Shown here piece after piece: positions 1-64,000 of a DNA stretch of 64,000 nucleotides. The notes beneath the pieces are model-generated. The model was not told the DNA's origin, did no database searches, and was given only the letters and a program-made list of their open reading frames with translations. Numbering within the stretch: the stretch's first letter is position 1; every line of letters begins with the position of its first letter. The stretch covers positions 62,001 through 126,000 of the forward strand of contig NZ_JAGDXD010000028.1 of assembly GCF_023256255.1 (NCBI RefSeq), read 5' to 3'. This stretch comes from Caldivirga sp. (GTDB lineage: Archaea > Thermoproteota > Thermoprotei > Thermoproteales > Thermocladiaceae). Both the position numbers and the translations under genes were made by a program.

Positions 1-1
1 T

Positions 2-191
2 ACTGAAGTTGAGAGGGAATATGGGTAATACGCCTCATCCAAGGGCCTAATTCATGGTAATACCTTGCGTAAACTCATGATAAAGAGGGGCTATTCAAGT
101 GCATAGACTAGGCAAGGTGCTTAATGCAGATCCGGCGGAACTCCTAAACCTCCTTTCTGCCTTAACCAATACGAGAACCCTGACCCTCTAA
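2..191 (+). pseudogene. decayed C-terminal gene remnant at the left edge
   Basis: Two overlapping readable segments in different frames cover the left edge. Frame 2 runs from base 2 but meets stops (for example at 26-28). Another frame, 96-191, reads as a plausible helical protein end containing LNADPAELLNLLSALTN before a stop. Together they look like the tail of one gene broken by a stop and a frameshift. The family is not recognised and the rest lies outside the window. An unrelated chance reading is possible. Confidence 0.25.
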
Positions 192-308
192 GATAAGAAG
201 ATCAGGCTCTTACCTATGTTTTAATTTAAATTCTAGTAGTTAACCTATTTAAGAGAATGAGAAACAAACCTGTTTTTATTTTAAAAGTTAAGTATTAGCA
301 TTTTGAGT

Positions 309-2078
309 TTAGGAATTACCCATACTTGGGGTCATGTAAATCGGTAGCGTCTTAGGTGCCTCAAGTACCCATGGTACTGGCTTTATGAAAGTTGTCATCA
401 TTGTCCCATTACTGAAATAGGTCCAGTGGTCTGCGAAGGCGTATTTACCACCAACATATATTGTACCATTAAACATTCCTCCAAGCCAAGTCCAACTAGT
501 CCAGTTTACACCCGGTGCAGTGTAGACGTATGTTAATATGCCCTGTGGTTTACCACTGGCATTAACGAAGGTTATTGTTGGCGTTATTTGTCCATTAACC
601 TCGAAGGCGAAGGTATATATGGGCACATAATCACTTTGATAAGGCGGTGGGATGTCATAGTCCGCCAGAATTACTAAACTGAAGTTATAGGTACTTAGCA
701 TCTTTCCGTTGGCTAACTCAGCATAGGTGCCTGGCTTAACTACGACCCTTATATTACCCACTTGCAATGTGTAACTCTGCCCAGATACTGCATTAACGGT
801 AACTGTTTCACCAGCCACAACCACAAAGGCTGGTGTATTGCCATAATATGGTGCCCCAAAGCCAACCTCAGACATTGTATCGCCCTCTAGCGGAACCAGG
901 GTGAAGTCCATGGTTTCGTTATTTATCTGCCAAGAGGCGGTAGTTGCGTTGTAGATTAAGTATGCCGTGATGTTAACATGCATATCGTAGAGTGCTGGAT
1001 AACCGGATTGACCAGGTGCAACCCAGCCTAGGAATACTGTTTCATTAGCCGTAACGGTGGCTGAGGCTCCACTTGGGTTAAGTGTTATTGATACCATTGG
1101 TGGAATAGCAGTCCCATTCGGAAGCAGATTCTGTGAATAGGTTGCAGCGAATATGAAGTAACTATCCCAATTGTTGAAGAAATTCTCAATATTGCTTAAA
1201 CCCTTGTAAACGCCAGTCTTTAAGCCAGGTGGTAATTGACCGTTAACACTTAATGTAGCTGAAGATGCAAAGTACTGGGCTATTGCATTTGGTGGGAATT
1301 CCGCGGCCATACTGTTGATCTGCCATAGGAAGGCCTCAAGCGCCTCATTAGCCTCCAATGCATGTTGAGATGGATAACCAGCTATTACTGCTGATGGTGG
1401 TAACTCGTTACCAATCCACGTTAATTGCGTTATGAGTGGTGTCTCATTAATTATCTTCACAGTAGCTACCGCAGACGCGTTGAAGACATGGAGATATATT
1501 GGGTCATTAGCTGGCGCAACAAAGTACTGAACCACTGCTGAGACCTGGAATGTATCACCATTAATCTTCTTCACCGTTGGTAACGCTGTAGTATAGAAAT
1601 AGACTGTCTCATACGTGCTGAAGAAGTTTGCTAACCACGTTGAGTTAAAAGTACTGTAGCTATATACACCTGGATAGGGAACACCCATTACTTGTGCAGT
1701 GAAGTTTAGTGATAGGAGTGGTAACACATCAGACGGTGATTCAATAGCTATACCATCTAGGAAGTCTAGGAATACACCTAAGGCGCTATTAGTCTTGTAT
1801 ACTAACATAACGTGGTTATCACTTGACATTGACTGTACAGTCGCCGTAATGGTACTGGTGACTGTACTAGTGGTTGTTGATGTTACGGTGGATGTTGTAG
1901 TAACGGTGGTCGGCATCGTTGTGGTTGTCGTCACAGTTATTGGTGTTGTTGTAGTTACAGTTGTGGGAACCGTAACCGTTACTTTAGTTGGTGTTTTAAC
2001 TGCAAAGTACCCAGCCAACCCGAAACCCACTACCGCTAACACGGTTACTACTATTAAGCCTATGGTTTTAGCATCCAT
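309..2078 (-). CDS. membrane-anchored surface protein with Thr-rich stalk
   Basis: 589 aa, function not recognised. Residues about 6-28 form one hydrophobic segment, best read as an uncleaved signal anchor. Residues about 29-85 are almost entirely Thr, Val, Ser and Pro, the usual look of a glycosylated stalk on archaeal surface proteins. The remaining 500 residues are aromatic- and Asn-rich with many N-x-S/T sites and read as an extracellular beta-rich domain, possibly two related halves. No C-terminal membrane segment or catalytic motif is seen. The gene stands alone and faces away from the CRISPR relic upstream. Surface location is inferred from the architecture. Confidence 0.7.
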   Translation of the reverse strand: MDAKTIGLIVVTVLAVVGFGLAGYFAVKTPTKVTVTVPTTVTTTTPITVTTTTTMPTTVTTTSTVTSTTTSTVTSTITATVQSMSSDNHVMLVYKTNSALGVFLDFLDGIAIESPSDVLPLLSLNFTAQVMGVPYPGVYSYSTFNSTWLANFFSTYETVYFYTTALPTVKKINGDTFQVSAVVQYFVAPANDPIYLHVFNASAVATVKIINETPLITQLTWIGNELPPSAVIAGYPSQHALEANEALEAFLWQINSMAAEFPPNAIAQYFASSATLSVNGQLPPGLKTGVYKGLSNIENFFNNWDSYFIFAATYSQNLLPNGTAIPPMVSITLNPSGASATVTANETVFLGWVAPGQSGYPALYDMHVNITAYLIYNATTASWQINNETMDFTLVPLEGDTMSEVGFGAPYYGNTPAFVVVAGETVTVNAVSGQSYTLQVGNIRVVVKPGTYAELANGKMLSTYNFSLVILADYDIPPPYQSDYVPIYTFAFEVNGQITPTITFVNASGKPQGILTYVYTAPGVNWTSWTWLGGMFNGTIYVGGKYAFADHWTYFSNGTMMTTFIKPVPWVLEAPKTLPIYMTPSMGNS

Positions 2079-2351
2079 AATGCACCATAGTTCATTAAGT
2101 TAATTTAAAGAATTTTCGATTTTTATTACAATTCACTTACAAAATCCTCGCATATTGCATTTAAATTTTAGCCGTTTATGGTGAGATACCCTAGGTGTTA
2201 GCTTTAAGAGAATTAGAGGCAATTAACGAATAGTAACACACAAGGTATTACGGACTGAACATGGCTTACTTAATTCATCAACAACACTGCCAATCAATGA
2301 AACAACCTTGGTCAGGACTAAACCTGGTAGAGTTCCTAAATCTAACTCTTT

Positions 2352-2485
2352 CGTTTTTAGATTCTGCAGCAATGGATACTTACAGTCAATTCATAAGTCC
2401 ACTGCTACTTTTTTAGATTCTGCTTGTTACGCTAGGCATTCTATAATGTCCTTATAAATGCCTTTCAATTCTTTTTTAGATTCTG
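2352..2485 (-). CRISPR. vestigial CRISPR array, about three repeat copies
   Basis: The core TTTTTAGATTCTG (plus-strand orientation) occurs at 2354-2366, 2410-2422 and 2473-2485, spaced 56 and 63 bases apart. The copy at 2462-2483 is the fullest; on the minus strand it reads GAATCT, an A-run, then GAATTGAAAG. That matches the general form of Thermoproteales CRISPR repeats ending in ATTGAAAG. The other two copies keep only the repeat's 5' half. Spacing fits a repeat of about 24 plus spacers of 32-39. No cas genes are in the window. The leader would lie at 2486-2700 if the array is read on the minus strand. Confidence 0.55.
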
Positions 2486-2509
2486 TTGTGGGTTTTTAAG
2501 TTTTGTTTC

Positions 2510-2563
2510 GTGGGTTTATGGTGGGTGCTTCTTCGAAACCGGGACTGGCACCATAAAACCCAC
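2510..2563. ncRNA. strong stem-loop beside the CRISPR relic
   Basis: GTGGGTTTATGGTG (2510-2523) pairs with CACCATAAAACCCAC (2549-2563), a 14-bp stem with one bulge and a 25-base loop. The loop contains CTTCGAA, which is complementary to TTCGAAG at about 2572-2578, so a pseudoknot is possible. The segment is richer in GC than the A-rich DNA beside it. It may be part of a CRISPR leader, a terminator of rtcA, or a small RNA; the sequence does not decide. Confidence 0.4.
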
Positions 2564-2796
2564 ATTACACCTTCGAAGATAAGAAACCCTACCAACAATA
2601 ATAAACAACACCAACAAAAGACAATAAACAATAAGACATGAAGTAAGCAAAATGAGATAATAAATAAAGTAACATTAAGCTAATAACATTAAGCAAGATT
2701 ACTTAATTATTAAACTCATTATACATTCTGGTTTAAGCCCAATGGTAACTGGCTGTAAGTAGAATTTCGTATACCATTGTATGTATATATTATGAT

Positions 2797-3861
2797 TTAA
2801 GGCTTCTTTGATGTGATGATCGGGTTAATGGTTATTTTAACTTTCTTACTATACTTTACGGCTTCTATCCTGGTGTCTAGGAATAATTTAACAATGCTTA
2901 TATTAGTTGATAGGTGTGATGTTAGGTTTGCTACAGTGTACTCTGAGTTGCCTTCCGCTAGGGCTAGGAATGGAACAAGCATGTCACCCATGTGGTCGTC
3001 GAAGGCTGCCCCCGCGTTAATTACCGTTGTAAGTGCCTCTGCAGCTTCCCTACCAACCTCCTCCGCTGGTTTACCACGTTCTCCTAGTGAATCAGCCCCA
3101 ATCCTCTGTCCATTAATGGACTCGGCCCATAGTGTTATTCCGGAGCCAGGGCCTAGGTGAGGGTCTTTACCCTGCTCATAATACTCGAGGCTTATGTTGG
3201 GTTTTAAGCCTAGTTTACTTAAATAATCCTCAGCAGCCTTAGCTTGCCTAACCGCTACGTGGCCTGGCAACCTAACGGCGTGGGATAGGCCCCAGATTCC
3301 CCTTAATTCACCAAGCTCAGTTATGTTGACTGGCTTAAGCCTACTGGCTGGCTTAACAGTGACCTTAACCTTACCACCACCCCTCGGGTAATGGCCTCTC
3401 CTAATTAATTCCACGTTAACCCTCACGCCCATTAAGGATAGGTTATGGGCTAGTACAAAGCGTACGTAGTCTATGGGAGGGGCCTTAGGCACATCTGTGC
3501 CGCCGGTTATGTCAAGGGTGACTTCACTGCAGTTAACTACGGCTAGTACGGGCAGTAGCGTTTGAAGCACTAGGCTTATGCTCCCAGCAGTACCAATATC
3601 AATACTGTAGCTACTGCATTTAACTTTCCCTGGTTCAAATGTTAGGCTTAAAGACCCCTTATAGGCTCCATCAACCTTAGCATCACTGATCTTGGCAGCA
3701 GCCATAACGCTAGCTAGGTGTTGAGGCTGTAATCCTGGATTACTCCTCTTGGCTCTAATGTTAATTATCTTGAAGGGTTTACCGGTAACTATGGATAAGG
3801 CTAATGCAGTCCTCAGTATTTGCCCACCTCCCTCACCCATTGATCCATCTATAGTTATCAT
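2797..3861 (-). CDS. rtcA: RNA 3'-terminal phosphate cyclase
   Basis: Converts an RNA 3'-phosphate to a 2',3'-cyclic phosphate using ATP through an enzyme-AMP intermediate. The N-terminus [12 protein letters not shown], the mid-protein [13 protein letters not shown] and the C-terminal [15 protein letters not shown], which carries the family's active-site His, identify it. I start at the ATG giving MITIDGS (354 aa). The longer reading from 3876 adds five residues, but a TATA-like GTTTATTAAC at 3885-3894 lies about 28 bases before the shorter start, as expected for a leaderless mRNA. Length is normal for the family. It is separate from the SRP54 cluster that follows. Confidence 0.93.
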
Positions 3862-3884
3862 AATTATAGCATCCACTAGGCTCT

Positions 3885-3894
3885 GTTAATAAAC
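3885..3894 (-). promoter_or_regulatory. TATA box of rtcA
   Basis: GTTTATTAAC on the minus strand, centred about 28 bases before the chosen ATG. It supports the shorter rtcA start. Confidence 0.45.
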
Positions 3895-3981
3895 CCTGAG
3901 CATCATCTGAGCATTAGTCATTATTTAGTATTGGTTTAAGTGAACCTAAGCATATTTAAAGGCTTCTCAATAGTACTGGTA

Positions 3982-4031
3982 GTGATGAGAAGGTTTCCGG
4001 AATGAGGAGTGATTGGTTCACCCCTTACTGA
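3982..4031 (+). ncRNA. candidate C/D-box guide sRNA
   Basis: The boxes appear in canonical order and spacing: C GTGATGA (3982-3988), 13-base guide, D' ATGA (4002-4005), three bases, C' GTGATTG (4009-4015), 12-base guide GTTCACCCCTTA, D CTGA (4028-4031). Total 50 bases is typical of archaeal sRNAs that guide rRNA or tRNA 2'-O-methylation. C and D are perfect; D' and C' each deviate. Its 3' end overlaps the last codons of the convergent SRP54 gene. The target was not determined. Confidence 0.4.
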
Positions 4032-5374
4032 CTCTGATTGATGTTGAACCTCTTGAATAGGCTTCCTAACCTACGTTGACTCTTCTTGAGGCTACTCATC
4101 ATCCTGCTCATCTCATTATAGTACCTCAGTAGTTCCCTAACATCCCTTGGTGTTACTCCGGAGCCCTTGGCAATCCTCCTAATCCTTGATGCGTTGAGTA
4201 TGTTTGGGTTGAGTAACTCCTCCTTGGTCATTGACCTTAATATTGATAGCCATTTCCTCATCCTATCCTGCGCACTCGTTAGTTGATCATCATTCAATTC
4301 CTTTAACTGAGGCATTAACCCCATTGGGAGCATTTGAAGAACCCTACTCAATGGCCCAAGCTTACCCATTGCCTCAAGCTGCTTCATTAGTGTTAGCAGA
4401 GTGAACTTACCTGTCTCAATATCCTCAAGAACCTCTTCCTCCTCCTCCATTGCCCTAACCTTATCCAGTAGTGATTCCACGTCCCCCATGCCCATTAACC
4501 TAGCCACAAACCTCCTTGGGTTGAAGACCTCAATATCCTCAATATCCTCACCATTACCAATGAACTTAATCCTAGCCCCAGTCCTAACAGCGGATACGAG
4601 AGCCCCACCCCCCTTGGCTGTACTGTCAAGCTTAGTTATGAATATTGAATTAACTGGAACATACCTACTGAATGCCTCAGCCTGAGCCCCAACCTGCTTA
4701 CCGTTTGTTGCATCAACCACAAGCATTACTTCATTAGGTTTCACAACATTGTAAATCTCCTTAACCTCACTGAGAAGCTCCTCCTCATTCCTATGCCTAC
4801 CAGCGGTGTCTATTATTATTAACTCAGCCCTACTGGCCATCATCTTGCCTAAGCCAACCTTAGCAATGTTAACCGCATTACCTAGGCTTGGGTCACCGAA
4901 GAACATTGCCTTAACCTTCTCAGCCAATTGCCTCAACTGGTCAAAGGCCCCTGGCCTAATTGTATCAGTCTCAATTAACCCAACCTTAAGCCCCCTCTTA
5001 ATGTAGAAGTTAGCCAACTTACCTGCAGTTGTTGTTTTACCACTACCCTCGGTTCCCACCAGCATTAAGATGTAGGGCTTAGTCTTAATTTCAACATCAG
5101 GCTCCTTATCACCACCCAGTAGGTCAGTGAGCTTCCTGTATAGTAAGTAAACTAAGTAGTCCTTAGCCGTTAACCCTGGGGGAAGCTCCTTAGCCTCCTT
5201 AAACTCCTCCTCAATGCTCTTCGTTAATTCATAAACCAACTTAACGTCCACGTCAGCCCTTATTAAGGCCCTCTGCAAATCCCTCAGTATGCTCCTCAGG
5301 GTTTCCTCATCAATTAAGGTTGAACCCCTAATCCTATTTATTATACCGCCTATTGCATCCATTAAGTCTCTCAT
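4025..5374 (-). CDS. srp54: signal recognition particle GTPase SRP54
   Basis: 449 aa GTPase of the signal recognition particle; it binds signal peptides and 7S RNA and docks with FtsY at the membrane. An N-terminal four-helix N domain (about 1-95) is followed by the G domain with P-loop GTEGSGKTT, DTAGRHRNEEE and TKLDSTAKGG. A C-terminal Met-rich M domain (about 300-435) has MLPMG and GSGVTPRDVRELL. Length is normal. It starts 8 bases after the KaiC-like gene, so the two probably share a transcript. Its partner SRP19 is encoded separately at 29116-29418. Confidence 0.97.
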   Translation of the reverse strand: MRDLMDAIGGIINRIRGSTLIDEETLRSILRDLQRALIRADVDVKLVYELTKSIEEEFKEAKELPPGLTAKDYLVYLLYRKLTDLLGGDKEPDVEIKTKPYILMLVGTEGSGKTTTAGKLANFYIKRGLKVGLIETDTIRPGAFDQLRQLAEKVKAMFFGDPSLGNAVNIAKVGLGKMMASRAELIIIDTAGRHRNEEELLSEVKEIYNVVKPNEVMLVVDATNGKQVGAQAEAFSRYVPVNSIFITKLDSTAKGGGALVSAVRTGARIKFIGNGEDIEDIEVFNPRRFVARLMGMGDVESLLDKVRAMEEEEEVLEDIETGKFTLLTLMKQLEAMGKLGPLSRVLQMLPMGLMPQLKELNDDQLTSAQDRMRKWLSILRSMTKEELLNPNILNASRIRRIAKGSGVTPRDVRELLRYYNEMSRMMSSLKKSQRRLGSLFKRFNINQSQ

Positions 5375-5381
5375 TAATCAA

Positions 5382-6344
5382 TCACTGGGTTGTGTATGGG
5401 TAGTAACTGTACTGGTACATGCTTTGCTGAACATACCTAAGCACATCAGTTAACGTACCCCTTATGATTATTCCCTCCCCTCTTTGAATCTCGTAGACAA
5501 GCTTCATGGGTGATATGGGCATCCACCTCATTTTCCTAATGTACATTACCCTAAGTATCTGGTGCGTGATGGGTTCCTCGAAGAGTTGGAGAATAAGCAC
5601 ACCACCAGCCAAGTACTCCTCAACACCAAACCTACTAACCTTAGTTGCTTCACCAGTGGGTATTTCTGATGTTAAAAGCGTGGTGGTGTCCTTATAGCGC
5701 TTAAGCTGGAAGACCAACTCCCTCAAGTACTCCCTAACCCATAGTAGATCCTGGTGCCCCGTTATTATTAATGGTGCTATGGGATCGACAACAACCCTCT
5801 TAGCCTTATTCTTCTGAATAACGTCAATAATCATCCTAGCCACATCCTTAGGATCAAGTGAAAGGGTGGTGCCCTCCTTAGAGTAGAGTTTAAAGTGGGT
5901 CCTGAAGTCATATATTATAACCCTATTCTGCTTCTCATAGGCATCAAGATCCCAACCTAAGGCCTCGTAGGCACCCCTCTTAACATCCTCACTGGGTTCA
6001 TCAACACTAATGTATATTCCTGACTCCCCAATGTCTGCCCCAGTCTTAAGGAACTTAAGGCTGAATATTGTCTTGCCTAAGCCTGCCTCACCAGCAATTA
6101 AGTAAACCTCACCCCTCTTGAGGCCGCCGTAAAGTAACGCATCTAAGTAGGCTATGCCGGTGGGAGCCTTATTAGCGTACATGCTGTACTGCATTTGGGC
6201 AGTGTAGTATTGGGTTATGTCGAATGGGTAAGTTTGGTTACTGTAATTATTACCACTATAAGTGTTGTAGCCTCCATAGTCATACGCATAGTATGCATAC
6301 TGCGACGAATCTGCAGCAGCATCATTCTCCTTTCTTAAACCCAT
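5382..6344 (-). CDS. KaiC/RadA-type ATPase with Tyr-rich tails
   Basis: 320 aa RecA-superfamily ATPase of the KaiC-like group. Walker A GEAGLGKT lies at about 85-92, after the typical lead-in TGIAYLDALLYGGLKRGE, and a Walker B-like strand VVVDP near 185. Single KaiC domain proteins are common in archaea, mostly of unknown function. The first 58 residues are Tyr/Asn/Gln/Ser-rich (for example YAYYAYDYGGYN) and the end has QYSYYPYTTQ, both outside the ATPase core. A TATA-like GTATAAATATCC (6362-6376) sits about 25 bases upstream, so it probably leads a two-gene unit with SRP54. A role in protein targeting is only suggested by context. Confidence 0.75.
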   Translation of the reverse strand: MGLRKENDAAADSSQYAYYAYDYGGYNTYSGNNYSNQTYPFDITQYYTAQMQYSMYANKAPTGIAYLDALLYGGLKRGEVYLIAGEAGLGKTIFSLKFLKTGADIGESGIYISVDEPSEDVKRGAYEALGWDLDAYEKQNRVIIYDFRTHFKLYSKEGTTLSLDPKDVARMIIDVIQKNKAKRVVVDPIAPLIITGHQDLLWVREYLRELVFQLKRYKDTTTLLTSEIPTGEATKVSRFGVEEYLAGGVLILQLFEEPITHQILRVMYIRKMRWMPISPMKLVYEIQRGEGIIIRGTLTDVLRYVQQSMYQYSYYPYTTQ

Positions 6345-6361
6345 ATGCCCTAAACCCTAGG

Positions 6362-6376
6362 TGGATATTTATACTT
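6362..6376 (-). promoter_or_regulatory. TATA box of the KaiC-like/SRP54 unit
   Basis: Minus-strand AAAGTATAAATATCC is centred about 25 bases before the start codon at 6344, as expected for a leaderless crenarchaeal mRNA. Confidence 0.5.
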
Positions 6377-6439
6377 TTACCTTGAATCCACCATTAACTC
6401 GAATAATTGAATGGCCTAGGCAATGAAGGCTTAGTTTAA

Positions 6440-8005
6440 TCACTGCCTAGGCTCAATCCTAACATCAACCCTGAACCTCCTCTTAATCCTACCTATCCTG
6501 GGCAGGCTCTTAGATAACACTAATCCATAGTACTCCTGCGGAACCTTAATAACTAGGGCATCCTCCCTTGGCTCCACGATCACTTGGTCAAGCGGCACAT
6601 ACTTACCGACAACTTTAAGTAATTGATTCATAGCCCTCTTATTAACCTCCACGCTCCTCCTCCTTAAGGGTACTACGAAAGTCTCCTCACCGAAGACGTA
6701 GACCTCATACTCAGGCTCCTCAGTTATGAAGTCTTTAACAACCACAACTGGTCTAGCTAAGTCCTCCTCCTTCAAACCTGCAGGTATCTTAACAGTCATC
6801 TCCAGTGAGTAAACCTTACTAACAGTCCCCTTATCTATGAAGATCACGGTATCCACTATTGATGGCAACATGCCTAACTCAACCCTACCTATGAACCTTT
6901 GGATTGAATCTATGGGTGAAGTTGCGTGAATAACACCAACCATACCTATCCCAGCTAACCTAAGGTCAACGTAAAGCTGAATATCAGCAGTATCCCTCAT
7001 TTCATCAAATATCGTGTAGTCCGGCCTTGATAAAAGGAGTATGTCGTGAAGCTCCTCGGATGTGGCTAGGTTCTTAGAGAGCTGAGTGACCTGATCCGGT
7101 AGAACCATATCCCTCGGTGACTCAATAGTCTTAACCACCTTATTCTTGGATACGAAAAACTCGGCAAGCGCCTGGGCAAAGGTAGTCTTACCAGCACCTG
7201 GAGCACCCCCAATCAGTATTCCTTCAGCCCCCTTCTCAAGCCTCTCAATAACCTTGGGGTGCAGGTTATACTCCTCAACACGCTTCTTAACCAGGGGCCT
7301 AACGGCCGTTATCTCTATACCATCTGAGACTGGTGGGAACACGGCTACTATCCTAATATCCCTGTATTGAACTATGAGGGAGTGACTCCTCTTAACCTCA
7401 ATAACAGCCCCATTACCGCCACTGTAGGCTGTGGAAATAACCTCCCTCACAAGCCTCTCCAAGTACTCCTTGGAGAGGACCTTATTATCCAGGTAAACCA
7501 ACTCCCAGTTACCTGGGGAACCCCTCTTAGCCATGGGGAGCGTGTTCTCCTTAAGGTGTATTGACATTGTATCAGGGTACCTTTGGAACCACTTCTCAAT
7601 TTCAAGCGCCCCAGTTCCCTTACCAATGTAAATGTACCTAACGCCCATTGCCTCGCAAACCTTCTTAACCATAGCATCACTCGTTATTAACACCGCCCCC
7701 AATTCCCTAGCGGTGCTTAAAACGAGACTCTCCGGGTCCTTTAAATCAGCAGTCCTAGGAGCAATGTCAACGTACTCCACGGTAACCCCCTCAATTTTAG
7801 AAGCCAGGTTGTGTATAGCAGCCACCTCCTCAAGCCCAAGTATGCCTAATGAGGAACCAACCTTAGCATCATCCTCAAAGTACTTAACTACACCAGTGTG
7901 TATAAGTAACCTACCCTTAAGTCCATTACTCTGTAGGTACTCCTTCAGAGACCCATCTAGGAAGACTGACATATCCGGAATATAGATTTCCCCAGCTGCA
8001 AGCAT
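6440..8005 (-). CDS. PIN-domain, PilT/VirB11-type ATPase
   Basis: About 521 aa. N-terminal PIN-like domain (about 8-140) with acidic residues in IPDMSVFLDG and ITSDAM; a central secretion-type ATPase with Walker A GAPGAGKTT (about 268-276) and Walker B-like TIFDEMRDTADI; and a C-terminal KH-like region (about 450-521). This PIN-ATPase-KH architecture is widespread in archaea; a role in RNA handling is assumed but unproven. ATG at 8005 is chosen, with a TTG one codon upstream as alternative. TATA GTTTTTAAGC at 8035-8044 lies about 30 bases upstream. It is separated by 95 bases from the KaiC-like gene. Confidence 0.88.
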   Translation of the reverse strand: MLAAGEIYIPDMSVFLDGSLKEYLQSNGLKGRLLIHTGVVKYFEDDAKVGSSLGILGLEEVAAIHNLASKIEGVTVEYVDIAPRTADLKDPESLVLSTARELGAVLITSDAMVKKVCEAMGVRYIYIGKGTGALEIEKWFQRYPDTMSIHLKENTLPMAKRGSPGNWELVYLDNKVLSKEYLERLVREVISTAYSGGNGAVIEVKRSHSLIVQYRDIRIVAVFPPVSDGIEITAVRPLVKKRVEEYNLHPKVIERLEKGAEGILIGGAPGAGKTTFAQALAEFFVSKNKVVKTIESPRDMVLPDQVTQLSKNLATSEELHDILLLSRPDYTIFDEMRDTADIQLYVDLRLAGIGMVGVIHATSPIDSIQRFIGRVELGMLPSIVDTVIFIDKGTVSKVYSLEMTVKIPAGLKEEDLARPVVVVKDFITEEPEYEVYVFGEETFVVPLRRRSVEVNKRAMNQLLKVVGKYVPLDQVIVEPREDALVIKVPQEYYGLVLSKSLPRIGRIKRRFRVDVRIEPRQ

Positions 8006-8692
8006 CAAGTACCAGTTAATGCAGACGCGCTGAGGCTTAAAAACTTATGAGTCGCATACGCCTCTTCAAAGGATTATTAAATTAACTACCGAACCCTACG
8101 CTTATGTAAAGGACTTACCACCTCAATAATGAAAGCCGCATCACCTCTATAAGGGTCCTCGAAAACTCGCCTTTAAAAGGCTAAGATACGTTATACAGAT
8201 GGATGCATGGTGTTTAAGGTGTGTTCCCTTTGTTAAGATCCCCACGTTAGGAATTATCATAGGCATTATGAGGGGGATAATGCGTATTAATCATTGTATC
8301 ACTCAGTCTTTAGGTCACTCATCATTAACTCAAGGCCTGCGTGGTTACATCACTCAGGTTAGGCAATACTGCATAACCTCTTATAGGGTTTTCCGTTTAC
8401 TTTCCAGTTTAAGATCCTGCATACTTCATTTTTCCTCCTCCTAGCCTGAATTTTACTCCTAATCACAGTGATGGGAAACACTAGCCCCAAGCTTACTTTT
8501 TCATTAGTTTCTCTTGAACTCAACATCCTTATTATTTAATGAACCCTATAGTTAATGGGGCTTACATTCTATTGAGAATTCAGCTTTACTTAAGGCCTCA
8601 CGAAAGCCTAATTAAACTCAATGCAATAGTCCCTAGTGCTGGGTCGGTTTGTTTAAAACCTAGTTTCCCCTCGTCCTCTTAAGGGGGCGTGA
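8006..8692. other. gene-free stretch with a candidate sRNA
   Basis: About 690 bases between divergent genes. It contains the TATA box of the PIN-ATPase gene (8035-8044), a GCCTTTTAAAAGGC-like inverted sequence near 8170, a candidate C/D sRNA (8303-8353, minus) and the promoter region of tmk (TATA-like GTTTAAAA near 8651). The 81-codon frame at 8199-8444 has atypical composition and is not accepted. Confidence 0.5.
8303..8353 (-). ncRNA. candidate C/D-box guide sRNA
   Basis: Read on the minus strand: C GTGATGT (8353-8347), 13-base guide, D' TTGA (8333-8330), four bases, C' ATGATGA (8325-8319), 12-base guide GTGACCTAAAGA, D CTGA (8306-8303). Box order, guide lengths and 51-base total match archaeal C/D sRNAs. 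Only the last base of C and the first of D' deviate. It lies in an otherwise empty intergenic region, which strengthens the call over one inside a gene. The methylation target is not established. Confidence 0.5.
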
Positions 8693-9307
8693 ATGTGTAT
8701 TTTGGTTGATGTGGAGGGCATTGATGGTGTTGGTAAATCCACTGTAATTAGGCTTACTGCAGATGAGCTAAGGAGGAGGGGGTACTTAGTTTATGTTACA
8801 AGTGAACCAAGTGACTCACCCATTGGCTTATTCATAAGGAAAAACGTGTTGGAAAGCAATCTTGAAGTGGAGCCAACTGCCTTAGCCCTTCTATTTGCAG
8901 CGGATAGGGTGGTTCACTACAATAGGGTTATAAGGCCTAAGGTTCAGGAGGGTTACATAGTTATTACTGAGAGGTACGTTGAATCCACGGTGGCGTACCA
9001 GGGTTCCCAGGGGGTACCTATTGAGTGGATAATGGAAATTAACTCAACGGTGGCTGAACCGGACCTAGTGATAATACTTAATGCACCATTAAGCACCGTT
9101 GCAGGTAGGTTAACTAGTAGGGGGACGCTTGAGTACTTTGAGAGGAACATTAGCTTCCTTAAGAGCGTCCAGGAGACTTACCTTAGGAGAGCTAGGGAGC
9201 GTAATTACCCAGTTATTGACGCGTCAAGGTTAATTAAAGATGTTGTTAATGATGTACTTACGCTTATTGAGGATAAGGCCCAGGGTAAGTGCAAGAACAA
9301 TAATTAA
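8693..9307 (+). CDS. tmk: thymidylate kinase
   Basis: 204 aa; phosphorylates dTMP to dTDP in DNA-precursor synthesis. Walker A EGIDGVGKST (about 9-18), SEPSDSPIG, the DRVVHY motif and ERYVESTVAYQG of the nucleoside-binding site are all present. Length is typical. The start at 8693 is GTG or the closely placed ATG at 8695 region; MCILVDVEGIDG fits the family. Its 3' end overlaps the convergent membrane-protein gene by 78 bases, a longer convergent overlap than is usual. Confidence 0.93.
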   Translation: MCILVDVEGIDGVGKSTVIRLTADELRRRGYLVYVTSEPSDSPIGLFIRKNVLESNLEVEPTALALLFAADRVVHYNRVIRPKVQEGYIVITERYVESTVAYQGSQGVPIEWIMEINSTVAEPDLVIILNAPLSTVAGRLTSRGTLEYFERNISFLKSVQETYLRRARERNYPVIDASRLIKDVVNDVLTLIEDKAQGKCKNNN

Positions 9308-11425
9308 TAATCCATAAGCACCCCTGCTAATCCCCCTTATTGAACCACCTCCTCCACCAGCGTCCGTGTTAATACTAGTGATGTTAGATAGTACTGAGGA
9401 GATGTATTTAATGTTCAGGATTATGGGTAAATTAACTTCGCTGGTTTGCTCAACAACAATGTCCACAGTATAGGATGAGGAGGAATTAATAATGAGGTTA
9501 CTTAAATACTGGTTATAAGTGCTTTTAGCGACCTCATAGTAAGTCTCATACGTGTCTAGTTCATTAATTAAGTTAACCTTCTGGTATTCAATGCTTTGAT
9601 TAATAGCAAGACTGAAGAGTAAATACTGACCGGTTAAGTTAAAGTATATGCTCATTAGCTTAGCTGATGCGTTTTGAAGCTGTGAACTTGTTTGAATCAG
9701 TCCATTAGTGATGTTGGTTAAGTTACCGTATAGTGAGGTTGGTACCGCTAACGCCATGTTAAGCCTACTTAGCGTCGTATTAAGTGTGCTTGTTGTTGAG
9801 TTAAGTACGTTACCTAGGTAATTGAGGGCAATGTAGAGTGAGTAAACGCTTTGATTAGTCCTAACAAGGGTATTACTTATGTTGGTTAAGGCGATGACGA
9901 TGGCAGTACCCCTAGTGTTCAGTTGGTACGCTAGTTCACTCAATTGCCTACTAGCCATTAATACACCCATCTCAGCGCCACTAACGTAATCCTCAAGTCT
10001 AAGCACCGTAACCCTCATGGCATCTACATCCTTAATTAACTTACCTAATTCACCAAGTATGCTAGCCTTAACTTCACTGTTTATGTTAAGTGAATTAACC
10101 TCATTATACAGTTTAGTTAAGTTACCTTGAACATAACCAAGGTACTGGTAATACCCGGCAAGTGTGGTGTTAGTAGCGTTAAGTATTGGTATTAACTCCA
10201 TTAACGTGACGTTATACTGCTTAATTTCCCCATAAGCGTATACGACATCTGAAATTACCTCATATTGAAGATTAATTATCTCATTATTCAACTGCGTTAA
10301 ATTACTCATTATTTGCTTAAGGGAGTAGGACACCATTGGGATAGTGTAGTTAAGCTTACTTAAAACACCATATTCAGCCTTCAACGCGTAGTTAACTTCA
10401 TAGACCTGAAGCAGCAGTAGGCTTTCAATAACCCTAGTGGAATTCATGTAGTAGGCTGACTGCCTATATAGGGTGGCGGTGGTGTTAAGTAGGTATGATA
10501 ATTGATACAAGTCATTCAAAAGAATGGTGGCGTTACTGCTTATAGGCCTTACGTAAGGTATATTGTTGAATTCCGTAAGTGTATTGTTTAATTGACCTAT
10601 GGTTAACTTAAGGTAGTTCAAATAGTAGTATAAGTCTATTGACGAAGTGAAGGTTAATGAACCCAGGTTTATTGCACTCCAATTACCTGAATTAGCAATG
10701 ATGAATGTTACGTTTAACCCAATGGAACCATTCCTCGGTAACTCACCAGACCAGTACGTATACTCCCCAGTACCAATACTCACCACGCCCGTGGGTGGTG
10801 TGGAGTAGTAGTAATTAATGCCGTTCTGAAGCGGTATGTACGCATTATAGGTTAGGGGTAGGCCTAATAGGTTTGATGCATTAATCAGCATTATGAGTTT
10901 AACACCAGGGCTGCCGTTTATTACTTGACTTGGGGTTGTTGAACCATTGATGAGGTACCTGAAGTTAATTACATAACCATTCACTAATGGGTTCTGAAAC
11001 TCAACGTTGAGTGATATGGTCTCAAACGGGTTAATTTTAACATTCCAGTAAACCTCATCACCGCTCATTAAGTATCCACTTGAGGCGTATAATATTGATG
11101 AGTACGGTGGTAACCTAAAGCCCACCACAACGTTAATTGCCGATGAATTTTCGTTAATTAGGTTAATACCATAGTTAATATAGGATTTAACACCGCTGCT
11201 CGTGTAGTAGTTGACGTAATTAATAGTGTATGTTACTGATAATGACCCAGTAGCCTCAGCCACGTAGGCCATGTGAGCAAGTGCAATGGTCAATAGGGTA
11301 ATCGTGATTAGCCATGGTCTGGCTTTAATTAAGGTGAAGTAGCTTGTGAATAAGGGCTTAATGCCTCTGATCCTCAATAACCTCTTCAAGCCTCGATATC
11401 TCCTCTTCAATTCTATCGGCATCAT
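9230..11425 (-). CDS. large two-TM protein with big ectodomain, ABC-linked
   Basis: Up to 731 aa. An N-terminal hydrophobic segment (about 38-54) and a C-terminal one (about 704-720, before a basic tail NKRKY) bracket about 650 exported residues rich in Asn, Ser, Thr, Leu and Tyr. Many N-x-S/T sites and long heptad-like stretches (about 270-640) suggest coiled coils. A Gly run GGGGG precedes the last helix. The reading starts 68 bases inside the upstream ABC ATPase gene; a later start near 11355 is possible. Coupling to that ATPase suggests they act together, perhaps like MacB/FtsX-type mechanotransmission, but no permease fold is recognisable. Function unknown. Confidence 0.7.
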   Translation of the reverse strand: MMPIELKRRYRGLKRLLRIRGIKPLFTSYFTLIKARPWLITITLLTIALAHMAYVAEATGSLSVTYTINYVNYYTSSGVKSYINYGINLINENSSAINVVVGFRLPPYSSILYASSGYLMSGDEVYWNVKINPFETISLNVEFQNPLVNGYVINFRYLINGSTTPSQVINGSPGVKLIMLINASNLLGLPLTYNAYIPLQNGINYYYSTPPTGVVSIGTGEYTYWSGELPRNGSIGLNVTFIIANSGNWSAINLGSLTFTSSIDLYYYLNYLKLTIGQLNNTLTEFNNIPYVRPISSNATILLNDLYQLSYLLNTTATLYRQSAYYMNSTRVIESLLLLQVYEVNYALKAEYGVLSKLNYTIPMVSYSLKQIMSNLTQLNNEIINLQYEVISDVVYAYGEIKQYNVTLMELIPILNATNTTLAGYYQYLGYVQGNLTKLYNEVNSLNINSEVKASILGELGKLIKDVDAMRVTVLRLEDYVSGAEMGVLMASRQLSELAYQLNTRGTAIVIALTNISNTLVRTNQSVYSLYIALNYLGNVLNSTTSTLNTTLSRLNMALAVPTSLYGNLTNITNGLIQTSSQLQNASAKLMSIYFNLTGQYLLFSLAINQSIEYQKVNLINELDTYETYYEVAKSTYNQYLSNLIINSSSSYTVDIVVEQTSEVNLPIILNIKYISSVLSNITSINTDAGGGGGSIRGISRGAYGLLIIVLALTLGLILNKRKYIINNIFN

Positions 11426-12227
11426 CGACTAATCTGCTGCGTCTCCTGGCTAATAAATCTATTTTAAGTCCTTCAACATAGTTCCTAATCATATCTCTCA
11501 CATTAACGCCACTTACATTTATCCTCTCCACCACGCCTGTTTCATAGACTTTACCACCCCTAATGTTAATTATCCTACTGCCTATCTGCGCTACATCAGG
11601 GTTATGGGTGGCGATAACCATGGTTACACCAATTGTCTTATTCAACACATTAATGAGAGCCAGTAGCTTTGATGCACTGGCTGGGTCAAGGGCACCAGTG
11701 GGTTCATCCATTATTATTAAGCTTGGGTTAAGGGCTAGTGCCCTAGCTAAAGCAACCCTCTGCTGTTGACCACCCGATAGTTGGTTTGGGTAATGATTAG
11801 CGTATGGGGTTAACTCAACTAGTTCAAGTAAATACCTAGCCTTAGCCTCTGCCATTGCTTCATCATACATACCGCTCATTAACATCGGCATCATGACGTT
11901 TTCAATAGCCGTCAGGTTCTGGATAAGGTTATACTGCTGAAACAGGAAACCCACCTTCAGTAGCCTTAATTTAGCCAACTCATTTTCACTCATATCAGTG
12001 ACATCAATCTCATTCAAGTAAACCCTCCCACTAGTAGGCTTGTCAAGCATACCCATTATATTGAGCAGTGTTGATTTACCTGAACCACTGGGACCCATTA
12101 TAATGACAACCTCACCACTGTACACATTTAAATTGACATTGATCAACGCGTCAACGTATACGGACTCAGATATGTAGTATCTCTTGCTAACGTTAATTAA
12201 CTTAACCACAGCATTGCTATTACTCAT
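11358..12227 (-). CDS. ABC transporter ATPase, LolD/MacB type
   Basis: 289 aa nucleotide-binding subunit. Walker A GPSGSGKST (45-53), signature LSGGQQQRVALARAL (about 148-162), Walker B LIIMDEPTGALD and the switch His in ATHNP are intact. The sequence class is that of LolD/MacB/FtsE ATPases. The C-terminal 60 residues are charged and predicted helical (EEEISRLEEVIEDQ), beyond the usual core. The only linked membrane gene is the overlapping ectodomain protein downstream, with no typical four-TM permease, so substrate and mode are unknown. Confidence 0.88.
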   Translation of the reverse strand: MSNSNAVVKLINVSKRYYISESVYVDALINVNLNVYSGEVVIIMGPSGSGKSTLLNIMGMLDKPTSGRVYLNEIDVTDMSENELAKLRLLKVGFLFQQYNLIQNLTAIENVMMPMLMSGMYDEAMAEAKARYLLELVELTPYANHYPNQLSGGQQQRVALARALALNPSLIIMDEPTGALDPASASKLLALINVLNKTIGVTMVIATHNPDVAQIGSRIINIRGGKVYETGVVERINVSGVNVRDMIRNYVEGLKIDLLARRRSRLVDDADRIEEEISRLEEVIEDQRH

Positions 12228-12314
12228 TATAACGCATCAGCGTTCTTGATATTATTAACCTTTTCGTCCCACTGAGCTAATTCATGATTGTTTGCGTTAG
12301 GTAAAGGGTTAATC

Positions 12315-12324
12315 CTTAAATATA
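12315..12324 (+). promoter_or_regulatory. TATA box of the nuoH operon
   Basis: CTTAAATATA lies about 25 bases before the nuoH ATG at 12344, so the transcript is probably leaderless. Confidence 0.5.
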
Positions 12325-12343
12325 CAAGAGGAAAAGACCTTTC

Positions 12344-13429
12344 ATGAGTTACCTAGAGCCCATGGTGCAGATACCATTCCTGCAGCCGTTGATAAACTTC
12401 CTACTTAAGGTACCTGTGATTGGGCCAATAGTGAACTTCCTACTATGGACACCTATCTTCGCTGTCTGGTTTGTTCCTGGTCTGGTTGGCTTATTCATAC
12501 CGCTGATATTCGTCATATGGTGGGAGAGGAAGGCTGCCGCAAGGGTTCAATGGAGGTATGGACCACTTGAAATATCCAAGAGGATTGGTGGTGTTATACA
12601 ACCAATAAGCGACTTAATAAGGTATACACTTCAGGAAATCATAATTCACCAGGAGGCTGATGAGGCTTACTTCCTACACATGCCCGTCTTCGGCTTCGTA
12701 TTCGCGCTACTGCCAGTCCTATTCCTGCCCGCTGGGCCTAGCATTTACGCAATAAACACTGGCTACAATATACTGATAGCTGCGGTGCTCATATCAATAT
12801 TCAACATTGTCATCATAGTGAGTGGCTGGGCCTCAACAGATAAGTGGGCCTACATAGGTACGGTTAGGGAGGCCTTCATGTATGCGGCCTATGAAATACC
12901 ATTCATGTTATCAATAATAGCAATGATAATACTCTTCGGTACAGCTGACCCATTCACTATGGTTAATGCACAGGTTGCCCACTACATACCTGGAGCCATA
13001 CTTAATCCTCTAGCCTTCATAGTTGCCTTCATAACCACAGCAATGGCCTCCTCCAGGTTTCCATTCGATATTGTTGAGAATGATACGGACATTGTTGTTG
13101 GACCCTTCACTGAGTACGGTGGTTTAATCTTTGGTTTAACCATGACCATGAGCTACGAGAAGACTTACGTAATGACTCTGCTACTCTCAATAGTCTTTCT
13201 AGGTGGCTGGAGTGGCCCATACATTGAACCACTAGGTGACTTATCGGCACCACTATGGCTTGGCGTTAGGGTGTTCCTAGTCATGATGTTCTTCTCATTC
13301 CTAAGGGCAGTGTACCCTAATTACAGGCTTGACCACGCCTTAAGGATGGGATGGCGCACACTACTTATTCTGTCAGTAGTAAGTGTTATATGGAGTATAG
13401 TTATTAGGCTAGTGTTCCCGGTGATTTAA
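12344..13429 (+). CDS. nuoH: NADH:quinone oxidoreductase subunit H-like
   Basis: 361 aa membrane subunit of a complex-I-type respiratory enzyme. About eight hydrophobic helices and the conserved loop features KRIGGVIQPISDLIRY, ASRFPFDIVEND and FLRAVYPNYRLD of the quinone-channel subunit are present. Length matches the family. nuoI follows after one base. The other Nuo subunits are not here, so the operon is split in this genome. NuoH-like proteins also occur in membrane hydrogenases, but pairing with NuoI and the quinone-site motif favour complex I. Confidence 0.93.
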   Translation: MSYLEPMVQIPFLQPLINFLLKVPVIGPIVNFLLWTPIFAVWFVPGLVGLFIPLIFVIWWERKAAARVQWRYGPLEISKRIGGVIQPISDLIRYTLQEIIIHQEADEAYFLHMPVFGFVFALLPVLFLPAGPSIYAINTGYNILIAAVLISIFNIVIIVSGWASTDKWAYIGTVREAFMYAAYEIPFMLSIIAMIILFGTADPFTMVNAQVAHYIPGAILNPLAFIVAFITTAMASSRFPFDIVENDTDIVVGPFTEYGGLIFGLTMTMSYEKTYVMTLLLSIVFLGGWSGPYIEPLGDLSAPLWLGVRVFLVMMFFSFLRAVYPNYRLDHALRMGWRTLLILSVVSVIWSIVIRLVFPVI

Positions 13430-13430
13430 C

Positions 13431-13931
13431 ATGGCTAAGAAGGTAACGCAACCCAAGGTTAACCCAGTGGCTGGACACTTAAATGCGTTAGCTGTCGGAG
13501 TGAAGGAATTAATTAAACCAACTAGGTTCACAATACAGTACCCCAGGGAGAGGAGGTGGGTTATTGATAGGTTTAGGGGTTTCATAATTAATGATGTTGA
13601 GAAATGCATATCATGCTTCCAATGTGCGTGGGCATGCCCAGTTAACGCAATATTCATGTATAGGGCACCCAACGGTAAGTACTACCCTGGAATAAGGTAT
13701 GAGCAATGCATACTCTGCCACTTCTGCGTTGACGCTTGCCCAGTTGGTTCACTGCAGGGTACTACAATAAGTGACGGCGCATTCCCAAACCTAGAGTCAA
13801 CAGTGTTTAAGCCTGAGGATATGCATAATCTACCTCAATGGGATGATGAAGCGGAGTACGTGGTTAAATATGACTTCGATGAGAACGGTAACCTTAAGAT
13901 AATCCGAATGAGGAAGAGTGAGGTGAAGTAG
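13431..13931 (+). CDS. nuoI: NADH:quinone oxidoreductase subunit I, 2x[4Fe-4S]
   Basis: 166 aa ferredoxin-like subunit that passes electrons along complex I. Two CxxCxxCxxxCP motifs are at C59/62/65/69 and C93/96/99/103. The N-terminal stretch KPTRFTIQYPRERR and the sequence RFRGFI before the first cluster fit NuoI. It is translationally close to nuoH (1-base gap) and to the zinc-finger gene (2-base gap), forming a three-gene operon. Confidence 0.94.
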   Translation: MAKKVTQPKVNPVAGHLNALAVGVKELIKPTRFTIQYPRERRWVIDRFRGFIINDVEKCISCFQCAWACPVNAIFMYRAPNGKYYPGIRYEQCILCHFCVDACPVGSLQGTTISDGAFPNLESTVFKPEDMHNLPQWDDEAEYVVKYDFDENGNLKIIRMRKSEVK

Positions 13932-13933
13932 AT

Positions 13934-14143
13934 ATGGTTAAGTGCCCAGTCTGCGGGAGGGATTACCAGAACACTCTCTCACTACTTAAGCACGTTAGGT
14001 TAAAGAGTAGGTATGATGAACCTCATAAAGCTCTTTGGTCGGAGTACGTTAAGTTTAAGAGCATTAATGATGGGTATGAGGACATGTTCACTGAAACCGA
14101 CATATTTAGGGAATTCTTAAAACAAAAGAAGGTCTCCTTTTAA
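13934..14143 (+). CDS. small C2H2-type zinc-finger protein
   Basis: 69 aa. One finger-like motif, CPVC at residues 4-7, then LLKHVRLKSRYDEPH with two His ligands, resembles small archaeal C2H2 fingers. The rest is acidic and aromatic with no recognised domain. It begins two bases after nuoI, so it is probably co-transcribed, but nothing shows a role in the respiratory complex. Protein or nucleic-acid binding is inference. Confidence 0.75.
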   Translation: MVKCPVCGRDYQNTLSLLKHVRLKSRYDEPHKALWSEYVKFKSINDGYEDMFTETDIFREFLKQKKVSF

Positions 14144-14162
14144 CCCTACGCAGTTATTTAAT

Positions 14163-15356
14163 TCACTTCCTTTGATCAATTGGGACATACTGAACGTCAT
14201 GTGGCCCAACGTAGCACGCCCTTGGCCTGAATAACCTATGCTCATTCAAGTACTCTATTGCATGGGCTGACCAACCCACAACTCTGGACATAGCGAATAT
14301 CGGCGTGTAATACTCGTACGGTATACCAAGCAGGTACATTGCTATCCCACTCCAGAAGTCTATATTGGGGTAGAGGCTCTTTGGCGCAAGCTTCTCTAAA
14401 ACAACCTTCTCAACCTCTTCAGCTATCTGGTAATAAGTCATGTTACCCTTCTTTTCACTTAACTCCTTAACAAGATCCTTATATATCCTGGCCCTTGGGT
14501 CATAGGTCTTATAGACCCTATGCCCAACACCCATTAACCTCTTGCCCTCAGCAAGCAACTTCTCAACATAAGGCCTAGCATTACCTGGATTCCCAATCTC
14601 AAGATACTGCTTCATGGCTGCCTCATTAGCACCACCGTGAAGTGGCCCCTTCAATGCCGCTATACCTGCAACAATAGCTGAGTATAGGTCAGTCCAGGTT
14701 GATATCGCCACGTGTGTCGCAAAGGTTGATGCAGGAACTTCGTGATCTATGTGAAGTACTAGGTATAGGTCTATTGCCCTTGTGGATACTTCATCAGGTA
14801 TTGAACCAAACATCATGTAGAGGAAGTTAGCTGAATGACTAAGATCCCTCCTAGGCCTAATAATCCCTAAACCCCTGCTAAACCTATAGTGGGCGGCAAT
14901 TATGGTTGGGAAAACTGCGGCTAGTCTAATTGCTTGGTCGTAAAGAGCATCCTTGCTTAAGTCACCCGCCTTAGGGTCAAAGCCGGCTAAGGCTGATACA
15001 GCTGACTCTAGGACAAGCATTGGGTGAACCTTATTCTCGGCTAGAACCCTTATTATTGAGTAAACCTCCTCCGGTAAATCCCTATTGGCTGCAAGCTTTT
15101 CACTGAACTCCGATAACTCACTCTTTGTGGGTAACTTGCCGTAAAGCACCAGGTAGGCTGTTTCCTCGAAGTTTGAGTACTTGGCTAGGTCCTCAATCCT
15201 ATACCCCCTATACCACAGTATTCCCTTCCTTCCATCAATATCACTTATTGACGTTACCTTGATTAGAACATCCTCAAGACCATGTATTATTGGCCCGCAT
15301 GGAGACTCTATCACCTTTCCGCTTGTACTTATTTCAACCTTCTTAACAGACTCCAT
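14163..15356 (-). CDS. gltA: citrate synthase
   Basis: 397 aa, joins oxaloacetate and acetyl-CoA in the citric acid cycle. The catalytic triad context is visible: His in HGGANEAAMKQ, His in GVGHRVYKTYDPRARIYK and Asp in PNIDFWSG. The N-terminal GRKGILWYRGYRIEDLA is typical of the short archaeal type. 2-methylcitrate activity cannot be excluded because the family overlaps. It converges on the nuoH operon and has its own promoter region upstream at 15357-15396. Confidence 0.95.
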   Translation of the reverse strand: MESVKKVEISTSGKVIESPCGPIIHGLEDVLIKVTSISDIDGRKGILWYRGYRIEDLAKYSNFEETAYLVLYGKLPTKSELSEFSEKLAANRDLPEEVYSIIRVLAENKVHPMLVLESAVSALAGFDPKAGDLSKDALYDQAIRLAAVFPTIIAAHYRFSRGLGIIRPRRDLSHSANFLYMMFGSIPDEVSTRAIDLYLVLHIDHEVPASTFATHVAISTWTDLYSAIVAGIAALKGPLHGGANEAAMKQYLEIGNPGNARPYVEKLLAEGKRLMGVGHRVYKTYDPRARIYKDLVKELSEKKGNMTYYQIAEEVEKVVLEKLAPKSLYPNIDFWSGIAMYLLGIPYEYYTPIFAMSRVVGWSAHAIEYLNEHRLFRPRACYVGPHDVQYVPIDQRK

Positions 15357-15396
15357 AGTTCCCCTAGTTGAATTTATGCTTAAAAAGCTAATTTAC

Positions 15397-15948
15397 CTAT
15401 AAATATAACACCTTAAGTGTAGAGAATTCGACAACCACATTACCTATGGCTTGCGAATTTAATGCCACAACGATAAGTCTACTTGTGGTTAAGCCAATAC
15501 TATTGACTAATGCGCATTTGGGAACTATTATTTTATCTTCATAAGTATTTACGTATGCTTGAGTTGATTCAAATTCTACATTGTTTAAGGGTATTGCTAA
15601 ACCCATGGGTACTTTAACGTTAACCCTAATGCACTTAAACCTACTCCTACCACCGAGGTAAGCCCCATATATGAACCCATTTGATGCTAGGAAACCCGCA
15701 ACAGCCCTGGCTTGTTTATTTAAAATCCTGAAGTTAACCCCCTCTAGGCTTAACCTACCCTCATTAGATTCAAGACTATATTGGTAACCTAAGTCAATTG
15801 AAATAACCCAAGGTGCCTTGAGAAGTGGTATAACGTAAGTATTATCCTTTTTCTTAGCCTTGAATAACTTAATTAAATCATTTGGGTTTGAGTTGATTAG
15901 TTTCCTAAATTGCTCAAGGTCACCTAGCGTAATGGTTTCAATGCGCAT
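15397..15948 (-). CDS. conserved-looking hypothetical protein
   Basis: 183 aa, not recognised. It is soluble-looking, with mixed alpha/beta composition, a basic patch around residues 28-36 (KAKKKDN) and no membrane segment, signal peptide or cysteine motif. Codon use matches its neighbours, so it is likely a native gene. It sits between citrate synthase and hexuloisomerase on the same strand with short gaps (about 40 and 33 bases), but no functional link is evident. Confidence 0.6.
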   Translation of the reverse strand: MRIETITLGDLEQFRKLINSNPNDLIKLFKAKKKDNTYVIPLLKAPWVISIDLGYQYSLESNEGRLSLEGVNFRILNKQARAVAGFLASNGFIYGAYLGGRSRFKCIRVNVKVPMGLAIPLNNVEFESTQAYVNTYEDKIIVPKCALVNSIGLTTSRLIVVALNSQAIGNVVVEFSTLKVLYL

Positions 15949-15981
15949 ATGGCTTTAGGTAATTTAAATTTATTAGTATTT

Positions 15982-16635
15982 CTATGGAACCTCTATGTTA
16001 GCATGCATATTTCTTAAATCCTCCTCAGTCTTATTCAACCTATGCATTAACTCCGCTATTACTGCATCAAGGAAAACAGTAGTGGTATCCTCAAATAATG
16101 TACCTAAGGGAGCGAGCGGTTCATGAAGCCCAAGTATTTGCCTAGCAAAGTAATCATCAATCCTGGAAACCTTAGTCCTACCTGGTATTACAAGAACCAT
16201 ATCAGCAATCTTAGCTAATGGTGAGTCAGGGTAACTAGTCACAGCAACAACCTTAGCCATCATGCGTTTAGCCGCATCAGCAGCTGCAACTACAATACTC
16301 GTTGTCCCACTTCCACTTATGGCTATAACCAAGTCCCCTGAGCCGACACTTGGCGTTATCGTTTCACCCAATACGTATGACTTATACCCAAGGTGCATTA
16401 GCCTCATGGCAAACCCCCTCGCAACTAGACCTGATCTCCCAGCCCCAACAACTAAAACCTTATTACCCCTATGGTAAAGCTTCTCAAGCTCGTCAATGAA
16501 TTCGTTAACCTGATCGGGACGCATGACCTTTATAGCCTCTTCTATAAACCTACTTACCTCATTATACGCCATCATGAAGTATGGGGGGAAATCTAGATTC
16601 ATTACTGAAGGGTTCTTTTTAAAAAATTTAAACAT
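15982..16635 (-). CDS. hxlB: 6-phospho-3-hexuloisomerase (SIS domain)
   Basis: 217 aa SIS-domain isomerase that interconverts hexulose-6-phosphate and fructose-6-phosphate in the ribulose monophosphate pathway, which many archaea use to make pentoses. [20 protein letters not shown] and [18 protein letters not shown] form the sugar-phosphate loops, and [21 protein letters not shown] is typical of the PHI group. The partner synthase (HPS) is not adjacent. Archaeal PHI is about 180-215 aa, so the length fits. Confidence 0.88.
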
Positions 16636-16673
16636 TTACCCTTTTTTAAAACAGGGGGTGGGGCGTCGTTAAG

Positions 16674-17120
16674 TTACTTTAAGTCATCACTAGGCTCTTC
16701 ACCGTCATAAAGTGACCTATCACTAATATTGACACTATACTTCTTAGCCTCAAGTTTCTGCGCAATGTACTCAAAGGCCACCATGGGGTCAGTGTGTGGT
16801 CCACAGGTATAGACATCAACAGTCGCATACTTGTGCTCAGGCCAGGTGTGAACTGATATGTGGGACTCAGCCACAATAGCCACTACTGATAATCCACCGC
16901 TTGGCGTAAACTTATAGTAGAATAATGACACCACGGTGGCGTTAGCCTTTTCTGCAGCCTCCTTAACTATGTTTGTTAACTTGACTTCATCTCGAAGTAT
17001 TTCCTCATTACAGTCATATAAATTACCGTACACATGGGTACCATAAACAACTGCCCCAATCCCCCTCACGTGCTTGGGAACTTCTTCTCCCAATGTGAGG
17101 GGATTGGTTTGGGTTCTCAT
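16674..17120 (-). CDS. pyruvoyl decarboxylase: arginine or AdoMet decarboxylase
   Basis: 148 aa proenzyme of the SpeH/AdoMetDC family used in polyamine synthesis. Self-cleavage is expected between Glu85 and Ser86 in VAESHISVHTWPE, giving a pyruvoyl cofactor. His87 and the Cys in VDVYTCG are also family residues. In Crenarchaeota this family includes arginine decarboxylases that evolved from AdoMet decarboxylase, so the substrate cannot be fixed by motif alone; the N-terminal PKHVRGIGAVVYGTHVYGNLYD resembles the crenarchaeal arginine type. Its promoter overlaps a 16-bp palindrome (17135-17150). Confidence 0.85.
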   Translation of the reverse strand: MRTQTNPLTLGEEVPKHVRGIGAVVYGTHVYGNLYDCNEEILRDEVKLTNIVKEAAEKANATVVSLFYYKFTPSGGLSVVAIVAESHISVHTWPEHKYATVDVYTCGPHTDPMVAFEYIAQKLEAKKYSVNISDRSLYDGEEPSDDLK

Positions 17121-17134
17121 TGCTGCGATTCTAG

Positions 17135-17150
17135 TGGGTTTTTAAACCCA
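17135..17150 (-). promoter_or_regulatory. palindromic promoter element of the decarboxylase gene
   Basis: TGGGTTTTTAAACCCA is a 7-bp inverted repeat around TT. On the minus strand it contains the TATA-like TTTAAAAACC, about 24 bases before the start at 17120. The dyad may be a regulator site over the TATA box, or just a symmetric TATA/BRE. Confidence 0.4.
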
Positions 17151-17235
17151 TTATATTTCCTCGCTTAAAAACTTTACCCCCAGTTTAACCCAATATCCCC
17201 TATATTGCATTCATGCGGCCAGCAATAACCTACTT

Positions 17236-19044
17236 TTAATCACCAGTAATTATCACGAAGTCATCCCCCTTACTGCTCCTGCCCTTGAATAGTTTAATCA
17301 GTAATGCTGTAATACCTATGATTACGAGTATAAGCAGTATTGCGGCTAGGTAATTCCAGTTAATGTAATATAATACGTTAATAGACGCTGAGTTACCTAT
17401 TATTGGCACTGTATAGGAGCCGATTGCGGCATGTACTGTAACGTAATTGACGCCGATTGGAACACATATGGTGGCTGAACCATTAATGTTGAAGCTTAGG
17501 CCACCTGCATTAACGATTGCACTTATTGGTGAACCTAGAAGCCCAACTACCTTAACATTAATTACCCTTACTGGTATACTCACGTTCACGTTACTGGAAT
17601 TAACCTTAACTATTGATGAACCTACCACGGAACCATTAATCATAGCGTTAATGAGTATTGTGGACCCATACTTAACATTACTTAAGGTAACCTTAAACAC
17701 ATTATTACTGCCATTTATTAAACGCGCAGATGAATTCATGGCTAATACTACATGACCACATGCAGACGGTAATTGAGTTAACATTACGCTTAAGTTCACT
17801 GTATGGAATAGTGGAACCTTAACTATGGTTGATGATTGATTTATAGTAACCATAAGCCTATAGTAACCTGAATCGCTTATAATAACCAGGGAGTAGACCC
17901 CTGGAACTAGGCAGGTATTATTCCTTAACATAGTGTATGCCCCATGGCCCAAAAGTAGGATTGTTGCATTCACAGGGTATCCATCAATGGTCTCAACATT
18001 AATTGAATTCCCAGTTATAATATTGTTTAAGTTAACCGTAGCCTTACCGTTAGCCAATCCGAGTATAATCAGGTTGGCCACAGGCTCATTACCTATGTAT
18101 AAGGTTTCATTAGATGGAACCGTTACAGTGACACTCCCCTTACTAGCCTGGGTGGGTATTAGGAGATTACTGCACCATGGGTTCAAGGACACTGATGCCG
18201 TTGACTCAATCCAGTTAACTGATCCACTTAACTTAACTAACGATTGCCCAGGAATGAAGATAGGCACGGTGGTATCTAGCCTAGTTAATGAGCCTGCTAG
18301 GTTAATAGTGTAGTAGGCCGAGTCATTGCTTAAGATCGCTAAGCCACTCCAGGGAATGCCCACGGTGGCTGGTATTGAATAAGTCGTGTTGACTGAGTAA
18401 TACACCGTGGCGTTATTAACCCTGAAAGCTGGGTTAAATGTGTAGGATACGTAAACATACTTACTCATTACTATGGGTATACCACTGGCGTTAACAATGT
18501 ACGTACTCTTATTGACCAGGAAAGTGAATGGGGACGCAGGCTTCACAGACCCCCCAATTACGACTAACCCAACCATAGTGTATAATGGGGTCAACCCAAG
18601 GCTAACCGTATTATTAATGGTGAGGATGCCGGAGCCACTGTAGCTGCCTGTAATTACCGGTCCCTTGTAAAGGTAAAGCACTGGGGGTATCTTCATGTAG
18701 TTGGCGATAGTTACCATTAATCCATAGGTGCTTCCGCAATTAACCCAAGTGCTTATGAATTTAGGAGTGTTCAAACCCATTACTGGGGTTATTGACCCAT
18801 TACTCAGCACTAATGAGACTGATGATAAACCCAACTGTGACCTTGGGTCAATTACAAGGGTTAAATTAACAATGCCATTACAATCCAACGGTATTATTGA
18901 TGATCCATTAACAGGCAGTATTACTGGAGTTGGGGAACCATTAATGTACATCAACCCATAATTAACAATATAGTTAGGTGCAGCTACCAATACAGGCGCC
19001 ATAACCATCAACACCACTAGGAATACAATAAACTTCCTCATCAC
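17236..19044 (-). CDS. secreted surface protein with C-terminal anchor
   Basis: 602 aa. A cleavable-looking signal peptide (FIVFLVVLMVMAPVLVAAP, about 5-23) leads an exported region of about 535 residues rich in Asn, Ser, Val and Gly, followed by one membrane helix (about 563-583) and a short basic cytoplasmic tail (KLFKGRSSKGDD). Repeated beta-strand-like segments suggest Ig-like or carboxypeptidase-regulatory-like modules (for example GLLGSPISAIVNAGG). No enzyme motif is seen. Likely an S-layer-associated protein; function unknown. Confidence 0.7.
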   Translation of the reverse strand: MMRKFIVFLVVLMVMAPVLVAAPNYIVNYGLMYINGSPTPVILPVNGSSIIPLDCNGIVNLTLVIDPRSQLGLSSVSLVLSNGSITPVMGLNTPKFISTWVNCGSTYGLMVTIANYMKIPPVLYLYKGPVITGSYSGSGILTINNTVSLGLTPLYTMVGLVVIGGSVKPASPFTFLVNKSTYIVNASGIPIVMSKYVYVSYTFNPAFRVNNATVYYSVNTTYSIPATVGIPWSGLAILSNDSAYYTINLAGSLTRLDTTVPIFIPGQSLVKLSGSVNWIESTASVSLNPWCSNLLIPTQASKGSVTVTVPSNETLYIGNEPVANLIILGLANGKATVNLNNIITGNSINVETIDGYPVNATILLLGHGAYTMLRNNTCLVPGVYSLVIISDSGYYRLMVTINQSSTIVKVPLFHTVNLSVMLTQLPSACGHVVLAMNSSARLINGSNNVFKVTLSNVKYGSTILINAMINGSVVGSSIVKVNSSNVNVSIPVRVINVKVVGLLGSPISAIVNAGGLSFNINGSATICVPIGVNYVTVHAAIGSYTVPIIGNSASINVLYYINWNYLAAILLILVIIGITALLIKLFKGRSSKGDDFVIITGD

Positions 19045-19199
19045 GGGGATGTCTTTTTATCCTGAAACTATTTAACCTATTGTTTACTAATAAAGTAAGT
19101 ACCACTCATGGAGGCTTAATTACTTCACCCCCATGTGCCTTAAGGCAAAGTTAACGAACGTACCTATGGAGGTTAATCCACTAACGTGCAGTGTTCATA

Positions 19200-19412
19200 T
19201 CACTTACTGGAGGATTTTGATTGAGCAGTGGACTTAGCATGCTTTAGTTTTCTAACCCAAGCCTGCTTTTGCGGGTTCTTACCCATTTTAACCATGCTTA
19301 CGAAGCACCTCCTACTGCAGAACCGTAGGACCACTCCATCAACCCTAACGTACATTAACCCATAGCCAGGCGGTATGGGTCTTCCACAGTACGAGCAATT
19401 GTAAATCCTCAC
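19200..19412 (-). CDS. rpl24e: large-subunit ribosomal protein L24e
   Basis: 70 aa zinc-binding ribosomal protein of archaea and eukaryotes. Cys6 and Cys9 (CSYC) with Cys32 and Cys36 (CSRRC) form the treble-clef zinc site; [19 protein letters not shown] and [10 protein letters not shown] match the family. The basic tail [14 protein letters not shown] fits rRNA binding. It stands alone, not beside S28e or L7Ae as in some archaea. Confidence 0.93.
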
Positions 19413-19622
19413 AATCCCTCAATTCCCCTGTTCTTTTAAATTTGACGCATTAATCGCTTAGAATCACTACTTAGTGTGAACCGCGGAGTATCAGCTAATT
19501 TTATTAACCCACGTTAAGCAATGATTGACTTATGGTGGTTATTCACCTTCCTGCTTCTTCGCTTTCCCCTAAGGCTACTTTCCGCACCCACCTATGCTTA
19601 GCTTAAAAGCAGCCAAGTGGGT

Positions 19623-20153
19623 TTAAGCATGATGCAGGGTGTCTTCGTGACGGGACCGCCTGGGGTTGGTAAAACAACCCTAGTTGTTAAGGTGACTAGT
19701 AGGCTTAAGGAGGCTGGTGTTAGGGTCGTGGGCTTTTATACGTTAGAGGATAGGGAAGGGGGCGTTAGGGTTGGTTTTAGGCTGGTTAATGTTAATAATG
19801 GTGAATGGAGGTGGCTGGCTCATGTTAATAAGGTGCAGGGGCCAATGGTTGGTAAGTATCATGTTGATATTAATGCGATTGAGTGGGGCTTAACCTTACT
19901 TAACGAAGTAGGTGACCTTTACGTTATTGATGAGGTTGGCCCCATGGAGATGAAGCATCCCTCATTTCTAAGGAACATTGAGAGCATCATTAACTCAAAG
20001 CGCTTCCTCATTACTGTCCATGTTAGGATGAGTAATTGGGTTAACTCATACTTAAGCCTCAGCAAGATACTTAAGTTAAGTTATGCTAATAGAGATGCTG
20101 CGGTTAATGAGGCACTCAATTACTTAAAGGTATTACTTAATAAACCTAATTAA
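19623..20153 (+). CDS. THEP1-type nucleoside-triphosphatase
   Basis: About 176-178 aa small P-loop NTPase of the THEP1/cancer-related NTPase family, which hydrolyses a range of NTPs in vitro; its cellular role is unclear. Walker A GPPGVGKTT near residue 10, the substrate strand GFYTLEDREGGVRVGF and Walker B VIDEVGPMEM are intact. The frame can start at 19617; I prefer one of the in-frame Met codons a few residues later, just before QGVFVTGPP. It converges on the MFS gene, overlapping by 8 bases. Confidence 0.88.
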   Translation, partial: LSMMQGVFVTGPPGVGKTTLVVKVTSRLKEAGVRVVGFYTLEDREGGVRVGFRLVNVNNGEWRWLAHVNKVQGPMVGKYHVDINAIEWGLTLLNEVGDLYVIDEVGPMEMKHPSFLRNIESIINSKRFLITVHVRMSNWVNSYLSLSKILKLSYANRDAAVNEALNYLKVLLNKPN

Positions 20154-21315
20154 TTCTAGCTGAGACTGTTAAAGTTCCTTTACTTGCTGGCTTAAACTCA
20201 GGTAGCTTCAAGTATGCCACTGCTGCCCCAGCCCTAGCTGCTGCGTCAATCACTAGGAGATACTTAACAGCCTCCTCAATCCCCACCACAAGTTCAGTTA
20301 CAGTTAATGCTGCGCTACCTATGAGTGAACCAACTAATGTTCCAGTACCATAGACGGCATTGTATATTGTTATTGCGCTCTTCTTGTCCCTTGAATTATC
20401 GAAGAGGTAGGCCATGTAGGCTGTGTTTGATACTGAGTTAGTGAAGCCGGCTACTATGTTCATTATGAATAATTGGTAAACGCTAGTGCTGAAAACGTAC
20501 ATTAATGGGAACGTTACTAGAAGGAACCTGCCCAGGAACATCATTAGTCTCCTATGCTTATCCACAAGTGAACCAACCGGCCTCTGGAGGATTAACGTTG
20601 ATGTTCCGCCTACTATGCTTAGTATAGCCACTTGCTCAGTGGTCATGTTGAATACGTAGTATTGCGCAACTGGGAATATTGGCCAGGCGAAGGACCAGAC
20701 GACCGCAAATAGGAATGTTGCGCCCAGGAATCTTTCAATACCCTTAACGCTCTGCCTAAGGTTGCCTGAATCCACCCCATCATACTTAACGTTATTTAAC
20801 CTAGTCAACACCATGAAGTTGCTCATTATGAGTAGCGCAGCGGTTAAGAATACGTACCTAGCCAGGGAGTAATCACCCCTAATCACTAATCCCGCTATTA
20901 ATGTGGCCAGTAAACCACCTATTGACCCGAAGAAGCCGTACTCAGCAAGAACCCTACCCCTAGAGCCTCTACTTGCTCTCTCTAATAGTAGTGCCCACGC
21001 GTATGAGGAAACACCACCAATGGCAGCAATGAATAGGTAAGTAATAACATAGAGTATTGGATTACTGTAGGAGATGAACGCCATCAGTAACCATAAAGTA
21101 GCCAACGTTACTGTTGATAACCTAAGCAACTTAACGGGTTCACTGAGCTTCCTTAATGGTAACTGAGTTACCCCTGCAAAGAAACCGTTTGCGGATGAAA
21201 TTAAACCTAAGCCAATATTAGGTACCCCACTGGCGACTGCCAGGAAACCCATGAACGGTTGTGTTAAACCATTGGCTAGGTTCTGAATTAGCACGTATAA
21301 TCTCAGCTTATCCAC
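20146..21315 (-). CDS. major facilitator superfamily transporter
   Basis: 389 aa with about twelve hydrophobic helices. The loop between the two halves and GGTSTLILQRPVGSLVDKHRR after helix 8 resemble the MFS 2-3 loop motif, as does the basic ASRGSRGRVLAEYGFFGSIGG region. Substrate unknown; drug, sugar and organic-acid exporters all share these features. No linked gene suggests a substrate; the divergent neighbour across 280 bases is glucokinase. Confidence 0.8.
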   Translation of the reverse strand: MDKLRLYVLIQNLANGLTQPFMGFLAVASGVPNIGLGLISSANGFFAGVTQLPLRKLSEPVKLLRLSTVTLATLWLLMAFISYSNPILYVITYLFIAAIGGVSSYAWALLLERASRGSRGRVLAEYGFFGSIGGLLATLIAGLVIRGDYSLARYVFLTAALLIMSNFMVLTRLNNVKYDGVDSGNLRQSVKGIERFLGATFLFAVVWSFAWPIFPVAQYYVFNMTTEQVAILSIVGGTSTLILQRPVGSLVDKHRRLMMFLGRFLLVTFPLMYVFSTSVYQLFIMNIVAGFTNSVSNTAYMAYLFDNSRDKKSAITIYNAVYGTGTLVGSLIGSAALTVTELVVGIEEAVKYLLVIDAAARAGAAVAYLKLPEFKPASKGTLTVSARIN

Positions 21316-21568
21316 AAATAAACCACACTGACCATTGAATATTTAAATCTATCCTCTCAACAGGTTAATGATGCGCTTTGACATTTATATTTCCAAATTC
21401 GTAATCTACTCATCACTTAAATAATCATGCCTAGGCTTTACTCACTTAATTGGAAAGACTTAAGGGCACTTTCAATAAAAGTATGAACCCAGGCATTGAA
21501 GTCTTATGCGGGAAGCAACTATGAAAAGGGTCATGAGGCGAAACATGAAGAAAACTTTTAGTTAATGC

Positions 21569-21578
21569 TTTAAAAAAT
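21569..21578 (+). promoter_or_regulatory. TATA box of the glucokinase gene
   Basis: A TTTAAAAAAT-like box centred near 21574 predicts a start of transcription around 21600, which favours ATG 21608 over the upstream GTG at 21596. Confidence 0.45.
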
Positions 21579-21607
21579 CCTAGGCATAAACTACGGTGAA
21601 GGTGAAT

Positions 21608-22609
21608 ATGGTGCAGTACTACTTAGGCGTAGACGTGGGTGCAAGCTTCATTAGGATAGGCGTGGTTGGGTTAAACGGTGAGATTATTGATAAGGTTAAG
21701 GTCCCCATGCCCCAGGAAGGTGATGAAGACACTGTTGCTAACATAATAATTAAGGGAGCTAAGGAGAATTTAGGCAAGTACCTATCCTCAGTTTCAGCAG
21801 TGGGGATAGGGTCAATAGGTCCCCTTGACCTGAAGGCTGGTAACGTTCTAATAGCCCCTAATTTAAGGTGGAGGGTTAAGAGGTTTAGGCTCTATGCCCC
21901 ATTGAGGAGGGGGCTTGGGTTACCTGTAGTAATAGGTAATGATGCCATGGCGTCAGTCTGGGGTGAGTACCTATTCGGCCAGGGGGTTGGGAGGAATAAC
22001 GTAGTTTACATAACCTTATCCACAGGTATAGGAATGGGTGTTGTGGTTGATGGGCACCTCCTAGTGGGTAAGGATGGTAACGCTCATGAAATGGGCCATG
22101 CCGTTGTTGATATTGAGTCAGATCTGCAGTGCGGCTGCGGGGGCTATGGGCACTTGGAGGCTATTGCTGGTGGTGGTAATATACCTAGGAGCGCCCGGTG
22201 GTACCTTGAGAAGAGGTATAGGGGACAGGTGAGTGAATTAGCTTTAAAGGTTAAGGAAGGTAGGGCCACTACTCCAGACTTATTTAATGGATTCAAGAAT
22301 GGTGATCCATTTGCGCTGGAGTTCATTGACTATGTACTTAAGGCTATTGCGGCTGGGGTGGCTAACACAATAAATGCCTATGACCCTGAAGTAGTGATAC
22401 TGGGTGGTAGTGTCTTCCTTAATAATGTGGATGTGATAATGGATGGGTTAAACAGGTACGTTAAGAGGTATGTTGCTAATAGGATGCCTGAAATAACGGG
22501 CACGCGCTTCGGGGATGACATAGGAATAATCGGCGCCGCGGCGTTAGCCTTAAGGGTACCTGAATCACTTAAACCATTCATTGAGTTGCAGGAAAAGGAA
22601 CTGCATTAG
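21608..22609 (+). CDS. ROK-family glucokinase/hexokinase
   Basis: About 333 aa. ATP-binding DVGASFIRIGVVG near the N-terminus, sugar-binding GNDAMASVWGEYLFG, and the ROK zinc signature CGCGGYGHLEAIAGG preceded by HEMGH are all present. ROK hexokinases phosphorylate glucose in Thermoproteales. With the KDG kinase at 27320-28288 it fits sugar breakdown through the branched Entner-Doudoroff and modified glycolytic routes. The start is set at ATG 21608 (VQYYLGVDVG) because family members begin right before the ATP loop and the TATA spacing fits. N-acetylhexosamine or other hexose substrates remain possible. Confidence 0.88.
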   Translation: MVQYYLGVDVGASFIRIGVVGLNGEIIDKVKVPMPQEGDEDTVANIIIKGAKENLGKYLSSVSAVGIGSIGPLDLKAGNVLIAPNLRWRVKRFRLYAPLRRGLGLPVVIGNDAMASVWGEYLFGQGVGRNNVVYITLSTGIGMGVVVDGHLLVGKDGNAHEMGHAVVDIESDLQCGCGGYGHLEAIAGGGNIPRSARWYLEKRYRGQVSELALKVKEGRATTPDLFNGFKNGDPFALEFIDYVLKAIAAGVANTINAYDPEVVILGGSVFLNNVDVIMDGLNRYVKRYVANRMPEITGTRFGDDIGIIGAAALALRVPESLKPFIELQEKELH

Positions 22610-22615
22610 GCTTGG

Positions 22616-22882
22616 TCACAGTAGTCCTAGGTTGGTTAATAGTTCAATGGCGTTGTTTTCGCTTGATAATCTTACGTAAGCCTTCTTCTCCCCCTCCATT
22701 GTTATCAGAGTCCTAACGTTAATGACTTTAACCTTATACGCCTTCTCCACGTAATCCCTGATCACCTTCTTATTAACGCTCCTAGGCACTACAACGGTTA
22801 ACGTATTCTCCTTCTCAGCCAGCCTAATAGCCTTCTCAGTTAGAATGAACCTAGTGATGATTGGTTGACTGGACATGCTCAC
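22616..22882 (-). CDS. rpl23: large-subunit ribosomal protein L23
   Basis: 88 aa protein near the ribosomal exit tunnel and a docking site for SRP. IIRFILTEKAI-like start, KENTLTVVVPRSVNKK and KVINVRTLITMEGEKKAYVRL match archaeal L23. It overlaps L4 by 4 bases in the order L3-L4-L23. The genes that usually follow (L2, S19 and so on) are absent; the convergent glucokinase comes next, so the S10-type cluster is broken here. Confidence 0.95.
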   Translation of the reverse strand: MSMSSQPIITRFILTEKAIRLAEKENTLTVVVPRSVNKKVIRDYVEKAYKVKVINVRTLITMEGEKKAYVRLSSENNAIELLTNLGLL

Positions 22883-23715
22883 TCACCTACATTGAAAAGC
22901 TTCCCACTGCTTAACTTCTCAATAGCCCCCTGAGTCCATAATGTTAATCTACCCGGCACACCGCCAGGCGCTAGGTGGAGTACACTTAGGTTGTCTACGT
23001 AAACCACGTCGACTCCAGCCATATTCCTAACTGCCTTAATCACTGGTGCATCCTTCCTGGAAACAACCACTAACACACTCTTAGGCTCCTTATACCTCCT
23101 ACCCCTCATCTTACCCCTCCCAGCCCTAATCCTCACGTTACGTTGAGCCCTAAGTACATCACTCCATAGTCCAAGAGCCTTGAAGACGGCCTTAACATCA
23201 CTAGCCTTACTAATTCCCTCAAAATCATTAACCACAACCAGCGGTATTGCCTTAACATCCCCAACTAAGTGCCCCCTCGCTATTACGAGTTCCTTAACGG
23301 CTGTGGCTGCTATTGCTGACCTAATTGCAAGTATCCTCTCCTTCCTATTAATCCTCTCCCGCAGCCTCTTCTCAACCTTAGGTGGATGCGCCCTCCTGCC
23401 CTTAACCACGTTGGGTGCGATCCTGGCCCTTGGCCACATGTTACCCTTAATCCTAGGAACCCTAGCTATACCTAGGCCCGTACCGAAGCTTACAGCAGAT
23501 GTCCTTAACCCAGCCTCCTTATCGGTGCCCTTTGGTTGAAGCCTAGCCGTTAATGCACTCAACACTGCCCTTCTAATTAAGTCAAACCTTATTGGGGTCT
23601 TAAAATGCTCAGGTAGGTTTACCTCACCTACAGCTTCACCGTTTAGGTTCAGTAATTTAGCGTTGGCCGGGACCTCGTACTTGTTCTTAAGTAATGGGGA
23701 TAAGTCAATGCTCAC
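22879..23715 (-). CDS. rpl4: large-subunit ribosomal protein L4
   Basis: 278 aa archaeal/eukaryotic-type L4 (L4e), lining the exit tunnel. The rRNA-binding loop PRIKGNMWPRARIAPNVVKG is present, followed by GRRAHPP and the globular core with KAVFKALGLWSDV and GRGKMRGRRYK. Length is typical. It starts one base after L3 ends and overlaps L23, so the three are one operon. Confidence 0.96.
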   Translation of the reverse strand: MSIDLSPLLKNKYEVPANAKLLNLNGEAVGEVNLPEHFKTPIRFDLIRRAVLSALTARLQPKGTDKEAGLRTSAVSFGTGLGIARVPRIKGNMWPRARIAPNVVKGRRAHPPKVEKRLRERINRKERILAIRSAIAATAVKELVIARGHLVGDVKAIPLVVVNDFEGISKASDVKAVFKALGLWSDVLRAQRNVRIRAGRGKMRGRRYKEPKSVLVVVSRKDAPVIKAVRNMAGVDVVYVDNLSVLHLAPGGVPGRLTLWTQGAIEKLSSGKLFNVGE

Positions 23716-23716
23716 T

Positions 23717-24760
23717 TCAACTCACCCCACTTACACCCATTGTGCTTACCCAAGTTACGCTTGGGGCTTGAATCTGCCTAAGATCATAGTTGAACGGTGG
23801 CCTAATTGGGTATCTGAAAGCAATAAGCCTCTTAACAACGCCTGGTGTTGAACCCTCAATGAGCACGTAGCCACTTCTTATTATGCCGTAATGCTTAAAC
23901 CCACCCTTAGGCGTCACCTCAGCACCATTATCGCTTATCTTAAGTATCCTCTTATTATACTCAGTGCGCCTATGGAACCCCATTTGCCCCATCCTCGGTT
24001 GAGTATACATTACCGCAGGCTTAGGCCCAACTGTACCAGTCCTTCTTGAACCCTTCCTATGCTTATGCCACCTGGGCAACTCCTTAACGCCAAACCTCTT
24101 AATTACACCCTGGGTCCCCTTACCTTTAGTAACCCCTATGACATCCACTAGTTGACCAGGCTTAAAGACATCAGTGGGCTTAACCTCCTTACCTAATAAC
24201 CCTGAAGCGTACTTAAACTGCTCATCAATGGTTGGTACACCACCAACTGGTATTTCAAGAACCTCAGGGGTCTTCTTACCTACACCAGCCTTATAGGGTT
24301 GGGTCATTGCAATAACCTTAATGTAACTTACCGAGTCAAGTAGACCCTGCAGGTCAGTAAGCGCCTTATCCGTATTAAACTTCTCAGGTAATGTAGGTAT
24401 CCTCCTCGTAATATACTTCTTAACTTCATCAGTAACGCTAACCCAGGCTTCCCCAACGCTCACTAACTCTGACTTAAGTGGGTTAACTGCGTAGGCTCTT
24501 AAACCAACTACGTAAAGTGGAGGAGTCTCAACTACTGTAACTGCTTTAATAAGTTCCTTACCGAAGAATGGGCTTGTCTTTCTATCATCAACCACAGTAA
24601 CGTGAACCATACCGGCCTTATAACCAACGAAACCCAGGAGGGTGGGTTTACCTAAGTTAACTATAGGCCAATTGCGTATTCTAGGCACTATATCACTGGC
24701 CCTCTTCCTAGGGTAGTAGGCCATGGATCCTCTCCTAGGCCTATGAATCTTCAACCCCAC
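23717..24760 (-). CDS. rpl3: large-subunit ribosomal protein L3
   Basis: 347 aa. The basic N-terminus HRPRRGSMAYYPRKRASDI is diagnostic of archaeal L3; so are GVTKGKGTQGVIKRFG, HRKGSRRTGTVG and MGFHRRTEYNK around the peptidyl-transferase-centre loop. It is the first gene of the L3-L4-L23 operon and diverges from hel308. Start at 24760 agrees with the conserved N-terminus. Confidence 0.97.
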   Translation of the reverse strand: MGLKIHRPRRGSMAYYPRKRASDIVPRIRNWPIVNLGKPTLLGFVGYKAGMVHVTVVDDRKTSPFFGKELIKAVTVVETPPLYVVGLRAYAVNPLKSELVSVGEAWVSVTDEVKKYITRRIPTLPEKFNTDKALTDLQGLLDSVSYIKVIAMTQPYKAGVGKKTPEVLEIPVGGVPTIDEQFKYASGLLGKEVKPTDVFKPGQLVDVIGVTKGKGTQGVIKRFGVKELPRWHKHRKGSRRTGTVGPKPAVMYTQPRMGQMGFHRRTEYNKRILKISDNGAEVTPKGGFKHYGIIRSGYVLIEGSTPGVVKRLIAFRYPIRPPFNYDLRQIQAPSVTWVSTMGVSGVS

Positions 24761-24821
24761 TATAAGACACCTTAGCAGTGGGTTAATGAATGAGGCCTTT
24801 TTAAGCTTTCTAGATGATGAC

Positions 24822-24844
24822 TGACGGGGCGCGTTTAGCCGTCA
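24822..24844. other. small hairpin in the rpl3/hel308 divergent spacer
   Basis: TGACGG (24822-24827) pairs with CCGTCA (24839-24844) across an 11-base loop. It lies between the two divergent promoters. It could be an operator or incidental. Confidence 0.25.
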
Positions 24845-24927
24845 AGGCCCTTCCCTTAGCTTAAAGCTTAAACTTTAAGTCACCTATAATGATAAGAAAT
24901 ATTAAGCAATAGGATGCAACCCCCTTA

Positions 24928-27198
24928 GTGAACATTGAGGAGCTACCGCTGCCAAGCGTGCTTAGGGACTTCCTAATTAGTAAGAGGGGCATTAGAACAT
25001 TATACCCACCCCAGGAGGAGGCTATTAAGGCTGGCTTACTGAATGGTGAAAATGTACTAATGGTTTCAGCCACAGCCTCAGGTAAGACACTACTAGCTGA
25101 GGTAGCGGCTATAAACAATATCTTAGTTAATGATAAGAAGACGCTTGTGGCAGTTCCCTTAAAGGCATTAGCCTTCGAGAAGCTAAGTGACTTCAACACG
25201 TACAGTGAATTAGGCATTAGGGTGGCTGCATCAACAGGTGACTATAATAGTGAGGATAAGTGGTTAGGCTCTTATGACATAGTAGTAACCACCTATGAGA
25301 AACTTGATAGTCTGCTTAGGCTTAAGCCGAGCTGGATATGGGAAGTTGGGCAACTCATCATTGATGAAATACACTTCATTAATGATGATGAAAGAGGACC
25401 AATCATAGAGTCGATTGTAGCTAAGTTAAGGATGCTTAACCTTAACCCACAGATTATTGGGTTAAGTGCAACAATAGGTAATCCTGAAGAATTGGCTAAT
25501 TGGCTTAACGCTAAGCTCGTTAAGTCAAACTGGAGGCCAGTCAGCCTGAGGGAGGGCGTCTACCATAAGGGCGTAATAACCTACGTTAATGACGGCGAAA
25601 GGCGGATTAGTGGGCAGGGTGATTCACTGGTAAACCTAACGGTGGATACGCTGAACGATGGTGGGCAAGTACTCGTGTTCTCATCGTCAAGGCAGGGCGC
25701 AGTGAAGATAGCTAGGAAGCTAGCTGAATACGTATGCTCATCCCCAGTTAGGTACATTGACCCCACTGAGGCAAATGAATTAGCTGAGGAGGTTAAGGAG
25801 GCTTCCTCATCAAGGATACTTGCCGAGGAATTAACAAGCCTAATAAGGTGCGGCGTATCCTTTCACCACGCAGGTCTTGAATTAGAGGTTAGGAGAATAA
25901 TTGAGGAGGGATTTAGGAGAGGCGTATTAAGGGTTTTAGCCTCCACAACAACCCTAGCCGCTGGGGTTAATCTACCTGCACGTAGGGTTATTATTAATGA
26001 GTATAGGCGTTATGAACCAGGCTTCGGCTTCATTGAGATACCTGTAATGGAGTATAAGCAGATGGCTGGTAGGGCAGGTAGACCAGGCCTTGACCCCTAT
26101 GGTGAAGCAATAATAGTGGTTTCAAGTAAGGATGAGGTGGATTACGTCATTGACAAGTACATTAAGTCCCCGCCTGAGTACGTTAAGTCAAACTTCATGA
26201 ACACCACTTCACTCAAATTCCACATTCTATCCGCTGTGGCAAGCCAATATGCTGATACAATTAATGAATTGGTTACGTTCATTTCAAACACGTTCGCTGG
26301 ATTCCAGGGTAGATTATCATCAGTAATCCAGGCTAATTCAATTAGGAGGATGATTAGTAGGATTATTGATGAACTAGTGGATTACGGCTTCATCATTAAG
26401 AATGGGGATAAGCTTGAGGCCACTGAGGTTGGTGCAGTGGTGAATAGGATGTACCTTGACCCGGATACGGCTCATGTCTTCATAATGGGTTTAAACAGCC
26501 TTAACAATGAGGCTGACTTAAACGCTTATTCACTAATGCTTGTCGTTAAGTCACCTAAGATACCTAAGGTTAAGGTGAGGAAGAATGAGGTTGATGACTT
26601 GGCTCAACAGGTAGTCTCAATGTGGCCCTCAATACCGCTTAAACCCAGTGATGAGGATGAGTTACTTAATTACCCCGAGGACTACGAGGACCTCCTCTCA
26701 GAGTTTAAAACAGCCATGGCGCTCCTTGAGTGGATTAACGAAGGCAGTGAGGACCAGGTAATGAAGACTTATGATGTGCAACCAGGGGACTTAAGGGTTC
26801 TCTCAGATCAGGCTGAGTGGCTGATAGGTGCACTTCAGGAATTAGCCAAGACACTAGGGTTAAGTAGTAGTATTGTGAACGGGTTAAGGACACTTAGGTA
26901 TAGGGTTAAGTACGGTGTTAATGATGAATTACTGGAATTAGTCGTTAACCTTGAGGGTGTGGGTAGGGTTAGGGCTAGGGCTCTCTATAACGCTGGCTAT
27001 AGGACGATAGAGGACTTAGCTAAGGCAACCGTAAGTGACTTAACCAAGATACGTGGAATAGGGGATAAGATTGCAGTATCAATACTGGAGCAAGCCCGCC
27101 AGTTAGTTAAGGATGGTAGGGTAGTTAAATTTAATGAAACCATGGTTAAGGGAAGAACTAGGCGCAGTGGGGGTGGTTTACTTGATCACCTGTACTAA
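24928..27198 (+). CDS. hel308: Hel308-type DNA helicase
   Basis: 756 aa superfamily 2 helicase that unwinds lagging-strand and fork DNA in archaea. The Q-like YPPQEEAI, motif I SATASGKTLLAE, motif II DEIHFI, motif III GLSATIGNPEELANWL, motif V TTTLAAGVNLPAR and motif VI QMAGRAGRPGLD are all present. Winged-helix and ratchet domains follow, and tandem helix-hairpin-helix motifs (VGRVRARALYNAGY, IRGIGDKIAVSILE) end the protein. Length is somewhat above the 690-720 usual. GTG start; the N-terminal EELPLPSVLRDFL fits. Confidence 0.94.
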   Translation: MNIEELPLPSVLRDFLISKRGIRTLYPPQEEAIKAGLLNGENVLMVSATASGKTLLAEVAAINNILVNDKKTLVAVPLKALAFEKLSDFNTYSELGIRVAASTGDYNSEDKWLGSYDIVVTTYEKLDSLLRLKPSWIWEVGQLIIDEIHFINDDERGPIIESIVAKLRMLNLNPQIIGLSATIGNPEELANWLNAKLVKSNWRPVSLREGVYHKGVITYVNDGERRISGQGDSLVNLTVDTLNDGGQVLVFSSSRQGAVKIARKLAEYVCSSPVRYIDPTEANELAEEVKEASSSRILAEELTSLIRCGVSFHHAGLELEVRRIIEEGFRRGVLRVLASTTTLAAGVNLPARRVIINEYRRYEPGFGFIEIPVMEYKQMAGRAGRPGLDPYGEAIIVVSSKDEVDYVIDKYIKSPPEYVKSNFMNTTSLKFHILSAVASQYADTINELVTFISNTFAGFQGRLSSVIQANSIRRMISRIIDELVDYGFIIKNGDKLEATEVGAVVNRMYLDPDTAHVFIMGLNSLNNEADLNAYSLMLVVKSPKIPKVKVRKNEVDDLAQQVVSMWPSIPLKPSDEDELLNYPEDYEDLLSEFKTAMALLEWINEGSEDQVMKTYDVQPGDLRVLSDQAEWLIGALQELAKTLGLSSSIVNGLRTLRYRVKYGVNDELLELVVNLEGVGRVRARALYNAGYRTIEDLAKATVSDLTKIRGIGDKIAVSILEQARQLVKDGRVVKFNETMVKGRTRRSGGGLLDHLY

Positions 27199-27319
27199 CC
27201 CGCATTCCACGTCATACAGTTCCATTAAGGTTCACATCATTAAGTTGACGGCAATATTCAATTTTACCACTTGAGAGGCATAAGTAGGGGAAAAGCAGGC
27301 TTCCAACTATTGAGGTGGT

Positions 27320-28288
27320 TTACCTTAGCTCCACATCGCTTAACCCATAGTTGCGTAGAAAGACTTCTAAATCAGCTTCTCTTGGCAGGTTCTCTTCATC
27401 ACCCCTAACCATAACTACCATGGCTGCTGCAGCAGATGCCCTAACTATAGCCTTAGATGGTGGAAGTCCCTTAAGCACTGATGCAAGGAAGACACCTGCG
27501 TACGCATCTCCTGCACCTATTGGATCCTTGACAGGTACTTGGAAAGCCTTTGAGCTTACTGTTTCACCATCCCATCTAGCCACTGAGCCCTTAAGCCCCA
27601 TCTTTAAGATAACCCTACTTATCCCAAACCTCGCCTCCGCCTCCTTGAAGACGCCTTGAGGATCCCTTGTACCAAACAGTAGTTCCCCCTCATTTTCATC
27701 AAGGAAAAGTACATTAACATTCTTGAGAACCCCCTCGACAGCCTTAACAGCCTCCTCAATACTCGGCCAAAGGAGTCTCCTAATGTTTACATCGAACGAA
27801 ACCATTACGTTGCGCCTATGGGCTACCTCAACACCCCTCATCACAGTCTCCCTGGCTGAGTCACTTATAGCCATGGTTATGCTGGTGGTGTGGAAGAACC
27901 TTGAACCAGCAATGTACTCTTCATCCAAGTCACTGGGGCTTAATGCTGACGCCGCTGAACCCCTCCTATAGTATAATACAGTACTAACCCCTGGTACTGG
28001 GTAACTTCTTTGAACAAAATATATCCCAGTTGGCCTCTCAGGGTCAAACTTAACCCTGGAAACGTCAACTCCCTGCCCCCTAAGCCACTCATATATGAAG
28101 AAGCCGAACTCGTCATTACCGAGCCTTGTTATTAATCCACTACTGAGCCCAAGCTTAGAGACGGCTACGCACACATTAGCCTCGGAGCCTGCTGAATGCT
28201 TCTCAAAATACGTCACATACCTTAATGGACCCTCAGTCACTGCATTAAACTGGACGAGCGGTTCACCTAAGGCCACTAAGTCAGGCAT
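27320..28288 (-). CDS. kdgK: 2-keto-3-deoxygluconate kinase (PfkB family)
   Basis: 322 aa. LVALGEPLVQFNAV, GPLRYVTYFEKHSAGSEANV, RLGNDEFGFFIYEWLRGQGVD and GIYFVQR closely follow archaeal KDG kinases of the Sulfolobus type; PIGAGDAYAGVFLAS holds the PfkB catalytic Asp. It phosphorylates KDG (and in related enzymes KD-galactonate) in the semi-phosphorylative Entner-Doudoroff pathway. It stands alone and not in an operon with aldolase and dehydratase, as it is in some relatives. Confidence 0.9.
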   Translation of the reverse strand: MPDLVALGEPLVQFNAVTEGPLRYVTYFEKHSAGSEANVCVAVSKLGLSSGLITRLGNDEFGFFIYEWLRGQGVDVSRVKFDPERPTGIYFVQRSYPVPGVSTVLYYRRGSAASALSPSDLDEEYIAGSRFFHTTSITMAISDSARETVMRGVEVAHRRNVMVSFDVNIRRLLWPSIEEAVKAVEGVLKNVNVLFLDENEGELLFGTRDPQGVFKEAEARFGISRVILKMGLKGSVARWDGETVSSKAFQVPVKDPIGAGDAYAGVFLASVLKGLPPSKAIVRASAAAAMVVMVRGDEENLPREADLEVFLRNYGLSDVELR

Positions 28289-28376
28289 AAGGGTTCATTT
28301 AGCCCAGGTATTAAGCTATGCTGCCATACTGCATGAGCTTAAGTAACTATACTACGGAATGACTGGTGGCTTAACC

Positions 28377-29123
28377 TTACGATGGCTTATCACCACCAGT
28401 CAATATCTGCTCCATGATTGCGTGAAGCCTATCTAACCCTTGTCCATTAACAGAACTTACTGGTATTGGTTCAGGCACAATGTTGACACTCCTAATCACG
28501 CCACCTATCCTTGATACTAACTCTGACCCACCCTTAACCTCTAGGTAGTCAGGGTCCTCAATCATGTTCTCTATTTCCTCAATCTCCTCCTCAGTCAGTA
28601 AATCAACCTTATTAAGTACATTAACTTGAGTCTTCTGAATCCTCAACTGAACCGATAGGGATAGTAGGAGACTTGAAGCTAGGCCTAGTGGGGTTCTGGC
28701 GTGTACTGAATCTATTACGAAGAGCACCATGGACTTATCCATCGTTAACCTATCCACCACTAAGGGTCCCGTATCCCTGAAAGCGAACATCTCAAGCTGA
28801 CCCGGTGTATCCACTATTAGGTACGTTGGATCAAGATCATTTATCTGCTGCTTAATGTCATCAATCCTAGTCACTATTAGGTCAACGGCCGCTATTAATG
28901 ATGCATTTGGGCCAAGCTTATACTTCCTCATTATGCTCCTGGCTGATACGTAATCCCTAATGTCAATATCAGGGGTATAAGGCAGGTACTCTGCGGCTGG
29001 GTCTAGGTTAAGTATGCTGACGTAGTTGTCCTGGTTCTCTAAGTAATCAGCTAAAGCTGAGGTTAACGTTGACTTCCCTGAACCAGCTGTTCCAGTTATG
29101 AAAACCGCAAGTATGTTAACCAC
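28377..29123 (-). CDS. GPN-loop GTPase
   Basis: 248 aa. P-loop GTAGSGKST at about 10-18, the family-defining Gly-Pro-Asn in KLGPNASLIAAVDL, a switch-like VDTPGQLEMFAFRDTGP and the NKVDLL guanine motif are intact. Archaeal GPN GTPases are related to eukaryotic GPN1-3, which help assemble RNA polymerase; the archaeal role is less clear. It overlaps the 3' end of SRP19 by 8 bases on the same strand, so the two are probably co-transcribed. Confidence 0.92.
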   Translation of the reverse strand: MVNILAVFITGTAGSGKSTLTSALADYLENQDNYVSILNLDPAAEYLPYTPDIDIRDYVSARSIMRKYKLGPNASLIAAVDLIVTRIDDIKQQINDLDPTYLIVDTPGQLEMFAFRDTGPLVVDRLTMDKSMVLFVIDSVHARTPLGLASSLLLSLSVQLRIQKTQVNVLNKVDLLTEEEIEEIENMIEDPDYLEVKGGSELVSRIGGVIRSVNIVPEPIPVSSVNGQGLDRLHAIMEQILTGGDKPS

Positions 29124-29418
29124 CCCTCCTACTACTCTTCACGAGTTGCGCTAATTTCTTAATAAGGCTTCTCCTACCATACCCTTCAACCTTATAAACA
29201 TATAAGCACCCTGCGGAGTCCTCCTCAAACCAATGCCTAGGGTGCCTCTTCTCAGGGTGCGCCTCATATTTAAGCCCAAGCGTTGAAGCTGCCTTAACCA
29301 ATTCATCCAATGTAGGCTTTTCAACAGCCAACTGCCTAGGCACAACCCTACCATTACTCCTGCTTACCGTCGAGTCAATGTTAATCCTCCACACCACCCA
29401 GTAATCCTTCTTACCCAT
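29116..29418 (-). CDS. srp19: signal recognition particle protein SRP19
   Basis: 100 aa RNA-binding subunit that shapes 7S RNA so SRP54 can bind. WRINIDSTVSRSNGRVVPRQ, LKYEAHPEKRHPRHWFEED and the basic tail LAQLVKSSRRGG are characteristic. Length is normal. It precedes the GPN GTPase. A perfect 18-bp palindrome sits just upstream of its TATA box. Confidence 0.94.
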   Translation of the reverse strand: MGKKDYWVVWRINIDSTVSRSNGRVVPRQLAVEKPTLDELVKAASTLGLKYEAHPEKRHPRHWFEEDSAGCLYVYKVEGYGRRSLIKKLAQLVKSSRRGG

Positions 29419-29442
29419 TTCAGTAAATCGCAGTAAAATGGT

Positions 29443-29465
29443 ATTTAAACTTGCTTAAGCAAGTT
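29443..29465 (-). promoter_or_regulatory. srp19 promoter with 18-bp perfect palindrome
   Basis: The minus-strand TATA-like GTTTAAATA (29443-29451) is about 28 bases before the start at 29418. Abutting and overlapping its upstream side is AACTTGCTTAAGCAAGTT (29448-29465), a perfect 18-bp palindrome where the BRE should be. This is a plausible operator for a dimeric repressor. Confidence 0.5.
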
Positions 29466-29571
29466 CAGCAACATAACCTTAATTCCCCGAATTTTCCCTT
29501 TAACTATTAAAGTAACCTTACGATCAATTGCTAACGTCGTTTAAAGCCATTGCTCTGAATCTGATTTAAGC

Positions 29572-30294
29572 CTATGGTAATCCAGCCGTAGACTTATAAC
29601 TCTGTATTATTGCCTTAACCTTATCCATTAATCCACTTTGATGACTCTCCTTCTCAATGAATTTAATAGTCTGTGATGCGAATAATTCATCACGCTTACT
29701 CCTGCACCTAACCCATATCCTGCCATTCTGGCCTACTGTTACGTCACAGTTGAGTTCATCCTTAAACATGTTTACCATAGACCCCTTCTTCCCTATAACC
29801 CTAGGCACCTTAACTGGGTCTATTTCTATAATAGTCCCGTCCTCAATCCTACCTAGCCTAGACTCCTTAATAGTTAACGTTACTGGGTAATCCTTAGCCA
29901 GGTTGAAGTCGCTTATTTTAGCAAGGACAATATCACCTATGTTTAGTATGTTCCTTAAATCAGCGGTGACCACATCAACAGGCTTCAAGGTGGCCTCATT
30001 AATGGGGAGGTAGGCTGAGTATGGGGACTTAATATCAATCTCCCATCCATTAACAAGTATATCTATTACGTAACCTATAACTATGTCTCCTTGCCTTGGC
30101 TTATAGGCCCCATTTAGTGGTATTACTTGAACCTCCATTGGCTTTACGTCACCCTTAATGTTAATCATGGCCACCGTCGCGGCGTATGCCTTATCCCCCT
30201 CCCAGTACACTGATCCAACTATGACGTAATCATTACTCTTTCCACCAATTAAATCCCCAGGTAGCACTATCATCCTGTCGGTAACGTTAAGCAT
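29572..30294 (-). CDS. rrp4: exosome RNA-binding subunit Rrp4
   Basis: 240 aa cap subunit of the archaeal RNA exosome. N-terminal domain with LPGDLIGGKS; S1 domain (about 60-140) with RQGDIVIGYVIDI; and a KH domain (about 155-225) with VIGKKGSMVNMFKDELNCDV. Length and order fit Rrp4 and not Csl4. Rrp41 and Rrp42, which often follow in other archaea, are not adjacent here; SRP19 is downstream instead. Confidence 0.94.
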   Translation of the reverse strand: MLNVTDRMIVLPGDLIGGKSNDYVIVGSVYWEGDKAYAATVAMINIKGDVKPMEVQVIPLNGAYKPRQGDIVIGYVIDILVNGWEIDIKSPYSAYLPINEATLKPVDVVTADLRNILNIGDIVLAKISDFNLAKDYPVTLTIKESRLGRIEDGTIIEIDPVKVPRVIGKKGSMVNMFKDELNCDVTVGQNGRIWVRCRSKRDELFASQTIKFIEKESHQSGLMDKVKAIIQSYKSTAGLP

Positions 30295-30444
30295 AGGTGA
30301 GGGTATTGGGTTGGGAATAATAAGCGTTGCTAATGATTTCGATATCAGGATGAACCTAACTAATTAATACTTTCAGTCACCTCTATAAACCCAGTAATCA
30401 TTGGATTAATTACGCTTAAATGCAGCGGTAACTGAGGTTAAGTC

Positions 30445-30801
30445 ATGGGTAAGCACACCCATGCCTTCACTGTTGATGAAGCTAACGTAATAATTACGGA
30501 AATTAAGCCAGTGTTAGGGGGATTAATGGAGGCGTATAAGGATGGTGAATTAGACATTATACGTAAGCAGTCAAGGTGGCTAATTAAATTATCCCATAGG
30601 CTCGGCTTCAGTATAAACACTAGGCTTGGTATTGTTCACTTCCCAACATTATATAAGGGTAATTATGATGCGTTACTATGCTATAGGTTTAGCGAACCTA
30701 GGGTGATGTATTGGCATTGGGTTGATAGCGCCGTCAGGATGAGAATAAGGGATGTTAACCTCTTCGGCTCTAAGGGAATTAAGAATAAGGAAGCTGATTA
30801 A
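30445..30801 (+). CDS. DUF2203-family protein
   Basis: 118 aa. HAFTVDEANVIITEIKPVL at the start, GIVHFPTLYKG in the middle and LCYRFSEPRVMYWHWVDSA near the end match the pattern of DUF2203 (F-x-x-x-E-A-N, G-x-x-x-F-P, W-H). The family is widespread in thermophiles and of unknown function. It lies just ahead of the ABC exporter operon (64-base gap) but probably has its own transcript. Diverges from rrp4. Confidence 0.75.
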   Translation: MGKHTHAFTVDEANVIITEIKPVLGGLMEAYKDGELDIIRKQSRWLIKLSHRLGFSINTRLGIVHFPTLYKGNYDALLCYRFSEPRVMYWHWVDSAVRMRIRDVNLFGSKGIKNKEAD

Positions 30802-30865
30802 CAGGGATGCATTAATAGACTAGAAACGTTTATAAGCTGTGTAGCAGTGTCGATATCGGATAGCT

Positions 30866-31870
30866 ATGCCATTAGATTCAGCAATAAAAGCCATAAACCT
30901 AACCAAACGCTATGGTCCAATACTAGCCGTGGATCACATTAATTTCGACGTTAAGTACGGTGAGGTTTTCGGCTTCCTAGGCCCTAATGGGGCAGGTAAA
31001 ACCACAACCATAAAGATGCTGACCACTGTAACTAGACCCACTGAGGGTACAGCACTGGTGAATGGTTACGATATTGTTAAGCAACCGGCTAAGGTGAGGG
31101 AATCAATTGGTGTAGTTCCCCAGGAGTACACTAGTGATGAGGATTTAACCGGTTGGGAGAATCTAATGCTCATAGCTAGCCTATATGGGATACCTAAGAA
31201 GGAGGCTAAGGAGAGGGCTGTTGAGCTACTTAACCTAGTTGAATTGTCCCATGCAGCAGACAGGAAGGTTGAAACATATTCAGGAGGCATGAGGAGGAGA
31301 CTTGAGATAGCCATGGGTTTAATAAATAAGCCTAAGATACTGTTTCTTGATGAACCAACCCTGGGTCTTGATGCGCAGACTAGGGCTGCAATATGGTCGT
31401 ATGTTTATAGGCTTAAGGAGCAATTGGGTACCACAATATTCGTTACTACTCATTACCTTGAGGAGGCAGACCAGTACTGCGATAGAATAGCCATAATTGA
31501 CCACGGTAAGATACTTGCCATGGGGACACCTAGGGATTTAAAGGAGAGCATTGGCGGTGACGTGGTTTCAATACAAGTTGCCGGTAATCCTGAGTCCGCA
31601 GTTAAGGTGCTTCAGAGTGTTGATGGTTTAAGTGACGTTAGGGTTGTTGAAGGGTACGTTAGGTTTAAGGTTAAGGATGGCAGTAGAGCTGCACCAGTAA
31701 TATTCGATATATTGAGTAAGGCTGGTGTTAGGGTAATGAGTATATCAATTAAGGAGCCTTCAATGGATGAGGTCTTCATGGAGTACACTGGCCATAGCCT
31801 AAGGGAAGAGTGGGGCAGTAGGGAGGAGGCCATGGCTATGAGGAGGATTATAAACACGGCTAGGAGGTGA
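30866..31870 (+). CDS. ABC-2 type exporter ATPase (DrrA-like)
   Basis: 334 aa. Walker A GPNGAGKTT, Q-loop in VVPQEYTSDEDLTGWENL, signature YSGGMRRRLEIAMGL, Walker B ILFLDEPTLGLD and switch His in TTHYLEEAD. The C-terminal 100 residues form the regulatory domain typical of DrrA-type drug/lipid exporters. It overlaps the permease gene by 4 bases. Substrate unknown; the daunorubicin name is a family label only. Confidence 0.92.
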   Translation: MPLDSAIKAINLTKRYGPILAVDHINFDVKYGEVFGFLGPNGAGKTTTIKMLTTVTRPTEGTALVNGYDIVKQPAKVRESIGVVPQEYTSDEDLTGWENLMLIASLYGIPKKEAKERAVELLNLVELSHAADRKVETYSGGMRRRLEIAMGLINKPKILFLDEPTLGLDAQTRAAIWSYVYRLKEQLGTTIFVTTHYLEEADQYCDRIAIIDHGKILAMGTPRDLKESIGGDVVSIQVAGNPESAVKVLQSVDGLSDVRVVEGYVRFKVKDGSRAAPVIFDILSKAGVRVMSISIKEPSMDEVFMEYTGHSLREEWGSREEAMAMRRIINTARR

Positions 31871-32745
31871 TGGGGATGAGTAATCCACTTCATGGTTTAT
31901 GGGCCTTAACGGATAGGGAACTTAAGAAGTGGTATAAGGCTCCGGTAGTCTTAATAGTGACATTAATTCAACCAATAGTTTGGCTAGCCTTCTTCGGTAA
32001 ATCAATGAACATGACTTCAATATTCACAAATGGTAGTGTTAACATACCTGGCTTAAACATACCTAAACAGGTTATTGACCAAATAGCCCAAGCCTACTTA
32101 AAGTCAACATTCGGTACAACGGACTACTTCTCATTCCTAGCCGCCTCAATGGTTGCTCAAATAACCTTCTTTACCGCAATGAACAGCGGCATGAGCATTG
32201 TGTGGGATAGGAGATTAGGGGTGTTGGGTAAGCTACTTACAACACCTGTACCTAGGGGTAGCATAATAATGGGTAAGGTGCTTAACTCAGTAATAAGGTC
32301 ACTTGCCCAAGCCACCATAGTGCTACTTATAGCGGTGCTCTTAGGAATGAAATTCAATACTAAGCTAACCCCCCTTGAGTTTGCGCTAAGTATTATTGGT
32401 GTTTACGCAGCCTTAACTCTACTTTCCTTAGGATTCTCATCACTGTACTTAACCCTGGCACTTCGTTCAACCAATTGGCAGTCTCAAATGGCGATAATAA
32501 ACCTACTCAACATGCCGTTAATGTTTGCAAGTAATTCATTCTACCCAATAAAGATGATGCCTTGGTGGCTTAGACCAGTAGCCTACGTAAACCCATTAAC
32601 GTACGTTAATGATGTAACAAGAGGATTACTACTAGGTGTATCATCATTCAGTGTACCCATGGACTTCCTGTACTTGACAATATTCGCTGTGGTGTTCTCG
32701 GCAATAGGGATAGTGTTGTCTTGGCGTTTCCTAAGTGAAGCCTAG
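31867..32745 (+). CDS. ABC-2 type transporter permease
   Basis: 292 aa with about six membrane helices. The N-terminal LTDRELKKWYKAPVVLIVTL and the conserved GMSIVWDRRLGVLGKLLTTP and FASNSFYPIKMMPWWLRPVAYVNPLTY regions are typical of ABC-2 permeases such as DrrB. It forms an exporter with the ATPase before it. The substrate cannot be predicted. Confidence 0.9.
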   Translation: MMGMSNPLHGLWALTDRELKKWYKAPVVLIVTLIQPIVWLAFFGKSMNMTSIFTNGSVNIPGLNIPKQVIDQIAQAYLKSTFGTTDYFSFLAASMVAQITFFTAMNSGMSIVWDRRLGVLGKLLTTPVPRGSIIMGKVLNSVIRSLAQATIVLLIAVLLGMKFNTKLTPLEFALSIIGVYAALTLLSLGFSSLYLTLALRSTNWQSQMAIINLLNMPLMFASNSFYPIKMMPWWLRPVAYVNPLTYVNDVTRGLLLGVSSFSVPMDFLYLTIFAVVFSAIGIVLSWRFLSEA

Positions 32746-32854
32746 TTAAACACAATCATATTGAAGGACACTAACCCTATGGTTATCTCCCTGTTAATAA
32801 GCGTAATGTAATGTAGGGTCATGGTGTTTTATTCATTAACCTACCTACCTATAC

Positions 32855-33904
32855 GTGAATTTAAACCACCCAGTAACCGTAAGGGTTATGAGGATTAGGG
32901 AACTAGTTAACTTAACTCTACTAGTTTTAATGTCCCCCCTAGTTGGTTATGAGGAAGCCATTAGGTTAATAGGTGATAATATTGAACTCAATAAGGTTGG
33001 TAAGGCATTGTTAACCATGGCTAGGCATTATGAACAGAGTGGTGTAAGTTATGATGCATACTTTGAGTTTCTCGCCCAGAGGTTTAACAATATGGTTGAG
33101 GATTGGAGGAAAATGAGTAGTGAAGTTAATTTAAGCGTATTAATGTTAACGATGGCTTTAGTAATGCTTGAAGCATTAATGATAATGCTAATAGGCGTTG
33201 GGTTAGCAGGTTCAATTCTTGTCCTAGCGCCATTACTGTTAATGCCCCTTATACACGTTAATCAAATAAAGCTATATGATTATGATTACGTTAAACCCAC
33301 AATAATGGGTCTCATTCCGGCACTAGTAGTTTATGCTATTACGCGCTCCCCAGCCTACACTATAATAGCATTCTCACTAGGTTTCTCAACCCTCTACATG
33401 CCTCAATTCCTTGGTTTCATAAGGCTTATTACAAACCTAGAACAGAGAGTAATGGAACCCATACTTGAGTTAACATGGAACCCTAATCCAAGGGAGATAA
33501 CAGGTTCCTCCATTATTGAACGCGAATTCTCAAGAATAAGGGACATAGCCTATAGTATTGGTGCACCATACTTCGTAACCAGGGCAGCTAGGGTGGTTGA
33601 TTCATTGATTTTTCAAATTAAGAGCATGTTTAGGGATAACGTGGTTTATGGGGTGTTGATTCCGGTTAACTACATTGCATTAATTGAATTCCTTAGATTA
33701 ATCAATAGTACTATTTCATCAACTGCAATTAATACTGCTTTAGGTTCACCGTTTAATTACCATGTACCGTCGGTAATACTTCTGGCTTCAGCGTTAACTA
33801 CAGCTATATTAACTGGTAAGGTTATTCACAGTATTGGCTTAGGCTTATCAATCATGTGCGTGTTTATCATACCCCTCTTAGCCATCACCCCCATTAGAAT
33901 GTAG
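32855..33904 (+). CDS. polytopic membrane protein, possibly TadC/FlaJ-like
   Basis: 349 aa, not firmly recognised. Two similarly built halves each have a cytoplasmic helical stretch (about 15-90 and 195-270) followed by membrane helices (three to four at about 93-190, three at about 270-345). This duplicated pattern resembles pilus and archaellum assembly platform proteins (T2SSF, TadC, FlaJ), but no clear signature was seen and no assembly ATPase is adjacent. GTG start; an ATG at about 32887 is an alternative. A membrane-anchored partner follows after 38 bases. Confidence 0.6.
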   Translation: MNLNHPVTVRVMRIRELVNLTLLVLMSPLVGYEEAIRLIGDNIELNKVGKALLTMARHYEQSGVSYDAYFEFLAQRFNNMVEDWRKMSSEVNLSVLMLTMALVMLEALMIMLIGVGLAGSILVLAPLLLMPLIHVNQIKLYDYDYVKPTIMGLIPALVVYAITRSPAYTIIAFSLGFSTLYMPQFLGFIRLITNLEQRVMEPILELTWNPNPREITGSSIIEREFSRIRDIAYSIGAPYFVTRAARVVDSLIFQIKSMFRDNVVYGVLIPVNYIALIEFLRLINSTISSTAINTALGSPFNYHVPSVILLASALTTAILTGKVIHSIGLGLSIMCVFIIPLLAITPIRM

Positions 33905-33907
33905 GGC

Positions 33908-33922
33908 AATATTTTTATATTA
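33908..33922 (+). promoter_or_regulatory. TATA box of the downstream anchored-protein gene
   Basis: AATATTTTTATATTA is centred about 27 bases before the ATG at 33943, giving that gene a leaderless transcript of its own. Confidence 0.5.
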
Positions 33923-33942
33923 ATTCAGTGTACTAACACATA

Positions 33943-34590
33943 ATGAACTTAGTAGACATAGTACTGGTGGTCACTGTAGTAGTGGTGGCCTTAGTAGTAA
34001 TCTTGCTAGTGGTTAGAAGAGGTAAGGGAGGTGGGGGGAAGGCGACCTCAACTGGTAATTTAAGCAACATAAATATACGGCAAAACCCTGGAAGCCAAGG
34101 TATGGGTACTCAACAGGCTAGTGAACAAGCTAATCAGGATTCAATGGATTCACTTAAGAATGAGTTAATCAGTAGGATAGAGAGCCTAACGTTAATGATC
34201 AGTGAGGTTAATAGGAAGGTGAGCGAATTATCAACACGTCAAACTACTCAACAGGAATCCCCAATAATGATGATTAGTTACGCGCCGTCAAGTCTAAGTG
34301 AAGTTAGGGATATGGTTAACGTGGACGCCCTAGCCTTGGTTGATGCCATTAACCTCAAGGTAATTGAAAAGGATGGCGACTATCCCTTTGAGTCATTAAA
34401 CGACTACATAATGATGGTGAGTAGAGATAAGTTAAGCTACATGGGTATAGTTAAGGATGGTGCCAATATTTACGTGGTTCCTATAATAGAAAACACACTA
34501 TATTCAATCATAGTGTCAAGTAAACCATTGTCTAACATTGACGTTAACGTGATTAGGAGATTAATGAGCAACTACGCTTCATCAAGGTGA
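33943..34590 (+). CDS. membrane-anchored protein, possible roadblock-like domain
   Basis: 215 aa. One membrane helix at 4-24, a basic stop-transfer RRGKGG, a Gly/Ser/Gln-rich linker to about 65, a coiled-coil stretch (about 66-100), then a C-terminal alpha/beta domain of about 100 residues with DALALVDAINLKVIEKDG and YVVPIIENTLYSIIVSS. That alternation of hydrophobic strands resembles roadblock/LC7 folds, an inference from pattern only. It follows the polytopic gene and may work with it. Its 3' end overlaps the convergent AMMECR1 gene by 19 bases. Confidence 0.55.
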   Translation: MNLVDIVLVVTVVVVALVVILLVVRRGKGGGGKATSTGNLSNINIRQNPGSQGMGTQQASEQANQDSMDSLKNELISRIESLTLMISEVNRKVSELSTRQTTQQESPIMMISYAPSSLSEVRDMVNVDALALVDAINLKVIEKDGDYPFESLNDYIMMVSRDKLSYMGIVKDGANIYVVPIIENTLYSIIVSSKPLSNIDVNVIRRLMSNYASSR

Positions 34591-35231
34591 CACTTCTTTA
34601 ATTCCTCAATAAGATCCCTCTCGTAAACATCCCCCCTAGGCCTTCTCTCCCTGAATATCTGCGCCTCATAGGTATAAACTCTAGTACCCTTCTCGGCCCA
34701 ACACTCAGGTCTTAGGTAAGCCTTCTCGCACGCTTCATCAAGGAACATTACAGTATCCCAACAATACTCAACGGGCACTTGAGGAAGAAGCAATCCACTA
34801 TACATCCCCCTCTCTATTACTAAACCATGAACACCAACCCTAATTGAATTGACTAATTCCTTAGGGGAATTAAACCTAGTCTCCTCAAGGGGACTGAGTA
34901 CACTTACCTCAAAAACTACTGACTCAAGCTCATTAACGTCGAGTGGCGCAAACCTAGGGTCATCGAAAGCCGCGGCCAAGGCACTGTTTATTGTCGCCCT
35001 AGCCGTATTAACATTACCCCTTGGGAAACCTATGCATCCCCTCAGCTCAGTGGTCCCATTCTCCTTCACTGTTTCTATCGTAGTGAAAACCCCGTAATTA
35101 TCCTCAAGCAATCTACTGGGTGTATCTTCAGGTGGCTTTATAATACGTCTACTTTTTATAAACTCCTCCACCGCCCTTCTAGCTAACTTAACTAGGAATG
35201 CTCCCTGTTCAAGGTTATAGGGCTTAAACAC
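34572..35231 (-). CDS. AMMECR1-domain protein
   Basis: 219 aa. ELRGCIGFPRG, the near-invariant LRGCIG motif of the family, is at about residue 60, followed by FAPLDVNELESVVFEVSVLSP and VHGLVIERGMYSGLLLPQVP. The family is conserved from archaea to humans; the molecular function is unsettled and often sits beside radical-SAM or Memo genes, neither of which is seen here. Length is normal. Confidence 0.9.
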   Translation of the reverse strand: MFKPYNLEQGAFLVKLARRAVEEFIKSRRIIKPPEDTPSRLLEDNYGVFTTIETVKENGTTELRGCIGFPRGNVNTARATINSALAAAFDDPRFAPLDVNELESVVFEVSVLSPLEETRFNSPKELVNSIRVGVHGLVIERGMYSGLLLPQVPVEYCWDTVMFLDEACEKAYLRPECWAEKGTRVYTYEAQIFRERRPRGDVYERDLIEELKKCHLDEA

Positions 35232-35483
35232 GTTAATTAATTAACTTAATGCTTTAATATCTCTTACGCTATGAACGTAATATAGTATGCAGTCTCCTGG
35301 AGCATTAGCTAATTAAGTTAACTTAGGGGCGTTTACCCTTACCATGTTTTTCAAATTACCTTCACCATACATTAATTCACACTTTAATTAGATCAGAATA
35401 AGGTAATAAGCATTATATGAAACTTATGCGTTACTATAATGTTTAAAATAACTCAGGGATTCTCATGACTATTAGCAACTAAA

Positions 35484-35771
35484 CTAATCATTACTACTTA
35501 AATACGCATCTGTAGCATTACATACATCATGGCTTAACGCGTTTAAGACCTGGAAAGTATCGGTGGCGTTAGGCATGGCATCAACATGGTTAACATTAAT
35601 ACCTTGCGACAATAACCCTAAATTTACGTATATTGATAATGCTACCAATAATACTAATGTAAGAAGCGCCAGTACTGGTAATACCTTACTTGAATACGCG
35701 CTATTCCTCCTGCAATGCGTATCATTTTTAATGATCAATTGATCAACGTTAACTTTACTTAAAGGACCCAC
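35484..35771 (-). CDS. small one-TM hypothetical protein
   Basis: 95 aa, not recognised. One clear membrane helix (VLPVLALLTLVLLVALSIYV, about 31-50) between a basic N-terminal stretch (CRRNSAYSSK) and an acidic Asn/Asp-rich outside tail. It may be a real small membrane protein, but it lies in a decayed zone and has no operon partner. Confidence 0.35.
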   Translation of the reverse strand: MGPLSKVNVDQLIIKNDTHCRRNSAYSSKVLPVLALLTLVLLVALSIYVNLGLLSQGINVNHVDAMPNATDTFQVLNALSHDVCNATDAYLSSND

Positions 35772-35843
35772 GTAATGCCATACTCTACCATGCCTAACAT
35801 AAACATAGAGACCTTTACCACTAGAGTTCGGCCTTCATTGTGG

Positions 35844-36017
35844 CTAATAGTCACTTTTCGTGACTATTAGTCGCTCGGCCTCATTACTCCTTCTTCCTCC
35901 CCGTGCCGTCTACGGGACTAACTCCCCTCGAGGACGCGGGGGTTTCATTGGGTGCCCTCCTCCACCTCGCAACTGCTCACAGGCTTCACAGTGGCACCCT
36001 CCAATTAAGCATTGAAG
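35844..36017 (-). pseudogene. IS200/IS605-type tnpB 3' tail with end hairpin
   Basis: Minus-strand frame reads a Gly/Pro/Arg-rich tail, GGGGHPMKPPRPRGELVP, then an in-frame TAG, then TARGGRRSNEAERLIV and a stop inside a hairpin. Such Pro/Arg/Gly tails ending with SNEA-like text are what I associate with archaeal TnpB C-termini. The hairpin CTAATAGTCAC-loop-GTGACTATTAG (35844-35870) is a perfect 11-bp stem. Paired GGGTGCC/GGCACCC and CCCGT/ACGGG add RNA-like structure. In IS605 elements the 3' end of tnpB overlaps the omegaRNA, so an RNA could outlive the protein. The catalytic part is gone. Assignment rests on motif memory. Confidence 0.5.
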
Positions 36018-36023
36018 GAAAAG

Positions 36024-36251
36024 CTAATAAATTTTGTTGTTAAATCGTATGAAACATAGGGGAGTCATAACCTCAACACACCTAATAGCATCAAGGGGAC
36101 TAGAAGCAATTAAAAATAACGAGTAGTTACGTAAATGCGTTACAGACTTAATCACAATTGTACCTTCAAGACCACATCTAGGACATCTGCCTCTAGCCAG
36201 TGCATAAGACTTAAACATAAAGTTCTGGAACTGGTGAATAAAAGTAGCCAA
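36024..36251 (-). CDS. doubtful zinc-ribbon fragment
   Basis: 75 codons. RGRCPRCGLEGTIVIKS looks like half of a zinc ribbon, but the rest shows no family pattern and the frame lies in a decayed stretch beside the tnpB remnant. It may be a fragment of a larger lost gene or chance. Confidence 0.2.
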   Translation of the reverse strand: MATFIHQFQNFMFKSYALARGRCPRCGLEGTIVIKSVTHLRNYSLFLIASSPLDAIRCVEVMTPLCFIRFNNKIY

Positions 36252-36471
36252 CGGTTACACGCTATGTAGTGAAACTAGGTTCATAACCTCAGCCTCAACA
36301 TTAAAAAGCTAAAGTCTTAACTTAGACGGCGCAAAGGGATTAATCCATCAGGGTTTAAGAGGAGTAAGGAGCATTACCACTGTTGCTGATTTCCCTATGA
36401 GATAGCAATTACTATTCATGCTAGTCATTCAACTAGGTAATAGGCAAGTACATTAACTTGGAGGGAAACCT

Positions 36472-36903
36472 CTAGACTAATACTGCATCAATCCCTATTC
36501 CCTTAATTGCCTTCACAGTGTCTGGGTTATCGTCAAAGTGAACTAAGATAGGATACTTACTTAGTACTCTAGCTAGGGCTTGTGTCTTGTAGACTGGGTC
36601 TGGGTCATGATTATCATTAGGCCTCATTATTAGGTCAATGAACCCCATTAATCCATAGTCCATAAGCTGCCTAATGGTGCATTGCCTCATTCTTTCAGGT
36701 CTACCAGTTAACAATAGTACGCCTAGTTTCCTCCTATTTAATGAATTAGCATACTCAATAGTATTAACCAGTGGTGAATCAAGGTGAAGCTTACCGCAGT
36801 CTAGGAAGCATTCCCAATTAACTGAACCATTAATGTAACATAACTTAAGCCTATTTGTTGAATCCACTAGTGTACCATCTATGTCGAAAGACACGTAGGC
36901 CAT
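36472..36903 (-). CDS. HAD-superfamily phosphatase-like protein
   Basis: 143 aa. Motif I FDIDGTLVDSTN near the start (nucleophile Asp and acid Asp), motif II LLLTGRPER, and a motif III/IV-like FDDNPDTVKAI near the end are visible. The minimal size fits small capless HAD phosphatases of the polynucleotide-phosphatase or acid-phosphatase type. Substrate unknown. It diverges from the threonine-synthase-like gene. Confidence 0.8.
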   Translation of the reverse strand: MAYVSFDIDGTLVDSTNRLKLCYINGSVNWECFLDCGKLHLDSPLVNTIEYANSLNRRKLGVLLLTGRPERMRQCTIRQLMDYGLMGFIDLIMRPNDNHDPDPVYKTQALARVLSKYPILVHFDDNPDTVKAIKGIGIDAVLV

Positions 36904-37132
36904 AACTCCCCTGTATGCGGCCCATTATATAATTTCTACTTCATAAGGCTAATTCTCAGCTAAACCTGTTAGTGTCTGTAGCTTTTTACGTGGCTATTCG
37001 TTGTTTCAATTACTTTTAATACCTTAATGCTAAGTGGGGGGAGTAAATGAGACTGAGTGATTAATTATCATTAAACATTAATCATGATGAAGGTCGAACC
37101 CTACTTAATAAGAGGAGACGCAACGTTAATAA

Positions 37133-38260
37133 TTGGTTCAATACAGTAACCGTGTGGAGTTTACATGCATATTATGCGGTTACAGAAGCCATGAACCAGG
37201 GGTATGTCCAAGATGCGGGCTACCACTGCTTTACAGGGTTAGCTTCAGTAAGTTTCACATAAGTAGCCTACCTGGAGTATGGAGGTACCTTAATGAGTTA
37301 CCGAAGCCTAATAAGCTAGTTAGCCTTGGTGAGGGCTTTACTAAGATTAGGAGGATTAACGGCATAATCATTAAATATGAAGGCAATAACCCCACTGGTA
37401 CATATTATGATAGGGGTTCAGCGGTTTTAGCTAGTCTTACTAATGATGGTGATGTTAAGTTAGTCTTCGAGGAGGATTTAACCAGGTCACTGGCATTATA
37501 CCTATCCATGGTGGGTATTAATGTTACGGTAAGTGTTAATTCTAATGTTGACCCAAGGGACCTACTCATACTGGCTAAGTTAAGTACTAGAGTATGCGTG
37601 AACTGTGTTAGGGATCCCTCAGTGGATTACTTTAACCCATTCCTAATAGAGGGCTTTAAGACAATATCATACGAGTTAATTGAACAATTAGGCGACTTAA
37701 GAACAGTCACAGTACCAGTGGAGAGAGGCGCGTTAATCCTTGCCTTAGTTAAGGGCTTCATGGAGCTTGAGGATAAGGGTATTATTAGTAATGCACCAAG
37801 GGTAATGGGAGTGCATGTGGGTTCACTTAAGAGCCCAATAGGTGATCAATTAAGGGAATTAGGTGTTAGCTTTATGAGTGTTAAGCCTGAGGACACTATT
37901 ACGGCTGTTGTTGAATTAGCTAAACACTCCGTGTTCGCTAGGCCAATCTCAGCCTCAGCCTACGTGGCGGCTAAGGATATTAATGAAGCTGTAGCCGTAG
38001 TATCTGGTTCACCTAAGGTTAGGGCTAGTTTCAATATGAGGACGAGGAGTAATAGGGCTCAGAGCCTTCAGGATGCAATACTAGCAAGGGCACCTAAGGG
38101 GGTACCATTAACAGCCTACAGTGTATGGAAGACTGTTGGTGAAGGATCATTACTAGGGGTGTATAAGGCCCTAGACTCATTAGCAAGTAGGGGCTTAGCC
38201 ACAGTCATGGTTAAGGTCATTGGGAGAAGGAAGGTTAAGTACTATGTGTTAGGTAAGTGA
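37133..38260 (+). CDS. threonine-synthase-like pseudoenzyme with wHTH tail
   Basis: 375 aa. An N-terminal zinc-ribbon lead-in (C12, C15, C25, C28) and LGEGFTKIRRING match threonine synthases. The PLP loop should read NPTGSFKDRG; here residues 86-95 are NPTGTYYDRG, so the Schiff-base Lys is Tyr92. The phosphate-binding STGN motif is also absent. The last 80 residues (about 295-375) look like a winged helix (PLTAYSVWKTVGEGSLLGVYKALDSL split by turns, then a basic wing VIGRRKVKYYVLG). I infer a non-catalytic sensor or regulator. TTG start. Confidence 0.75.
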   Translation: MVQYSNRVEFTCILCGYRSHEPGVCPRCGLPLLYRVSFSKFHISSLPGVWRYLNELPKPNKLVSLGEGFTKIRRINGIIIKYEGNNPTGTYYDRGSAVLASLTNDGDVKLVFEEDLTRSLALYLSMVGINVTVSVNSNVDPRDLLILAKLSTRVCVNCVRDPSVDYFNPFLIEGFKTISYELIEQLGDLRTVTVPVERGALILALVKGFMELEDKGIISNAPRVMGVHVGSLKSPIGDQLRELGVSFMSVKPEDTITAVVELAKHSVFARPISASAYVAAKDINEAVAVVSGSPKVRASFNMRTRSNRAQSLQDAILARAPKGVPLTAYSVWKTVGEGSLLGVYKALDSLASRGLATVMVKVIGRRKVKYYVLGK

Positions 38261-38443
38261 GCGCTTCCCTATTTACCGATACCTAATTACCATGAGTCTT
38301 TATAAACTAAAATAGTTAACTTAACACTATATCCAGTGCTTAAGCAATTCCGCACCTTAATGCAAGTTGGTTGAATAACGCGTGAGGAAGAAACCTTAAG
38401 CAGTAATGTCAAGAACTCTAGGATGACCTTACCTTGCATGCCG

Positions 38444-38887
38444 TTATTCCTGAGCCTCAATAGCCTTAAGTAGCCTCCTCAACTTTACGTACTGTTCTCT
38501 AAATTCCACGGTGGCGAAGGCTTGGAGTAATGCTATCGCTATTACTGCGACCGCATCAAATTTAACCATACCAAGGATTGCTAATATCGTGTAGGTTATT
38601 GTTAAGGCTGTAGCGGATCCCATGTAGAATGATGCCCTAGGCAACACGCTGGATCTGACTATTATGGCACCTTCAATTACGCCACTTTTCTTAATAGCCC
38701 TATAACCATCAGTATCCTTAATCACTAAGCCGAGTATCCTTAAATGCTCTAAGTGATGGTAAGCCAAGCCAGAGCTGGATAAGCCCAAAATCCTCTGAAC
38801 CTCCCTAGCACTCATAGCCCTACCCTCCCTAAGTAGAAGTAGGTAAATCCTCAATGCTGTTTCACCAAGCCTAACATCACTACCCAT
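38444..38887 (-). CDS. membrane-bound winged-helix regulator
   Basis: 147 aa. An N-terminal ArsR-like winged helix (about 8-70) with AREVQRILGLSSSGLAYHHLEHLRILGL as recognition region is followed by two membrane helices (about 88-106 and 110-128) and a charged tail. Archaeal HTH proteins with two TM helices are known as membrane-associated regulators of unknown signal. It is divergent from the anchored surface protein at 38980 with 92 bases between, so that gene is a likely target. Confidence 0.75.
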   Translation of the reverse strand: MGSDVRLGETALRIYLLLLREGRAMSAREVQRILGLSSSGLAYHHLEHLRILGLVIKDTDGYRAIKKSGVIEGAIIVRSSVLPRASFYMGSATALTITYTILAILGMVKFDAVAVIAIALLQAFATVEFREQYVKLRRLLKAIEAQE

Positions 38888-38979
38888 AGTAGTGAAGAAG
38901 CCTAGTTCTTTAAAACCTAGGCGTTAACACATCATGTACTACGTGGTAAGTAAATTAACCAGGTGAATTAACCCTTATT

Positions 38980-39936
38980 ATGAAACCCAGTCCACTGATA
39001 CCACTGGTGATTGTGGTAGTGGCATTAGCGATTGTAGTAGGTCAATTAACAAACTCATACGAAGTATCAATGAACACTACTAACGTAACAACAACCAATG
39101 GTACTTCCACTACAGTTACCACATCAGCTACTCCGCAGCAACCTGGGGAGCGGATTGATGTAATGATTATAAGCAATAATGGTTACGAAGCAGTATCCTT
39201 ATCATACCTAGTAAATGGTTCAAGGATACTTGCTGGAAAAGAGGCGTGGATTCATGAGAAATACCTCAACAATTCCTCATATTACTACGTTATAGTTCTT
39301 AATGAGTCTTCAGGTTGGTTTGGATACCTTAAAGTACCTGGTAGCGTATTGAATGAGGTTGTTAAGAATGGAACATATGCGGTGTATTCATGGATTATGT
39401 CTAACACTAGGCTTAAGCCCCTTGACCAATACCCTAAGTCAAGCCTTAGCATTATCATTAAGGCACCTAACGGTGAACTAATCAAGGGTGGTACACTGTG
39501 TATTTACTCAATGACTGGTAAACAACAATGCGTAAGGGTCACGAATGGTATAGTGAGGTTCAGTAACCTAACTACCGAACTGTACTTAGTATCCTACATA
39601 ATGATGCTTCACGATAATGTAACAATCAACGTTTATGGCTATACCGTAAGCACCATACTTATTATTGACCTTACAGGTAACTGGTTACTAATCCCGAATA
39701 ATGGAACAGTAACAGTAACACCACACGCTATGCTAGAGCAGATGACTTCATCAACTAACTCTTACTTAATTGCGGCAATCATACCAAGGGCAGCATCAAA
39801 ATACATTACATCTACGTCAATTGTTTTAGCACCAGTAGTCAGTGCAAATATTACTGCAGTAGCCCTAATGCTGATTGCGGTAATACTGGGTGGACTGGCG
39901 GCTCTACTAATATTGCCAAGAACAGTTAGGAAATAA
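38980..39936 (+). CDS. surface protein with TM at both ends
   Basis: 318 aa. Hydrophobic residues about 5-23 (signal anchor), a Thr/Asn/Ser-rich stalk (about 28-50, TTNVTTTNGTSTTVTTSAT), an exported domain of about 220 residues with many N-x-S/T sites, and a C-terminal membrane helix (about 290-313) before PRTVRK. Function unknown. The architecture parallels the Thr-rich protein at 309-2078. Confidence 0.65.
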   Translation: MKPSPLIPLVIVVVALAIVVGQLTNSYEVSMNTTNVTTTNGTSTTVTTSATPQQPGERIDVMIISNNGYEAVSLSYLVNGSRILAGKEAWIHEKYLNNSSYYYVIVLNESSGWFGYLKVPGSVLNEVVKNGTYAVYSWIMSNTRLKPLDQYPKSSLSIIIKAPNGELIKGGTLCIYSMTGKQQCVRVTNGIVRFSNLTTELYLVSYIMMLHDNVTINVYGYTVSTILIIDLTGNWLLIPNNGTVTVTPHAMLEQMTSSTNSYLIAAIIPRAASKYITSTSIVLAPVVSANITAVALMLIAVILGGLAALLILPRTVRK

Positions 39937-39956
39937 TTCACTGAAGGTAGATGTTG

Positions 39957-40601
39957 CTAACCCTCCTCCTCAACTATTGAACTAACCCTATTCATTACCT
40001 CACTAAGCCCCATCACCACTGCAATTGTACCTAAGAAACCCAGTACTGTATTGACTACCGTTAAAATGATTAATACTCCCCCAACTAACAATGTTGATGA
40101 ACGGTAATCATCACTAAGTCTCCACAGGATCACCGATAATACTGCATTACCAACAATGGCTAATACGATAATGGTTACGGTTAACATTATGAGTGGAGGC
40201 GCCATTTTAAGCATAAGTTGAGGATTATGCATTAGAGTATAAATCACCAGTACTAAGAGTAATACTCCTAGAATATAAGCTAGAATTATGGCTGCTAATC
40301 CAACACTGACGGCACCATATCGGGTCTCATTAACCTTAGCTAAGGTTAGGAAGCCCATTACCTTAAATACCATGGCCACAATCCCCATTATAATAATGAT
40401 CACTAGCATTATTACTAAGCCAAGTAGTAGCCATGAGAACTCACTAGTTACGCCTAGGAGTAATGAGGGTAATGCAGCCGTAGTATTCGTGAGTATTGCA
40501 GGGATGAAGCCAATAATTACGGCAACTAGGCTAGTGACTATAATGTATGCTACTAAGTCAAGTGCATACCCAATCCTTATTTTGCTAATACCCTTATGCA
40601 T
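39957..40601 (-). CDS. DUF973-like membrane protein
   Basis: 214 aa with five or six membrane helices. KISKIRIGYALDLV-like start, the LTLAKVNETRYGAVSVGLAAI loop and the closing LGLSEVMNRVSSIVEEEG fit the crenarchaeal DUF973 pattern as I know it. Function unknown. It converges on the surface-protein gene at 38980 (20-base gap). Confidence 0.6.
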   Translation of the reverse strand: MHKGISKIRIGYALDLVAYIIVTSLVAVIIGFIPAILTNTTAALPSLLLGVTSEFSWLLLGLVIMLVIIIIMGIVAMVFKVMGFLTLAKVNETRYGAVSVGLAAIILAYILGVLLLVLVIYTLMHNPQLMLKMAPPLIMLTVTIIVLAIVGNAVLSVILWRLSDDYRSSTLLVGGVLIILTVVNTVLGFLGTIAVVMGLSEVMNRVSSIVEEEG

Positions 40602-40682
40602 TAAGGATGAGCTAATAGCTATATCATTATTACTGAATTTAAAAAATTAATCAGCAAAATAACGTAAGCATTACCACATGCA

Positions 40683-40735
40683 AACCTAGGTTAGAATCAA
40701 TCTAGGGTTTATTAACCCTGGAGTCAACCTAGGGG
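40683..40735 (+). promoter_or_regulatory. repeated dyad motifs ahead of 40738
   Basis: AACCTAGGTT (40683-40692, a perfect palindrome), AGGGTTTATTAACCCT (a 6-bp stem around TATT) and CAACCTAGGG all lie within 53 bases before the next start. The middle dyad contains the TATA-like TTTATTA about 30 bases upstream of 40738. Autoregulation or a shared repressor is possible. Confidence 0.35.
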
Positions 40736-40737
40736 TA

Positions 40738-41148
40738 ATGGCGATAAATGCCTGGGAACTGGCTACAGAGTATGTTAATTCACTGGGTGGGTTAAGGCCA
40801 CTACTAATAATCATGCATGGACCATGGGTATCCGGTGAAGCCTACGTAATGGAACCTAAACCCCCACTAAGTATAATAATTATTGCCAATGATACCTCAG
40901 TGGGCATTAAGGAGACGGAGGTGGGTGGGTTAAGGATAGTGGCTAGGTTCCTCACCCCTGACCTAGCCCTTAGCCTAGTTAAGCAGGGTGATGAGGAGCT
41001 TATTAACGCTGTTTACTCAGGCTCATTCCTGGTTAAGGACGAGGAATACTATAGGCTCCTTGAGGATACTATAAATGGGGAAATAAGGAGTGGTAGATTA
41101 ACGTGGGATAGTAAGAGGGGGGTTTGGGTTAAGGCAACATTAAGGTGA
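40738..41148 (+). CDS. hypothetical protein, faintly nucleotidyltransferase-like
   Basis: 136 aa, not recognised. IIMHGPWVSGEAYVMEPKPP followed by the strand LSIIIIAND is arranged like a minimal nucleotidyltransferase (G-S/x-W...D-x-D), but the Asp pair is missing, so if related it is inactive. Codon use is ordinary. It converges on the DMT carrier gene with a 1-base gap. Confidence 0.5.
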   Translation: MAINAWELATEYVNSLGGLRPLLIIMHGPWVSGEAYVMEPKPPLSIIIIANDTSVGIKETEVGGLRIVARFLTPDLALSLVKQGDEELINAVYSGSFLVKDEEYYRLLEDTINGEIRSGRLTWDSKRGVWVKATLR

Positions 41149-41149
41149 A

Positions 41150-41983
41150 CTAAGCTGATTTAATAACAAGGAGTAGGCCAATCATAGTCACTGCAGTACC
41201 CATTAATTCAGGGGTTGTTAACCGTGACTTAAGTATTAATGCGCTGAAGTAGAGGGCTAAGATTGGGGTTAGTAATAGTATTGATGATACAGTGCTAGGT
41301 CTCTCGCTACTAACCGCCTTAAACCAGAGTATGAAGCCCAGTATCTGAGCATCAGCGACAACCAGTAGCACCAGCAGTATGCCCCTGAGTGTTAGTGACA
41401 ATGCTGGGTCAATGGGTAAGGCCAGGGCTGTTACTGGTATTGATAAGACTGATGATGATGCATTAGTTACAAGCGGATCAATGTCCCTGAACCACATTGC
41501 ATATAGTATGGTTCCAAGACCCCACAGTAAACCAGCCACTAAACCCACAATAACCCCTAAGCTTAGGAACACTGAACTGGTGGAAGCCAATGCGACACCC
41601 GTAAAGCCCAGTATCAAGCCGATTACCCTCCCAAAGCTTAAACCATGCTTAAGTATTAATCTCTCAAAGAGAGCTACGAAGAGTGGCTGAGTATATATCA
41701 TTAATGCGGCTAAACCCGGGTTTGGGGAGTATAGTATTGACACATTTATTAAAACTAGGAAGAGACCCATGTTCAACACCGCAGTTATAAGCATCCTCAG
41801 GTTCAACACCAGTCTCCTCACCAACGGATACATTAATGCTGATGCGGCAATAACCCTAATCACGGCTATAACCATTGGCGACGCGTAAGCCTCCGCCATC
41901 CTAGTAAGTGGGTAAGCCACCCCCCATACTAAGGCTAAAGCAACGGAGTAGATTATACCACTGCTTAACCTACTCATCTGCAC
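41150..41983 (-). CDS. DMT-superfamily (EamA) transporter
   Basis: 277 aa with about ten membrane helices in two EamA repeats. YSVALALVWGVAYPLTRM near the start and the second-repeat AGLLWGLGTILYAMWF are characteristic, as is VSSILLLTPILALYFSALIL near the end. Members export or import amino acids, nucleotides or drugs; substrate not predictable. Confidence 0.88.
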   Translation of the reverse strand: MQMSRLSSGIIYSVALALVWGVAYPLTRMAEAYASPMVIAVIRVIAASALMYPLVRRLVLNLRMLITAVLNMGLFLVLINVSILYSPNPGLAALMIYTQPLFVALFERLILKHGLSFGRVIGLILGFTGVALASTSSVFLSLGVIVGLVAGLLWGLGTILYAMWFRDIDPLVTNASSSVLSIPVTALALPIDPALSLTLRGILLVLLVVADAQILGFILWFKAVSSERPSTVSSILLLTPILALYFSALILKSRLTTPELMGTAVTMIGLLLVIKSA

Positions 41984-42427
41984 CCCATCGAATTAACCCA
42001 GTAGTTTTAAGCTTAATTCATTTAGGTACTTTTCCTCAATTTAATCCTAGGTTTAAGTTCTATTAGGTAATAGGACGCTCATCTCTCTACGTACAGCTAA
42101 CATGCTGCATATATGTCTGGCTTAGCTTCAATCATGGGCAATCTCCCTATCACAAAAGATAATGGAGATACCTTGTGTTAAACCTGAGGTTTGAGGATGT
42201 GTATATTAGGTTTGTGGTTCATCACTATGCTTATAACTAAATTCGTAACCTTGCTCATTAGGGAATCAGAGTACCCTAATGTTTGTATCATAATTACTAA
42301 TTAAGTGCTAAGTTAAACTTATCATTACATAAACTTAGTTCAAAGTTAAATCCAAGTACCCTGTGGAGGTGACTGTAGGTTAGGTTCTTTAGGGTGTCTA
42401 TTGACGCCTTAAGGACCTAACCTTAGG
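41984..42427. other. gene-free stretch
   Basis: About 440 bases of AT-rich sequence with no supported gene. The only structure seen is a stem-loop with arms 42378-42393 and 42407-42422 (14 of 16 positions pair), near GGTTAGGT/ACCTAACC. It may be the left side of the scar around tRNA-Leu. Confidence 0.35.
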
Positions 42428-42728
42428 GTAGATATGTTTGCTTTGCCTTCCTATTCGGCTCAGCGGCGTTGGACAATGCGACTACGCAGAGCATTACTGA
42501 TACACCACCGGTATGTTGCAGAACCTTAGCTTCAGCATTATACTGGCTGGCCCAGACGCCTACATTGATGAGGTTTACGGTAAGTTTGGGTTAACGCAGG
42601 CTGATAGAGAATGGTTGAGGATGGACTTAACCCCTAGGTTACTTGGTGAGTACGCTATGGGTATATTATACTCGCCACCAGCCAGTAGGCACGTCTTCAT
42701 TAAGCTTGAGGAAAACGCTCTAGCCTAA
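42428..42728 (+). pseudogene. C-terminal remnant of a P-loop-type ATPase
   Basis: An open frame from 42513 reads IILAGPDAYIDEVYGKFGLT, QADREWLRMDLTPRLLGEYA and a short end, typical in tone of the last 70 residues of VirB4/HerA-like ATPases on crenarchaeal plasmids. A different frame at about 42430-42502 (FAFLFGSAALDNATTQSITD) continues it upstream, so there is a frameshift near 42500. The Walker motifs are missing. Family assignment is inference. Confidence 0.4.
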
Positions 42729-42897
42729 TGATTATTGTTACTTTCACCCCCTTCTCGTTTAGTATCCTCCATAATTCATTGTACTCGGTGGGTAGGGTTA
42801 TTATGAATTGCCTACTATGCTTAATCACGCTCCTCCCCCTGAGTACCATGCCGTGCCTGAGGGATTCCAGGAGTAGGGCAACCTCCAGGTTATCCAT
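42700..42897 (-). CDS. small AbrB/antitoxin-like DNA-binding protein
   Basis: 65 aa. RGRSVIKHSRQFIITLPTEY followed by NELWRILNEKGVKVTIII has the swapped-hairpin pattern (x-S-x-x-x-x-x-x-I-T-L-P) of AbrB/SpoVT-like or plasmid small regulators. It overlaps the ATPase remnant by 29 bases on the other strand and ends near tRNA-Leu. Probably part of the same accessory remnant, though itself intact. Confidence 0.45.
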   Translation of the reverse strand: MDNLEVALLLESLRHGMVLRGRSVIKHSRQFIITLPTEYNELWRILNEKGVKVTIIIRLERFPQA

Positions 42898-42950
42898 AGG
42901 CTTATTCTAGGCTGGTTTTAATTAGCCTATTCATACCCGTATGCATGGAA

Positions 42951-43038
42951 TGGTGCGGGGGGTGGGATTTGAACCCACGCAGGCCTACGCCAACGGATCT
43001 TGAGTCCGCCCCCTTTGACCAGGCTCGGGCACCCCCGC
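42951..43038 (-). tRNA. tRNA-Leu (anticodon CAA)
   Basis: Read on the minus strand: acceptor GCGGGGG pairs with CCCCCGC; D arm CCCGAGCCTGGTCAAAGGGGGC; anticodon loop CTCAAGA with anticodon CAA at 43002-43000; a long variable arm (about 15 bases) of the Leu/Ser class; T arm GTGGG-TTCAAAT-CCCAC; discriminator A; and an encoded CCA (42953-42951). No intron is present. All stems are GC-rich as expected in a hyperthermophile. Confidence 0.96.
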
Positions 43039-43133
43039 CATTAGGTAAGTTGCTATTAGGCTTTTAAACTTTCACGACTTGGAAACTCTTAACATTTTTA
43101 ACTCGGTTATTTTTGATTAAACTTCTGGGTGAA

Positions 43134-43143
43134 CCTTTAAGTA
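43134..43143 (+). promoter_or_regulatory. TATA-like box ahead of tRNA-like fragment
   Basis: CCTTTAAGTA lies about 25 bases before 43163, where a short transcript ending in the tRNA-like fragment would begin. Confidence 0.3.
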
Positions 43144-43162
43144 CATCTGCGTAAATTAACCT

Positions 43163-43212
43163 GAAGGGGGAAACCCGCTTCCCGCTCGGTAGCCCTTGGG
43201 TTCAAATCCCGG
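43163..43212 (+). ncRNA. tRNA 3'-half-like fragment
   Basis: GGGTTCAAATCCC (43198-43210) is a textbook T-arm, preceded by GGAAACCCGC, which looks like the 3' side of an anticodon arm. No matching 5' half (acceptor, D arm) is found upstream, and the T-stem needs two T-G pairs. It could be the 3' half of a split tRNA, which Caldivirga-type archaea are known to have, an attachment-site remnant, or a decayed tRNA. A TATA box is placed as for an independent short gene. Confidence 0.35.
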
Positions 43213-43383
43213 CTAGCTTACTGTAATATTATTATTCACTAAAAATAAGAAGTCATTTAAACTTATTAATAATACTCACATCAACGTTACCGTTACCTTA
43301 CAGCGTACTTAAAGGTTTGCCCTTTAAGATGAATAGTAAATCAGTAGAGGATTTATATACTAAGTAGCCGCATAGCTTAACGC

Positions 43384-43673
43384 ATGAGTAGTATTGAGGG
43401 ACTGCTGAGGAGGTTATTAAGGCGCTCGCTGAGAAATATAGAATACCAGAGTACCAAGAGTTCATAAAGGAAGGTCAATGGTACACCTATCTGCTTGGCA
43501 TGGCTAGCAGGACATTAGCTAAGGAGCTAGGCTATTGGGTGCTTGATGGTTAGAATGTTGCATATGACCTACACGTATGGGGATTCCATGAGGGAAAATA
43601 CGCAATTAACCACGTGAAGGTGAGTATCATTAAGATAGAGGAGATGATTAGTGAAGCTAAGAAGTTACTCTAA
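43384..43673 (+). pseudogene. PaREP1-family protein, frameshifted with in-frame stop
   Basis: From 43404 the frame reads AEEVIKALAEKYRIPEYQEF, later YTYLLGMASRTLAKELG, then TAG at 43551 where a Trp (TGG) is expected, then NVAYDLHVWGFHEGKYAINH and a normal end. This is the PaREP1 pattern (helical HEPN-like repeats, W-H-x-A-Y-D-L-H-V). The ATG at 43384 is in another frame, so there is also a frameshift near 43398. PaREP1 genes are multicopy in Thermoproteales and of unknown function. Confidence 0.65.
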
Positions 43674-44020
43674 CCTCCTCTCCAAAGAAACCATTAGGCA
43701 TAGCGATACTGCAGTTTTTCAAGTGCTTCGCATCAAAACTATACTGAGTGAGAATTAATCTAAAACCTTGAATAGGTTGAGAGGGAATCTAGGAGAATGC
43801 GACAATGCAGCAATTCTTAATGAGAATACAATACATACATTAATACATGATGGCTTATTTTACATAATAATCCACAACATCAATAATGAGGGGGCTGAAG
43901 CCGGGGAAAACCCGCAATGTGCTTAAATATGATGTACCTAAAACCTAGCCCCTTGGGAAAAGGATAGCCCACAGAATTATATGGTTAAATATTTTAAAGT
44001 TTAAACCTTCTCCATTTAGT
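43674..44020. other. gene-free stretch before the fucosidase
   Basis: About 350 AT-rich bases. No gene was recognised. The only site supported is the TATA-like AATATTTTAAAG at 43988-43999 serving the next gene. Confidence 0.4.
43988..43999 (+). promoter_or_regulatory. TATA box of the fucosidase gene
   Basis: AATATTTTAAAG is centred about 27 bases before ATG 44021, predicting a leaderless mRNA. Confidence 0.5.
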
Positions 44021-45472
44021 ATGGTTAATTTCCCCGTTAGTTTACCTCCTGGCCCCTTTGAGGCTGATTGGGAGTCTCTTAGGGGTTTTAGAATCCCTGG
44101 TTGGTTTAGGTACGCTAAGTTCGGTATATTCATTCATTGGGGTGTTTACTCCGTCCCAGCCTTTGGTAATGAGTGGTATCCTAGGAACATGTATATTCAG
44201 GGGTCAAGGGAGTTTAAGTACCACCTTGAGCATTATGGGCCTCATGATAGGTTCGGTTACAAGGACTTCATACCCATGTTTACGGCTGAGAAGTGGGATC
44301 CTAATGAGTGGTGTAGCTTATTCAAGAGGGCTGGGGCTAAGTATGTTGTGCCAGTGGCTGAGCATCATGATGGTTTCTCAATGTGGGATAGTTCAATAAA
44401 TAGGTGGAATGCTAAGAGAATGGGGCCACATAGGGATGTTATTGGTGAATTGGCTGATGCCTGCAGGGATTTAGGCTTAATATTCGGTGTATCGTACCAT
44501 AGGGCTGAGCACTGGTGGTTCTTTGAGGGTGGTAGGAGATTCAACTCAGATGTAAATGACCCAGCCTACAAGGATCTATATGGGCCAGCGGTACCGATTA
44601 AGGAAACCCGTGAGCCGGGTAAACTATGGCCACAGCCCGTTGAGCCACCTAATGAGGAGTTCCTGAACGATTGGCTGCTTAGGGCTATTGAACTCGTTGA
44701 TAAGTATAGGCCTCAGTTATTCTACTTCGACTGGTGGATTGAGCACCCTGCCTTTGAGCCTTACTTAAGGTTCTTCACGGCATACTACTACAATAGGGCC
44801 TCTGAATGGGGTATGGAGGTTGCGGTGAATTATAAGCATAATGCAATGCCTCCATGGGCTGGTGTGTTTGACGTTGAGAGGGGTAAGTTAAGTGGCATTA
44901 GGCAGTTACCATGGCAGACAGACACATCAGTATGCCTAAACACGTGGGGTTACACTAATGATTGCCAGTACAGGACCCCTGAATCAATAGTACTTGATCT
45001 AGTGGATATAGTTAGTAAGAACGGTAACCTACTCCTGAACGTTGCACCTAGGAGTGATGGAACAATACCTGAGGAGCAGGTTAAGATACTTAGTAGTGTT
45101 GGTGAGTGGTTGAGCACTAATGGTGAGGCATTATATGGGGCTGAGCCGTGGTTAACCTATGGTGAAGGACCCACTAGGCAACCCACTGGTGAGTTTAAGG
45201 AGGCTGAGTGGCTTAAGGTTAAGTACACTGGTAGGGACTTTAGGTTTACCAGTAGGGGTAATGCACTATACGCAGTAGCCTTAGAATGGCCTGGCGAGGA
45301 GGCTGTGGTTCAGTCACTGAGCAGTAATCTAAGGCTTTATGAGGGGGACATTAAGAACGTTGAACTGCTTGGTTACGGTAAACTGGAGTTCACTAGGGAT
45401 GAAAGGGGCCTTGTGGCTAAGATGCCTAGGGAATTTAAGAGGCAACCAGCATACGTATTGAAGATAATGTAA
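44021..45472 (+). CDS. alpha-L-fucosidase, GH29
   Basis: 483 aa. KFGIFIHWGVYSVPAFGNEW near the start, VPVAEHHDGFSMWDS, FGVSYHRAEHW and LFYFDWWIEHPAFEPYLRFF match glycoside hydrolase family 29; the Asp in FDWW is at the position of the family nucleophile. VSKNGNLLLNVAPRSDGTIP near 340-360 is also typical. No signal peptide is seen, so it probably acts inside the cell on imported fucosides. A C-terminal beta domain ends the protein. No other fucose genes are adjacent. Confidence 0.92.
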   Translation: MVNFPVSLPPGPFEADWESLRGFRIPGWFRYAKFGIFIHWGVYSVPAFGNEWYPRNMYIQGSREFKYHLEHYGPHDRFGYKDFIPMFTAEKWDPNEWCSLFKRAGAKYVVPVAEHHDGFSMWDSSINRWNAKRMGPHRDVIGELADACRDLGLIFGVSYHRAEHWWFFEGGRRFNSDVNDPAYKDLYGPAVPIKETREPGKLWPQPVEPPNEEFLNDWLLRAIELVDKYRPQLFYFDWWIEHPAFEPYLRFFTAYYYNRASEWGMEVAVNYKHNAMPPWAGVFDVERGKLSGIRQLPWQTDTSVCLNTWGYTNDCQYRTPESIVLDLVDIVSKNGNLLLNVAPRSDGTIPEEQVKILSSVGEWLSTNGEALYGAEPWLTYGEGPTRQPTGEFKEAEWLKVKYTGRDFRFTSRGNALYAVALEWPGEEAVVQSLSSNLRLYEGDIKNVELLGYGKLEFTRDERGLVAKMPREFKRQPAYVLKIM

Positions 45473-45477
45473 ATTGA

Positions 45478-46533
45478 CTAAGGGTTGTAGGGGATGGCTC
45501 CCATTCCAGGTAAACCAGATATGTATAGTCCAATAGCCAGTATTAGTAGTATTATCGCTAGGGCTACGTAGTCTACCCTACTCATTCTAATATCCTTATA
45601 GTAGGTTCTCCTCCTAAGGGCTCTAAAGCCCCTTATGTCGGCTGCTATCGCTATTTGTCTAGCATCCTTAAGGGTTAGTATTATTATGGTGACTAGGATC
45701 ATTACGACAATCCTCAGTGAATAACCCAACTCAATAAGTGCCTCAATTGGGTTCCTACTCCTTGGCCTAATATCAACACCCCTAGCCTTAACTGCGTTTA
45801 TAACCGTCATTGAGTTCTCAAGGACCTTAGGAACAGATGAAACAGCAAGTAGCAGCGTGAAGCCGAGTTCTATGGGTAGACCTGACTTCTCAAGGGATCT
45901 AAGTATATCAGCCGGTGAGGCGCTGAATATGAGCAGTAGGCCTGACGCTAATGCTGCTACAGACCTGAAGGATATTTGAAGTCCATAGATTACCCCCTCC
46001 CAGGTTATGCCCACTGGGTTATTAATGTGACCCAGGTATATTACAGTGGCGCTTTGGTTACCTTCGGTTAATCCAAGACCTGAGAAGACCTGGGGGAAGA
46101 CATATATGAAGGTTACGTGGTGGAATAATGCGAATAAGTAGTTATATGGGGCGAATATTGACTCAGTCCAAGCAGTACCTATGAATGCTGATAATACAAG
46201 TGGCACAGCCACCTTAAGCTTATCCTTAACATTGGTTAATAGCTTGTAAAGCACCATAACGCCCATGAAGATTATGGCTGATACCCACCATATCGTTACG
46301 GCAGCCACCACGGTAACTACTATTGATAGAAGTATCTTAACCCTGGGATCAAGCCTATACAGTATTGAACCCCCTTCAACATACCTGAATAATGACATGT
46401 AGCCCTGGAAGCCTATTAGCTTGAAAATTAGGTATATCACTATTACTGGGCCATAGAGTAGGTAAAGCAGTGATATTGTCCAGTTTACGGCTGGATTATA
46501 CAACAGGAGTTGAGGCTGCATTGGTAACCACAC
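45478..46533 (-). CDS. ecfT: ECF transporter transmembrane subunit EcfT
   Basis: 351 aa. About six membrane helices and a cytoplasmic coupling region: LDPRVKILLSIVVTVVAAV, then SVPKVLENSMTVINAVKARGVDI and RNPIEALIELGYSL, the A-R-G coupling motifs of EcfT. It is the last gene of the ECF operon and overlaps the ATPase gene by 38 bases, so the true start may be a few codons inside. It couples ATP hydrolysis to the substrate-binding subunit at 48178. Confidence 0.88.
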   Translation of the reverse strand: MWLPMQPQLLLYNPAVNWTISLLYLLYGPVIVIYLIFKLIGFQGYMSLFRYVEGGSILYRLDPRVKILLSIVVTVVAAVTIWWVSAIIFMGVMVLYKLLTNVKDKLKVAVPLVLSAFIGTAWTESIFAPYNYLFALFHHVTFIYVFPQVFSGLGLTEGNQSATVIYLGHINNPVGITWEGVIYGLQISFRSVAALASGLLLIFSASPADILRSLEKSGLPIELGFTLLLAVSSVPKVLENSMTVINAVKARGVDIRPRSRNPIEALIELGYSLRIVVMILVTIIILTLKDARQIAIAADIRGFRALRRRTYYKDIRMSRVDYVALAIILLILAIGLYISGLPGMGAIPYNP

Positions 46534-48181
46534 CCCTTAAATTAGCTACAGGCTTATTCAACCTCCTCGTAACCTCAAAGACCTGTGGTGGGGAAATACC
46601 CCACTCAGGGTGTTCCCTAGCCCTGCAGAATACGTCCTCAGGTGACCCATCATACACTATCTTACCATCATACATCACGTAAACCCTACTACTATAGTCC
46701 CCAACCTGCCTCATGTTGTGGGTAACCATGATGACTGTTGAGCCAGTCTTACCCTTAACCTCCTCAATATACCTCATTAACTGTTCTCCGGTCTCATGAT
46801 CAAGCCCCCTTGTTGGTTCATCAAGTATAAGTACCCTCGGCTCAGCCACCAGTACTGAGGCAACTGTGACTAGTCTCCTCTGGCCTACTGATAATTTGTG
46901 GGGATCCCTATTAAGTAAGTCAATGATGTTTAACTCCCTAGCTATATTCATTACCCTAGCCTCAAGCTCCCTCCCCCTAACGCCAGAATTCTTAAGTGTG
47001 AACTCTAATTCACCCTTAACGCTTGTTGAGAAAATCATTTGGTCAGGGTCCTGGAAAACGTAGCCAACTAGCCTAACGCGTTCCTTACCCTTAAGCCTAT
47101 AGGGTTCAAGGCCCATTATCCTTAAGTTACCGCGCGTGGGGCTATATATACCCACCATGAGGTACATTAAGGTTGACTTACCACTACCATTAGGTCCAAT
47201 AACACTAATAATAGCCCCCTCGGGGAACTTAACATTAATGCCTCTTAAAGTTGGGTTCTGATTACCTGGATACGTGAACCATAGGTCACTGGCCTCAGCT
47301 ATTGCATTACCCTGGTGCACAGTATTATGATTAACATGATTAAGCACTTGCTCAAGCTGCTTAAGGCCACCCATTTCAATAAACTCATTAATCGTGGTTG
47401 GGTAGTACTGCGGATTCCCTCTATTAAACATCCTATACAGTGTCGCAACCTGGGGTTCCTCAATGCCGAGTTCACTTATTTTAGCTAATGCCTTATGAGC
47501 CTCATCATCAACCACAAGGGATCCATTACTCAACGCCACTATTCTATCCACATAACCTATAACCCTCTCAACCCTATGCTCACTCATTACCACAGTTAAC
47601 CCATCATCATTGAGCTTCCTCACTAATGTGAATATTTCCTCAGCCCCAAGGGAATCAAGCATTGAAGTTGGTTCATCAAGGATCAGTAACCTAGGTCTCA
47701 AGGCAAGCATACCGGCTATGGCTAACCTCTGCTTCTCCCCACCACTGAGTAGGAAGGTTGGATGCCTCCTCTTATTCCATAACCCAGTTAACTTAAGGGC
47801 ATCCTCAACCCTAATCTTAATTTCACTAGGCTCCACTGCCCTATTCTCTAAACCAAAGGCTACATCATCATCAACTATCAGTGAGAATATTTGACTCTCC
47901 GGAACTTGGTATACTGTACCAACTAGGGTCGCCATTTCATGTACAGGCGTCTTCCTTGGATCCCTATCAAATACGCTTACCTTACCCCTAACCCTAGCCT
48001 CTATTACGTTTGGTATGACTCCATTTATGACGTTTAGAAGAGTTGACTTACCTGAACCTGTTCTCCCAACAAGAAGGATGAATTCCCCCTCCTTAATTTT
48101 AAGTGAAATATTCCTTAAGGCTGGTTTACTTGCTCCAAAGTAGTATACCGTGAGGTTCTCAACCTCGACGGCATATTTCAT
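46496..48181 (-). CDS. ecfA: ECF transporter ATPase, two fused nucleotide-binding domains
   Basis: 561 aa. Domain 1 has Walker A GRTGSGKST, signature LSGGEKQRLAIAGML and Walker B LILDEP. Domain 2 has Walker A GPNGSGKST, signature LSVGQRRLVTVASVL and LILDEPTRGLD with THNMRQVGDYSSRV. This is EcfA1-EcfA2 joined in one chain, an arrangement also known in YkoD-type proteins. The first domain's start overlaps the S-component gene by 4 bases. One energising unit thus serves one or more S components. Confidence 0.93.
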   Translation of the reverse strand: MKYAVEVENLTVYYFGASKPALRNISLKIKEGEFILLVGRTGSGKSTLLNVINGVIPNVIEARVRGKVSVFDRDPRKTPVHEMATLVGTVYQVPESQIFSLIVDDDVAFGLENRAVEPSEIKIRVEDALKLTGLWNKRRHPTFLLSGGEKQRLAIAGMLALRPRLLILDEPTSMLDSLGAEEIFTLVRKLNDDGLTVVMSEHRVERVIGYVDRIVALSNGSLVVDDEAHKALAKISELGIEEPQVATLYRMFNRGNPQYYPTTINEFIEMGGLKQLEQVLNHVNHNTVHQGNAIAEASDLWFTYPGNQNPTLRGINVKFPEGAIISVIGPNGSGKSTLMYLMVGIYSPTRGNLRIMGLEPYRLKGKERVRLVGYVFQDPDQMIFSTSVKGELEFTLKNSGVRGRELEARVMNIARELNIIDLLNRDPHKLSVGQRRLVTVASVLVAEPRVLILDEPTRGLDHETGEQLMRYIEEVKGKTGSTVIMVTHNMRQVGDYSSRVYVMYDGKIVYDGSPEDVFCRAREHPEWGISPPQVFEVTRRLNKPVANLRGVVTNAASTPVV

Positions 48182-48933
48182 GTCACCACCTTCTTAATAT
48201 AGTACACTAGGGGCGCTAGTATTAAACCTATCACTGCGCCGAAGATCAAGGCGGTCACTGTTGTTATTGCCCAGAATGAGACTGTGTAAGTGTAGCCCTC
48301 CACAAAGGTTGCGAAGAAGCCCCTATAGAAGAGCGGGAAAGCTATAAATACTGTTAAGCCTCCTATTGCGCCATCAATCAGTAAGAGCCAAGTGGAGCGG
48401 GCAGTCAATTCCTCGGTCTCCTCGATTGCCTCCTCAACGGTAACCGTTCCTTTCCTAACCCTAGTGAATGGCGTTAAGTAATGTTGATTCCTGTATATTA
48501 GCCAGAGGTCTATTAATGCTGCATAACCAAGCACCTCGTAAACAAACCAGAAAGGCTCACCCCCGAATCCGTAGTGAATTATGTCTGAGAGGAGGGTGTA
48601 TATGAACATGGTTAACCCAGCTGAACCAGGCTTACCTACCAGTGCAGCCGCTAGCATTAGAAGGAATGCCTCACCTATGGTTGGGTAGTAGAAGTACGTT
48701 GTAATTGCACTAACCTTGGGTATAATGGGTGATATGAAGAAGTTGTACACTATCATAAGTGCAGCTATTAATGCAATGTAAACGAAGTCAATGGTCTTAA
48801 ACCTACTGAATGGTTTCTCCCTGCCGATTCCCCATGCCCACGCAAGTAGGCCGAAGTAAACCAGGGCCCATATTAACATAATAGGCCAGGGTATTATAGT
48901 ATGTAAGTTAAAGTGTACTCCATTCCATACCAT
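48178..48933 (-). CDS. ECF transporter substrate-binding subunit (S component), substrate unknown
   Basis: 251 aa with about six or seven membrane helices. FKTIDFVYIALIAALMIVYNF at the start of the core and GEAFLLMLAAALVGKPGSAG are typical of S components, whose first helix carries the A-x-x-x-A motif that binds EcfT. A hydrophilic insertion (VRKGTVTVEEAIEETEEL) is unusual. It heads the operon S-A-T. A vitamin or metal ligand (thiamine precursor, cobalt, biotin) cannot be chosen by sequence reading alone. Confidence 0.75.
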   Translation of the reverse strand: MVWNGVHFNLHTIIPWPIMLIWALVYFGLLAWAWGIGREKPFSRFKTIDFVYIALIAALMIVYNFFISPIIPKVSAITTYFYYPTIGEAFLLMLAAALVGKPGSAGLTMFIYTLLSDIIHYGFGGEPFWFVYEVLGYAALIDLWLIYRNQHYLTPFTRVRKGTVTVEEAIEETEELTARSTWLLLIDGAIGGLTVFIAFPLFYRGFFATFVEGYTYTVSFWAITTVTALIFGAVIGLILAPLVYYIKKVVT

Positions 48934-49085
48934 GGGTTACTTAACTCCAGGTATTTTTAAAGCTTTACTAAATAAAGTACCCATGGAATATACTTATATA
49001 TAGGATTAAGGATCATTACGCAGCAACTATATTTCACTAGCTCCCCTAGGTCACTATAGGTAGCTAACTGAAGCCTTGATTAACG

Positions 49086-49340
49086 TTACTCCCCACCATC
49101 ATTCTCCATTACACCTAAGTAGTCGTAAACCCACCCCTTCCTAGCGTACTCCTCGTAAATCTTCCAAATCCTCTTAGCACTCACTAAACCAGTGTAGTAA
49201 CCCCTCTCCTCCAGTATCCTCTTAACCTCATTAATGAAGTCAATTGGTTTAACGTAAGGCTTCTCGTACATTACCCTGAGGATTGCCTGCGCAATATCCT
49301 TATTATGAGGGTAAGGTTTCTTACTCTTCACAGTGACCAA
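49086..49340 (-). CDS. small conserved hypothetical protein
   Basis: 84 aa, basic, predicted helical with a winged-helix-like look (KPIDFINEVKRILEERGYYT, SAKRIWKIYEEYARKGWVYD). No cysteines or membrane segment. It resembles small crenarchaeal DNA-binding or RNA-binding proteins, but no family was recognised. It diverges from uridine phosphorylase with 60 bases between. Confidence 0.6.
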   Translation of the reverse strand: MVTVKSKKPYPHNKDIAQAILRVMYEKPYVKPIDFINEVKRILEERGYYTGLVSAKRIWKIYEEYARKGWVYDYLGVMENDGGE

Positions 49341-49400
49341 GTCCCTAATAACGCTTAACTTACTAATAAACCTTAATTTAACCTAAAAGCATCAGTAGGC

Positions 49401-50228
49401 ATGGCTACCAGACCCACCGTTAACGGTAGGATCTACCACCTAATGCTTAAATCCAATGAGACTGCGCCGTATGCCCTACTCCCTGGTGACCCAAGTAGGG
49501 TTGATTTAATAGCCTCAATGTGGGATGAAGTTAAGCTTAAGGTTGAGAACAGGGAGTTCAGGACATACGTAGGCGTCTATAGGGGGGTACCGGTGATGGC
49601 AACCTCAACAGGTATAGGTGGACCCTCAGCCTCAATAGCCATTGAGGAATTGGCTACGCTGGGGGTTAGTACGTTAATTAGGGTGGGTACCACTGGTTCA
49701 CTATGGGTTAACGTGAAGGTTGGTGACTTAGTCATAGCAAGGGGTGCGGTTAGGTTTGATGGGGCAAGCGGCAACTATGCGCCACCAGGTTATCCAGCAG
49801 TTCCTCACCCAGACGTCTTAAATGCCCTAATCACGGCTGCTGAGGCGTTGGGCGTAAGGTACCATGTTGGTTTAACAGCAACTACAGACAGCTTCTACAT
49901 TGGCCAGGGTAGGCCAGGTCTTGGTGGTTACTTGCCCAGTTGGCTTAGGGGCATTATTAATGAGCTTAAGGCCGTTAAAGTAATGAACTTCGACATGGAG
50001 ACGGCAACATTATTAACAATAGCTAACGTTTATGGTTTAAGGGCTGGTTCAGTAATGGCCGTGGTGGCTAATAGGGAGAGCGATGAGTTTAACCCTGAGG
50101 CGGGGGTAATGGATGCTTGCCGTGTCGCTAATGAGGCTATTAGGGTGATTAATGAATGGGATAGACAGTACCCCAATGAGGAGGTTAAGTCAGCTGCCGT
50201 GCTTAAGAGGGCTTATGGCCAACGTTAA
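49401..50228 (+). CDS. uridine phosphorylase-like nucleoside phosphorylase
   Basis: 275 aa of the PNP/UDP phosphorylase family 1; splits nucleosides with phosphate to give base and (deoxy)ribose-1-phosphate. ALLPGDPSRVDLIA near the start, TGIGGPSASIAIEELATLG, IRVGTTGSL and MNFDMETATLLTIANVYGL with a C-terminal AVVANR are the active-site motifs. The IRVGTTG and FDMETATL text favours uridine phosphorylase over purine-specific members, but broad specificity is common in archaea. Confidence 0.88.
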   Translation: MATRPTVNGRIYHLMLKSNETAPYALLPGDPSRVDLIASMWDEVKLKVENREFRTYVGVYRGVPVMATSTGIGGPSASIAIEELATLGVSTLIRVGTTGSLWVNVKVGDLVIARGAVRFDGASGNYAPPGYPAVPHPDVLNALITAAEALGVRYHVGLTATTDSFYIGQGRPGLGGYLPSWLRGIINELKAVKVMNFDMETATLLTIANVYGLRAGSVMAVVANRESDEFNPEAGVMDACRVANEAIRVINEWDRQYPNEEVKSAAVLKRAYGQR

Positions 50229-50242
50229 CAGGCAGGGGCCTA

Positions 50243-50704
50243 CTATTTAATTAACTCAGGCGTTATGTACCATTCAATGACCCATTGACCATTAGTTAAA
50301 CCTAACCTAACTACGCCTGAGTACCTAAATTTAATTAATTGATTATTCGGGTTACCGGTAATAAGCAGTGAGGCTAATTTAGATAGGTGAGGTAAGTGAC
50401 CCACAATCATTACCCTACCACCTAGTTCACTTAACCTACTGGCAATTAAACTTGGATCATCATTAGGATTCAAACCCTCAACAGCGTTCACTGATTCAAC
50501 ACCAAGATGCTTGGCCAATATTTCAGCCGTTTGAAGGGCCCTCTTCTTTCCACTATGGATTATTAAATCAACTGAAACGCCTAATCTAGCTAAGTAAGAT
50601 GCAATGAGGGTGGTTTCATTAACCCCATCTGGTGTTAAGCTTCTCTCAGGATCAACCTTTTCATCGAAAGCCTTACCATGCTGAACTAGGTAAATTGAAT
50701 CCAC
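50243..50704 (-). CDS. SixA-type histidine phosphatase
   Basis: 153 aa. The catalytic phosphohistidine box reads VQHGKAFDEK (RHG in most members is QHG here) and the second His is in VGHLPHLSKLASLL; SGKKRALQTAEIL is the conserved arginine/alcohol region. It belongs to the small histidine phosphatase group with SixA. Substrate in archaea is unknown. The Arg-to-Gln change at the RHG motif also occurs in SixA-like archaeal members. Confidence 0.8.
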   Translation of the reverse strand: MDSIYLVQHGKAFDEKVDPERSLTPDGVNETTLIASYLARLGVSVDLIIHSGKKRALQTAEILAKHLGVESVNAVEGLNPNDDPSLIASRLSELGGRVMIVGHLPHLSKLASLLITGNPNNQLIKFRYSGVVRLGLTNGQWVIEWYITPELIK

Positions 50705-50756
50705 ACCTCATCAATACCTTACTCAACTTTTAAACTTACTGCTTACCCGGGAGTGG

Positions 50757-50843
50757 TTATTGATTGCTGCCCTCGGGTTCATTGTGGTTTCCCCAAGCCC
50801 CCTCACCACCCTTCTGGAGTGGTTCTTGGGAACTCGGGGTCAC
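50757..50843 (-). ncRNA. GC-rich nested stem-loop downstream of the m5C methyltransferase
   Basis: CCCAAG (50792-50797) pairs with CTTGGG (50825-50830) around an inner CCAC/GTGG stem, and CCTCGGGTTC (50771-50780) pairs imperfectly with GAACTCGGGG (50830-50839). The segment is GC-rich in A/T-rich surroundings. A minus-strand frame here reads EPLQKGGEGAWGNHNEPEG to a stop, which has the flavour of a TnpB tail, so it may be another omegaRNA-like remnant. A stable small RNA or terminator of the minus-strand gene is the alternative. Confidence 0.4.
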
Positions 50844-50960
50844 CAAAAAGCCTATAAGCAAGTTAATTATAAAACCATCTGGAGAAGAAAATAAGCAAAC
50901 AAAGAGAAAATAAATACAAAAAGACTCATATTACCATAAAAAAGAATACAGCCCAATGAG

Positions 50961-52157
50961 TTAAGATGGTTTAGTTAACTTAGCTATGAAGAAACCTGGC
51001 GTATCCTGTATATGCGGGTGGAACCTCCTTGAAGCACCATCGAACGCCTTTTGACCAGCAGGCGCATTAATGTGCTCTAGCCTGAAGCCTAACTCACTAG
51101 CCCACTTAACGTTATCCTCATTCTCCATCGGCGGCAGTGTGCAGGTAGAGTATACTAGTGAACCATTAGGCTTAAGTAGACTATAGGCCACCTTAATGAA
51201 CTGCCTCTGGTAGGACACTAGGTTAATTAAGTCAGCCATTGTTAGCCTATAGTATAGCTTAGGCCTAACCCCAGCGTCGCTGCAGGGTGGATCAATGAGA
51301 ACCTTATCAGCATTATTGATGAGCTCAGGGTGATTAACGTGAAGGAACCTGCTATCCTCAATGTAGGTTACTAACCTAACCCCCAACCTAGCTGCATTAC
51401 CCTCAACTTGCTTAACCTTACTCCAGCTCCTATCAACCGCAATAATAATTGCCCTATTCCCAGATAACTGAGCTACGTGGGTTGCCTTACCACCTGGTGC
51501 TGAACATAAGTCAATAATGACCTCACCAGGTTTAGGGTCAATTAACCTACCTACCCACTGAGCTGGCAGTGACTGTTCATAGAATAAACCGAACTGCCAC
51601 TCATCAAGGTCCCTTAACTTAGGTAGCCTATACACTGACTCAGTGGTCTCAACAACAATACCCCTGAAGCCCCTCTTGAAGTCTGATGCATTAACCTTTG
51701 CAACGCCTAAGGCAACTATGTCACCATTTGGGGAGATTACATTAACTTCATCACCAGCATGAACGTCACCAGGCATGTAGAGTACACCTGGGCCATACAG
51801 GTTGGAGCCTAGGTAGACGCTCTCTGAGGCGTACTTATCAGCAATCACATACTTCCTACTGGTCCCAATCCTACTAGGCCCCTCTGTTGGAAACCACACA
51901 GCCTCCTCAAGGATTTCATCCCTGTAAGCTGTTATCCCACGTTCCTTAAGCCTTCCCAGTAATTCATCAGTACTCACCTTTAGTGTGTTAACCCTGACGT
52001 AGTATCTTCTTGGTGGTTTCCTAACGCTTTCAAAATAGGAGCCTAATTCACCATCATCCATGTACTGCAGTAAATGTTTGTAAACCTCCTGGTCTAGTTC
52101 AATACCCTTAGCTACCTCAATGAATTTAACACCTCCCTCAGTATTATGTTTAGGCAT
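50961..52157 (-). CDS. NOL1/NOP2/Sun-family RNA m5C methyltransferase with PUA domain
   Basis: 398 aa. A PUA-type region (about 100-180, KYVIADKYASESVYLGSNLY), then the methyltransferase core: SAM site DLCSAPGGKATHVAQL, motif IV DPPCSDAGVRPK with the releasing Cys, and motif VI VYSTCTLPPMENED with the attacking Cys. NSUN6-like arrangement; targets tRNA or rRNA cytosine C5. Downstream lies the A-rich/GC-rich structured spacer at 50757-50950. It starts 5 bases after the preceding gene. Confidence 0.9.
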   Translation of the reverse strand: MPKHNTEGGVKFIEVAKGIELDQEVYKHLLQYMDDGELGSYFESVRKPPRRYYVRVNTLKVSTDELLGRLKERGITAYRDEILEEAVWFPTEGPSRIGTSRKYVIADKYASESVYLGSNLYGPGVLYMPGDVHAGDEVNVISPNGDIVALGVAKVNASDFKRGFRGIVVETTESVYRLPKLRDLDEWQFGLFYEQSLPAQWVGRLIDPKPGEVIIDLCSAPGGKATHVAQLSGNRAIIIAVDRSWSKVKQVEGNAARLGVRLVTYIEDSRFLHVNHPELINNADKVLIDPPCSDAGVRPKLYYRLTMADLINLVSYQRQFIKVAYSLLKPNGSLVYSTCTLPPMENEDNVKWASELGFRLEHINAPAGQKAFDGASRRFHPHIQDTPGFFIAKLTKPS

Positions 52158-52162
52158 GGTTA

Positions 52163-52525
52163 CTATGGCCCACTTAACTTAGCCCTATTCTTAAACCTCT
52201 CCAGTGACTTAAGAATGGCCTTTGTGGCGTCCTCTGGGTTAATCTTTGATATTCTCCACAAGTCCATTTGATCATCAACAACATACATTATTGACTTAGC
52301 CCTAGATACTTTATCCTTGAATTCAATCTTAATGATCCTCTCCTTAGAGAGCTTACTAAGCATTTTAGCTGCCTTAAGGATGTTCCTATGCTTCTCATCA
52401 AGGCCCGCTAACCTCACTAATGTGGCGGTCTTAATGGTGACTCTCCTACCCCTTGAACTACTAATGAGCCTAACGAGGGCCTTAGCCAGTTTCTCTTCAA
52501 TATTCACGCTATCCGTATCCACCAC
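52163..52525 (-). CDS. conserved-looking hypothetical protein
   Basis: 120 aa, basic, mostly helical ([21 protein letters not shown] and a C-terminal [12 protein letters not shown]), with a winged-helix-like middle strand. Not recognised. It overlaps the 3' end of the MtnA-like gene by 17 bases and precedes the methyltransferase by 5 bases, so these three are one operon. Confidence 0.55.
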
Positions 52526-53621
52526 CCCCGTTTATAACCCTATTCACGTTCTTATCGAAGGGTGGGTATATTATCCCCTTCTCCGTTATTATTGCCGTAA
52601 CATACCTGGGGGGCGTTACGTCGAAGACAGGGTTATACACCTTAACGTCACTTAGGGTTATTGGAACCCCCCTAATTAACCTAACCTCATTAGGATCCCT
52701 CTCCTCAATCTTAACGTCACCTACGCTACTGGTTAAGTCGAAGCTTGAGGATGGGGCAAGGGCGTAGAAGGGTATTCCTAATTCGTGGGCTATCACAGCC
52801 TCCTTAAACGTACCCACCTTATTAAACACGTGCCCGTCCTTTAAAATCCTATCTGCCCCAACCATGACGTGGTTAACCATGCCCTTAAACATCACCAACC
52901 CAACGGCAGTATCCGTAATCAACGTAGTGTCAATACCCTCCATTACCAATTCATACACTGTTAACCTAGCTCCCTGTAGCCATGGCCTAGTTTCAGGCAC
53001 AAACATTGAAACCTCCATGCCCATTAGTTTAGCCAACTTAACGGGCGCTAATGCAGTTCCTAAGCCAGTGCCCGTTGCTAAGCCACCAGCATTACATTGA
53101 GTCATCACTGAGTCACCATTGTTAAGCTTCTCCATGCCATAGATGCCGATAGCTATCTCTGCATCATACTCCTCATTAAAGACTGCGTCAGCCTCAGCCT
53201 TAAGTGAATCCACTAATTCCCTAACGCTTTTAACACTACCATTATCTATACTTAACTTAGCCTTATTAAGCATCCTGCTTGTAGCCCAGGTTAAGTTAAC
53301 TGCAGTTGGCCTTGCAGCATCCATAACCCTCTTAGCATCCTCAAGAACCCTTAAGGCACTGTTAAGGTCACTTACCTTACTCATGCTGCTTAACAAGCCG
53401 AGCAGCATACCATAGGCTGCCGTTATCCCTATTGCAGGTGCCCCCCTAACCTTCATGGACCTTATCGCCTCAGCCACATCTAATGGTGTGTGGAGTTCAA
53501 CGTAACTTGTTTCAAAGGGTACCTTGGACTGGTCCAGTATTACTAACCTATTATCTTTCCATTCAATAGGTTTAACCTTAGGTTTATAAATCCTCTTAAT
53601 TTCGTTAATATCAAGCCTCAT
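52509..53621 (-). CDS. mtnA: methylthioribose-1-phosphate isomerase-like (aIF2B family)
   Basis: 370 aa. [80 protein letters not shown] and [14 protein letters not shown] are the conserved blocks of the MtnA/eIF2B-alpha-like isomerases; the catalytic Cys is in CNAGG and Asp in GADRI. Salvages methylthioadenosine. The related archaeal ribose-1,5-bisphosphate isomerases are shorter and lack several of these blocks, so MtnA is favoured. Confidence 0.88.
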
Positions 53622-53681
53622 TAATAATCACTAACCAGCACCTTTAAATTTAACCGAGTTTTAAAATTTACTCACAAATTG

Positions 53682-54512
53682 TTAATGCTGAAGGAATTGC
53701 TTAAGTAGTTCAGCAACCTCCCTACTCCTAGTAACCAGTAGGCTGACCCTGGGTTGCTCATTGATTGGCACATCATCGATGTTGTAACCATCCATGGCTA
53801 ATATTATTGAGTTAAGTTCCTTAGCCATAACGTAGGCTGCGGCTATATCATAGAGCCTAAGCCTATTCCTAACGTCAAGGAAGAAGAGTAGTTTCCCTAA
53901 GGCCGCCATTGTTATTTCCAGGCTGGCTGCACCAAGGCTCCTTATCTTGAAACCATTAAGTCTCCTATATAATTCAGCTAAACCTGTTAAAACCCTCTGT
54001 TCAACAGTTGGTTCAATGTATATTGAGGCTACCGGCTTATCTAGGACGCTTGAGTCAAAGGATGCTGGTTCACCATTTATGAAGGCTCCCTTACCCTTCT
54101 CAGCGTAGTAGGTCACGCCAGTGTTGACGTGGTGAATAATCCCGGCTTCAACATCTGACAGAGTTAGGTTATTCTTGAACTTAGCCGTGGCTATTGATAT
54201 GGAGTAGAATGGTACATCTAGGACGAAGTTAAGTGAACCATCGATTGGATCAACTATGAATAAGTAATCGGGCTCACCATCATTAACCTTAACGACACCC
54301 CTCTCCTCAGTAATAACTAAAGCCCTCAACCCCTCAGCCTTAATTCTATCAATTATTGCACCCTCAGCAACCCAATCAATACCCCTAGTTACATCCCCTT
54401 TCCCGGACTTCATTATCCTCTTGTATGATGGATCCTTAGACTTCTCAACTATTATTGGAGATACGTTCTTCACAATATCCATTAGCAATGATTGAACATT
54501 TACGTTACCCAC
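53682..54512 (-). CDS. inositol monophosphatase / FBPase IV-like phosphatase
   Basis: 276 aa. The metal-binding motif VDPIDGSLNFVLDVPFYSISIA (given here as DPIDGSLNF) and the preceding acidic TEERG match the Li-sensitive phosphatase family. Archaeal members often act on both inositol-1-phosphate and fructose-1,6-bisphosphate. LYDIAAAYVMAKE near the end replaces the usual WD..A. It lies next to a PfkB kinase on the same strand (75-base gap), so linked sugar or inositol metabolism is plausible. Confidence 0.85.
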   Translation of the reverse strand: MGNVNVQSLLMDIVKNVSPIIVEKSKDPSYKRIMKSGKGDVTRGIDWVAEGAIIDRIKAEGLRALVITEERGVVKVNDGEPDYLFIVDPIDGSLNFVLDVPFYSISIATAKFKNNLTLSDVEAGIIHHVNTGVTYYAEKGKGAFINGEPASFDSSVLDKPVASIYIEPTVEQRVLTGLAELYRRLNGFKIRSLGAASLEITMAALGKLLFFLDVRNRLRLYDIAAAYVMAKELNSIILAMDGYNIDDVPINEQPRVSLLVTRSREVAELLKQFLQH

Positions 54513-54587
54513 ATTTATCGCTATAGGCTCAACTCAACGTTTTAATGCTTTTCCACAAGCATTATGAGCGCTTAAGGTATTGGTAAG

Positions 54588-55451
54588 TTAGGCTTCACCA
54601 TACCTTACCAGCCTACTAAGCTCACTGGTCACGTGGTCAAGTAGCCATAGATCTATCATACTGAAGGGGCCATTCACAGTAACCCTAACTGTCGCCAGGG
54701 CAACGGCCTTAATGAAGGCGTCGAGTGGATTAAGACCCATCTTTAAGTAGCCTGTTAATGAACATATTAAGACATCACCTGCACCAGTGGGGTCAACTGC
54801 ATTAACCTTAATATTCTTGTCAAACCAGTAAACCTTACCGTTAGTGTACATTTTAGCCAGATTACTGCCCATTGAAACCACCAGGACCTTATCCTTAACG
54901 CGCATAACCCCATGGTTAACCTCATCTGCGCTGACTTTAACAATATCAGAGTGGGCTAGGGCTAATTCAACAATATCCCTGGAGCTATCGTTAATAACTA
55001 ACCCGTCATCACGAAACCTCCTTGTAAAACCCTGGAGGTCTATTGAAACTAACCTAGCCTTTTCCCTAATAGCCTCAACAAGCCCCCATGATACCTCACC
55101 GGCCACTGGATTAATAACAACAGTATCGTCGTTTACCGTTACATCACTGGGTTTAATGTCTCTGCACCTGCTGAGTAACCATAGTTTCCTATTCATGGAA
55201 TCATCATACCTTATCCTAAACCTAGTGGTCCTGCATGACTCATCAACCCTAACACCAGTTAAATCAATACCCAATTCCTCGTAGGGTCTTAAGGCTGGTT
55301 TAAAGTCAAAACCAACGACAGATATTGGCTTAGTGATGAAGCCAACCTGCTTCAGGTAAGTGGAGCAGAAGGTTGGTGGGCCACCGGGGCTTATCCTACT
55401 GATCCCTGGGAACTCCAGCTCATCAATAGTCATGTGACCTATAATTAACAC
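54588..55451 (-). CDS. PfkB-family carbohydrate kinase, substrate unknown
   Basis: 287 aa. ISPGGPPTFCSTYLKQVG near the start is the sugar-binding GG region and DPTGAGDVLICSLTGYL holds the catalytic Asp and anion hole. Shorter than KDG or ribokinase. Archaeal kinases of this size include myo-inositol and nucleoside kinases; the IMPase neighbour makes inositol a reasonable guess but no more. It starts next to TFS in divergent orientation. Confidence 0.82.
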   Translation of the reverse strand: MLIIGHMTIDELEFPGISRISPGGPPTFCSTYLKQVGFITKPISVVGFDFKPALRPYEELGIDLTGVRVDESCRTTRFRIRYDDSMNRKLWLLSRCRDIKPSDVTVNDDTVVINPVAGEVSWGLVEAIREKARLVSIDLQGFTRRFRDDGLVINDSSRDIVELALAHSDIVKVSADEVNHGVMRVKDKVLVVSMGSNLAKMYTNGKVYWFDKNIKVNAVDPTGAGDVLICSLTGYLKMGLNPLDAFIKAVALATVRVTVNGPFSMIDLWLLDHVTSELSRLVRYGEA

Positions 55452-55497
55452 TCAACCACCACGAGCGGGCGCATTTAAGTATTTAATTTTTGAGAAA

Positions 55498-55511
55498 GAT
55501 TTATTAAAAAG
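55498..55511 (+). promoter_or_regulatory. TATA box of the TFS/SurE operon
   Basis: ATTTATTAAAAAG is centred about 30 bases before ATG 55535. Confidence 0.45.
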
Positions 55512-55534
55512 TACCCGGCCAAGTGTTAATTTAC

Positions 55535-55870
55535 ATGGCCATAAAATTCTGCCCTAAATGCGGATCAATCATGAAACCATACAGGAGCGGTAATAAGGTT
55601 ATTTGGAAGTGCCCCAAATGTGGGTATGTTGAGGACTCTTCAACAGCAGCCCCATTGATTGAAAGGACCGTTATTGAGCATAAGCCTGATGAAAAACCCG
55701 TAGTCCTCACTAAAGTCAATGATAATTTACCTAAAGTTAAGGTAACGTGCCCAAGGTGTGGTAATAATGAGGCGTACTTCTGGGTGCAGCAGACTAGGGC
55801 GGCTGATGAACCACCAACCAGATTCTACAGGTGCACTAGGTGTGGGTATACTTGGCGTGAGTATGAGTGA
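55535..55870 (+). CDS. tfs: transcription factor S
   Basis: About 111 aa archaeal TFIIS/RPB9-like factor that rescues backtracked RNA polymerase by stimulating transcript cleavage. Two zinc ribbons: FCPKCGSIMKP with CPKCGYVE, and CPRCGNNEAYFWVQQTRAAD leading to DEPPTRFYRCTRCGYTW, with the acidic catalytic tip (Asp-Glu). Start at 55535 (MAIKFCPKCGS) is preferred over the in-frame 55523. The SurE gene follows after 12 bases. Confidence 0.93.
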   Translation: MAIKFCPKCGSIMKPYRSGNKVIWKCPKCGYVEDSSTAAPLIERTVIEHKPDEKPVVLTKVNDNLPKVKVTCPRCGNNEAYFWVQQTRAADEPPTRFYRCTRCGYTWREYE

Positions 55871-55882
55871 TGGTGAGTTTAA

Positions 55883-56695
55883 TTGAGGATACTGGTAACT
55901 AATGATGACGGATTAACCTCAACGGGTATAGTTACATTAGCTAATGAATTAGCCAAGGAACATGAAGTACACGTGGTGGCACCTGAATCACAACTAAGCA
56001 GTATAGGTGCTGCCAGGACCTATAATAGGCCTATAAGGATGTGGAAATGGAATGGCGGCCTTTACCACAGTTCAGTAAACGTCTACGCAACAGATGGCAC
56101 ACCCTCAGATGCGGTCTTCATGGGAATAAACATGTTTAAGCCAAACATAGTGGTTAGTGGCGTTAACCTAGGTGAGAACGTGGGCCTTGAGTCACTGTTC
56201 ATAAGTGGTACAATAGGGGCGGTAATACAGTCATCATTAATAGGTGTTCCAGGTATAGCAGTCTCAATAGAGGTACCACCTCACAGTAAGTTCATAATAC
56301 CGCAGATTAGTGGGGACTACTTCAGCGGTATAATTAAGGTGGTTAGAGGCATCATTAGCCGCATTGGGATTAAGGGATGGATTAATGGAGTTGATGCACT
56401 CTCACTAAACATGCCATCACCAAGCAGGTGGAGTGGTGAATACGCTGTGGTTTTACGTATGGCTAAGCGAATATTCAAGGAGACTATAGTTGAGTCAAAT
56501 GACCCAAGGGGTAATAAGATATACTGGAGGTGGGGTGAGGAATTAGTGCAACTAGATGCTGACACTGACGCGTATGCATTCTACAAGGAGGGGAAACTAG
56601 TCATAACACCCTTAATGCTAAGTGATTCGGAGATTAACCGTATTGATGTTGTTAGGAGGGTTAAGGAGCTAATAGATGAGGTTATTAAGGCTTAG
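55883..56695 (+). CDS. surE: 5'/3'-nucleotidase SurE
   Basis: 270 aa. [18 protein letters not shown] at the start is the SurE signature with the metal-binding Asp pair; [34 protein letters not shown] and [10 protein letters not shown] follow. It removes phosphate from nucleotides with a divalent metal. TTG start. It is in an operon with TFS, a pairing that is probably incidental. Confidence 0.92.
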
Positions 56696-56749
56696 AGTAC
56701 CCTTATCATTAGTGCAAGTGATTGAAAGTTAGGTGGAAACCAATCAACC

Positions 56750-57283
56750 CTACTTACTTGAGCTTCCTGAATCCTGAACCTGTTCACCACCTTGTTTCAC
56801 CACGGCTAGGAATACCATACCGTTAAACTCCATTTCCCTAATAATACCCTTATTGATTAATTCGGAGTAGACTCGGGACCACTCATCTCCAGTTATCTTC
56901 TTCAGTAATTCCTCGAAGGCGGGCTTAGGCATGGGTTCCTTCAACTCACTTATAATGCGGTCAACAATCTCATTCACGTTAACTACATTATCATTACTAA
57001 TTACTTGCTTAACCTTAACGTAAACTTCCCCTGAGGCTAAGTCAACGTAAGTGTCTATTAGGCCGCGTCTACTTAATTCGAGTAAGTCATTGTACGATAA
57101 ATTGAATGGTACCCTATCCCTAACACTTCTCAAACTAACCCACTTACCATCACTCAATGCTCTTAAGGTCTCGACGAAATCACTAAGCCTACTCCTCATA
57201 ATTTGAACGTGCACTAAAGCCCTATTTAACTTAACAGCCAATATAGGGGTCATGCGTACGTAATTATGCTTAAGGTATAACAT
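56750..57283 (-). CDS. hypothetical protein with winged-helix look
   Basis: 177 aa, not recognised. Residues about 50-115 (WVSLRSVRDRVPFNLSYNDLL then LSRRGLIDTYVDLASGEVYV) form a helix-turn-helix with a wing, and a second such region lies at about 115-165 (FEELLKKITGDEWSRVYSEL, INKGIIREMEFNG). This tandem winged-helix pattern resembles archaeal ScpB- or Rpc34-like proteins, inference only. It diverges from 57313 with 29 bases between. Confidence 0.55.
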   Translation of the reverse strand: MLYLKHNYVRMTPILAVKLNRALVHVQIMRSRLSDFVETLRALSDGKWVSLRSVRDRVPFNLSYNDLLELSRRGLIDTYVDLASGEVYVKVKQVISNDNVVNVNEIVDRIISELKEPMPKPAFEELLKKITGDEWSRVYSELINKGIIREMEFNGMVFLAVVKQGGEQVQDSGSSSK

Positions 57284-57312
57284 TTATTAATTTCGACTAG
57301 TACACCATTCTG

Positions 57313-57732
57313 ATGACTGAGGAGGTTACCGTCGAGGAACTTATTAATAGGATTATGGACGGCAACAACCTTGAGGTTGTGGACTACAGGGGGGATTCAG
57401 TCATAGTTGATTCAGTTAAGGGCATTGTCAAAGGTGATGTGGGGGATTTAGGGGAACTTAAGAAGAGGAGACCGAGGGGAGGGCCAACTAAGAGACAGGT
57501 TGAGTTAATGGCAGCCATAGCTAGAGCTTTAGTTAAGTCAAGGGTTAAATTCAAGGTGGTCTTCGGGCCTAGGGAAGCCACTGTTAGGTTTGATGAGAAT
57601 AGGTACGTTAGGATTACTGAGAATGATTCAAGGGTTGCCGGCTTCAATTCAAGCAGTGAGGAACCGCTAAGCATAATATACGGTGAGTTAAGCGGTTACG
57701 GTAAAGTACTCTTCCTTAAGCCTCTTAAGTGA
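57313..57732 (+). CDS. hypothetical protein, basic centre
   Basis: 139 aa, not recognised. Acidic first 50 residues with a beta repeat (EVVDYRGDSVIVDSVKGIVK), a basic LKKRRPRGGPTKRQ linker, then a helical and beta domain (MAAIARALVKSRVKFKVVFG). No cysteine or membrane segment. The basic linker suggests nucleic-acid or ribosome contact. Next gene is 50 bases on in the same direction. Confidence 0.5.
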   Translation: MTEEVTVEELINRIMDGNNLEVVDYRGDSVIVDSVKGIVKGDVGDLGELKKRRPRGGPTKRQVELMAAIARALVKSRVKFKVVFGPREATVRFDENRYVRITENDSRVAGFNSSSEEPLSIIYGELSGYGKVLFLKPLK

Positions 57733-57782
57733 CGTTACCATTGAAAATAATTAATTAGTATTAAAACCCTCAGACACATGAT

Positions 57783-58526
57783 TTGAACGTGATACCTAAG
57801 TTCATATTAACACACAGGCATTACTGCGCCATAGTTAAGTCGAGGAGTAGCGACCTAGCATTAACCATTGATAGGAGCGGTAGGTTAATTATTAGTTCAA
57901 GTAAGCCCTGCATCGGTGATTACATTAAGCTTCAGCCCTACCTCCGTATTGGCCCAAGCAGTGAAGCAATTAAACCGTTTATGGTTTATAATTACGAGTA
58001 CGTGCCTGTTTACGTAATATACAGGGATGTGGTGGCCTTAAACCAATTAACAATATCAGGTGGAAGAGTAAGCCTACAGTCAGAGGAGGCTGATGAAACC
58101 ATATTAAGGGGTCTAGTGGTTAACAACGAGGACTACACTAGGTACATAATAGATGTATTAATAAGTAAGTACCTCGAATCCCCAATACCCATATTAGCCA
58201 TGTCCACTAAGTTAAGTAGTAACCCAGATAAGGTTGAGGAACAGGTGAAGGCATTAACAGATGGGGATTACCACGTCGCCGGTGTTAAGATTTATCATAA
58301 GCCCGGCTTCATGGTTAGCATAAGGAGAGTATCACCCTATAGGGTTAACGTAGCCTTAATGTGCAGTATAGACTTAGTTGATGACTTCAAGAAGCTGACT
58401 AAGGCCTTAATCCTAAACTCAACAATAATCCATGACTTAAGGTTAGGTAGAGTAGGTGAATTACCAATGGGAATGGATGTCTTCTACCCAATAATGAAGA
58501 ATAGGTTAATCACCCACGGTGAGTAA
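57783..58526 (+). CDS. hypothetical protein
   Basis: 247 aa, not recognised. Alternating strands and helices with no cysteine pairs, signal or TM; the N-terminal third (FILTHRHYCAIVKSRSSDLA) is basic and the C-terminal half rich in Leu and Asp. TTG start. It may be in an operon with 57313. No functional hint. Confidence 0.5.
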   Translation: MNVIPKFILTHRHYCAIVKSRSSDLALTIDRSGRLIISSSKPCIGDYIKLQPYLRIGPSSEAIKPFMVYNYEYVPVYVIYRDVVALNQLTISGGRVSLQSEEADETILRGLVVNNEDYTRYIIDVLISKYLESPIPILAMSTKLSSNPDKVEEQVKALTDGDYHVAGVKIYHKPGFMVSIRRVSPYRVNVALMCSIDLVDDFKKLTKALILNSTIIHDLRLGRVGELPMGMDVFYPIMKNRLITHGE

Positions 58527-58554
58527 GACATTCCCTAAGGATACATTATTCCTC

Positions 58555-58874
58555 TCATAAGTATTCAACGTAACACCATAGGTTCTCCCAATCCGAGTAG
58601 CTATCAATAAGTAGCACCGGTATAGGCTCATGTTCAGTGTCATCACTAGTCTTCACTTCTCTATGATTAACCCAGAACCACGACCCCTAGCTAACTGTTC
58701 AATAAAATTAAGTAATGTTGTACCAATACCCTTACCCTAGTACTCCCTCTTCACCACCATTCAAAGAACTTCAACCAAGTGTTCACTAAACTTCACAGTA
58801 ATGAGTTCAGTACCCATGTATGCACCATATGTTTCATAATCCTTTAAGTCTGGGATCATTCTCTCAATGCTCAT
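58555..58874 (-). pseudogene. GNAT acetyltransferase, broken by stops and frameshift
   Basis: Minus-strand text from the ATG at 58874 reads MSIERMIPDLKDYETYGAYM, then VKFSEHLVEVL with a TGA, then MVVKREY with a TAG, then GKGIGTTLLNFIEQLARGRG, the acetyl-CoA-binding Q/R-x-x-G-x-G/A loop of GNAT enzymes, and after a frameshift FWVNHREVKTSD to a stop. Two stops and one frameshift make it dead. The order of motifs is right for a small N-acetyltransferase. Confidence 0.6.
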
Positions 58875-59115
58875 TATTTAAGCATTCAGACTCCTGCTTC
58901 CTTAAAGGAATAAATTTTAAGCAACTAACTATCTATCTATATTAAAGGCCTAAAAGTAAACATGGATAAACCTATAAGGATTAAGTTTCACAGAATTTCA
59001 CACGTTGAATCAGAAGCTAAAACTGGTCAATCCATCAATGTGATGCCCTCATGTTAAGGCTATTGCCTAGCTAGTGGTGGGTTGCTTATTAAGGATCCTC
59101 CACGGAAAGGGTAAT

Positions 59116-59123
59116 GTTTTTAT
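59116..59123 (+). promoter_or_regulatory. TATA box of the HEPN/MNT pair
   Basis: GTTTTTAT lies about 27 bases before the GTG at 59146, giving a leaderless mRNA. Confidence 0.45.
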
Positions 59124-59145
59124 CCTGAAATGAGAGCCTTATTTA

Positions 59146-59508
59146 GTGTCTTCACGTTGGTTTAATAGGGCTGAGCGGTATAGGGAGTTAAGTAGGGATA
59201 TGGTTAACAGGGGCCTTTATGATGAGGCATGCTTCTTTGCGCAGCAGGCCGTTGAATTTTACATAAAGGGTAAATTAATTGAATTAACTGGTGCTAGACC
59301 CTACACGCACTCCATAGTTGCATTACTGGAACAGTTACTAAGTATACTGCAGAGGAAGCCCAGTGGTGAAGTGATTAAATGTGCTAAGACGCTGACTGAA
59401 CAATACATAAGTTCCAGGTACCCTGACGCACGCATGCTGGATTACGATAGGGATGATGCCGAGGAATGCATCAAGTGTATGGAATTGGTGCTTAGTAATG
59501 TTGTTTAG
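59146..59508 (+). CDS. HEPN-domain protein
   Basis: 120 aa all-helical protein. RAERYRELSRDMVNRGLYDE, then CFFAQQAVEFYIKGKLIEL, is the HEPN start pattern; YTHSIVALLEQLLSIL is the second helix pair. The R-x4-6-H RNase motif of toxic HEPNs is not evident (RYPDARMLDY has no His), so it may be the substrate or regulatory partner of the nucleotidyltransferase downstream. It overlaps the MNT gene by 11 bases. GTG start. Confidence 0.85.
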   Translation: MSSRWFNRAERYRELSRDMVNRGLYDEACFFAQQAVEFYIKGKLIELTGARPYTHSIVALLEQLLSILQRKPSGEVIKCAKTLTEQYISSRYPDARMLDYDRDDAEECIKCMELVLSNVV

Positions 59509-59878
59509 GGAAGTCTTCATGAAGATGCATAAGGATGTTGAGGATTGGATTAAGGTATTGTGCAGCCGTGGCTTCACCGTTATTTTATTTGGTTCAAGAG
59601 CCAGGGGTGAAGCTAGAATAGACAGTGACTGGGACCTTATAGTGATTGGTAATGGGCAAGCCATTGAACCACCTAATGACTTAGTTCAAGTTTACTTCAC
59701 TGATACATTAACGGCGGAGGCTGAGATTATGAAATTCAACACGTTATTCGTGGATGCGTTCCATGAGGGGAAGTTAATATGCGGAGACTTTGAATTATTC
59801 AATAGGCTTAGGGTCCTTGCACTTGAGAGAACTAGGGGATTCATGAAGACTAGGAATGGGTGGATTAAGGCCGATTAA
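59498..59878 (+). CDS. MNT-type minimal nucleotidyltransferase
   Basis: 126 aa. The nucleotidyltransferase motif GSRARGEARIDSDWDL has G-S at 32-33 and catalytic Asp44 and Asp46. The family transfers NMP groups to a partner, and MNT/HEPN pairs act as toxin-antitoxin or modification modules in archaea. I start at ATG 59498 inside the HEPN stop; ATG 59519 is also possible. The pair is intact. Confidence 0.85.
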   Translation: MLFREVFMKMHKDVEDWIKVLCSRGFTVILFGSRARGEARIDSDWDLIVIGNGQAIEPPNDLVQVYFTDTLTAEAEIMKFNTLFVDAFHEGKLICGDFELFNRLRVLALERTRGFMKTRNGWIKAD

Positions 59879-59911
59879 CAGATTACTTAATTACCATTAG
59901 CTGGCTAAACA

Positions 59912-60610
59912 TCAGGCCAACCTAACCTCAAGGTAACCCATTGGAGTTAGCACCCAGTTCCTCGTCAACACCATTTTATAAGCCAAGGCTTTAACCCCAT
60001 TCTTAACCGCATACCTCAGTGACTCAGTGAACCTTTGGTCAAGTTCACTATTAGGCGTGAATACTTTAGCCCTTAATCTAAGTACTAGGAAGACTACGTA
60101 GGCCTCGTAACCCGATTTAATGGCCTCAACCAATTTAAGCATATGCCTAGCACCACGTAATGTAGGTGCATCAGGAAACTTAGCTAAACCACCCTCCTCT
60201 AAGGTTACACCCTTAACCTCAAGGAAAGCGTAATTATTATTCGGTGACTTAAGCAGTAAATCAAACCTACCATCACTGAAACGAGGCTCCCTCCTTAAAA
60301 CATCATAATCCTTTAGGATGTAACCATTATGTATTAACCAAGTAACAGCATCATTATGAATGGCTGAATTCACCAAGACTAACTCATCACCTAGGTCAAC
60401 AGCAGTTAGGTAGAACCTAGTCTTACCTGTTTGTTTTGAATACGCATAAAACCTAACACCAGGTTTAAGTAATTCAGTTAATCGACCAGGATCATGAATG
60501 TGCACAGCAACTTCAACACCATTAATTATACCTATGCCTACGAACCTATTAATCCTCCTAACGAAGACTCCCTCAACATCAGGTCTCCTAATAGTGAAAC
60601 CTATGCTCAT
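59912..60610 (-). CDS. sfsA: SfsA family DNA-binding/nuclease-like protein
   Basis: About 232 aa. FVGIGIINGVEVAVHIHDPGRL, AHN-like HNDAVTWLIHNGYI, EPRFSDGRFDLLLKSPNNNY and FLEVKGVTLEEGGLAKFPDAP match SfsA, which has an OB-fold and a PD-(D/E)XK-like core. E. coli SfsA was named for sugar fermentation stimulation; a DNA-related role is likelier. ATG at 60610 is chosen, the longer reading starts 15 bases earlier. Confidence 0.9.
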   Translation of the reverse strand: MSIGFTIRRPDVEGVFVRRINRFVGIGIINGVEVAVHIHDPGRLTELLKPGVRFYAYSKQTGKTRFYLTAVDLGDELVLVNSAIHNDAVTWLIHNGYILKDYDVLRREPRFSDGRFDLLLKSPNNNYAFLEVKGVTLEEGGLAKFPDAPTLRGARHMLKLVEAIKSGYEAYVVFLVLRLRAKVFTPNSELDQRFTESLRYAVKNGVKALAYKMVLTRNWVLTPMGYLEVRLA

Positions 60611-60625
60611 TAAATGAAACACCAC

Positions 60626-61074
60626 TGGACTTTAAAGTAACTAATCCCTCACATTAAAATGTAGCTTATACCTGTGTCCTTAAGTCAACTTTTAATAGTA
60701 CCTACATGAAGTTAAGTAAGGTAATGAATATATTCATCCTAAGCAACTTTCAGGTAGGTTATTTATGAAGACTTTAATTAATTCTAGGATTTACCCATAT
60801 CAGTTGAGGAAATTAACCATTAACATGGGCTCAGGGCATTATTAAACATTCTTAGGAACGTGGAATAGGAATCACTTAAATAACCATAATTGATTAAAGG
60901 TAAGGTAATTACGATTACATTTGTGGTCATAAGGCATGCGGAATAGGTGAAATAAGTTATGGTGCTAATTAAGCCTTTAAGGGTGTTTATAAATTCTCTG
61001 TATGTTTAGATATAAAGCTTCTGTACATTAGTAATTTTTATTTTCCACGTGAAATACCTTAATGTTGAGGAAAT
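60626..61074. other. gene-free stretch
   Basis: About 450 AT-rich bases between divergent genes. No gene, RNA or repeat was recognised. A TATA-like AATTTTTATTTT at about 61032-61043 fits the next gene. Confidence 0.4.
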
Positions 61075-61737
61075 ATGGCTCTCTTCATGGATCCACTGGA
61101 CATATTCCTAATGATACTGGGGGCAACCTTACTCAGCACAGCCTATACGGTTTGGTTAACGACAAGACCGATTAAGGAGGATCCACCTAATGAGCAGGCT
61201 GCAATAGTTAAGAGGGAGGTTATTTCAGAGGAGACTATTGAGTGTCCTCCCACAATTAAGGCATTATCCTTCTACTACATGGGTATTGGTGTTTTTGCAT
61301 TAACTACTGGTGTTTGGGGTTTAGTAACGTGGCCATTACCAAGTTCATATAATATAGTGTTAATGGATCCATGGCCATTATTCGGTGTAGCTGCCTTAAT
61401 AGTTGGATTAGCACTATACTTCACTGGTTCATTAATGACAGTATCAATTCCATTAGCGTTCCTAGGCATTATACCAATAGTGTACGGTATTGACATACTG
61501 AAGTATCACTTAACCAATGAACCGGCATTAGCCGCTGCATTATACATACTAACTGGGTTAGCTCCACTACTGTCACCGCTTGTATACATGACTAGAAGTA
61601 GGAACTCAAGTAGGTACATGAGTTACTTGGTAATGGCTATATTGGTGATTGCTGGATTAATAGCCTACCTCATAGGTATAGAGGCTACTTTTGCGCATAC
61701 TGCTGGTTGGGTTAAGTGGACGCCTTGGTATGGTTAA
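61075..61737 (+). CDS. DUF981-like membrane protein
   Basis: 220 aa with about six membrane helices. FYYMGIGVFALTTGVWGLVTW and PLPSSYNIVLMDPWPLFGVA, then an L-T-G-S core, match the DUF981 pattern as I recall it; function unknown. A short hydrophilic loop (RPIKEDPPNEQAAIVKREV) follows the first helix. It stands alone. Confidence 0.65.
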   Translation: MALFMDPLDIFLMILGATLLSTAYTVWLTTRPIKEDPPNEQAAIVKREVISEETIECPPTIKALSFYYMGIGVFALTTGVWGLVTWPLPSSYNIVLMDPWPLFGVAALIVGLALYFTGSLMTVSIPLAFLGIIPIVYGIDILKYHLTNEPALAAALYILTGLAPLLSPLVYMTRSRNSSRYMSYLVMAILVIAGLIAYLIGIEATFAHTAGWVKWTPWYG

Positions 61738-61907
61738 GGTAATAATGATTTAACTCAAATATTAAACACTTTTTATTTCTTTATTTACATCAAGATTCCA
61801 GTTCATCTAATTGATTCCAGATTTACCATGGATTAGTAGAAAATATATGAGTGACATTAATGCTGGCGCGGTTAATTTTAAATGCACCGAATTTGGTTTA
61901 AAGACTA

Positions 61908-62933
61908 ATGCATAGTTCAGTTAGGAAGGTTAGGGTTGCTATTGTTGGGCTTGGTGAAGTTTCCTTTAACCACTATAATGCACTTAAGAGCACTAAGTAT
62001 GGTGAGCTAGCTGGAGTGTTTAGTCATAGTAAAGGTAGAGCTGAGGAGGTTGCTAAGGCTTGGGGAACTAGGCCATACTACTCCTTTGAGGAACTGATTA
62101 ATGACCAAAGTATTGATGCATTAATAATATGTAGTGCTGACGAGTATCATCATGACCAGGCAGTTAAAGCTATGAAAGCTGGCAAGCATGTGCTTGTTGA
62201 AAAACCCTTAGCCTTAAATGCTAGGGAGGTTGCGGACATGGCTAGGGTTAGCCTCGAGACCAATAGGATACTGATGCCTGTACACAACTACATCTTTAGG
62301 CCTAAGGTTAGGAGAACAAAGGAGCTTATTGAAAGTGGGGCTATTGGTGAACCAACCTACGCATTATTCATTGTAACCCAGAGACTCACCGAGGATGTAG
62401 CCAAGAGGCATCATGGCGCATTATTCACTCAGTCATACCACTCAATATACACATCTAACTACCTCCTAGGTCCACCGGTGGAGTTTCAGGCAATGTGGGG
62501 TACATTGACCTATAGGGAGGTTAAGAGCGATGAGGTTTTTGTGGCAACCTTCAAGTATAGGAATGGAGCCTTAGGCAACATTGTGGCTAATTGGGCTGCG
62601 GATGATTTATCATCCTACCCATTCATGTGGCTTGATAAGGTTATTGGGACTAGGGGAACCATAACAATAAATTCCTTCGATGACGTAATGACTTCACTTC
62701 AAGCCGGCTCGTTCATGATGGGTAAGACTATTGACTACGTAGAGTCCTTTAAGGGTATTGTGAGGCATTTCGTTGATGACGTTTTAGCTGAAGGCCGTAA
62801 ACCCGAGCAGTCAATCTACGATGCGTTGCTGGTTCATGACATAATTGAGGGCCTTAGGGAGAGCGCTGAGTCTGGTAGGAGGATTAAGTATGAGGCGCTG
62901 AGCCTTGGGCAATTGATCGAGAAATATAGTTAA
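61908..62933 (+). CDS. Gfo/Idh/MocA-family oxidoreductase
   Basis: 341 aa NAD(P)-binding dehydrogenase. VAIVGLGEVSFNHYNALKST (Rossmann GLGEVS), YSFEELINDQSIDALIICSADEYHH, GKHVLVEKPLALNA with the catalytic Lys (EKP) and IFRPKVRRTKELIE are all canonical; a His in the HHGALF/SYHSIY region lies at the usual acid position. Substrate is one of many sugars or inositols. It converges on the amidohydrolase gene (4-base overlap). TATA AATTTTAAAT at 61873-61882. Confidence 0.88.
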   Translation: MHSSVRKVRVAIVGLGEVSFNHYNALKSTKYGELAGVFSHSKGRAEEVAKAWGTRPYYSFEELINDQSIDALIICSADEYHHDQAVKAMKAGKHVLVEKPLALNAREVADMARVSLETNRILMPVHNYIFRPKVRRTKELIESGAIGEPTYALFIVTQRLTEDVAKRHHGALFTQSYHSIYTSNYLLGPPVEFQAMWGTLTYREVKSDEVFVATFKYRNGALGNIVANWAADDLSSYPFMWLDKVIGTRGTITINSFDDVMTSLQAGSFMMGKTIDYVESFKGIVRHFVDDVLAEGRKPEQSIYDALLVHDIIEGLRESAESGRRIKYEALSLGQLIEKYS

Positions 62934-64000
62934 GTTAACTTAAATACCCTTTCGGCGTTCTCTCTCAGTATTCTCTTGATCACCTTGTCTGCATCTTCCT
63001 TATCCCAATGGCCCTTATTAATCTTCTCCTCAACAACCTCGTTTATAGCCCTCTTAGCTATTACGGATGCCCCATAGGTTCCCTCTATGAAGGCGTAGTC
63101 CCCTCCGAAGGCCATTATCTTATTATTCGGCACAAGTTCAAGCCACTCACTTAATATGTCCACGTAGGCTCTTGGGTTAATTTCATGCATCCAGCACAAG
63201 TCCAGGTAAACGTTAGGCCACTGCTTAGCCAACACACCAGCCTCATGATAATATGGGTAACTTGCATGGAACAGTATGAACTTTACATTCTGATATTCCT
63301 TAAATAGGTTAATTAATTGGGTTGGATTAGCATTAGTGAGCGCATTGTTAGGTGGTTCATCATACGTTGGTGCAGTTTCCTGAATACCTGTATGCACCTG
63401 AAGAGGCTTACCCAACGCCTCCAATTCATCCAACATAACCCTGAATAAGTAGTCTTGAAGAGGCTTAACCTCACTTGATGAAGGTGTATAGCGCCTAAAC
63501 CCCTCCTTACCCTCAATGATGGCTTTAAGAGCGTACTCAGCCTCATTAGGTGTCACGTACTCAAATTTAAGCGACTGCATGTAGGCTGGGAAGCTTGTCT
63601 TAACGCCAATAAAGTTGGGTAAAACTTCCCTAATATACCTCCTAAAGGCGTTTTCCAAGTCAGATAAGTGGTGTATGGGTACCTTAAGTCTCCTTGATGC
63701 ATTCATTAAATCCCCCCAATTACTAATGAACACAATCCCCTCAAACCTAATAACACCAGTGAACAAATCCCTATCAAACTTCGGTAGTGAATTACCTGTA
63801 TTATCCCCATGATCCAAGACCACTTTGCCTATGTTAGCCTTTTCTAGAACCCACCTGTAGAAGCCTTTAGTGGCCTTATTGTTCATTGACTCAACAAGCT
63901 TGGGGTAAGTATCCCTAGTGATGTCACTTATACCGTAGAGGTCCCTAATAGCTAACCTAATGGCTAAACCATAGCCCGTAGTTTTAGCGTAATCCCAGTA
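62930..64000 (-). CDS. amidohydrolase, metal-dependent TIM barrel (partial)
   Basis: At least 356 residues; the frame stays open from 63886 (an in-frame Met) to the right edge, so the 5' end lies outside the window. LQVHTGIQETAP, IHHLSDLENAF, LFHASYPYYHEAG and AFGGDYAFIEG hold His and Asp positions of the amidohydrolase-2/glucuronate isomerase-like group. A likely substrate is a sugar lactone or uronate, consistent with the neighbouring Gfo/Idh enzyme, but not proved. Confidence 0.8.
   Translation of the reverse strand, partial: YWDYAKTTGYGLAIRLAIRDLYGISDITRDTYPKLVESMNNKATKGFYRWVLEKANIGKVVLDHGDNTGNSLPKFDRDLFTGVIRFEGIVFISNWGDLMNASRRLKVPIHHLSDLENAFRRYIREVLPNFIGVKTSFPAYMQSLKFEYVTPNEAEYALKAIIEGKEGFRRYTPSSSEVKPLQDYLFRVMLDELEALGKPLQVHTGIQETAPTYDEPPNNALTNANPTQLINLFKEYQNVKFILFHASYPYYHEAGVLAKQWPNVYLDLCWMHEINPRAYVDILSEWLELVPNNKIMAFGGDYAFIEGTYGASVIAKRAINEVVEEKINKGHWDKEDADKVIKRILRENAERVFKLT

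Follow-up and report, generated by a model that had tools for sequence, protein, structure and literature searches.

A deleted transposon copy carrying an Sso133-like RNA suggests that hot-spring archaea have an RNA-guided transposon system with unusual wiring

Transposon RNAs in archaea

That archaea carry orphan, transposon-derived RNAs, and that these bind the protein L7Ae, is already known. The RNA-257 paralogues of S. solfataricus are orphan RNAs that act on the 1183 mRNA; such transposon RNAs can be both expressed and regulatory (PMC3674436). In S. solfataricus and Pyrococcus, RNAs linked to transposases bind L7Ae through kink-turns (PMC3124441). In one survey of S. solfataricus, most of the cis-antisense sRNAs were found opposite transposase genes (PMC3432209).

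The RNA analyzed here resembles the RNA-257 family in being orphan and transposon-derived, in having several copies, and in having a promoter (here promoter-like) of its own; it differs in that RNA-257 originates from the distal end of an ISC1904 transposase gene, in sense orientation (PMC3674436). Likewise, the Pyrococcus abyssi RNAs sRkB, sRkC and sRk52 are repeated, orphan, OrfB-related, bound by L7Ae and built with kink-turns or K-loops, but these run in the same sense as the OrfB gene, at its 3' end (PMC3124441).

The second relevant class is that of the RNA-guided IS200/IS605 elements. Here, the omegaRNA overlaps the 3' end of tnpB on the same strand, and the TnpB protein carries a RuvC D-E-D triad. 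A zinc finger is normally present in TnpB. A third relative is a catalog entry, Sso133 (Rfam RF02814, Sulfolobus sRNA133). It models only a 73-nt center; the RNA described here extends from this center to two further stems and a kink-turn, and it is linked with a transposon and a nuclease.

A structured RNA at the end of a short element

The window, which is the whole stretch of 64,000 nucleotides of Caldivirga sp. DNA that was analyzed, contains a non-autonomous element that carries this RNA on its minus strand (Table 1). A sequence-only reading had drawn attention to a GC-rich island with a perfect 11-bp hairpin, proposing that it was the remnant of a tnpB tail whose guide RNA end had been kept. 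Both the island (GC 0.65 at 35900-35999, against 0.35-0.40 around it) and the hairpin (35844-35854 with 35860-35870) are there. The feature is real, but the element to which it belongs is larger, reaching from 35823 to 36147.

Table 1. Features of the element, its RNA and its surroundings in the window
Feature	Position	Strand	Basis and remarks
Whole non-autonomous element, ~325 bp	35823..36147	- (RNA strand taken as sense)	Breaks in homology to full elements and to further copies; flanks vary among copies
Element ends	35823 and 36147		RNA 3' end at 35823; opposite end GTCTGTAAC... at 36147, last base ambiguous
Sso133-like structured RNA, ~181 nt	35823..36003	-	5' end 36003, 3' end 35823; covariance model R1, 205 bits, the window copy being itself among the sequences used to build R1
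Rfam RF02814 Sso133 match (central stem P2)	35897..35958	-	59.3 bits, gathering score 44, E 3.9e-9
Stem P1	35950..35999	-	GGGTGCC (35993-35999) with GGCACCC (35950-35956); two of its pairs change with compensation in other copies
3' domain P3	35823..35890	-	Kink-turn GGAGT-AAT-GA-GGC / GCC-GA-ACTCT closing the 11-bp hairpin; stems change with compensation
11-bp perfect hairpin, apex of P3	35844..35870	-	Compensatory change in L064
TATA-like box AAAATTTATTA	36026..36033	-	~26 nt before RNA start
Remnant, start of small AbrB-like ORF	36049..36075	+	Aligned to the L103 start of ORF MEQIVFRGVIAS; inferred by eye
Last codons and stop of RuvC/TnpB-like gene, STHLIASRGLEAIKNNE-stop	36079..36126	+	78-84% DNA identity to the C-terminal end of the L069, L103, L105 and L109 genes
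Interrupted host gene (zinc-ribbon protein), 5' half	36148..36251	-	Gene continuous in G003, G007 and others
Interrupted host gene (zinc-ribbon protein), 3' half	35484..35822	-	Gene continuous in G003, G007 and others
Second miniature copy of the element, degenerate	36974..37102	+	Both end motifs present; R1 match C28:99040-99102, 30.9 bits

The claim that an intact structured RNA is encoded also held. The minus strand folds at -82.9 kcal/mol, far better than shuffled sequences (z -4.8; 0 of 200 shuffles as good), and its center matches Rfam Sso133 above the gathering score. Three stems (P1, P2 and P3) are seen, with compensatory change at ten pairs, a raw count from related copies in whose alignment one row (C24) was re-registered by one column by hand. 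With RNAalifold alone, stem P1 was not recovered.

Stem P3 brings the RNA to a kink-turn that is located exactly at the end of the element. The direct repeat GAGGCCGA/GAAGGCCGA that had been noticed around the hairpin exists, and each of its copies is one half of this kink-turn (GA pairs and GGCC stem), with the repeated GAGGCCGA forming the inner stem and the GA step. Of 24 RNAs, 12 end in a kink-turn, where shuffling leads one to expect 0.17; the contrast is inflated, because part of the stem belongs to the model by which the set was collected, and because some members are close relatives. Stronger evidence than this count comes from the changes in the stems, which covary among elements (GGAGT/ACTCT, GGGGT/ACCCT, GCCGT/ACGGT) as the GA pairs stay constant. 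Given the kink-turn, the RNA would be expected to bind L7Ae. A box C/D sRNA would have the same terminal C/D kink-turn, but its C-to-D' guide stretch of ~10-12 nt is absent here; C and D' lie just 2 nt apart in the two Metallosphaera yellowstonensis elements (L105 and L109).

A TATA-like box is in place before 19 of 22 RNAs (7.1 expected), as a perfect TTTATA in L103, L105 and L109. In each of ten aligned copies, including copies that lie beside a parent gene, all three reading frames of the RNA strand are interrupted by stops. These stops imply an RNA, rather than a coding tail.

This brings us to the tnpB tail itself. That the island is the decayed 3' end of an IS200/IS605 tnpB gene, with a canonical omegaRNA, was the sequence-only reading, and a motif-level similarity (CCAATGAAxCCNCCC...GGGGAGG) to the canonical tnpB gene ends in the same genome speaks for it. 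It is already contradicted, and we reject it as wrong in all probability. Where the canonical tnpB genes of the window's own genome end (3'), the covariance model R1 detects no RNA on the same strand, no long open frame runs along the RNA strand across the copies, the protein remnant lies on the opposite strand, and the parent elements have their TnpB-like gene upstream of the RNA, in divergent order.

Copies in the genome and mobility

The genome from which the window comes measures 2.07 Mb in 71 contigs. It gives 18 matches by BLAST, and 21 RNA matches in a covariance search with R1, a model built from ten sequences, five of them from this same genome, whose E-values are rough. Aligned copies have two end blocks in common, one starting GTCTGTAAC and the other ending GAACTCT, with variable middles. 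The RNA 3' end is the end of the element, and the flanks beyond it differ from copy to copy. As with MITEs and other non-autonomous insertion sequences, the copies are many, are internally deleted, and have both ends in common with a longer autonomous element.

That the element is mobile follows from the gene that it splits, which encodes a zinc-ribbon protein; homologues in other genomes, including L185 of the same genus, run uninterrupted across the junction. No terminal inverted repeats or target duplications were seen in the element ends and flanks. Nor was a TAM-like consensus visible among ~16 flanks read by eye, many of them belonging to decayed copies.

What has been lost is the nuclease. 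In the window, a small ORF survives just as its start and the nuclease gene just as its final codons, the latter reading HLIASRGLEAIKNNE-stop on the strand opposite to the RNA and ~75 bp away from it. The 71-contig assembly contains decayed pieces of the gene, and no intact one.

A Y1 transposase was considered as an obvious helper and rejected; the genome has one copy, and several element-bearing relatives (G003, G006 and G007, for example) have none.

Parent elements and their divergent arrangement

In relatives, the RNA adjoins a gene of ~365 codons on the opposite strand. Full elements of ~1.47 kb are found in M. yellowstonensis (L105, L109), both of whose ends are common with the window copy. 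Their nuclease genes are each broken once; that of L103, in the same subfamily, is intact and encodes 367 amino acids. Rfam Sso133 is itself found beside the nuclease gene in M. yellowstonensis, at 93.6 bits.

The nuclease gene family is present in 20 of the 61 genomes searched, counting the window's own. Stretches that encode a relative number 104 in the genome collection, and the best 80 of these 104 were used; they are mostly from Thermoproteota, and single ones are labelled Bathyarchaeota, Baldrarchaeota, Nezhaarchaeota and Thermococcus. Across these best 80 loci, R1 finds 27 RNA matches at E<0.01. All but three of them (24 of 27) lie head-to-head with the nuclease gene, upstream of it and on the opposite strand, at a spacing from RNA to gene frame that is near-constant (185-193 nt) in the closest relatives. 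The remaining three are L130, where the gene copy is disrupted and it is uncertain where its frame starts, and two matches elsewhere (L120, L137). A 28th match (L109, plus strand, 35 nt) was excluded, as it is the palindromic hairpin read backwards.

Thus, judged from sequence, the parent is a TnpB-like transposon in which transcription of the RNA diverges from that of the nuclease operon. The arrangement appears to be undescribed in the literature searched; no divergent TnpB guide RNA was found in freely accessible papers. We also know of no OMEGA system with its RNA outside of, and antisense to, the gene.

Comparison with IS200/IS605 TnpB-omegaRNA elements cuts both ways. Alike are the TnpB-like RuvC protein, the structured RNA that ends at the element end, the flank available as a guide, and the lack of any target duplication seen. 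Unlike are the RNA, which is divergent and upstream instead of overlapping the gene on its own strand, the absence of a zinc finger, the AbrB/RHH-like ORF in one group of elements, and the lack of a visible TAM in the flanks read. Much of the proposal of an orphan omegaRNA stands: a mobile TnpB-like element, a lost protein gene, an intact RNA end, and membership in the Sso133 sRNA family. The sense, overlapping layout does not. The idea of an orphan guide RNA survives with the gene antisense and upstream, guide function being what such an RNA would be presumed to have.

Between Metallosphaera and Vulcanisaeta copies (L104, L105, L109, L103), protein identity is 71-85% across orders, which suggests transfer between orders. 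A search with the nuclease family in viral contigs, phages and plasmids found none.

The nuclease and its small partner

The window holds only a C-terminal remnant of the protein, so its character must be taken from the parents. The RuvC triad (D201/E265/D332) is invariant in all 50 aligned parent proteins. A CxxC after residue 240 is found in none of the 50, implying that the zinc finger (TNB) is missing; PF07282 matches weakly in two. No Pfam family covers the nuclease, and its matches in NCBIfam, to TnpB, Cas12f2 and TIGR01765, are mostly weak. An AlphaFold model (pLDDT 90) finds its best PDB folds in Cas12f and Cas12k (TM ~0.5, E down to 8e-9), the closest solved folds, at ~10-13% identity. 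Searching PDB by sequence returned nothing significant (best, a proteasome ATPase and Cas12f, at E 0.07-0.2). The weak sequence matches and the modelled fold together suggest a TnpB/Cas12f-like RuvC protein of ~365 amino acids.

In the first group of elements, the gap between RNA and nuclease holds an ORF of 48-57 amino acids that overlaps the nuclease start. It is AbrB/MazE-like in most, with clear Pfam matches only in L133 and L134, and ribbon-helix-helix-like in L128 and L129; the fold is thus swapped among these four. In the second group (L146, L149, L155), no small ORF of this kind was found.

Such a partner would equally suit a toxin-antitoxin or a self-regulating cassette. One might view the whole as an addiction cassette, in which the small protein counters the RuvC protein as its antitoxin, while the structured end serves mainly in DNA transposition. 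The overlap with the nuclease start, the MazE_antitoxin matches (E 2e-12 and 1.7e-9) and an RHH_6 match (9e-5) fit this, as do two unrelated DNA-binding folds in one slot, which is also seen in toxin-antitoxin operons. We nevertheless consider it improbable. The second group does without the small ORF, the GA pairs of the kink-turn and the promoter speak for an RNA, and Sso133 is a curated sRNA family.

Guide or regulator

The explanation that we consider probable is that the window holds an internally deleted, non-autonomous copy of a TnpB-like transposon that has kept its ends and its RNA gene, the RNA being transcribed outward to carry a guide derived from the flank, with which a RuvC protein would cut the empty donor site. 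The RNA would be transcribed toward the boundary of the element, ending there in the kink-turn. Because the RNA ends exactly where the element ends, transcription past this point would add flanking DNA as the guide, as happens in OMEGA systems. The RuvC protein would bind this RNA and cut the empty donor site; such cutting would favor retention of the element. Deleted copies would go on making RNA, to be used by a nuclease supplied in trans, or by none. Guide function, mobilization in trans, and expression in a Caldivirga-like host are what we infer, of course, rather than what we observe.

Several things speak against this explanation: the missing zinc finger (0 of 50), an RNA outside of and antisense to the gene, the lack of a conserved TAM-like motif in the flanks read, the small AbrB/MazE-like partner, and the lack of an intact nuclease in the window's own genome, albeit in an assembly of 71 contigs. 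It might be, instead, that the RNA works as a regulator. It would then be stable, bound by L7Ae, and would act in antisense or in trans to modulate the element or genes of the host. RNA-257 is reported to act as a regulator, and the transposase-linked antisense and kink-turn RNAs introduced above offer further precedent. We hold this to be unlikely, though less so than an addiction cassette. The RNA does not overlap its own nuclease gene, a pure regulator would have no need for a 3' end that coincides with the element end, and this RNA is tied across orders to a nuclease of the guided class.

More tentatively, and with somewhat less than even confidence, the locus may represent a Thermoproteota RNA-guided element of new architecture, in which an outward, L7Ae-bound, kink-turn guide RNA diverges from an operon of AbrB/RHH protein and zinc-finger-less TnpB/Cas12f-like nuclease, and in which orphan RNA copies survive and multiply once the nuclease has gone. 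If this is true, Sso133, a catalogued archaeal sRNA, would gain a partner protein and a likely job. Guide-RNA transposons would be extended to a new gene order, and a small nuclease family from hyperthermophiles, one without a Pfam entry, would be added. L7Ae, a ribosomal and sRNA protein, would be drawn into the biology of RNA-guided transposons.

Further observations

The degenerate copy in the window lies ~830 bp from the main element, in opposite orientation. On contig C9 (L038 847-1330), two deletion derivatives adjoin, also in opposite orientation. The same genome has one apparent TnpA+TnpB IS605 element (L052, C5:32902-34574), and the end motif GGGGAGGAGGTCAG is common to several of its canonical tnpB ends. 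Last, the RNA is identical over 187 bp in the window (35822-36008) and on contig C9 (C9:46742-46928), and the two copies are diverged beside it; they look as if the RNA segment alone had been copied or converted.
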